A stretch of DNA of 33,278 bases, taken from NCBI GenBank assembly GCA_009837205.1, contig VXTZ01000022.1, positions 134,560-167,837 of the forward strand, in the 5' to 3' direction. Numbering within the stretch: position 1 is the stretch's first letter; each line of letters opens with the position of its first letter. The stretch is from Candidatus Dadabacteria bacterium (GTDB taxonomy: Bacteria; Desulfobacterota_D; UBA1144; Nemesobacterales; Nemesobacteraceae). The notes below the pieces were generated by a model. It ran no database searches, was not told the origin of the DNA, and worked only from the letters and a program-made list of their open reading frames with translations. Below, piece by piece: positions 1 through 33,278 of the stretch. The position numbers and the translations under genes were made by a program.

Positions 1-402
1 GAGAGACTTTTCGCATTTTCCGTCGATTTTCTGTTTACTCTTTGCGTTGCCGCAGCCGCGCTTTTCTCGGGGGCGAATCTCATCGGGGAAACTTTTTTCC
101 CGGGCTTCGGAGAATTTGTTTCCATATGGGGGTGGGTATGTCTTTCTGCTTACGTGCTGGCGACCACGTATTTCATTTTTCTTCCCTCCTGGTGCGGGAC
201 GACTCTTGGAAACTCGCTTGCGGGTATCCGCGTGGTGATGCGGGATGGCTCTGCTGCCGGGTTTCAGACGAATTTGCTCAGATGGGTCGGCTGGATTTTT
301 TCTGTGACCACTGTTTTCACGGGTTTTGCGCTTTCGGTGTTTGACCCGCAACGTAAGACTCTCAGCGACCGTCTCTGCGGAACTTTCGTCGTGAGGGCCT
401 GA
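1..402 (+). CDS. RDD family membrane protein, 3' part only
   Basis: The reading frame is open from the first base of the window, so the start lies upstream. The visible 133 residues begin ERLFAFSVDFLFTL, which fits the Arg-x-x-Ala-x-x-x-Asp first helix of RDD proteins. A second hydrophobic segment (YVLATTYFIFLPSW) follows, then GNSLAGIRVV, another helix, and the typical RDD ending DPQRKTLSDRLCGTFVV. RDD proteins are small integral inner-membrane proteins of mostly unknown function; some have been linked to ion transport. The gene ends 11 bases before gshA on the same strand, so the two may be cotranscribed, but nothing in the sequence ties their functions together. The family call is secure. 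A specific role cannot be given. Confidence 0.8.
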   Translation, partial: ERLFAFSVDFLFTLCVAAAALFSGANLIGETFFPGFGEFVSIWGWVCLSAYVLATTYFIFLPSWCGTTLGNSLAGIRVVMRDGSAAGFQTNLLRWVGWIFSVTTVFTGFALSVFDPQRKTLSDRLCGTFVVRA

Positions 403-413
403 TCTGGCGTACG

Positions 414-1634
414 ATGCTTATAGAGCAGCTTGAAAGAAATATCGCTAGCAAACGCGGGGAGATTTCCCGCTGGATAGAGTTTCATTGCGAGAAGGTGATG
501 GTACCGCTTTACAGCTCCGTTGACCTGCGTTTCTCCGAGCATAAGATTGCCCCTATAGACACCAACGTTTTTCCCGCAGGCTTCAACAACCTTTCTGCGG
601 GATTCAGGAAAAACGCAGGGAAGCTTTTCAGGGAATATCTTTTTTCCAAGTACCCGAGTGCTGAAAAAATCCTTTTGGTTCCCGAGCTCAACACCAAAAA
701 CGCCTACTACTGGGAAAATGTCTGGGTAATAAAGTCCGTTTTGGAGGACCAGGGCTACGAGGTGTGCGTCGGCATTGCGAACGAGGAATTTCGAAGGGAG
801 ACTGTCTCGTTCAGTTCGGCAAGCGGTCAGGTAATCGAGGCGAAGCGGGTTTTTCAGGAGGAAGGCTCGGCGATGATAGACGGATTCGTGCCCGATATCA
901 TAATGATAAACAACGATTTTTCGGAGAAGTGTCCGAAAACCCTGCACAATTTGCGCCAGCCCGTCTTGCCGCCCGTTGAAATAGGATGGCATGCGAGAAA
1001 AAAGGACGTGCATTTTGAGTTTTATAATCGTCTCTGTAGCGAACTTGCCGAGATACTGGAGGTGGATCCCTGGGTGATGTCGGTTGAAACCGTCTTGGAA
1101 AGCGGGGTAGATTTCGATTTTCCCGAGGACAGGGAGCGGGTTTCCCAAAAAGCCGGAGAAATTCTTTCAATAGTTAAAGACGAGTATTCGAAAAGAGGCA
1201 TAGACTACGAGCCCTCGCTTTTCGTTAAAAGCAATTCTGGGACCTACGGCATGGCCGTTGCTAGCGTCAGCGACCCGCAAAGCATATTAGGGATGAACTC
1301 GCGCGACAGGAAGAGAATGCGGGTTTCAAAAGGGGGAGTGCCTGTTCGGGACGTGGTCATACAGGAGGGTGTGCCGACATCGCTTCGCGTCGGGGACGGT
1401 CTTGTCGGCGAGCCCGTCGTTTACCTTGTCGAATCCCAGGTGGCGGGGATGTTCTACAGGGTTAACCCTCTTCGGGGCGAACTTGAGAACCTTAATTCAA
1501 AGGGGATGGAGTTTCTGCCGTGTGAAGACTCTTTCGCAAACGGGATTCCATCGGCGTTTGATCTTGTTTCCAAGGTTGCAACCATCGCCGCGGGTTACGA
1601 GATAGAAAAGGTGCTAAGAGACGTGGATTGCTGA
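414..1634 (+). CDS. gshA: Glutamate-cysteine ligase, Acidithiobacillus-type
   Basis: This 406-residue protein resembles the glutamate-cysteine ligase family first defined in Acidithiobacillus ferrooxidans (TIGR02049), which makes gamma-glutamylcysteine, the first step of glutathione synthesis, in the cytoplasm using ATP. The recognisable parts are KIAPIDTNVFPAGFNN near residues 44-59, VPELNTKNAYYWENV near 90-104, the glycine-rich SNSGTYGMAV near 274-283, and a C-terminal region rich in Glu and Arg. The length fits the family. The ATG at 414 is the only early start; no clear Shine-Dalgarno sequence precedes it, which is a small caveat. A transporter gene follows after one base (TGA, G, ATG), suggesting translational coupling. 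Glutathione synthetase is not in the window. The family was recognised from memory of its motifs, not from a search. Confidence 0.85.
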   Translation: MLIEQLERNIASKRGEISRWIEFHCEKVMVPLYSSVDLRFSEHKIAPIDTNVFPAGFNNLSAGFRKNAGKLFREYLFSKYPSAEKILLVPELNTKNAYYWENVWVIKSVLEDQGYEVCVGIANEEFRRETVSFSSASGQVIEAKRVFQEEGSAMIDGFVPDIIMINNDFSEKCPKTLHNLRQPVLPPVEIGWHARKKDVHFEFYNRLCSELAEILEVDPWVMSVETVLESGVDFDFPEDRERVSQKAGEILSIVKDEYSKRGIDYEPSLFVKSNSGTYGMAVASVSDPQSILGMNSRDRKRMRVSKGGVPVRDVVIQEGVPTSLRVGDGLVGEPVVYLVESQVAGMFYRVNPLRGELENLNSKGMEFLPCEDSFANGIPSAFDLVSKVATIAAGYEIEKVLRDVDC

Positions 1635-1635
1635 G

Positions 1636-3034
1636 ATGTGCGGAAAAAAACAGTTTCCGACCAGCGGGCTTCCTCTTTTTTTTCTCGTCGCCGGTCCAGT
1701 TTTGGGCGCAATTCTTTTTTTCACGTTAAAATCCCTTGGGTGGGGGAGTGATGCGTGCTGGACTGCTGCGGTTTCCGCCGTATGTGCGGTGTGGTGGATT
1801 TTTGAACCCGTGCCGATCCCGGTGACTTCCCTTTTGCCGTTTGCACTGTTTCCGATTCTGGGTGTTCTTTCTCCGAGGGAAATCAGCGAATCCTACGGGG
1901 CTCCTCTTAATATTGCTCCTTCTCGGCGGATTCATACTGTCGACGGCAATGGCGGGCAGCGGAGCCCACAGGCGCATAGCGCTCACCATGGTTAATTTTT
2001 TCGGGGGGTCAAGCAACAGGCGGCTGGTGTTTGGTTTCATGGCCGCCTCAACGGTGCTAAGCATGTGGATTTCAAACACCGCCACCACTCTTATGATGCT
2101 CCCCGTGGCCATAGCTGTGCTGGAAAAAGCCAAGGACAAAACGCTAGCGGTGCCGCTGTTGCTCGGCATAGCACACGCGGCGAGTGTCGGAGGGATCGGG
2201 ACGCCAATAGGAACTCCTCCCAACTTGGTATTCAGCGAGATTTATTTCCAGAATACCGGGGTGGAAATCCCGTTTCTCACCTGGATGAGCTGGGGAATTC
2301 CGGTTGTCGTGATTTTCGTCCCCATAATCGGGTTCTACCTAACTCGGCATCTTAGCGGTTCAGGAAGCTTCACTATGCCGGAAGTGGGGAAGTGGAGTGC
2401 TCACGAGGTGCGCGTGCTGGCCGTGTTTTTACTCACGGCGCTTGCCTGGATGACGCGTAGCGAGCCGTTCGGTGGTTGGAAAACTTGGTTTGGAGTTCCT
2501 GGAGCGACCGATGCCAGCGTGGCGCTTACGGCCGTCATAGTGATGTTTCTTGTCCCAAACGGCAAGGGAGGCAGGTTGCTTGACTGGGATACCGCAAGCA
2601 ACATCCCTTGGGGAATGCTCATTTTGTTCGGTGGCGGTATCGCGATTGCAAAGGCTTTTATCTCGTCCGGGTTAAGCATCGCGCTTGGCGAAGCTCTCTC
2701 CGGTCTTGGTGTTTTGCACATCGTTTTGATACTGGCCATTATCTGCCTTGCGATTACTTTTCTCACGGAACTCACAAGCAATACCGCAACCACAACTCTG
2801 ATGATGCCGATTCTGGCTGCTACCGCGATGGCGATGGACATTGAACCGGCTCTGCTTATGGTACCCGCGGCGATGAGCGCAAGCTGCGCGTTCATGCTTC
2901 CGGTTGCCACTGCGCCGAACGTTGTGGTATTCAGTACAGGAGCCTTCCCGGCTAGGGTGATGGCGAGGAAGGGGGTAGTGCTTAATTTTATCGGTGCGTT
3001 TATTATTACGGCTGTGTGCGCGATTATGCTTTAG
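1636..3034 (+). pseudogene. DASS/SLC13 anion:sodium symporter with a +1 frameshift
   Basis: Two overlapping frames together encode a complete divalent anion:Na+ symporter (SLC13/DASS family, importers of dicarboxylates, citrate or sulfate) of about 466 residues. The first frame starts at ATG 1636 and is good up to SYGAPL (about codon 91, 1906-1908). The second carries ILLLLGGFIL onward to the stop at 3034. Removing one A at 1909-1910 restores PLILLLLGGF, the expected family sequence. The rest is intact: two Ser-Asn-Thr sodium-site motifs (SNTATTLMMLP and LTSNTATTTLMMP), GIGTPIGTPPN between them, and about a dozen hydrophobic segments. In the unshifted frame translation would stop at 1995. Either the gene is recently broken or this is a base-insertion error. 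Substrate cannot be read from the sequence. The stop is 16 bases from the convergent pyk stop. Confidence 0.85.
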
Positions 3035-3050
3035 GCGGAATTAAGGGTTT

Positions 3051-4457
3051 TTATCCTATTTCTCGTAACTGGATTGAATCTATGCCGGCAGTCGTGATAA
3101 CGTCGGATACAAGCACGACCTGATCCCCCAAATTTAGTACCCGTTTTCTCTTCAGAAGCTCGAATGCTTCTTGGATCCTTCCCTCGGGATCCTCGGATTC
3201 ATCCATGCGATGCGCGATTACGGCTCTGTTCAGAGACAGTTGCCGTTTTATTCTGCTATCGAAGGTTACCGCATGAATAGTTGTCTTGGCAGGCCTGCAA
3301 TTGGTTGTCAGCTGAGCCATTAGTCCTTTTTTCGTTATTACGATCAGGCATTTGGCGTCAATTGATTCAGCGAGTTCAACCGCTGAAGCTGCTATATGCT
3401 GCTTGAGATCCTGCTTAACAAGAAGCTTGCCCATTTGCAGACTTGTGAGACTTTCCGCCTTTAGGGCTATCTTGTCGAGATGCTCTATTGACCTTATGGG
3501 ATGTTTTCCGGTTGTTGTTTCACCCGAGAGCATAAGTGCGTCGATTTCCTCGTAGACCGCGTTTGAGACGTCCGTTACTTCCGCCCGGGTAGGAATCGGG
3601 TTATCGATCATTGATTCGAGAAGATGGGTGGCGACTATCACTCTTTTGCCTTTCTCTTGGCATTTGCCGACTATCACTCTCTGTACGTCCGGCAATTCCT
3701 CAATGCTCATCTCGATACCGAGATCTCCCCTAGCAACCATAACCGCGTCCGATTCCTCGACGATTTCCTCTACGTTTCGCACCCCTTCTTGGTCCTCGAT
3801 CTTAGAGATGACCTTAATTCCCTCTCCGTCGGCTCCCAGCAGTTCTCTGAGTTCCAGAACATCCTGTGCTTCCCTCACAAAGGAAAGGGCTATGTAATCG
3901 ACTTCGTTTCTGACTCCAAACTCTATATCCGCCTTGTCCTTGTCCGTTATTGAAGGAAGATTGACTTTTACCCCGGGCAGATTGACATGGCGTTTGCTCT
4001 TCATGGTTCCGCCGTCGATAACTCTGCATTTCATGGTTCCGTGGTCCTTCTCAAGCACTTCAAGGTTTATGAGACCGTTGTCCACGGTTATTTTCTCTCC
4101 TATCTGAACTTCGTTGATAATATCTTCGTAATTGATATGAATTGAAGACTCCTCAACGTCATCAGGTCTTACGGACACTGTAATTACATCTCCCTGGTTT
4201 ATATGCAGGTCGCTTTGCAGAACCCCGGTTCTGATCTCCGGTCCCTGAGTGTCAAGTATCAGGGCGATTGAGTCTCCAACTTCCCTGTTTATGGATTTCA
4301 CCGTCTTGATTACTTCAAGGTGGCTTTCGTGAGTGCCGTGCGACATATTGAGGCGCACGGCGTCCATACCCGCCTCGTACATTTTCATCAGCATTTCGTA
4401 CGAACTTGTGGAGGGGCCTACGGTGCAGATTATTTTCGTTTTTCTAAATGGTTTCAT
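3051..4457 (-). CDS. pyk: Pyruvate kinase
   Basis: This 468-residue enzyme converts phosphoenolpyruvate and ADP to pyruvate and ATP, the last step of glycolysis. The N-terminus MKPFRKTKIICTVGPS is the standard beginning of the barrel domain. It is followed by DAVRLNMSHG, LDTQGPEIRTG, the B domain, KIEDQEGVRNVEEI, the active-site MVARGDLGIEM, PTRAEVTDVSNAV and LMLSGETTTGKHP. The C-terminal allosteric domain (LIVITKKGLMA onward) is complete. An upstream in-frame GTG at 4508 would add 17 residues that do not match the family, so I chose the ATG at 4457; neither start has a strong Shine-Dalgarno sequence. The gene stands alone, divergent from the antiporter-atp cluster and convergent with the transporter. 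No missing catalytic residue is evident. Confidence 0.95.
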   Translation of the reverse strand: MKPFRKTKIICTVGPSTSSYEMLMKMYEAGMDAVRLNMSHGTHESHLEVIKTVKSINREVGDSIALILDTQGPEIRTGVLQSDLHINQGDVITVSVRPDDVEESSIHINYEDIINEVQIGEKITVDNGLINLEVLEKDHGTMKCRVIDGGTMKSKRHVNLPGVKVNLPSITDKDKADIEFGVRNEVDYIALSFVREAQDVLELRELLGADGEGIKVISKIEDQEGVRNVEEIVEESDAVMVARGDLGIEMSIEELPDVQRVIVGKCQEKGKRVIVATHLLESMIDNPIPTRAEVTDVSNAVYEEIDALMLSGETTTGKHPIRSIEHLDKIALKAESLTSLQMGKLLVKQDLKQHIAASAVELAESIDAKCLIVITKKGLMAQLTTNCRPAKTTIHAVTFDSRIKRQLSLNRAVIAHRMDESEDPEGRIQEAFELLKRKRVLNLGDQVVLVSDVITTAGIDSIQLREIG

Positions 4458-4619
4458 AAACGGGGAAATATGTCGGTAAATTCGGAAAATGCAAAGTTCT
4501 TTTAACACTAAGCTGATATGTGGGGATCACCTGGGGTGAGAACTTGGAATATTCGTCGTGCGCCGGTTGTATCGTAGCGATCGGATTTCCCGAGATTTTG
4601 TAAGAGCAGGCAAATCTTT

Positions 4620-4646
4620 TTGACAGTGTGCCCGTTTTGTGATAGT
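4620..4646 (+). promoter_or_regulatory. Candidate promoter for antiporter-atp cluster
   Basis: A perfect -35 hexamer TTGACA lies at 4620-4625. The best -10 is GATAGT at 4641-4646 (4 of 6), preceded by TGT, giving an extended -10 with a short 15-base spacer. An alternative TAGTAA at 4643 gives a 17-base spacer but a poorer match. The position, about 50 bases before the antiporter ATG, is sensible. The -10 is weak, so confidence is modest. Confidence 0.4.
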
Positions 4647-4696
4647 AAACTGCTTTTTAATCTGACAGAACCCTCAAATCTCCCCAAGATGAGACA

Positions 4697-5974
4697 ATGG
4701 AATACGTACAGCATTTATCAGTAGAAAATTTCATCCTTTATCTCCTGATAATCCTTGTTTTCGCCAAGGCCTTCGGTCGGCTGGCAGAAAAAATCGGACA
4801 GCCCTCGGTTCTCGGGGAACTTCTCGCCGGGGTAGTTCTGAGCGCAAGTGTTCTGGCGCTCATTCCTTCTACAGAAGGCATGGTCGGATACGATGTGTTT
4901 CACCTGCTGGCTGAAATAGGGGTTATCCTTCTTCTTTTCGAGATAGGTCTTGAGACCAGGATTGCAGATCTGATAAAAGTGGGTCCGGTCTCGGCGCTAG
5001 TAGCCATAGTCGGTGTGGTGCTTCCGTTTGTACTGGGATATTTTTGCGTAATTTATTTCCAGAAGTTCGCGATACTCAATCTTGAAGCCGGTATGGTCGG
5101 GCTTGTGGCCATAGTAATGGGTGCAACGCTCACCGCCACGAGCGTTGGAATCACGGCCAGGGTTCTAGCGGACCTTGACCAGCTCCAGACAAAAGAGGCC
5201 AGAATAGTTCTTACCGCAGCTATAATAGACGATGTCATCGGGCTTATTATTCTCGGGGTCGTAAGCGGCATAGTGAGTTCTTTTCAATCGGGCGGTGGAA
5301 CAGAGCAGCTGACCCTCTCCTCGATCTCATTTATAACAGCTAAAGCTTTCGGTTTTCTCGCCGTTTCAATACTTCTGGGCAGGATTATCGCTCCTAGAAT
5401 TTTCGAGTTTTTCGCCCGGATCGATAAGAGCAATCTAGTCTGGATCATGGGAATAGCCTTCTGCTTTGTCTATGCGTACTGTTCAAATCTTTTTTCTCTT
5501 GCCCCAATAGTCGGGGCGTTTGCGGCCGGTCTGGTTCTTCGAGAAACTGATCAGTTCAAAACGATAGAGGGAGGAGTGAAACCCGTTTCGCACTTTTTTA
5601 CTCCCATATTTTTTGTGATGGTGGGTGCCGCCGTGGATGTTTCTGTGTTCAACCCCTTTGTATCTGAAAATATTATGGTAATATCAATCGCTTTAATTCT
5701 TTTCGTGGTGGCGGTTATAGGTAAGTACGCGAGCGGTTACGTGGTCTATGAAAAAGACGTGAGAAAAAGTATAATTGGCGTCGGAATGATCCCAAGGGGT
5801 GAGGTTGGGCTTATTTTCGCGAAGATCGGTCTTGCGTACGGCGTTTTCAAAACCGATCTTTTCTCCGCCGTCACGGCTATGGTAATACTGACAACCTTTA
5901 TAGTGCCTCCGCTTTTAAAATGGATGTTCGAAAACGAAAGCAAGGAGTATGAGTCGACCGAAAGCACGGTCTAG
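4697..5974 (+). CDS. CPA2-type cation:proton antiporter
   Basis: This 425-residue inner-membrane protein has about twelve hydrophobic segments and the fold signature of the Na+/H+ exchanger (CPA2, KefB/NapA-like) family. Features are a first helix followed by GQPSVLGELLAGVVLS (residues about 33-48), ATLTATSVGITARVL near 147-161, the paired-acid motif AAIIDDVIGLIIL near 174-186 (the Asp-Asp ion site of electrogenic exchangers), APIVGAFAAGLVLRE near 272-286, and MIPRGEVGLIFAKIG near the end. It lacks the C-terminal TrkA-N/RCK domain of KefB and KefC. It exchanges a monovalent cation for protons; which cation is not readable. It ends 26 bases before atpF' on the same strand and may share its transcript, linking ion homeostasis to ATP synthase expression. 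Confidence 0.9.
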   Translation: MEYVQHLSVENFILYLLIILVFAKAFGRLAEKIGQPSVLGELLAGVVLSASVLALIPSTEGMVGYDVFHLLAEIGVILLLFEIGLETRIADLIKVGPVSALVAIVGVVLPFVLGYFCVIYFQKFAILNLEAGMVGLVAIVMGATLTATSVGITARVLADLDQLQTKEARIVLTAAIIDDVIGLIILGVVSGIVSSFQSGGGTEQLTLSSISFITAKAFGFLAVSILLGRIIAPRIFEFFARIDKSNLVWIMGIAFCFVYAYCSNLFSLAPIVGAFAAGLVLRETDQFKTIEGGVKPVSHFFTPIFFVMVGAAVDVSVFNPFVSENIMVISIALILFVVAVIGKYASGYVVYEKDVRKSIIGVGMIPRGEVGLIFAKIGLAYGVFKTDLFSAVTAMVILTTFIVPPLLKWMFENESKEYESTESTV

Positions 5975-6000
5975 CAAATAATCTTGAAGCTAGGTTAATC

Positions 6001-6510
6001 ATGAGATTCTACGGTCTTAGGACATTTTTATATGCTGCGATCTTCGCCCTGACGGTTGTTCCTTCGGCAGATGCCGCTGAGAACATGCTGAGTGTCGATG
6101 AAACCCTGATAATCCAACTTGTTATTTTTCTGGTAGGGCTTTTTCTGCTGAACAGGCTCGTGTTCCGCCCGCTTATCGGGGTTTGGGACAGAAGAGAGGA
6201 ACTTACCGCGGGCACGCTTAGAGAAGCCGAGGAGATGACTCGCAAGGCCGAGGGTGCTATTGCCGAGTACAACGAGAAAATCGCTGAGGCGAGGGTACAG
6301 GCTACCGAGACAAGAAACGAACTCCGCCAGCAGGGGCAGGGTGAATCTTCAAGGATGCTTCTTTCGGCGAGGGAGGCCGCCCAGGCGGAACTCGAGGGCG
6401 CGAGAGGGACTCTTGAGAGCGAGACTGCGAAGATAAGGGCGGATCTGCAGGGCGAGATAGAATCGCTTGCGGCGGAGATAAGCAACCGTGTCTTGAGGAA
6501 GGGGGCGTAG
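6001..6510 (+). CDS. atpF: ATP synthase F0 subunit b' (first b-type subunit)
   Basis: This 169-residue protein is a peripheral-stalk b-type subunit of F-type ATP synthase. It has an N-terminal hydrophobic stretch (residues about 7-25, ending PSADAAEN) that looks like a cleavable signal peptide. The canonical membrane anchor (LIIQLVIFLVGLFLLNRLVF, about 37-56) comes next, then PLIGVWDRREE and a long alanine- and glutamate-rich coiled coil to the C-terminus. Two b-type genes in a row imply a heterodimeric stalk, as in photosynthetic and deltaproteobacterial enzymes. Calling this copy b' and the next b is based on order only. It is the first ATPase gene of the cluster; atpB (a), atpE (c) and atpI are not in the window. 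Confidence 0.85.
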   Translation: MRFYGLRTFLYAAIFALTVVPSADAAENMLSVDETLIIQLVIFLVGLFLLNRLVFRPLIGVWDRREELTAGTLREAEEMTRKAEGAIAEYNEKIAEARVQATETRNELRQQGQGESSRMLLSAREAAQAELEGARGTLESETAKIRADLQGEIESLAAEISNRVLRKGA

Positions 6511-6555
6511 GGATGATGCCGACTGCGGATCTTAATTTTCCGGGGGAACCACTAA

Positions 6556-7065
6556 TTGGATAGCCATTTCAACTGGGCGTTCGTAATAAAACATGCCCTT
6601 AACCTGGGTCTTCTTATGGCCCTTATCATATATCTTATCAGAAAGCCTTTTCTGTCTTTTCTGAAAAACAGGAAGGAAAGACTCCGCTCGGAGGTGGACC
6701 GTGCTGCTGCTGCTGCCGAGCAGGCCGAAATAACGCTTGAGGAATACTCGGCGAAACTTGACGCGGTCGCCTCGGAGATAGCAGCTCTTCAGGAAAATAT
6801 AAGAAAACAGGGTGAAAATGAGAGGGATGAGCTTGTCTCCGCGGCGGAGAAAAGCTGCGAGATGATAAAAAAAGAGGTTGAGGACACGATTCGTCTTGAG
6901 ACCACAAAGGCGGTCTCCGAGATACAGTCCGAAGTGGTCGACTCGGCGCTTGCGCTTGCCGAAAAGATGATAAAGGAGCGGGTGGACACGGATTTTACGA
7001 CCGATTCGGTCGACGATTTTGTAAAAATGATTGAGGAAGGAAAATGGCAACAGTTGCGACACTGA
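6556..7065 (+). CDS. atpF: ATP synthase F0 subunit b (second b-type subunit)
   Basis: This is the second 169-residue b-type stalk subunit. One N-terminal membrane helix (residues about 8-27, VIKHALNLGLLMALIIYLIR) is followed by KPFLSFLKNRKERLRSEVDR and a charged coiled coil. The start must be TTG at 6556: a TAA stop (6553-6555) lies directly upstream in frame, and the next ATG falls inside the membrane helix. GGGGGA at 6542-6547 may serve as ribosome-binding site. Its C-terminus does not obviously continue into a delta domain; instead its last 22 bases overlap the start of atpH. It pairs with the b' product to connect F1 to subunit a. Confidence 0.85.
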   Translation: MDSHFNWAFVIKHALNLGLLMALIIYLIRKPFLSFLKNRKERLRSEVDRAAAAAEQAEITLEEYSAKLDAVASEIAALQENIRKQGENERDELVSAAEKSCEMIKKEVEDTIRLETTKAVSEIQSEVVDSALALAEKMIKERVDTDFTTDSVDDFVKMIEEGKWQQLRH

Positions 7066-7586
7066 GAGATCTCGTCTCGGCGCTTGTGGATTCCGCGGCG
7101 GATCAAAGCGAACTTTCGGGTGTAAGAGCCAATATGGGGAGTTTCTTTGAGCGGGTCGCCGATTCGGGCGAGCTTCGAGATGTTCTTTTAAGCACGGTGT
7201 TTTCGATAGAGGAGAAAAAGGCGGTCTTGGGGGATTTCCTCGAGGCGGTGTCTTCTCTTGAGATTACGAGAAGATTTTTTCTGCTGGTTTTGGAGATGGG
7301 AAAAGTCTCGGCGCTTCTCGGCTCAAGGGAAGCCGTGCTCGCGAGACTTGACGAAGCGGTTGGAAAAGTAACGGCCGAAATTACCTCGGCCAGAGATCTT
7401 AGTCAAAACGACGTCGAGAGACTCAGTGCGGCGCTTCGTGCGGCGACCGGAAAAACGGTTGAGGTGTCGCTTAAGGTTGATCCTTCCATGATAGGCGGAA
7501 TAAAAGCCCAGGTGGGTGACAAGGTTTACGATAACAGCGTCAGGACGCAGCTTGAGAGAATAAGAGGCGTTCTTTCTCCGTCCTGA
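7044..7586 (+). CDS. atpH: ATP synthase F1 subunit delta
   Basis: This 180-residue protein is the F1 delta subunit (OSCP equivalent), which clamps the b stalk to the top of the alpha3beta3 head. The helical N-terminal domain ([15 protein letters not shown] onward) and the C-terminal signature [31 protein letters not shown] are both present, and the length is normal. The ATG at 7044 has a strong Shine-Dalgarno sequence (AGGAAGG, 7034-7040) and lies inside the 3' end of the preceding b gene, a 22-base overlap that points to translational coupling. Confidence 0.93.
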
Positions 7587-7612
7587 CCCGAATAATTCCA
7601 AAGGAGCTAGTA

Positions 7613-9130
7613 ATGCAGGAACTAAGAGCAGAGAGTATAGGCGAGATTCTGAGAAACAGGATAAAGGGCTATGAACGGAAAGTTGATACCGAAGAAGTCG
7701 GGACGGTTATTTCCGTCGGCGACGGTATCGCTAGGGTTTACGGTCTTGATCAGGCGGTAGCGGGAGAGCTCGTCGAGTTTGACGGCGGAATCACCGGACT
7801 TGTTCTTAACCTTGAAGAGGATAATGTCGGTGTCGCTCTTTTCGGAGAGGATTCCCACCTGAGCGAAGGAGGAATGGTAAAGCGAACGGGACGCATCGCC
7901 GAGGTGCCTGTCGGAGACGCTCTCGGCGGAAGGGTGGTCGATGCTCTCGGAAGACCGATTGACGGTCTCGGAGAAATAGCCGCCGCTGAAACAAGGCAGA
8001 TCGAGGTGAAGGCCCCCGGAGTTATTTACCGCCAGTCGGTAAACGAGCCCCTTCAGACGGGACTTAAGGCCGTTGATTCCATGATACCGATAGGAAGAGG
8101 CCAGAGAGAACTTATTCTGGGAGACCGTCAGGTCGGAAAGACCGCTATCGCGATCGATACGATAATAAACCAAAAAGAAGAGAATGTTCACTGCATATAC
8201 GTTGCCGTAGGACAGAAACAGTCAACCGTGGCTCAGGTAGTCGATAAGCTCAAGGAGCACGACGCCATGAAGTACACGACAATAGTTTCCGCCACGGCCA
8301 GCACTCCGGCTCCTTTTCAGTTCCTCGCTCCTTTTTCCGGCTGTGCCATGGGAGAATATTTCAGAGACACCGGCCGACACGCGCTCATAATATACGATGA
8401 TCTGACGAAACACGCGTGGTCCTACCGCCAGCTTTCGCTTCTTCTAAAGAGACCGCCGGGACGCGAGGCTTACCCCGGAGATGTTTTCTATCTTCACTCG
8501 AGGCTCCTTGAGCGCGCCGCCAAAATGAGAGACGAGGACGGAGGCGGCTCCCTTACGGCGCTTCCGATAATCGAAACCCAGGCGGGTGACGTGTCCGCCT
8601 ACATTCCCACGAACGTGATTTCCATCACCGACGGGCAGATATACCTTGAGAGCGATCTTTTCTACTCGGGTGTGCGACCCGCCATTAACGTCGGTCTTTC
8701 GGTTTCAAGGGTGGGAGGAAGCGCTCAGATAAAGGCGATGAAAAACATCGCCGGAACACTGAGGCTTGAGCTTGCCCAGTACAGGGAAGTCGAGGCGTTT
8801 GCGCAGTTCGCTTCCGACCTTGACAGGGTAACACAGAACCAGCTTGCCCGCGGAAGCAGGCTTGTCGAAGCCCTCAAACAGGATCAGTACGAACCACAGG
8901 CGGTTGAAAAGCAGATCCTGATCATATTTGCAGTTACAAACGGCTATGTTGACGACTATCCGGTATCCGCAGTGAGAAAATACGAGAGGGAGCTTTCTTC
9001 TTTCATGGAATCGAAGCATCCTCAGCATCTTGCGGAGATAAAAGAGAAGAAAGTTGTTTCGGACGAACTTGAGGAAAAGCTCGCAGTAGCGCTTGACGAG
9101 CTTAAAAACCAGTTGGGCGAGCTTGCCTGA
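7613..9130 (+). CDS. atpA: ATP synthase F1 subunit alpha
   Basis: This 505-residue subunit carries the non-catalytic nucleotide sites of F1. Its Walker A loop GDRQVGKT sits near residues 169-176, the usual place. Other standard motifs are the N-terminal [49 protein letters not shown] and the alpha-type [15 protein letters not shown]. The start ATG has AAGGAG at 7601-7606 with good spacing, 26 bases after atpH. Length and motifs are complete, with no sign of decay. Confidence 0.98.
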
Positions 9131-9150
9131 TATAGCAACGGGAAAGGATA

Positions 9151-11510
<2,360 letters not shown>

Positions 11511-11525
11511 CGGGAGATCTGAAAA

Positions 11526-11927
11526 TTGGCTGAAAAACTGCAACTCAAGATAATAACCTCCAAGAGGCTCGTGTTTGACGGCGAGGTCGAGGAACTGGTA
11601 GCCCCCGGCCAGATGGGGGAATTCGGTGTTTTGCCGGGTCACGTGCCTTTTCTTTCTGTGCTTTTTCCGGGGAGACTCAGGTTCAAAACCGAGGAGTCGG
11701 GAGAAAGCACTCTCATAATCCATGGTGGCCTCGCGGATGTAAAGGATGACACCATCAGTATTCTTACCGACCAGTCGGAGAATCCCGGAGAGGTTGACGT
11801 CACGGCCGCCAGAAAAGACGCCGAGGTCTTTCAGAAGGAACTTGATGAGCTTCAGGACACAGAAGCTTCGGAAAGAGAAGAGCTTGACAAGAAGCTCAAA
11901 ATAGCTCGGGCCCGAGCGGGAGAGTAG
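11526..11927 (+). CDS. atpC: ATP synthase F1 subunit epsilon
   Basis: This 133-residue subunit binds gamma and modulates ATPase activity. The beta-sandwich N-terminal domain is typical (LKIITSKRLVFDGEVEELVAPGQ, GEFGVLPGHVPFLSVL, then HGGLADVKDDTISILTD). The C-terminal part (DVTAARKDAEVFQKEL to the end) forms the two-helix hairpin. The start is TTG at 11526, with GGGAG at 11512-11516 as likely ribosome-binding site. This is the last gene of the ATPase cluster. I see no good intrinsic terminator after it. Confidence 0.95.
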   Translation: MAEKLQLKIITSKRLVFDGEVEELVAPGQMGEFGVLPGHVPFLSVLFPGRLRFKTEESGESTLIIHGGLADVKDDTISILTDQSENPGEVDVTAARKDAEVFQKELDELQDTEASEREELDKKLKIARARAGE

Positions 11928-12139
11928 GTTTTTTCGCCTGAATCTGCCGTGGCGGAGTGTTCTTGTCCCGGCGGTCTGAACCCGTAGTCTGTCATGTTTT
12001 TGTTGTGAACTGTCCTGCTTTGAGATAACGAGGCGGGAAACCGGCCATCGTAAATACGGGAAGCGTTCTTTTGGAAAATCTAGATACTGACTGCGGATGC
12101 CCGTTCAGCTAAAGTGCAGTATCTGATCTCGAAGTTGTC
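11928..12139. other. Non-coding stretch between atpC and the PIN pair
   Basis: About 210 bases separate the end of the ATPase cluster from the promoter of the next genes. I see no open reading frame with family resemblance and no convincing terminator. A T-run at 11929-11934 follows atpC but has no stable hairpin directly before it. The one notable structure is the inverted repeat at 12082-12124, listed separately. Confidence 0.6.
12082..12124. repeat. 8-bp perfect inverted repeat
   Basis: AGATACTG at 12082-12089 is mirrored exactly by CAGTATCT at 12117-12124, with a 27-base loop. It ends 15 bases before the -35 hexamer of the PIN-pair promoter. There is no T-tract on either side, so it is not an intrinsic terminator. 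It could be a protein-binding site, a structured RNA end or chance. Confidence 0.45.
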
Positions 12140-12168
12140 TTGAAAACACCTGTTTCGTTCTTTATCAT
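12140..12168 (+). promoter_or_regulatory. Sigma70-type promoter of the PIN pair
   Basis: TTGAAA (12140-12145, 5 of 6) and TATCAT (12163-12168, 5 of 6) are separated by exactly 17 bases. Transcription would begin near 12175, about 30 bases before the ATG at 12206. This argues that the two-gene module has its own promoter and does not depend on read-through from the atp genes. Confidence 0.65.
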
Positions 12169-12205
12169 TTAGAAATATTAAGTTGTTTTTGGCGTGAGGT
12201 CTATT

Positions 12206-12508
12206 ATGGATGCTAAAGAAGCTGTGAGATTAGCGAAAAACTATGTAAAGGATATTTTCGTTGAAGAGCAGATTACGAATGTTGGACTTGAAGAGATCAA
12301 ATTTAATGACGACCAGGACTGCTGGGAAATCACCGTAGGATTTTCCAGACCGTGGGATTATCATGCTTGGAACCTGTTTGAAGATGTCCATTCTGCCTTT
12401 GAGAAGCAAAGACGGCCGAAGACGCGGTCCTTTAAGGTAGTTAACATAGACGCCAGTAACGCTAAAGTTTTGTCTGTCAGGAATCATGAACTGACCGGAA
12501 TGCAATGA
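12206..12508 (+). CDS. Small protein of unknown function, partner of PIN protein
   Basis: This 100-residue protein is not one whose function I recognise. It begins with an amphipathic helix (AKEAVRLAKNYVKDIF), followed by a likely beta strand, then DCWEITVGFSRPWDY, a second helix (WNLFEDVHSAFEKQ), and two strands (RSFKVVNIDASNAKVLSVRN). The helix-strand-strand plan recalls PepSY-like folds, which is an inference from pattern only. No ribbon-helix-helix, AbrB or helix-turn-helix motif of a usual antitoxin is visible. I prefer ATG 12206, preceded by TGAGG, over the in-frame GTG at 12194 that overlaps this ribosome-binding site. The stop overlaps the next start (ATGA), so the two proteins are probably made together in fixed ratio. 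It may bind or restrain the PIN RNase. Confidence 0.75.
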   Translation: MDAKEAVRLAKNYVKDIFVEEQITNVGLEEIKFNDDQDCWEITVGFSRPWDYHAWNLFEDVHSAFEKQRRPKTRSFKVVNIDASNAKVLSVRNHELTGMQ

Positions 12509-12975
12509 CTTCAGCACCGACTCGGCTTTTCCTTGACTCCAGCCTTCTAGTGTTACTTGTCGTCGGTATGGTTGATCCCGGACTGATTGCCAAACATAAG
12601 CGGACCAAGCAGTTTCCGGCTGAGGCATACGACCTACTAAACGAACACCTTTCGCACTTTGACTGCGTGTTAGTTACGCCGAACACCCTGACCGAAGCAT
12701 CCAACCTGCTCGGGCAACATGGGGAGCCCATGCGCTCGGATCTTTTCCAGATGCTTCACAACCTGATCAAAAGAACCGAAGAAACCGTAGTTGCAAGTGC
12801 GGATGCCTCGCAAAACAGCGCTTTTCCGCGCTTGGGCTTGACCGACGCGGTGCTTCTGGAAGTTGTCTCGGTCGAAACTCCCTTGCTCACGACGGACCTC
12901 AAATTACATGTTGCCGCCTTGGAGAGGAAAGGAGAGAAGTCTGCATTCAACTTTATGCATTTGTTTGATTACTGA
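12505..12975 (+). CDS. PIN-domain protein, putative ribonuclease (VapC-like)
   Basis: This 156-residue protein has the four acidic positions of PIN-fold metal-dependent RNases in the right order: D11 in LFLDSSLLVLL, E64 in TPNTLTEASNLL, D114 in LGLTDAVLLEV and D131 in PLLTTDLKL. It is longer than a classical VapC (about 130), with extra sequence around residues 20-40 between the first strand and the next helices. PIN toxins cut tRNA, rRNA or mRNA; the target here cannot be inferred. Its start overlaps the stop of the small upstream gene by four bases, as in toxin-antitoxin operons, but the upstream protein does not look like a DNA-binding antitoxin. It is convergent with mcrC, 33 bases away. 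The fold call is good; the toxin role is a hypothesis. Confidence 0.82.
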   Translation: MTSAPTRLFLDSSLLVLLVVGMVDPGLIAKHKRTKQFPAEAYDLLNEHLSHFDCVLVTPNTLTEASNLLGQHGEPMRSDLFQMLHNLIKRTEETVVASADASQNSAFPRLGLTDAVLLEVVSVETPLLTTDLKLHVAALERKGEKSAFNFMHLFDY

Positions 12976-13008
12976 GTCTTTCACTGTAATGTCGTTTCCC
13001 GGTTTTTC

Positions 13009-14265
13009 TTACCAGAAAACAAACTCGTTTGGTCTGTTTCCGCTGATATCAATCGGCAGTATATGAAGAGTTGTCGGAACTTCTTCATGTTCCTTGAGAA
13101 GCGTTAGTTTAATTCGTTCCGTTAATTTTTCCTGCATAGGATAAAACAGGGCAAGATTCCTGACTCCGTACCTTGAAGCGTAGCTTCCTATCTGATACAT
13201 ATCTGACTGCGTTATCCCCAGTTTCTGTTCTTCGCTGTCCAGTACTTTCCATTTTGCATCGGCGATGGCAACCGGATTTCCAGATTTGTTCAGAAATGAG
13301 AAATCAGGCTTCATCATGAAAATCGACTTACCGGAATCTTCCCGTCTGGCGAAAGATCTTTGAGGTCCTTGTTCTCTTATGCTGATATCTTTTTCCCTTG
13401 TCTCTTTGCGAAGCTCCACTCCGACATAAGCCTCAAACAGCCTGTTCATATCGAACAGAAGTGCAAGACAGTCTTTCTCCCCCGTGGTAACGCCTGGATA
13501 GAATCCTCTGAGGAAAAATCCGCACTGCTCGAATACCTGTTTGTACCTGTCAGTTATGCGGTCAAAACTCAGAGAGTTAACCGCCGCCGTGACGTCCGTG
13601 GCGAAGTCGCTTATGGGTTCGAATCGCGCAAGAAGTTCCGAGACATGCCGTTGCGGTCGGCTTCCTTTAGCTTTTTTAAGCATTACCTCCAGTACATGTT
13701 TCAGAACTTGGTTGTAAACGTTATCCGCGCTTAATTCGTCGTACTGGCAGAAAAGCCGTTCCCCGTGGGCGAGATTCCGTTTGAGATGCTCCCCGATTTT
13801 AAGCTTCCCACGCAGCACGTTCAGATTTTCTTCGCGACGGATATATTTCTGGATCATTCCGCGCGTCAGCTGGGCATGAAGCTGGTCGCAGAAGTGCAGT
13901 ATGAATATGTCGAGGAGGAATCGCTTCTGGAGATTAATTCCCGCAGTACCCGCCCTAGTGAGTTTCAGGTACCGCGCTCTGTAGAGCATGCGAACAAGAA
14001 CTTCCCGGCTAGATTCGACATCATCCGCTTTTATGTCATGAATCTTGAGCAGAATCTCTATGGATAAATCCCCAAGAGAAATTACTCCACAGTATGATGC
14101 GAATTTTATTTCCCTGTCTCCCCACGACCAGGCTTTTGTCGGTAGTTTTCCTTCGAGTTTTCCGAGAAGCTCTGCGTGTTTTTCTCCAAGCTCGTTTTGT
14201 CTACCTGCGGGGGAGCGGACGATGGGGACCGATTTGTGCTCAATGACGGTAATTACTTCAGACAT
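13009..14265 (-). CDS. mcrC: McrC-like nuclease subunit of type IV restriction system
   Basis: This 418-residue protein is the McrC partner of a McrBC modification-dependent restriction complex. The N-terminal half (residues about 45-200) matches the McrC beta-rich and helical region: GVISLGDLSIEILLKI, VLVRMLYRARYLKL, and LRGKLKIGEHLKRNLAHGER. The C-terminal PD-(D/E)XK nuclease core is visible as KPDFSF (P320, D321) and IADAKWK (D336, K338), with YQIGSYA near 357-363. Its ATG overlaps the mcrB stop by one base (TAATG), so the two are translated together. In E. coli McrC binds the McrB hexamer, stimulates its GTPase and cuts methylcytosine-containing DNA. All catalytic residues appear present, so it is probably active. 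Confidence 0.9.
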   Translation of the reverse strand: MSEVITVIEHKSVPIVRSPAGRQNELGEKHAELLGKLEGKLPTKAWSWGDREIKFASYCGVISLGDLSIEILLKIHDIKADDVESSREVLVRMLYRARYLKLTRAGTAGINLQKRFLLDIFILHFCDQLHAQLTRGMIQKYIRREENLNVLRGKLKIGEHLKRNLAHGERLFCQYDELSADNVYNQVLKHVLEVMLKKAKGSRPQRHVSELLARFEPISDFATDVTAAVNSLSFDRITDRYKQVFEQCGFFLRGFYPGVTTGEKDCLALLFDMNRLFEAYVGVELRKETREKDISIREQGPQRSFARREDSGKSIFMMKPDFSFLNKSGNPVAIADAKWKVLDSEEQKLGITQSDMYQIGSYASRYGVRNLALFYPMQEKLTERIKLTLLKEHEEVPTTLHILPIDISGNRPNEFVFW

Positions 14266-16520
14266 TAGGTGTTGTTTTTTTCTTCGTATACTTTCCTGAT
14301 TGCGTCTGGAGTAATCTCGTCTTTAGTGGCTACCCGATATTCAGTTGAGTCTTCAAAATCATTCTCAAACCCGAAGACTTTTTTTCCTTCTACTATTTCG
14401 TGTTTTATAATCTGCGTTTCCTGCGGCTCGGGTTTTTCTCCACCTGTTTTTACATCTCTGAATACGAGTTGAATCTTGTGCCAGTCATCGTAAAAATACT
14501 CTTGGAGAAGAGGAATAATCCGGGAAAGCAGCACATCTTTAAGCTGGTCAAAATTACGTACCCTGATAAGGTAAGAATGACCGATGGTCATATCCCTGCT
14601 CAGGAGAAAGCGTATCCGGCTGTTTATCGCTTCAAGCAGCTTGCGAAGATCAATTTCCCCTCCCTTGTCGTCTTTTATCCTGCCATCAGATGAGCCTTCA
14701 ATCACGCTTGTATCCGGCATCATTTCCTGGAACTGAAATCTGCGCCGAAGCGCAGTGTCAAGAAGAGCTATCGAGCGGTCAGCCGTATTCATGGTGCCGT
14801 AAACATCCAGATTGGCCGGGACCCCGAATTTTTCCCCCGAATAAGGAAGAGTCAGAATCATACCTGACTGGGGCGAACCATCTTTTCCGTATGTCACTCT
14901 TTTGTCCGTTTCAAGCAGGGTGATGAGTTCTCCGAATATGCTGGCGATATTTCCCCTGTTTATCTCGTCAATAAAAATTGCGTATTGCTGTTTAGGGTCC
15001 ACTTTTGCTTTCTGACAGATTCGCTTGAATACGCCAGGAACGACCCCGTATTTCACGTTTCCGTCTTTATCTGACTTAGGTCTTATACCCTCGACGAAGT
15101 CTTCGTAGCTGTACGCCTGATGAAAGGTCACAAACTCGAATCGCTGATCATGCTTTTTGGGCTCATGATCCTGTTCACATTCGAATCGTTCGTCGGGCAA
15201 TTCCCGCTTTGGTCCGGCTTTCCATTTTTTGGCAAGTTCCACATGCCGTCTCCACTTGTGATCCTTATCGCATTCCTCTTCCCAGTCATTGACAAGATAC
15301 CATCTCTTGTTGGAATCCTGATCAAATACAAAAGGTGGACGGTCGTATTTGGTTGCCTGAATGACTTCTGAATTTTCAGCAGCATGTTCTCTGAGGTATG
15401 TAGATATTGAGTTGCGGATGTTTTTGTTGTTCGTCATAGGTTTTCTTATACGAATGTACTCATGTTCTGAGATTTCGGTGAGTGTTGCATTTGTTTCCAA
15501 GTACAGTACTCCGATGATTATGCTTAGCCACTGTGGGTTAGATGACTCAAATTCTTGACGAAGCCAATTTTCTCTAGTTTGGTCTTGCTTTCTGCTTAGA
15601 GTTTCTGCCGACGGAGTTTGTTTTTTGCCAGAATATTCTTCAGTTCGACTATTGAGCCAATGGGTTTTTCCGGTTCCGGGGGGGCCGTAAAGAATCAGAT
15701 TGAGGGGGTTTCCACCATTTGAATTTTCATTTTGCCATTCATTCAAAGGCGGGTTATAAAAATCAAGTTCGGAAGTTCTGTGCTCTTTTTCTTTCTCGCG
15801 TCGTATTTCAAGAAGAAGGCGGTCTATCTCCACCGGCGACAGTTTCCGGCCCGCTTCTCCCTTCTTAAACTTGCTGACAATTTTTTCTCGATGCTCTGCG
15901 CTGAATATGCGTTCAAAGCTATCAGGGAAGAGTAAAAACAGGATCATGTGACGTGACTGGCGGGTAGCACTTCCTGGAATCTGTTCAATCCACTCGGCAA
16001 AATCCCATCCATCGGAGAGAAGCAGTTCCTTGCGCCTCGTTACCGGAAACTTTTTCAATTCAATCATAAGCAGAATGAAAAATTCCCATTCCCACGCAAG
16101 TCTGGAAAAAATGCCTGCGCCAACATTACCTATTCCGGCCAGAACATCGTCCTCAAGCCATTTGGAGTTTTCGGGAAGTGGCTTGCTCGATCTCTCCCAG
16201 ATAGTCTTGATGCTTTCGCGTTTTGTTTGGATTTTGTACTTGTCGTGGCACAAAGACATCAGCCACGATATTTCCACAGCCAGTTGTTTGATTTCAGGTG
16301 GTCTTGCTTGAAGGAGATTTCCCAGCTGTTCGGTGAACTTGTCTTCGTTCTTATCGAGTTGCTTTATGAGATGTTGGTTGAGTTCTTCAAAATAACCAAT
16401 CTTCCATATCTCTGTATCTTCAAATATCCCATTGTCTGATATCAGGGATGTGTGTTTCCAGTGCTCGGCAGCCTCTAATATGGGCCCGGCGACATTGTTC
16501 TTGCCTACATAACGGCTCAT
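14265..16520 (-). CDS. mcrB: McrB-like AAA+ motor subunit with unusual architecture
   Basis: This 751-residue protein has an McrB-type AAA+ core: Walker A GPPGTGKT at 279-286, Walker B with IDEINRGN at about 517-524, the McrB signature MNTADRS at 577-583, and RRRF at 592-595. McrB proteins use GTP to translocate DNA toward the McrC nuclease. Two things differ from E. coli McrB. First, residues 1-260 form a mostly helical region that I cannot assign to a known methyl-reader domain; it includes a PDSFERIFSAEHREKIV motif. Second, Walker A and Walker B are about 230 residues apart, against about 75 in E. coli. The extra part (about 291-460) holds a segment like a winged helix (LSIIIGVLYLETNATLTEIS) and a very charged stretch. 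The specificity for modified DNA is unknown. There is no clear ribosome-binding site before the ATG. Confidence 0.88.
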   Translation of the reverse strand: MSRYVGKNNVAGPILEAAEHWKHTSLISDNGIFEDTEIWKIGYFEELNQHLIKQLDKNEDKFTEQLGNLLQARPPEIKQLAVEISWLMSLCHDKYKIQTKRESIKTIWERSSKPLPENSKWLEDDVLAGIGNVGAGIFSRLAWEWEFFILLMIELKKFPVTRRKELLLSDGWDFAEWIEQIPGSATRQSRHMILFLLFPDSFERIFSAEHREKIVSKFKKGEAGRKLSPVEIDRLLLEIRREKEKEHRTSELDFYNPPLNEWQNENSNGGNPLNLILYGPPGTGKTHWLNSRTEEYSGKKQTPSAETLSRKQDQTRENWLRQEFESSNPQWLSIIIGVLYLETNATLTEISEHEYIRIRKPMTNNKNIRNSISTYLREHAAENSEVIQATKYDRPPFVFDQDSNKRWYLVNDWEEECDKDHKWRRHVELAKKWKAGPKRELPDERFECEQDHEPKKHDQRFEFVTFHQAYSYEDFVEGIRPKSDKDGNVKYGVVPGVFKRICQKAKVDPKQQYAIFIDEINRGNIASIFGELITLLETDKRVTYGKDGSPQSGMILTLPYSGEKFGVPANLDVYGTMNTADRSIALLDTALRRRFQFQEMMPDTSVIEGSSDGRIKDDKGGEIDLRKLLEAINSRIRFLLSRDMTIGHSYLIRVRNFDQLKDVLLSRIIPLLQEYFYDDWHKIQLVFRDVKTGGEKPEPQETQIIKHEIVEGKKVFGFENDFEDSTEYRVATKDEITPDAIRKVYEEKNNT

Positions 16521-16624
16521 TTGGCGATTGCTTCTTTTCGGATTAGTAAAAGACTAGGTATCGCTACTGTTTGCCTTCGGGGCATTGAAACTGTGACAAA
16601 AAAGTTCAAGTAAAAAAAAGCCGC

Positions 16625-19102
16625 CTAGTTGCACTTCGAGAATCCGCATTCCCTGCAGGTAAAGCAGCCGGATTCATACGCAAGTGCTCTGCTTCCGCAT
16701 TCGGGGCACTGCTCAAACATAAGGTCCGTTGAAACCTTCTGGGTAGAGCCGTTTGCCTCCGCGACAGGATTGGCTTCGTCGCTGGCTTTCTCTTTTGTTA
16801 CGAAGTGGCTTCTCAGCACCTTCGCTATGGCGTCGGGGACGGACATTATGACCCTTCCCCCTGAAAAAACTGGCGAGGAACCTCCAATGGCCTCCAGCTG
16901 TTCCACGACATCTCTGACATCAACCCCAGACCTCAGAGACAGAGATATCAGCCTTCCAGTTGCCTCGGCATCCGCCATCGTGGTAAATCCAGATTTTCCA
17001 ATCTGGACGAAAACTTCAAACGGCTTGCCTTCGTAACTGTTGACAGTCACGTAGAGATTCCCGTACCCAGTTTTTATCGCCTCGGTAAAACCTTCCAGGA
17101 CTCTTGGTCTCGTGACGGGTTTTACCGCTTCTTTTTGAGAGGGATGAGGGGATGGTGTGAGGTTGGAGTGGGTGGTTGACATCCCTTCATCCCAGGGTGG
17201 AGAGTTTGTTTTATCTTTCGCTTGTTCTTCCGTTATCAGCACCCCTTCTCTGGAGCCTTCCCTGTAAACGGTTACCCCCTTGCAGCCGAGCTTCCAAGAG
17301 AGGAAGTATATCTTCTCGACCTCTTCGAGGCTTATGTCCTTGGGGAGGTTAACGGTACTTGATATGCATGAATCTATGTGCTTTTGAATAGCGGCCTGCA
17401 TGCGGACCCGCTGTTCCGGCTTTATCTCGTGTGAGGTGACGAACGTGTCCGGAAGATCCGCCTCATCGTCCAGCCCGAATTTCTCCATGTACTCAGACAC
17501 CAGAGGGTGGTAGACCTTGAATTCCTCTTCCGACAAGGATTCCGAGCGCCGCAAGTAGGACAGGGCGAACATGGGCTCAACACCGCTTGTTGTTCCAGCG
17601 AGAACCGAACCGCTTCCGACGGGTGGAACCGTGAGTATGCATGCGTTTCTGAGGCCCTGCTTCTTTATCTTGCTCATCACGTTATCGCGCATGCTTTTTA
17701 CAAATGGATTAGCTATATGAGTTTTCAGATCAAACACGGGGAAAGTTCCCTTCTCCTTGGCAAGGTCTGAACTGGCCTCGTAAACTATGTTCTTTACATG
17801 TTCAAAAAGCTCGTCGGTGAATTTTATGCCTTCAGACGTGTCATATTTTATGTTGAGCTTGGTAAGCATGTCTCCAAGGCCCGTGAACCCGACCCCTATT
17901 CTCCTCGACCTCAAAGACGCTTTTGTCTGGAAGCTTAGGGAGTGCTTTTCAATGTTGTAATCCAGTATGTCGTCAAGGAATCTGACGCTGTATCGAAAAG
18001 CCTTTTCAAGCTCTTCCCATTCTATCGCGGCGGTTTCTTCGAAAGCGTTTTTGACGAACATGGAGAGATTCACGTTCCCGAGGCAGCAGTTCCCGTAGTC
18101 CTCAAGCGCCTGCTCGCTGCAGGGGTTCACGCCATTTACTTCCATGTTGGCGTATTCGGTCGGGGAGTATCTTTTAACTGTGTCCCAGAATATAAGTCCG
18201 GGTTCGGCCGAGGACCATGCTGACTGAACGAGCTTGTCCCATATCTTGCGGGCCCGCACGGTTCTTTTTATTTCGGTTTTCTCGTTTGAGAAGCTGAGTT
18301 CGTAGTCAGTGTCTCTTTCCACGGCTTCCATGAACTTGTCATCAACCTTCACCGAGATATTGGCAAACTGCACCTTTGATCTTGCCTCATCGTTTTTTAT
18401 GTCGAGGAAGTCCATTATGTCGGGGTGATCGACTTTCATGGTTATCATGAGGGCCCCTCTTCTTCCCGCCTGCCCTATGGTTCCGGTAGTTGTGGAGAGA
18501 AGATCCATGAACGATACCGCCCCCGTTGAGTATATGGCCGAATTGTTCACCGGCGAGCCTTTCGGTCTCAGGATAGATATATCGGTTCCGACTCCTCCGC
18601 CGAAAGAGTAAGTCCTGGCGGCCTCCTTGCACCACTCGAATATTCCCTCTATGGAATCTTCCTTTATCGGCATGTAGTAGCAGTTAAGGAGCGTGGCCCT
18701 TCTGTTCTGGCCGGCACCGAACAGTATTCTCCCGCCGGGTATGAACTTGAAATCGGAGAGGAGCCAGTAGAAGTTTTCCTCCCACTGCTTTCTCAGTTCC
18801 TTTTCTTCCTCGGGGGACGCTATTTCCCTGGCCACCCTTCGCCACATCTGCTCCGGAGTTTTCTCTGTTATTTCTCCTTTTTCGTTGCGAAGAGCGTATT
18901 TCTCGTAGAAAACGCGCGCCCTGAGCGTGTCTCCGCCGAAGGCGTCGATGGTTTTCGCGGGAATTTCTATGGTGTCGCTTGGAGCTTTGACATGCTCCGG
19001 AGAGGGTTCTTGGATCTGGGTTTCTTGTTCATCGACGGCTGCAGTTTTAAGATCGGATGTTCCATTCGCAACGATTTCAGGGTGGTTTTTATCTCCAGGC
19101 AC
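16625..19102 (-). CDS. nrdJ: Adenosylcobalamin-dependent ribonucleotide reductase (class II)
   Basis: This 825-residue enzyme reduces ribonucleotides to deoxyribonucleotides using a cobalamin-generated thiyl radical, so it works with or without oxygen. Key residues are visible: C141 in TLLNCYYMP, the active-site NPCSEQ with C328 and E330, and C339-C340 in YGNCCLGN. FGGGVGTDIS lies near 168-176, and VPPVGSGSVLAGTTSG lies further on. The C-terminus carries a zinc-ribbon-like CPEC...CRECGFSKCN that fits the NrdJ tail thought to receive electrons from thioredoxin. The start is GTG at 19102, with AGGAGG six bases upstream. The first 50 residues are a polar, poorly conserved extension. Residues about 632-658, in the linker before the C-terminal domain, look like an in-frame palindromic insert (separate entry). 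The promoter carries an NrdR box. Confidence 0.96.
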   Translation of the reverse strand: MPGDKNHPEIVANGTSDLKTAAVDEQETQIQEPSPEHVKAPSDTIEIPAKTIDAFGGDTLRARVFYEKYALRNEKGEITEKTPEQMWRRVAREIASPEEEKELRKQWEENFYWLLSDFKFIPGGRILFGAGQNRRATLLNCYYMPIKEDSIEGIFEWCKEAARTYSFGGGVGTDISILRPKGSPVNNSAIYSTGAVSFMDLLSTTTGTIGQAGRRGALMITMKVDHPDIMDFLDIKNDEARSKVQFANISVKVDDKFMEAVERDTDYELSFSNEKTEIKRTVRARKIWDKLVQSAWSSAEPGLIFWDTVKRYSPTEYANMEVNGVNPCSEQALEDYGNCCLGNVNLSMFVKNAFEETAAIEWEELEKAFRYSVRFLDDILDYNIEKHSLSFQTKASLRSRRIGVGFTGLGDMLTKLNIKYDTSEGIKFTDELFEHVKNIVYEASSDLAKEKGTFPVFDLKTHIANPFVKSMRDNVMSKIKKQGLRNACILTVPPVGSGSVLAGTTSGVEPMFALSYLRRSESLSEEEFKVYHPLVSEYMEKFGLDDEADLPDTFVTSHEIKPEQRVRMQAAIQKHIDSCISSTVNLPKDISLEEVEKIYFLSWKLGCKGVTVYREGSREGVLITEEQAKDKTNSPPWDEGMSTTHSNLTPSPHPSQKEAVKPVTRPRVLEGFTEAIKTGYGNLYVTVNSYEGKPFEVFVQIGKSGFTTMADAEATGRLISLSLRSGVDVRDVVEQLEAIGGSSPVFSGGRVIMSVPDAIAKVLRSHFVTKEKASDEANPVAEANGSTQKVSTDLMFEQCPECGSRALAYESGCFTCRECGFSKCN
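17141..17193. repeat. Imperfect palindromic element inside nrdJ linker
   Basis: GGGATGAGGGGATG at 17141-17154 is mirrored by CATCCCTTCATCCC at 17180-17193, matching at 13 of 14 positions, with a 25-base loop. It lies inside nrdJ and encodes part of a Pro/Ser/Thr-rich linker (about residues 637-654) that is unlike the flanking conserved protein. The total length divides so that the frame is kept. It resembles short mobile palindromic elements that insert in frame into genes. No second copy is in this window. Confidence 0.55.
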
Positions 19103-19159
19103 ACTTTCCTCCTTTTCTGTTCCTTATAAACACTTCCTTCCGGTCTATGTACAAGATGT

Positions 19160-19175
19160 ATTGCCTATCTTGTGC
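19160..19175 (-). promoter_or_regulatory. Second, degenerate NrdR box of nrdJ
   Basis: The half TATCTTGTG (19166-19174) fits the right half of the NrdR consensus (ACACWATATATWGTGT), but the left half is degenerate, 9 of 16 overall. Its start is exactly 31 bases from that of the better box at 19191, the three-helical-turn spacing typical of paired NrdR sites. It would lie just downstream of the transcription start. A 7-bp inverted repeat (ACAAGAT at 19151-19157, ATCTTGT at 19167-19173) overlaps it and is an alternative explanation. Confidence 0.45.
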
Positions 19176-19184
19176 ACGGAATCT

Positions 19185-19214
19185 ATTTAAACACAATATA
19201 TTGATGCTTGTCAA
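19185..19214 (-). promoter_or_regulatory. nrdJ promoter
   Basis: Read on the minus strand, a perfect TTGACA (19209-19214) is followed after 18 bases by TTAAAT (19185-19190, 4 of 6). Transcription would start near 19178, giving a leader of about 75 bases before the GTG at 19102. The spacer contains the NrdR box, so a bound repressor would block RNA polymerase. Confidence 0.6.
19191..19206 (-). promoter_or_regulatory. NrdR box in the nrdJ promoter spacer
   Basis: ACACAATATATTGATG matches the NrdR operator consensus (ACACWATATATWGTGT) at 13 of 16 positions, all of the first 13. NrdR is the ATP/dATP-sensing repressor of ribonucleotide reductase genes in many bacteria. Its location, between the -35 and -10 hexamers of nrdJ, is where a repressor should act. 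The nrdR gene is not in the window. Confidence 0.72.
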
Positions 19215-19423
19215 GGAACTATTTTGTTTTCGTTAAATAAAATTAAAAGGGTTTTTGCAAAGAGAGATCATCGGACCATGAAATTCAAGTGAGATCAGGT
19301 GCTTGCCTCTTCACCTTGAAAATTTTTCGGTAACTATGAAACGATAAAATTTTTCTTCACAAGTGTGGCAGGGAAAGATTCAGGGTCGGATAGTACGGTT
19401 CTTGTGAGGAGCCTGTTTCCCTG
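19215..19423. other. Remainder of nrdJ/DUF924 divergent intergenic region
   Basis: The divergent gap between nrdJ and the DUF924 gene runs from 19103 to 19440. Apart from the nrdJ leader, promoter and operators, and the DUF924 promoter, this AT-rich stretch shows no reading frame or stable hairpin that I can support. I looked for a cobalamin riboswitch on the nrdJ side and did not see one. Confidence 0.5.
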
Positions 19424-19432
19424 TGTTATACT
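19424..19432 (+). promoter_or_regulatory. Extended -10 element before DUF924 gene
   Basis: TGTTATACT is an extended -10 (TG, one base, TATACT with 5 of 6). The only -35 candidate is TTGTGA 19 bases upstream, a weak match. Transcription would start at about 19439-19440, right at the ATG at 19441, implying a leaderless or nearly leaderless message. This also argues against the in-frame GTG at 19423 as start. Confidence 0.4.
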
Positions 19433-19440
19433 CTCGGGAT

Positions 19441-20079
19441 ATGAAAAGGGAGGAAGTTTTTGCCGCGGGGGGAACCGAAGCAGTCTCCGAGGTGCTGGAT
19501 TTCTGGTTCGGCGATCTGCGCGAGGGAGAGCTGCCGGATGAAGAGAAGCAGATGACTTGGTGGGCGAAGTCAGAGGAGTTTGACGATCTCGTAAGGCGGA
19601 GATTCGAGAAATATGTCCTGTTTGCCGAAAAAGGGGAACTTTCCCGCTGGCTCGAAACCCCCTTGGGCACAGTGGCGTTTATAGTCGTCGTCGATCAGTT
19701 TCCAAGGAACATCTACCGCGACACACCGGGAGCGTTTTCAACGGACTCGCTGGCTCTTCGCGCCTGTCTTCGGGGCATTGAGAAGGGATTTGACAGGGAC
19801 CTTCACCCGGCGCACAGGACATTTTTCTACCTGCCGCTTATGCACTCGGAGGACCTTGAGATCCAGGAGATGAGTGTTCTTAAGTACTCCGCTCTTGAAA
19901 ACGAATATGCCTCGCACCCGCAAATCAAGGAAACCCTTGCCTGTTCAACGGATTTTGCGGGACGGCACTTTGACATAATAAAGAGATTCGGAAGATATCC
20001 CCACAGAAACGCGGCTTTGGGAAGAGAATCAACCCCGGAAGAAACCGAGTTTCTAAAAGAGCCTGGAAGCTCTTTCTAA
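19441..20079 (+). CDS. DUF924 family protein
   Basis: This 212-residue protein belongs to DUF924, a conserved helical family with a TPR-like fold and unknown biochemical role. Typical signatures are VLDFWFGD near residues 17-24, MTWWAKSEEFDDLVRRRFE near 38-56, VVVDQFPRNIYRDTPGAFSTD near 84-104, HRTFFYLPLMHSED near 122-135, and the ending FGRYPHRNAALGRESTPEETEFL. The length is normal for the family. It is probably cytoplasmic, as no signal peptide or membrane segment is seen. I chose ATG 19441 because the upstream GTG at 19423 lies over a good -10 element. There is no Shine-Dalgarno sequence. It is divergent from nrdJ, and the next gene is 104 bases downstream. No function can be assigned. Confidence 0.88.
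   Translation: MKREEVFAAGGTEAVSEVLDFWFGDLREGELPDEEKQMTWWAKSEEFDDLVRRRFEKYVLFAEKGELSRWLETPLGTVAFIVVVDQFPRNIYRDTPGAFSTDSLALRACLRGIEKGFDRDLHPAHRTFFYLPLMHSEDLEIQEMSVLKYSALENEYASHPQIKETLACSTDFAGRHFDIIKRFGRYPHRNAALGRESTPEETEFLKEPGSSF
20056..20075 (+). terminator. Possible weak terminator at end of DUF924 gene
   Basis: AAAGAGC and GCTCTTT form a perfect 7-bp stem with a 6-base loop just before the DUF924 stop codon. The following bases (CTAATTCTTTCC) are T-rich but not a true T-tract, and a longer T-run comes only at 20094-20100. It may reduce read-through into mscS. Confidence 0.35.
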
Positions 20080-20183
20080 TTCTTTCCACTGACTTTTTTT
20101 GTTGTTTAAGGTTATTCAAGCGGGTATTTATATGATGGCCGCAGCGTAGGGCGGGTGTATTTTATATCAGGGAGAACGTTTGA

Positions 20184-21275
20184 TTGAATATCGAGGAAAT
20201 ATTTAGCCGGACTTACTTGGGCAATCCCGCCGAATCGTGGCTCTGGGCTCTGGGAGCGGCGATTGTTTTAGCCTTAGTTTTTAATTTCATCCTGAAAAGG
20301 TTCGTAAGGGGGTTTGCCAATCTTGCCGAGAAGACCGAGACAGATCTCGACGATCTGGTTTCAGCACTCTTAGAAAAAACCAGCATAGTGCTGATCATAA
20401 TTTTTTCGGTCTACGTGGCTACCTTCTTCCTTGACCTCACCCAGCAGGTAAGGGAATTCCGGAAAAGCGTAATAATTATCTGCCTTCTCGTTCAGGTCGG
20501 TTTATGGGGAAGCGGTTTCATTGATTATTACGTTTCGAAGAAACTCGCGAATATCGATGTCGGCGTCGGCGCCACCGTAACACACCTAAGAAGTCTCGGA
20601 TTTTTCGCGAAAGTAGTTCTCTGGGTGATTCTGGTAATTCTGACGATCGACAATCTGGGTTTTGACCCTACCACGATAATTGCGGGACTTGGAGTCGGGG
20701 GCATAGCCGTAGCGCTTGCTCTCCAGAACGTTCTCGGCGATGTGATAGCTTCGCTCTCCATTATTTTCGACAAGCCTTTTGAAGTCGGGGATTTCATAGT
20801 GGTAGACGATATAATGGGGGATGTCGAGCACATAGGGCTTAAGACCACGCGCCTCAGGAGCCTTTCCGGCGAGCAGCTTGTTTTATCGAATAACGATCTG
20901 CTTCAAAGCCGCATAAAAAACTACAAGAGGATGGACTCCCGCAGGATTGATTTTTCTTTAGGTGTCATTTACGAAACGTCCTACGATAATCTTGAGAAAA
21001 TCCCCGGGCTGATAAAAGATATAATAGAGTCGGAACAGAAAACGAGATTCGTCAGAGCGCATTTCAGCAGTTACGGTGATTTTTCCCTTAACTACGACAT
21101 AGTCTACTTTGTCCTTAGTCCTTTATTTGATGATTATATGGATATACAGCAGAGAATTAACCTAAAGATATTTAAAAGGTTCTCCGATGAGGGAATAGAG
21201 TTTGCCTATCCCACACGCAAGATCTTTCTTGATTCGGTAGAAGCTGCGTCGACCGGCGCAGGGGCGGGAGACTGA
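20184..21275 (+). CDS. mscS: MscS-family mechanosensitive ion channel
   Basis: This 363-residue inner-membrane protein has the MscS channel core. Four or so hydrophobic segments come first (about residues 18-38, 66-88, 96-117 and 139-160). The pore helix and beta domain follow: IIAGLGVGGIAVALALQNVLGDVIASLSIIFDKPFEVGDFI (about 169-209), whose glycine/alanine packing is diagnostic. The C-terminal part is the cytoplasmic cage. It opens under membrane tension to release solutes during hypo-osmotic shock. The start is TTG at 20184 with AGGGAGA near 20169-20175. It precedes argH by one base, so the two are probably coupled, although no metabolic link is evident. The gene symbol names the family; the paralogue is uncertain. 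Confidence 0.92.
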   Translation: MNIEEIFSRTYLGNPAESWLWALGAAIVLALVFNFILKRFVRGFANLAEKTETDLDDLVSALLEKTSIVLIIIFSVYVATFFLDLTQQVREFRKSVIIICLLVQVGLWGSGFIDYYVSKKLANIDVGVGATVTHLRSLGFFAKVVLWVILVILTIDNLGFDPTTIIAGLGVGGIAVALALQNVLGDVIASLSIIFDKPFEVGDFIVVDDIMGDVEHIGLKTTRLRSLSGEQLVLSNNDLLQSRIKNYKRMDSRRIDFSLGVIYETSYDNLEKIPGLIKDIIESEQKTRFVRAHFSSYGDFSLNYDIVYFVLSPLFDDYMDIQQRINLKIFKRFSDEGIEFAYPTRKIFLDSVEAASTGAGAGD

Positions 21276-21276
21276 A

Positions 21277-22662
21277 TTGGCCAAAAAAGCGTGGGGAGGT
21301 CGCTTTGCTTCCCAGACACACAATATCGCCGAGAAGTTCTCGGAATCGGTAAGTTTCGACAGGCGTCTTTACAAAGAAGACATAAGGGGGAGTATCGCCC
21401 ACGTGAAAATGCTTCGCGAGACCGGGATTATTTCTCGTAAAGATGCATCCCGAATAACCAAAGGCCTGCGGGAGATCGAAAAGGAAATAGACCGCGGGGA
21501 GTTTGCTTTCAGCGAGAGCTACGAGGATATCCATCTCAACATAGAGAAGAGGCTTATCGAGAAAACGGGGTCTTCGGGTGCCATGGTACACACCGCCAGG
21601 AGCAGGAACGACCAAGTTCTAACCGACACGAGGCTTTACCTGAGGGGGGAGACAGAAGAGATAATTTCACTTGTGTGCGCCTTGGCGGAGCAGTTCGTTG
21701 AACTTTCCGCAAAGAATCTGGGGGTGATTGTTCCTCTCTACACCCACATGCAGCGTGCGCAGCCGGTGCTTCTATCCCACCATCTTCTGGCTTACTACGA
21801 AATGCTAAAGCGCGACCGCGAGAGGTTTATTAACTGCCTTGCCAGGGTGAATGTGAGCCCGCTTGGAAGCTGTGCCGGGGCGGGAACCTCGTTTCCGATA
21901 GACAGGGAGATGACCGCCGAGGGTCTGGGGTTTAAATCGGTTTCCAGAAACAGCATTGATTCTGTAAGCGACCGTGATTTCTGCGCGGAGTTCGTATTCT
22001 GCTGCTCGATTCTGATGATGCACCTGAGCAGGCTTTCCGAGGAACTTGTTTTGTGGAGCGCAAAGGAGTTTGACTTCGTTGACCTCGGGGACGGGTTCAC
22101 CACGGGGTCTAGCATAATGCCCCAGAAAAAAAATCCAGACATGTCGGAGCTCACCCGGGGAAAAACCGCCAGGGTCTACGGAAACCTGAGTGCATTTCTG
22201 ACTTTGATGAAAGGACTTCCGCTTTCCTACAACAGGGACATGCAGGAGGACAAAGAGCCTCTTTTCGATACGGTTGACACGGTAAAGCTTTGCCTTCAGG
22301 TTAATGTCGAAATGCTGAAGACGCTTGAATTCAAGGAAGAAAACATGAAGAAGGCCCTTCAGGGAGGCTTCGTTACCGCGACCGACGTGGCGGACTATCT
22401 GGCCCGCAAGGGTGTCCCGTTCCGTTCGGCCCACGAAACCGTGGGGAAGATAGTTTCTTACGCCGAGCGGGGGGGAAAGGAGCTTTCAGATCTTAAGCTC
22501 TCCGAATTCCGCAGGTTTTCCAAAAAAATCGACGAGGACATTTTTCAGGTGATAACATTCTCGGGTTCCGTTGAGAGCAGGAATTCCCTAGGCGGCACTT
22601 CAACCTCGAACGTGAGAAAAGAGATAGCAAACGCCAGAAGGTTCCTCAAAAGATGCATGTAG
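21277..22662 (+). CDS. argH: Argininosuccinate lyase
   Basis: This 461-residue enzyme splits argininosuccinate into arginine and fumarate, the final step of arginine synthesis. The family motifs are complete: KAWGGRFASQTHNIAEKFSESV at the start, HTARSRNDQVLTDTRLYLR near residues 107-125, THMQRAQPVLLSHHLLAY near 155-172, and the superfamily signature GSSIMPQKKNPD at about 277-288. The start is TTG at 21277, one base after the mscS stop (TGA), with a G-rich Shine-Dalgarno region (GGGGCGGGAG, 21261-21270). No other arginine genes are in the window. Confidence 0.97.
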   Translation: MAKKAWGGRFASQTHNIAEKFSESVSFDRRLYKEDIRGSIAHVKMLRETGIISRKDASRITKGLREIEKEIDRGEFAFSESYEDIHLNIEKRLIEKTGSSGAMVHTARSRNDQVLTDTRLYLRGETEEIISLVCALAEQFVELSAKNLGVIVPLYTHMQRAQPVLLSHHLLAYYEMLKRDRERFINCLARVNVSPLGSCAGAGTSFPIDREMTAEGLGFKSVSRNSIDSVSDRDFCAEFVFCCSILMMHLSRLSEELVLWSAKEFDFVDLGDGFTTGSSIMPQKKNPDMSELTRGKTARVYGNLSAFLTLMKGLPLSYNRDMQEDKEPLFDTVDTVKLCLQVNVEMLKTLEFKEENMKKALQGGFVTATDVADYLARKGVPFRSAHETVGKIVSYAERGGKELSDLKLSEFRRFSKKIDEDIFQVITFSGSVESRNSLGGTSTSNVRKEIANARRFLKRCM

Positions 22663-22713
22663 CCGTTTTTCCGGAAGAGTCGGCAATGATTTTCATCCTG
22701 TTTGCGGTGCGCC

Positions 22714-23355
22714 ATGGGTTTTAAGCTTGGGGGACTTTACGTGATTACCGACGAGGGGCTGATTCCGCGCGGTTCTTTCTGCGAAACAGTTGAGAAATCG
22801 TTAGTGGGGGGAGCTGACATCGTTCAGTTAAGGGATAAAACTTCTCCGCGCTCGGAAGTCGTCGCCTTGGGCAGGGAACTTCTCGGTATTACGAAGAGAT
22901 ACGGCGTGCCACTTATAATAAATGACTCCCCGGAACTCATGATGGAAATAAAGGCCGACGGAGTGCATCTGGGCGAGGACGACCCGAACATAATACCCAC
23001 GAGAAAGAAACTGGGTAACGGCGCTATCATAGGCGTTTCCTGTTACGGTTCTCTTCCAAGAGGTATACACGCCGAGAGAATGGGTGCCAATTACGTTGTT
23101 TTCGGAACTCCTTGGGCCACTCCGACAAAACCCGGCAGAATCCCCACCCCTTTTGAGACTCTAATCGAGGCAAAAACCGCTATCACGGGGATTCCAATAT
23201 TTGCCATAGGGGGAATATTCTCCCATAATGCGGCACAGGTACTTGCTACCGGGGTGGACGGCGCAGCCGTCATAACGAGTGTTTTTGGATCAGATGACCC
23301 GGAGGGTGCTTCGAGGGATCTTCGCTCTGTTCTTAAGGATCACCCGGTCGTGTGA
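22714..23355 (+). CDS. thiE: Thiamine-phosphate synthase (ThiE-like)
   Basis: This 213-residue TIM-barrel protein resembles thiamine-phosphate synthase, which joins the pyrimidine and thiazole halves of thiamine. Motifs in order are GLYVITDE, ADIVQLRDKTSPRSEV, LIINDSPELMMEIKADGVHLGEDD, GVSCYG, the variant VVFGTPWATPTKPG and IFAIGGI. The usual phosphate-loop and VQLR-K residues are present. The middle motif (HLGEDD) and the FGT loop differ slightly from canonical ThiE, so a TenI-like relative is possible. I chose ATG 22714; an upstream TTG at 22702 is in frame but no better supported. It is 51 bases after argH. No TPP riboswitch precedes it. Confidence 0.83.
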   Translation: MGFKLGGLYVITDEGLIPRGSFCETVEKSLVGGADIVQLRDKTSPRSEVVALGRELLGITKRYGVPLIINDSPELMMEIKADGVHLGEDDPNIIPTRKKLGNGAIIGVSCYGSLPRGIHAERMGANYVVFGTPWATPTKPGRIPTPFETLIEAKTAITGIPIFAIGGIFSHNAAQVLATGVDGAAVITSVFGSDDPEGASRDLRSVLKDHPVV

Positions 23356-23370
23356 CCATGCGGGGAAACC

Positions 23371-24186
23371 CTATTCGGGCTTTGAGCATATGACGAGATG
23401 ATTTGAGGCTCTTCCCTCGTCAACCAGTCCCAGATACGTATCGAAATACTCAATGTGATAGCGGGTGTTTTCCTCGCCCTGCTCTTCGGCAATCACGGCG
23501 GAATGCTTTTTGTAAGCGTCTCCCCAGTTTTTAACCTGAACCCGGAAATCTGCCACGTACTCGGTTATTTCCTCGATACGAAATCCGGCCGATTCAAGCT
23601 TTCCCCTGTAACTTTCAAGCGAATCGTAATATTGCGGGAGAAGATAGCCTCTCGCCATTTTCTGCTTTGTTTCCTCGTCACCGGATATCTCGAAGGTGCC
23701 GCTTAGAAACGCCCACGTTCCGGAAGGCTTAAGTACCCTGAGAATTTCCTTGAAAAGTCCCGTCTTGTCAGAAAACACGTTCATCACGTTAAGACTTATT
23801 GCCAGGTCAAACGTGTTTTCGGTAAACGGCATTTCCATTGCGTCGCCCAGATGAAATTCTGTTTGTTCCTCAAGCCCGGAGTTTTTCGCGAGTTTTCCTG
23901 ATACGTCGACTCCCACTTCGTTAATTTCTATTCCGGATACCCTGCATCCGGTCCTGTCGGCTATGTATATCGCGGGACCGCCCGCTCCGCTTCCCACGTC
24001 AAGAACATGCGTTGTTTTCTCTATGCCGAGCCTGGGGATCAGCTGGTCAAGATAACGGGGAGTAATGAAGGACTGCTGTCCTATGTCGTCCTCTATTCCC
24101 CAGATGGATTCTCTTATGAGCCTGTTTGCGGGGCTGTCGAGCTGGTGAAGCTCGGAATAATCTACTCCTATCCGTTTTTCGTTCAT
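23371..24186 (-). CDS. Class I SAM-dependent methyltransferase
   Basis: This 271-residue protein is a Rossmann-fold methyltransferase of the methyltransferase-11 type. Motif I, VLDVGSGAGG, lies at residues 61-70. The ribose-binding acidic residue is E87 in GIEIN, motif II is LGDAMEMPF with the family FDLAISLNVMN, and VLKPSGTWAF follows. The N-terminal region and the long C-terminal segment (YYDSLESYRGKLESAGF onward) recall small-molecule N-methyltransferases acting on glycine derivatives or phosphoethanolamine. The substrate is not determined by sequence alone. A GGAGG lies about 13 bases before the ATG, rather far. It is convergent with thiE (15-base gap). Confidence 0.85.
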   Translation of the reverse strand: MNEKRIGVDYSELHQLDSPANRLIRESIWGIEDDIGQQSFITPRYLDQLIPRLGIEKTTHVLDVGSGAGGPAIYIADRTGCRVSGIEINEVGVDVSGKLAKNSGLEEQTEFHLGDAMEMPFTENTFDLAISLNVMNVFSDKTGLFKEILRVLKPSGTWAFLSGTFEISGDEETKQKMARGYLLPQYYDSLESYRGKLESAGFRIEEITEYVADFRVQVKNWGDAYKKHSAVIAEEQGEENTRYHIEYFDTYLGLVDEGRASNHLVICSKPE

Positions 24187-24429
24187 CTGCAGTATGGTGC
24201 CTCCGATTGAATTTTAGGGAATTTTCGTAATTGAATCTACACTCTAATTGGCTAAACGCAATAAACGGTCCTTGAGCAGAGTGTCATTTGCTGCTAGGTG
24301 CGCAATGGAACTGAATTTCTGAGATGTTGCGACGTGTTTCGGCCGGACCGGCATCTCATCATTAACGGCGGAGAACTCTCTTTAGGAGGGCACAGAAAAA
24401 AATTTTCGGAATTGACCGACGACGGGGTG
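24187..24429. other. Non-coding stretch between methyltransferase and porin
   Basis: I see no coding frame in this stretch, part of a 355-base gap (24187-24541). It holds the inverted repeat at 24320-24358, and the porin terminator follows at 24430-24485. The methyltransferase promoter should lie here on the minus strand, but I could not pick a convincing hexamer pair. Confidence 0.5.
24320..24358. repeat. Hairpin-forming inverted repeat
   Basis: TGAGATG (24320-24326) pairs with CATCTCA (24352-24358), and two G-T wobbles and a G-C extend the stem to about ten pairs. The loop is G+C-rich and itself contains GGCCGGACCGGC. No T-tract follows on either strand, so it is not an intrinsic terminator. 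It may be a structured RNA element or binding site. Confidence 0.4.
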
Positions 24430-24485
24430 AAAAAAAAGAGGAGGTACTAAAGAGAACCTTTCGGATCCCCTTCAAATACCTCCTC
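24430..24485 (-). terminator. Intrinsic terminator of the porin gene
   Basis: On the minus strand, GAGGAGGTA (24477-24485) and TACCTCCTC (24438-24446) form a perfect 9-bp stem followed at once by eight T residues (24430-24437). The 30-base loop is long for a terminator but may hold smaller stems. It lies about 55 bases after the porin stop. Confidence 0.8.
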
Positions 24486-24541
24486 AATTAAACTGATCAA
24501 AACGCTAAAGATTCTAAAACAGCAAACCCAAGTCCGACAGA

Positions 24542-25642
24542 CTAGAATATCTGAACGTCAAAGTCATAACGGAAACCGAGGCTTAAAGTATTTACGTCAT
24601 CGCCCCCATCCTCGTCAGCTAATACCCATTCGGCAAAGACGTCTAAGGCGGGATGTACCTCTTTAATCAAAGTAACGTTATAGATCATCCTTTCGCTTCC
24701 GTCGTCTGGGTCGGACATGAAAAAGCCCGCGAGCAATTTAACGCTACCAAAAGTGTAGGCGGAGGCTATGTCGAGAGTAAAGGGGTTCATTTCAGTGCCG
24801 TCATCGTAATTGTCCGTTATGTACTGGTAAGTAACGGCGAGGTACAGGTTCTCGATTACATTCAGGCTGCCGCCGACACCGAAGAAATTCCTCTCAACGT
24901 TGTCATCGTCCCTGTTCTGCCGCAAGTAGGATGCGCCGATGTAAATCGGGCCAGAACTGAAGCCCGCGCCGATCGAAGCTGCGTCAACGCTGTCGGCATT
25001 AGAGGCGGAGGCATCGGAGCCATAGTAAGCATCGTTCTCGACCTCACCATCTACCTGCATGCCTGCGTTTACTTTTAAACCCGCAATACTGTGTGAGTAT
25101 GTTACCAGATTGCTGCTCCGGAAAGGACCCTGATGATCATATCCGAAGGGGCTTCCGCGATGGTAAAAAATGTCGGTTACTTCTGCTACAGTGTTAAAAT
25201 AGGGGTCCCACTGCTTACCGATAGCTACCATTCCCAGGTCATCGCTTTTAATACCCACGTAAGCCTGGCGCGCGTCGCCGAAATTGCCGTTTTGCTCAAT
25301 ATCAACGTCCCACTCCCCGTGCAACACTGCGGACAGACCTTCGGTTATCTGCGTGGTGGCTTTGAGGCCGACTCGTGAAAGCGCGTCGGTGATGTCGGCT
25401 GAGCTCCCGTCACTGTTTTCATAGGTAAGCCTCGGCCAGAACCTGCCGTAGATTGAAACATCGGTATCCTTAACCAGTGCTTCCCCAGGCATTGCCTCTT
25501 CGGCCATCGGTTCCTCAGCCATTGCTTCTTCGGCTATCGGTTCCTCGGCCTCTCCCCCGCCTGCAAATGCTGAAAGCGGTACTGCCAACATCCCGGATGC
25601 CAGCAGACAAATCATTAAAACCCTTTTGATAAAGTAATTCAT
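24542..25642 (-). CDS. Outer-membrane porin with repeat-rich N-terminal linker
   Basis: This 366-residue protein looks like a general Gram-negative trimeric porin. A clear signal peptide (residues 1-27, ending LSAFA) is followed by an acidic, alanine-rich linker with two 10-residue repeats (about 33-52). The barrel begins at DVSIYGRFWPRLTYE and shows alternating beta strands with aromatic girdles, e.g. SAVLHGEWDVDIEQNG, QAYVGIKSDDLGMVAIGKQ and LYLAVTYQYITDNYDD. It ends in LGFRYDFDVQIF, with the terminal Phe needed by the BAM machinery. The charged loop between about 205 and 222 is rich in Asp and Ser. A perfect AGGAGGAG precedes the ATG, fitting high expression, and a strong terminator follows. 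It stands alone. The substrate is unknown. Confidence 0.88.
   Translation of the reverse strand: MNYFIKRVLMICLLASGMLAVPLSAFAGGGEAEEPIAEEAMAEEPMAEEAMPGEALVKDTDVSIYGRFWPRLTYENSDGSSADITDALSRVGLKATTQITEGLSAVLHGEWDVDIEQNGNFGDARQAYVGIKSDDLGMVAIGKQWDPYFNTVAEVTDIFYHRGSPFGYDHQGPFRSSNLVTYSHSIAGLKVNAGMQVDGEVENDAYYGSDASASNADSVDAASIGAGFSSGPIYIGASYLRQNRDDDNVERNFFGVGGSLNVIENLYLAVTYQYITDNYDDGTEMNPFTLDIASAYTFGSVKLLAGFFMSDPDDGSERMIYNVTLIKEVHPALDVFAEWVLADEDGGDDVNTLSLGFRYDFDVQIF
25487..25546 (-). repeat. Two 30-bp tandem units in porin gene
   Basis: The DNA coding for residues 33-52 of the porin consists of two near-identical 30-base units, giving EEPIAEEAMA and EEPMAEEAMP. Differences are mostly at third codon positions. 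Slippage could change the copy number without breaking the frame. Confidence 0.75.
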
Positions 25643-26126
25643 TTTTCTCCTCCTTTTATCATAAGGTGCAATATATTCACTCAGTTAAAAATCTATTATG
25701 TCCAACTCTTCAAGGCGAAACAATGCAGATGGCTTTGAAAACCATCTGGGGGCAACAGCAATAAATCTGTTTAGGCTCGGTACTGCAATCGACCCATATA
25801 ATTGCCGTTGACGACTCGATGCAATCATAACAGCATCCCGTTCGTCTTTATTAAGTAATAGGTTCATCTGATATATCGATTTCTATTCTATCATAAATAG
25901 CAGATGTTTTTAAAGGGATTTTTCGAAGCAAGCCGTCAAAACCAGAATATCGGGGATTTTAACATTATGGTTTGATCTTCATGTTTTCAGGCGTCCGGTT
26001 ATGTTGAAGACTCTGAAACTTTTCTGGTTAAGGAAGTCGAATCATGACGTCTAAAAATCAGTTCAAGTAAAACCCAGAACCGGATTCCGAAAAACTTCTG
26101 CATTTATATTCCGCGGGAAATATGGG
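25643..26126. other. 484-bp gene-poor region upstream of the porin
   Basis: Nothing here can be assigned with confidence. It must contain the porin promoter (minus strand); candidate -10 sequences such as TATATT occur near 25674-25679, but no good -35 is seen. A 60-codon frame on the minus strand (25685-25867) lacks family resemblance and a ribosome-binding site, and I do not call it a gene. A 7-bp inverted repeat (CAGATGG 25726-25732, CCATCTG 25742-25748) falls inside it. The rest (25868-26126) is AT-rich, with no visible terminator for the gene ending at 26127. Confidence 0.5.
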
Positions 26127-27194
26127 CTAATCATCAAACTTAAGAAGGGTTCCTTTCCTTTTTAGCTGGGTTTTTTCCGAAAGAGCATGAGAGACGATGG
26201 GAAGAGCTATGGTGGCGTCGCAGTAGCACTGAACCAAGCTGCCTTCGGGATTTTCCTTTCCCCAGGAAACCGCCTCTTCGAACGTGCACCCCGAAAGTCC
26301 CCCCCATTGGGGAGAATCGGTCGTGATCTGGATTGCGTATCTATGAGGATAGTAGGTTTCCTGCTCCCCGGTTCCCTTGCGGTTAAGCCCAAGCGCTCTT
26401 CCTGGAATCTTCCTGTCTTCGTAAAGAAGGTCGCCCGTGACGGCAAAGAGCTGAATAAAGTCTTTCGGAACCCCGCCACCTATGTAAACCACTCCCGTGT
26501 CAACCACGCTCTCGCCCATTCCCATAAACTCTACGTAGTCCTGTATGGCGTCGATCGTGAGATGATGTCCCTTGCTTTCGGCTATGAGCGCCGCGTCTCC
26601 GTAAGGGCTGTCCGCTATGGCGGGGCAGAAGACCGGAACTTCGTTTCTGGCGGCCGTGGCTACGATGCAGTTTATGTTTTTCTTGTCGAGCCACTGTCCG
26701 CATCTTTTTAGGAATTCTCTTGAGGAATAGCTTCGGGATTTGTCAAGAGTCATTATGAATTCGGCTAAAAGTTCGGTCATCTCAAGGTAGTCGGGCTCGG
26801 TTCCGTAAACGTCGTAGTAGCGGTTTATCCCCTCGGAGAAAAGCTTTGAGTCGTCTTCGTTAGGAGTTCCCTGCCAGTACGAAAAACCCATCGCTTCCAC
26901 TATGTCCTCGGAGATATTCGCGCCCGTGGGTATCAGAACGTCAATATACTTGTTTTCGATTAGCCAGTTTATTACTTTCCACTGTCCGGTTGTTGAAAGG
27001 GAGCCCGCGTATCCGAAAAAGATGGTGAGATTCTCAGCTTCCACCATCTTGCAGAGAACGTCCACTACCCTGCCCAGATTTCTACCCTGAAATCCCGTCT
27101 GCGCCATCTCCTCGAGCAGTCTTGAGATCGGCTTCTCGGGAGAAACCTCTATCGCTTTTACTTTTTCCCCAAGATAGCCTGATTCTTCCTTCAC
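26127..27194 (-). CDS. Deoxyhypusine-synthase-like protein
   Basis: This 355-residue protein is a bacterial member of the deoxyhypusine synthase family, NAD-dependent enzymes that transfer an aminobutyl group from spermidine. The catalytic lysine of the eukaryotic enzyme, which forms the enzyme-imine intermediate, is kept as K313 in FEEAVSWGKEN. FFGYAGSLSTTGQW, IPTGANISED, CPAIADSPYGDAAL and VYIGGGVPKDFI also fit the NAD and spermidine sites. Bacteria lack eIF5A, so the product is not hypusine; some bacterial homologues have been reported to make homospermidine, so a polyamine role is the best guess. The start is GTG at 27194 with AAGGAGA nearby. It follows leuS by 16 bases and is probably cotranscribed. 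Confidence 0.88.
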   Translation of the reverse strand: MKEESGYLGEKVKAIEVSPEKPISRLLEEMAQTGFQGRNLGRVVDVLCKMVEAENLTIFFGYAGSLSTTGQWKVINWLIENKYIDVLIPTGANISEDIVEAMGFSYWQGTPNEDDSKLFSEGINRYYDVYGTEPDYLEMTELLAEFIMTLDKSRSYSSREFLKRCGQWLDKKNINCIVATAARNEVPVFCPAIADSPYGDAALIAESKGHHLTIDAIQDYVEFMGMGESVVDTGVVYIGGGVPKDFIQLFAVTGDLLYEDRKIPGRALGLNRKGTGEQETYYPHRYAIQITTDSPQWGGLSGCTFEEAVSWGKENPEGSLVQCYCDATIALPIVSHALSEKTQLKRKGTLLKFDD

Positions 27195-27210
27195 GTTCTT
27201 TTTCTCCTTG

Positions 27211-29667
27211 CTAAACTCTTATGTCCACGAGTCTTTTCGGTACGTAGACGAAGTTTTTTATCTCCCGCCCCGCTATGTACTCCTTTACCCGGCTGTCGGA
27301 AAGGGCGATTTCCCTAACGGTTTCCTCGTCTGCGTCCGCGCTTAAGGAGATCTGGTTTCTCACTCTGGAGTTAACTCTTACGGGTATGGTTATCTCCGCG
27401 CTCTCAAAAGCGCTCTCGTCCCACTTTATCCACTCCTTGTCAACTAGGCTTCCGCTTTCTCCTGAAAGTTCCCAGAGTTCCTCCGCGAAATGGGGAGCCA
27501 TAGGGTAGATAAGCCTCGTTATCGCGAGTAGCGACGCGCGGGCGTGCTCTCTTTCCACGCTTTTTTCTTTCCAGAGTGTGCTGAGTTCATTGAAAAGCTC
27601 CATTACGGCCGATATTGCGGTGTTGAACTTGAAACTCTCTATGTCTTCTGTGACTTTTTTTATCGCCCGGTTGGTCGTGGCGGCGAGAACAGCCGATTTC
27701 CCCCCTGCCGGCAGTTCCCGTATCTGCTCTTTATTTTCCGGTTCGGCGAAAAACCCGGTGGCGAAACGCCAGACCCTGCCGAGGAACCTGAACATTCCGT
27801 TTACTCCTTGTTCGCTCCACTCAAGATCTTTTTCCACGGGGGCGGCGAAGAGCATGAACATCCTTACGGTGTCAGCCCCGTAGCGAACTATCATGTCGTC
27901 GGGGTCCACGGTGTTCCCGAGAGACTTTGACATTTTTGCCCCGTCTTTAACCACCATCCCCTGGGTGAGAAGATTTTCAAAGGGTTCGTCGAGTTGGAAA
28001 ACGCCGATGTCCCTGAGCACCTTCGTGAAGAACCTCGAGTAAAGCAGGTGAAGTATGGCGTGCTCTATTCCGCCTATGTACTGATCCACGGGAAGCCAGT
28101 AAGAAGTTTTTTCAGGCTCGAACATGCCGCCTTTAAAATCGGGAGAGGCGTACCTAAGGAAATACCAGGAGGACTCGACAAACGTATCCATTGTGTCGGT
28201 TTCTCGCTTCGCAGGTTCCCCGCAGGCGGGACAGCTTGTCGCGATGAAGCTTTCGATCTTGGAAAGAGCGGGGATTCGCTCTCCGTCAATATCTATCTCA
28301 AGCGGGAGTTCCACTGGAAGATCGGAGTCTGGAACCGGAACCTCTCCGCACTGCTCGCAGTAAACTATAGGTATCGGTGCTCCCCAGTAGCGCTGCCTTG
28401 AGATTCCCCAGTCCCGAAGCCGGTAGTTGATCTTGGTTCCGCCCGTGGCGTTTTTCTGGAGAAATTCTGCTATTTCCCCGAAGGCTTCCTGGGAGGTGAG
28501 ACCCGAGAGCCATTCAGAATCCCCGAGAACACCTTTTTCCGTAAATGCTTCTTTTTCGATGTCAAAGACGCTTCCGTCGTCAGGGAAAATCACCTGTTTT
28601 ATCTGAAGACCGTATTTTTTCGCAAACTCCCAGTCTCTCTGATCGTGCGCGGGAACACTCATTACCGCACCCGTTCCGTAGCTCATGAGGACGAAGTTCG
28701 CGGTCCATACAGGTATTTTCTCCCCGCTTATGGGGTGGATGGCCTCTATTCCCAGAGGGACGCCGCTTTTTTCCATGGTTTCAATCTCAGCTTCGGAGAC
28801 AGGCGCCTTGCGACACCGGGCGAGAAAGTCCGCCACCTCGGAGTTTTTCTTAGCCGTCTCCTCTACAAGCGGATGCTCGGGGGCCAGGGCTAGATAAGTC
28901 ACCCCCATAATAGTGTCCGGGCGCGTGGTAAATATCTTCAAAACGCTCTTTTCCCCGTCCACGCGGAATTCGGCCTCAACTCCCTCGGATCTCCCTATCC
29001 AGTTCCTCTGCATGGTTTTAACCGCGTCGGGCCAACCCTTCATCTTTTCAAGTTCGTCCAGCAGCTCTTCTGAGTAATCACTTACCCTTAGGAACCACTG
29101 CGGTATTTCCTTTTTTTCGACAACAGCCCCTGAGCGCCATCCCTTCCCGTCAATCACCTGCTCATTTGCGAGCACTGTCTGGTCAACCGGATCCCAGTTG
29201 ACAACGGAAGTCTTTCTGTACGCTAGCCCCTCGCGGTGAAGTCTGGTGAAAAGCCACTGTTCCCAGCGGTAGTATTCAACGTCGCACGTTGCGATCTCCC
29301 GGTTCCAGTCGTAGCTGAACCCGAGGCGCATGAGCTGCTGTTTCATCTGTGCTATGTTGGCCCGTGTCCAGGTCGAGGGATGTATGGCGTTTTGTATCGC
29401 CGCATTTTCGGCAGGCAGTCCGAAAGCGTCCCACCCGATTGGGTGAAGAACGTTAAAGCCCCTTGCCCTTTTGAATCTCGAGACAACGTCCCCGATCGTG
29501 TAGTTCCTCACGTGCCCCATGTGGATTCTCCCTGACGGGTATGGGAACATTTCAAGAACGTAGTATTTTTCCCCGGAGGTCTCCTCGGAGACCTTGTAGG
29601 TGCCTTTTTCCGCCCAGAAATCCTGCCACTTTTTCTCGATTTCCTGCGGTTTGTATTCTCTCTCCAT
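27211..29667 (-). CDS. leuS: Leucyl-tRNA synthetase
   Basis: This 818-residue class I synthetase charges tRNA-Leu. The HIGH motif is HMGH at 49-52 within [18 protein letters not shown], and the KMSKS motif is at 578-582 ([13 protein letters not shown]). The CP1 editing insertion (about 225-415) includes [19 protein letters not shown] and the discriminating [15 protein letters not shown] region. A C-x2-C pair module (CEQC, later CPAC) is present before the second half of the catalytic domain. The anticodon and C-terminal domains are complete. No good Shine-Dalgarno sequence precedes the ATG at 29667. A sigma70-type promoter is visible upstream, and the deoxyhypusine-synthase-like gene follows. 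Confidence 0.98.
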
Positions 29668-29723
29668 TCCGAGGGGAAAGCGTTTGACGGGTTTAGGTCT
29701 GGGGTTTTTGCAAACGCGGTCTT

Positions 29724-29752
29724 ATTCTAATTAAAACCCGCCTTGCTTTCAA
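29724..29752 (-). promoter_or_regulatory. Sigma70-type promoter of leuS
   Basis: On the minus strand TTGAAA (29747-29752, 5 of 6) and TAGAAT (29724-29729, 5 of 6) are exactly 17 bases apart. Transcription would start near 29717, leaving a leader of about 50 bases before the leuS ATG. No T-box or leucine-codon leader peptide is evident. Confidence 0.62.
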
Positions 29753-29803
29753 ACCCCTTCGCTACCTACTGCCGTTTGTGTTAAACTTCCTTTCCGGCGA
29801 GCA

Positions 29804-30550
29804 ATGAGTTCCAGTGAATTTTACGAGACGGCGCGGGCGCTTGAGAACTATCTTCGGTTCTGCAAGGAGATCGGTATAGAGGAATTGCCGGCTGAGTTTG
29901 CCGCTGGAGGCACCGAAATAGCGGATACGGAGAGAAACGGAACCGTTCTTTTAAGTGATCGCAGGAAATCTAGGGATTCATCTGCGGTCAAGACGCTTTC
30001 CGAGATAAGAGAGGAACTAGGGGACTGCACGAGGTGCCGTCTCTGCGAGACCAGAAAGAGCATAGTGTTTGGCGAGGGGAATCCCAAGGCAAGGCTCGTG
30101 TTTGTGGGTGAAGGTCCCGGAAGGGACGAGGACATTCAGGGAAGGCCCTTTGTCGGAAGGGCGGGACAGTTGCTTACGAAGATAACCCAGGCGATGAAGC
30201 TTGAGAGAAAGGACGTGTACATATGCAACGTTGTAAAGTGCCGTCCTCCGGGGAACAGGAACCCGCAACCGGACGAAGTGGCAAGCTGCGAGCCTTTTCT
30301 TATGAAACAGATAGAAAGCATAAACCCCGAGGTAATAGTTTCTCTCGGAAGCGTCGCTACTGGATTGATGCTCAAGCTTAAGAACTTCAAGATGGGGCAG
30401 TTAAGAGGCACTTTTCACCAGTACGGGGACTCAAAGCTTATGATTACGTACCACCCAGCCGCGCTTCTGCGAAACCCGTCTCTTAAAAAACCCGTCTGGG
30501 AAGACATGAAGCTTGTAATGAAGGAACTTGGGATACCTGTCAGCGGGTGA
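29804..30550 (+). CDS. Family 4 uracil-DNA glycosylase
   Basis: This 248-residue repair enzyme removes uracil from DNA. The four iron-sulfur cysteines of family 4 are C75 and C78 (CTRC, with C81 adjacent), C146 (VVKCRPP) and C162 (SCEP), the last two 16 residues apart as usual. Motif A is GEGPGRDED (102-110), followed by GRPFVGRAGQLL and ICNVVKCRPPGNRNP. The second catalytic motif is HPAALLRNP (H217 onward). The N-terminal 70 residues are a variable extension common in bacterial members. Its final Gly codon and TGA stop (30545-30550) are also the first six bases of a tRNA-Arg gene. Only a weak ribosome-binding site precedes the ATG. Confidence 0.93.
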   Translation: MSSSEFYETARALENYLRFCKEIGIEELPAEFAAGGTEIADTERNGTVLLSDRRKSRDSSAVKTLSEIREELGDCTRCRLCETRKSIVFGEGNPKARLVFVGEGPGRDEDIQGRPFVGRAGQLLTKITQAMKLERKDVYICNVVKCRPPGNRNPQPDEVASCEPFLMKQIESINPEVIVSLGSVATGLMLKLKNFKMGQLRGTFHQYGDSKLMITYHPAALLRNPSLKKPVWEDMKLVMKELGIPVSG

Positions 30551-30621
30551 TTAGCTCAGTGGATTAGAGCACAGGCCTCCGGAGCCTGGGGTCGGGGGTT
30601 CGAATCCCCCATCGCCCGCCA
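30545..30621 (+). tRNA. tRNA-Arg (anticodon CCG)
   Basis: The 77-base sequence folds as a complete cloverleaf. The acceptor stem is GGGTGAT with ATCGCCC (one G-T pair), the D stem is GCTC/GAGC, and the anticodon stem is CAGGC/GCCTG with loop CTCCGGA, so the anticodon is CCG, reading CGG. The variable loop has five bases. The T stem is GGGGG/CCCCC with loop TTCGAAT. The discriminator is G and CCA is encoded (30619-30621). The 5' end overlaps the last codon and stop of the preceding glycosylase gene. Confidence 0.96.
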
Positions 30622-30658
30622 CAATGTTAACCCAAACGCAGCCAAACGTACTCCAGAG

Positions 30659-31453
30659 TTATTTCCTAAGGACGGTGTACATGGTTTTCTCATCGGACCA
30701 GTTGATCTTGTCGGGATCTTCGTAGGATTCACGGATGTTTTTCCTGAACTCCGCAAGGGATCTTTCAAACTTCTGGCTCTCATAGAGATAAAAAGTCGAG
30801 TAGTGCTTGCTCTGCGCCCTCTCAACCAGTTCCTGCAGGGAATTCTCCCTGGCGAGAATAAATGTTTTCGTCTCAATAAGCTCAAGCCCCTCTGTGCTTT
30901 TGATCTCTGCCTCAAGCTTTTCGGTGTTGTAAAAATCCGATTCCTTCTGGTTAAACGACGGGAAGTGTTTTCCCCATATGCTTTTCATGCTCTGGGTCTT
31001 GGTTCTTGTGTAGATAAAAAGAAACGATCCCTCTTTGAGCACCCTTGCACTTTCCCTCAGGAATTTCGGGGCGTTGAAAAAATGTATGGCGTTGAAGCAG
31101 AATACGGCGTCAAGGGCACTGTCCCCGATTGGAAGTTCCTGGGCCATGGCGATTTTGGTCACGTAGTTTCGGATGTCGTGATCCTCAAGGTACTGCTCGA
31201 GGCTCTCAAGCATGAACTCGTTTGTGTCATAGCAGTAAAGAAACAGGTCCTCCTTGCCCAGATGCTCGAAGAAAAGTCTTGCGTATCTTCCTGCTCCGGC
31301 CCCCACGTCGGCAGCCTTTATTTTCCCCTTGTCCCCTATTATTCCCTTTATGTAGAGCACGGGTTCTGAGTCTGTGACTCTCAGGGACCTGTAGATGGCC
31401 GCTACCCGCGCGTAGTGATTCTGTGTCTTCTTTATAAACTGTTGGCTTTTCAT
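30659..31453 (-). CDS. Class I SAM-dependent methyltransferase
   Basis: This 264-residue protein has a Rossmann methyltransferase core. Motif I is DVGAGAGR at residues 49-56, an acidic residue follows in YCYDTNEF (D86 region), MAQELPIGDSALDAVFCFNAIHF fits motifs II and III, and ARVLKEGSFLFIYTRT is next. The C-terminal third is helical and charged, with no domain I recognise. The substrate is unknown; the general type includes ubiquinone/menaquinone-like and small-molecule enzymes. GGAGAGGAA precedes the ATG at 31453. The stop is 37 bases past the tRNA-Arg end, on the opposite strand. The Nudix gene lies upstream on the same strand (56-base gap), so the two may be cotranscribed. Confidence 0.82.
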   Translation of the reverse strand: MKSQQFIKKTQNHYARVAAIYRSLRVTDSEPVLYIKGIIGDKGKIKAADVGAGAGRYARLFFEHLGKEDLFLYCYDTNEFMLESLEQYLEDHDIRNYVTKIAMAQELPIGDSALDAVFCFNAIHFFNAPKFLRESARVLKEGSFLFIYTRTKTQSMKSIWGKHFPSFNQKESDFYNTEKLEAEIKSTEGLELIETKTFILARENSLQELVERAQSKHYSTFYLYESQKFERSLAEFRKNIRESYEDPDKINWSDEKTMYTVLRK

Positions 31454-31509
31454 TTGTTCCTCTCCGGTGTGAGTATGAAGTTGCGATTGCTGCTTGGTCG
31501 ATTAAGGCT

Positions 31510-31926
31510 TCAGCTCCGGGACTGAGAGCCTAGGATATTTTTCTGAAAACTTTCCGCGACTTCCCGAAACAGGTAAGCGACCGTGTCGGGAAGGTCGTCA
31601 ACCCCGCACCATTTTCTTTTTCTATCCCTTTCGTAATCCCCCGTATCTTCAATGGCCCTGGCGCGGAAAAAAGTGTAGAGAACGTGCCTTTTTCCTCCTT
31701 CAATGACCATTATGTCGAGAGGCTGCTCTATTTCCACTTTGTATCCGCTTTCCTCAAGACATTCCCTCTCCGCCGCCTCGGCGGGAGTTTCCCCGTAATC
31801 GACTCCTCCGGCGGGAAAGACCCATGAATCATTGAGCTTTCTTGAACTCACTAGAATGACTTCAATCTCCCCGAGGTTGTTTTCCCTGTAAGCTACGACG
31901 CCTGCCTTCTGTACGGGTTTACGCAT
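31510..31926 (-). CDS. Nudix hydrolase
   Basis: This 138-residue protein carries a Nudix box: G-x5-E-x7-R-E-x2-E-E-x-G is satisfied by GGVDYGETPAEAAERECLEE followed by SG (about residues 40-61). Nudix enzymes cut nucleoside diphosphates linked to other moieties. WVFPAGGVDYGE and YTFFRARA recall diphosphoinositol- or diadenosine-polyphosphate-hydrolase-like members, but the substrate is not fixed by sequence. The length is normal for a single-domain Nudix protein. No convincing ribosome-binding site precedes the ATG. Confidence 0.9.
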   Translation of the reverse strand: MRKPVQKAGVVAYRENNLGEIEVILVSSRKLNDSWVFPAGGVDYGETPAEAAERECLEESGYKVEIEQPLDIMVIEGGKRHVLYTFFRARAIEDTGDYERDRKRKWCGVDDLPDTVAYLFREVAESFQKNILGSQSRS

Positions 31927-32100
31927 TTAGGTGAGAATGTTAGCCTAAAAATAGAATATGAACAGAAAGAAATTATTATTTTTTCCGAGCGGAGGAAATT
32001 TCTCAGACGGGTTCCTCAAGGCTGGAAACATCTTACGTTGCATGGAACTTATTTTTGATCGGACTATATGATTCTCCCATTCCCCGAAGAGGAGGTTTGA

Positions 32101-33278
32101 GTGTCAAACAGACTTAAAAACGAAAAGAGCCCCTATCTTCTCCAGCACGCGGAGAACCCGGTTGACTGGTATCCGTGGGGAGAGGAGGCGTTCGAGAAAG
32201 CCCGGGAACTTGGAAGGCCGATATTTCTTTCCATAGGATACTCGACCTGTCACTGGTGCCACGTTATGGAACGCGAATCCTTTGAGGACGCAGAGGTAGC
32301 GGGGCTTATGAACGAGAACTTCGTCTCGATCAAGGTTGACAGGGAGGAACGTCCCGACATTGACAATATCTACATGACTGTCTGTCACGTGATTTCAAGG
32401 AAAGGCTGCGGCTGGCCTCTTAACATAGTCATGACGCCCGAGGGGGAACCTTTTTTTGCCGGAACCTATATACCTAGGGAGAACCGTTACGGTAGAGTCG
32501 GGATGAAGGAGCTTGTGCCGGCGATAAAGGAACTCTGGGAGAACAAGAGGGAAGAGGTTCTGGAGTCGGCCCGGCAGATAACCGACGCTGTTTGCAGCTT
32601 GGGGGATTCTCTCCGAAGAGTAGGTACTTCCCTGCTTAGCGAGAAGACTCTTGATCAGACCTACAGTTACTTTCTTTCGACTTTCGATCCCGATGAAGGC
32701 GGCTTCGGGAAAGCTCCGAAATTTCCGACTCCCCACAACCTGATGTTTCTGATGAGGTATTACGGGCGCACCGGGAAAGATGCTTCCTTGAGGATGGTTG
32801 AGAGGGCGCTTCTTGCTATGGGAAGGGGTGGCATATACGACCATGTGGGCTTCGGTTTTCACAGGTACTCGACCGATTCACAATGGCTTGTCCCCCATTT
32901 CGAGAAGATGCTTTACGATCAAGCCCTTTTGGCGATCACTTACACAGAAGCGTGGCAGATCACGAAAAACCCGTTTTACGAAAAAAAAGCGAGGGAGATA
33001 CTTGAATACCTGATTCGGGACATGACCTCTCCCGAAGGAGGTATTTACTCGGCCGAGGATGCCGACAGCGAAGGGGAGGAAGGCAAGTTCTATCTTTGGA
33101 CCGTAGGGGAGATAGAGGAACTCGTGGGAGCGGAGGGTGCAGAACTTCTCTCGGACGTCTACAATCTCTCTCGCGACGGAAATTTCAGGGACGAGGCGAC
33201 GGGAGAGCAAACCGACAGGAATATATTTCACCTGAAAGAGCCTTTGGACGACGCGGCCGCTCGGCTCGGACTCCATAC
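32101..33278 (+). CDS. YyaL-type thioredoxin-domain protein, 5' part
   Basis: The frame starts at GTG 32101, five bases after a strong GAGGAGG (32089-32095), and stays open to the end of the window, giving 392 residues of a protein usually near 680. The N-terminal DUF255 thioredoxin-like domain is unmistakable: [20 protein letters not shown], then [12 protein letters not shown] with C50 and C53 as the CxxC pair, [10 protein letters not shown] and [10 protein letters not shown]. The second part ([40 protein letters not shown]) is the start of the six-hairpin, glycosidase-like domain. Relatives include B. subtilis YyaL and human SPATA20; their biochemical role is unclear. No signal peptide is seen, so it is cytoplasmic. 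Confidence 0.93.

Follow-up and report, generated by a model that had tools for sequence, protein, structure and literature searches.

Background

VapBC toxin-antitoxin modules consist of two overlapping genes, the first encoding a small protein and the second a PIN-domain protein with four acidic residues, and they are mobile and patchily distributed. The pair of genes described here shares these traits, and its PIN fold matches VapC structures. Unlike VapC, which has about 130 residues, the PIN proteins of this pair have 150-170, a difference already noticed when the locus was read from sequence alone (hereafter the sequence-only reading). The partner also differs from VapB in lacking an RHH, AbrB/SpoVT, HTH, Phd or MerR domain. 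In the accessible part of a 2009 census, the antitoxins associated with PIN proteins belong to predicted DNA-binding families (PMC2701414).

In its modelled layout of one helix and four strands the partner resembles instead the PepSY (PF03413) propeptides of M4/M36 metalloproteases, with which it also shares a hairpin of the form D-x-x-T-G-E-V. However, it misses the gathering score of that family, it is encoded beside a nuclease and no protease, and neither a signal peptide nor a membrane segment is evident in it. A further point of comparison is provided by the Hma systems, which are centred on DUF499 and comprise HmaA, HmaB and HmaC. The pair can lie inside or beside operons of this kind without belonging to their core genes, and the majority of its copies have no Hma. 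Hma-type systems are classed as “BREX-related” in a survey of BREX, the accessible part of which describes PIN RNases as less common back-up effectors and does not mention the partner protein (PMC12839542). No description of the pair, or of a PIN domain joined with a PepSY-like partner, was found in the open-access literature searched.

The gene pair and its PIN protein

The pair lies on the forward strand of the window, by which we mean the whole 33,278-nucleotide stretch of DNA that was analysed, from a genome of 1.69 Mb in 35 contigs. The upstream gene (12206-12508, +) encodes the partner, a 100-residue alpha-beta protein and candidate antitoxin or inhibitor. The downstream gene (12505-12975, +) encodes a PIN-domain protein of 156 residues, a putative RNase and candidate toxin. 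The best start of the partner gene was the ATG at 12206, with a ribosome-binding site (GAGG) at 12196-12199, though a GTG at 12194 was also open. Both reading frames and their ATGA start/stop overlap (12505-12508, +), a sign of translational coupling, were present as the sequence-only reading had described them. The promoter that it had assigned to the pair fared less well. A sigma-70-like candidate, TTGAAA-17-TATCAT (12140-12168, +), does exist and matches at 10 of 12 positions, but two sites of this grade were found against a mean of 1.0 ± 1.0 in shuffled sequence. Since such sites are no commoner than chance, the candidate is no evidence on its own.

Neither protein of the window had a match in Pfam or NCBIfam, or a convincing one in PADLOC, and the pair is therefore overlooked there by current annotation. 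Searching the PDB by sequence gave nothing convincing, and PHROGs gave a single weak match, to a family of unknown function. A match of the partner to AbiEi (E 0.036) was judged to be noise.

The four acidic residues singled out from the window alone (D11, E64, D114 and D131) were all present and proved invariant across 49 aligned PIN homologues, as did R33, E93 and N149. The structural model of the PIN protein (pLDDT 95) matched VapC-type PIN structures from Pyrobaculum, Archaeoglobus, Shigella and Mycobacterium, including 1v8o, 2fe1 and VapBC complexes, with TM values of 0.5-0.6. At the sequence level PF01850 had no match in the window PIN and matched seven of the 49 relatives weakly. In Cyanobacteria the gene was under purifying selection, with a median dN/dS of 0.17 over 92 non-independent pairs. 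Judging from its conserved residues and predicted fold, the protein is probably a metal-dependent endoribonuclease.

An action on DNA was also considered, with the PIN protein as a flap or structure-specific nuclease accessory to restriction systems and the small protein as its regulator. PIN and FEN-type nucleases have a common fold, and an association of the pair with methylase and helicase operons (see below) points the same way. Yet the nearest structures are VapC-type PIN proteins, and the protein is a small single-domain PIN without the additions of FEN nucleases. We consider an action on DNA very improbable.

Conservation and fold of the partner

Five residues of the partner (E29, E30, W40, T43 and R74) were invariant in 49 homologues, and purifying selection was evident here too, with a median dN/dS of 0.25 in Cyanobacteria (92 non-independent pairs). 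The mean pLDDT of the structural model was 84; most of the core exceeded 94, and a loop around residues 50-70 was poorly predicted. Its layout was helix-strand-strand-(helix)-strand-strand, that is, one helix and four strands. No DNA-binding family or fold (RHH, AbrB, HTH, Phd or MerR) was detected in the partner by family searches, in the model or by fold search, which bears out its earlier description as an alpha/beta protein that ends in strands and lacks a known DNA-binding fold.

A Foldseek search with the model returned nothing at E below 0.02, let alone below 0.001. The most credible match was 4k90_B (probability 1.0, E 0.027, TM 0.52), listed as a 207-residue chain of a fungal extracellular metalloproteinase; we take this chain to be the inhibitory propeptide of that enzyme. 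Designed cystatin folds were also among the matches. Oxidoreductase folds (TM 0.29) were judged to be noise. The PepSY family PF03413 touched 12 of the 49 partners, in every case below the curated cut-off (best E 0.032). When the partners were compared with a PepSY profile made from domains collected from Cyanobacteria, only the last hairpin, D-x-x-T-G-E-V, aligned, with a score of 18 and a probability of just 6%. This score exceeded those of all 120 column-shuffled controls (maximum 16.7). Because the profile match is weak and covers one hairpin, we term the partner “PepSY/cystatin-like in layout” and do not call it a PepSY protein. The most credible reading of the model is that its fold would be closest to a PepSY/cystatin-type inhibitory propeptide, a likeness that does not establish common descent with PepSY.

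Distribution, pairing and decay

The same pair was found in Cyanobacteria, Chloroflexota, Actinomycetota, Gemmatimonadota, Acidobacteriota and Pseudomonadota. The pair is not a product of chance, as it turns up in dozens of genomes from several phyla, and similar pairs do occur in other bacteria, as the sequence-only reading had thought they might. Its nearest plasmid relatives, in Leptolyngbya, Allocoleopsis and Nostoc, have the same overlap and are annotated as “hypothetical protein” and “PIN domain-containing protein”. A query with the partner alone led to these same places. Fifty-eight loci were recovered with one genome per species. These were mainly cyanobacterial, the remainder coming from MAGs of Acidimicrobiia, Thermoanaerobaculia, Chloroflexota, Gemmatimonadota and Alphaproteobacteria. 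No relative was present among 70 pattern hits in viral contigs, and none in phage records. A single Okeania genome carried two diverged copies of the pair about 3 kb apart (L017:4215-5011 and 7666-8450).

Searches and genome surveys together yielded 73 distinct intact PIN proteins after removal of duplicate sequences. A partner homologue lay directly upstream of each, intact in 70 cases and damaged in three (L030, L048 and L059, all MAG contigs), where it was split by a stop or a frameshift. The adjacency seen in the window is thus conserved and close to obligate. Two of the outcomes that the sequence-only reading had named as refuting it, scarce co-occurrence of the two proteins and variation of the catalytic residues among homologues, did not arise. 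The partner came first and the PIN second, the antitoxin-first order, and the overlap measured 4 bases (ATGA) in 43 of 60 pairs and 1 base in six more. Among the PINs of Chloroflexota and Acidimicrobiia, a partner match was found directly 5′ in 14 out of 14, split into two pieces in L150. Natural fusions of partner and PIN, which would be proof that the two interact, were absent from the retrieved loci.

The PIN was rare in the groups surveyed (1-4% of genomes): it was detected in 14 of 339 genomes of Cyanobacteria, 12 of 301 of Chloroflexota and 2 of 198 of Acidimicrobiia. In the cyanobacterial survey each intact PIN was accompanied by its partner, and three partners stood without a PIN (G215:C34, G305 and G122); there were no intact orphan PINs. 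In one of these three (L121), what comes after the partner, as read from translation, is a transposase-like sequence and the Hma methylase. Sixteen loci had a broken or missing PIN, and in nine of them the partner was still intact. An intact PIN with a damaged partner was found three times and an intact PIN alone never. This 9-to-3 asymmetry runs in the direction expected for a toxin-antitoxin module, but the numbers are small and most loci were retrieved by searching for the PIN.

In the PIN tree a cyanobacterial clade was separated from a mixed clade of six phyla. The window PIN paired, with modest support, with an alphaproteobacterial PIN in the mixed clade. Such crossing of phyla is consistent with horizontal spread of the pair, which was found on both chromosomes and plasmids and had a patchy distribution.

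McrBC and the insertion site within the genus

Genes of the F-type ATP synthase lie 5′ of the pair in the window. On its 3′ side, on the opposite strand, are McrC (13009-14265, −) and the GTPase McrB (14265-16520, −), followed by a B12-dependent ribonucleotide reductase (RNR) gene. This McrBC type IV restriction system lies outside the two-gene module but shares with it one insert between atpC and the RNR gene. Otherwise, the scanned part of the window held genes of ordinary metabolism and transport, so that, apart from McrBC, this is not a large defence island. The first approximately 250 residues of McrB matched no Pfam family and its AAA part began at about residue 270; the unmatched portion is presumably where a target-recognition domain should be. 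Elsewhere in the window, a protein of the deoxyhypusine synthase family (26127-27194, −) was encoded in a genome that looks bacterial.

The site was compared between the genome of the window and 13 others of the same genus. Nine genomes had the RNR gene immediately after atpC. Five, with that of the window among them, had the McrBC insert, and the pair was intact in the window's genome only (1 of 14). In G013 (L090) a deletion from about 12513 to 12946 left the end of the partner gene abutting that of the PIN gene. In G001 (L093) about 706 bases were lost between two copies of the 10-bp direct repeat TGCGGATGCC. The copy at 12092-12101 (+) marks the left edge of this deletion and the copy at 12798-12807 (+), within the PIN gene, marks the right edge. 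This deletion took away the promoter candidate and the partner, along with about two thirds of the PIN. These are separate events in sister species, and both destroyed the PIN. McrBC was retained where the pair was lost or absent (G013, G001, G009 and G010). The sequence-only reading had drawn attention to McrBC, and it is indeed next door in the window, on the opposite strand (13009-16520). It is not a conserved neighbour, however, as the adjacency was not seen outside the genus of the window, and linkage to McrBC as a general rule was rejected.

Genomic surroundings and the Hma association

Most copies of the pair were solo cassettes amid unrelated genes. The neighbours varied and included gatB and purH (in some Nostoc), Mg-chelatase, methionine synthase-like and recN/pyrG-like genes, and others, some of these names being read from sequence. 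Neighbourhoods this diverse have the look of a portable cassette. The pair was fixed in position in some Nostoc, where five loci had it between gatB and purH and about five more had it beside one of these genes; this could be a case of domestication.

Such a stable chromosomal place, together with purifying selection on both genes, would suit a housekeeping enzyme of RNA processing or decay that has a dedicated chaperone or adaptor and is no toxin. The low prevalence in all three surveyed groups, and the single intact copy among 14 genomes of the window's genus, are hard to reconcile with housekeeping, as are the phylum-crossing PIN tree, the frequent decay and the plasmid copies. We therefore regard a housekeeping role as improbable.

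In 17 of 64 loci, genes of Hma systems (DUF499/DUF1156, “BREX-related”; HmaA/B/C in PADLOC) were found within 8 kb of the pair. The frequent order at these loci, on one strand, was ATPase, DUF7680, partner, PIN, methylase and helicase. Mapped on the PIN tree, the Hma association changed state at least five times on well-supported branches, and the Gemmatimonadota locus L012 provided an independent instance. By this tree, the association appears to have arisen several times independently. Given that DUF499 was present in 55 of the 339 cyanobacterial genomes, chance placement within 8 kb of Hma would be rare, although defence genes cluster anyway. In this evenly drawn sample the sole partner adjoining DUF499 had lost its PIN. 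The window itself contains no Hma genes (helicase, DUF1156 methylase and DUF499 ATPase are all lacking), the neighbours being ATP synthase, McrBC, RNR and metabolic genes.

Several other genes were observed at these loci. In a Nostoc copy, the Hma operon that houses the PIN pair also carried, between methylase and helicase, a second toxin-antitoxin-like unit consisting of a 115-residue protein and ParE (PF05016) (L029:11619-12244). In many Hma loci of Cyanobacteria, the DUF499 ATPase had a DUF7680 gene (142 residues) immediately behind it or close by (e.g. L002:3155-3583 and L003:3052-3480); DUF7680 is not mentioned in the accessible part of the survey of BREX-related systems (PMC12839542). 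A protein of 127-132 residues without a Pfam, PADLOC or PHROG match was encoded beside the pair in L036 (7250-7648) and in seven other loci, mostly of Hma type. An Hma-methylase-like fragment was present just 5′ of the partner gene in L004 and L005 (both 3436-3612) and in L042 (7496-7672), as though insertion of the pair had taken place close to a methylase gene's 5′ end.

The main rival to a toxin-antitoxin module is a sensor/effector unit in the service of Hma or McrBC. The pair would then be a two-subunit defence RNase, whose small protein acts as sensor or targeting subunit and, beyond inhibiting the PIN, activates or directs it. The PIN would be an effector that fires when a neighbouring restriction-like system (Hma, McrBC) is blocked or senses phage. 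The repeated gain or loss of Hma neighbours speaks for this, as does the usual position of the pair between ATPase and methylase on their strand. So do the insert shared with McrBC in the window and the mention of PIN RNases among the rare back-up effectors of BREX-type systems in the accessible part of the survey (PMC12839542). Against it stand the majority of copies, which are solo among housekeeping genes, the loss of the PIN from the only DUF499-adjacent partner in 339 cyanobacteria, the restriction of McrBC adjacency to one genus and the lack of a PADLOC model matching the pair. On balance we hold such a unit to be unlikely, though less so than the housekeeping and DNA-nuclease explanations. 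It also overlaps with the toxin-antitoxin reading, since the role of back-up effector is open to a toxin-antitoxin unit too. The sequence-only reading had left the choice between a toxin-antitoxin-like and a defence module. The distribution and decay of the pair are toxin-antitoxin-like, whereas the defence link is not to McrBC but to Hma, and in a minority of loci only.

Proposed mechanism and significance

We suggest, with a probability of roughly 0.6, that the two genes form a type II-like toxin-antitoxin module whose antitoxin is PepSY-like and does not bind DNA; from the genes and their arrangement we infer both the toxicity of the PIN and its inhibition by the partner. This is the simplest reading of the strict pairing, the gene order, the coupling, the conservation of catalytic residues, the patchy spread and the pattern of loss. 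In common with type II modules, the genes are small, adjacent, co-directional and tightly coupled, they are kept as a pair, and they show horizontal mobility and patchy presence on plasmids and in several phyla.

In the toxin-antitoxin module that we propose, the downstream PIN would be a metal-dependent endoribonuclease toxin, and the translationally coupled protein of 100 residues encoded upstream would bind the PIN and keep it inactive. A PepSY/cystatin-like fold would replace the usual DNA-binding domain of the antitoxin, which for this reason probably does not autoregulate at its own promoter. Dosage may instead be set by translational coupling and protein stability. The module moves on its own between chromosomes and plasmids, and at times it lies within restriction-like anti-phage operons (Hma/BREX-related), in which it may be an addiction element or back-up abortive effector.

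A more far-reaching proposal is a new toxin-antitoxin class. In it, the PepSY/cystatin-type inhibitor fold known from the propeptides of proteases would have become an inhibitor of a PIN RNase in the cytoplasm and would work without autoregulation of the promoter. Hma-type anti-phage operons would have taken up this module repeatedly, as a suicidal back-up effector that acts once the main system has been overcome. Taken in its entirety, this proposal is doubtful.

The toxin-antitoxin class of PIN toxins is very large, and the partners of these toxins have been regarded almost exclusively as DNA-binding autorepressors. If the toxin-antitoxin reading is true, a widespread PIN toxin with a partner of inhibitor fold that does not bind DNA would widen what an antitoxin can be, and would leave the regulation of such a pair to be explained, in a module that is small and easily tested. 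Its repeated lodging in Hma operons would offer a direct test of RNases as fail-safe effectors of restriction-like immunity.
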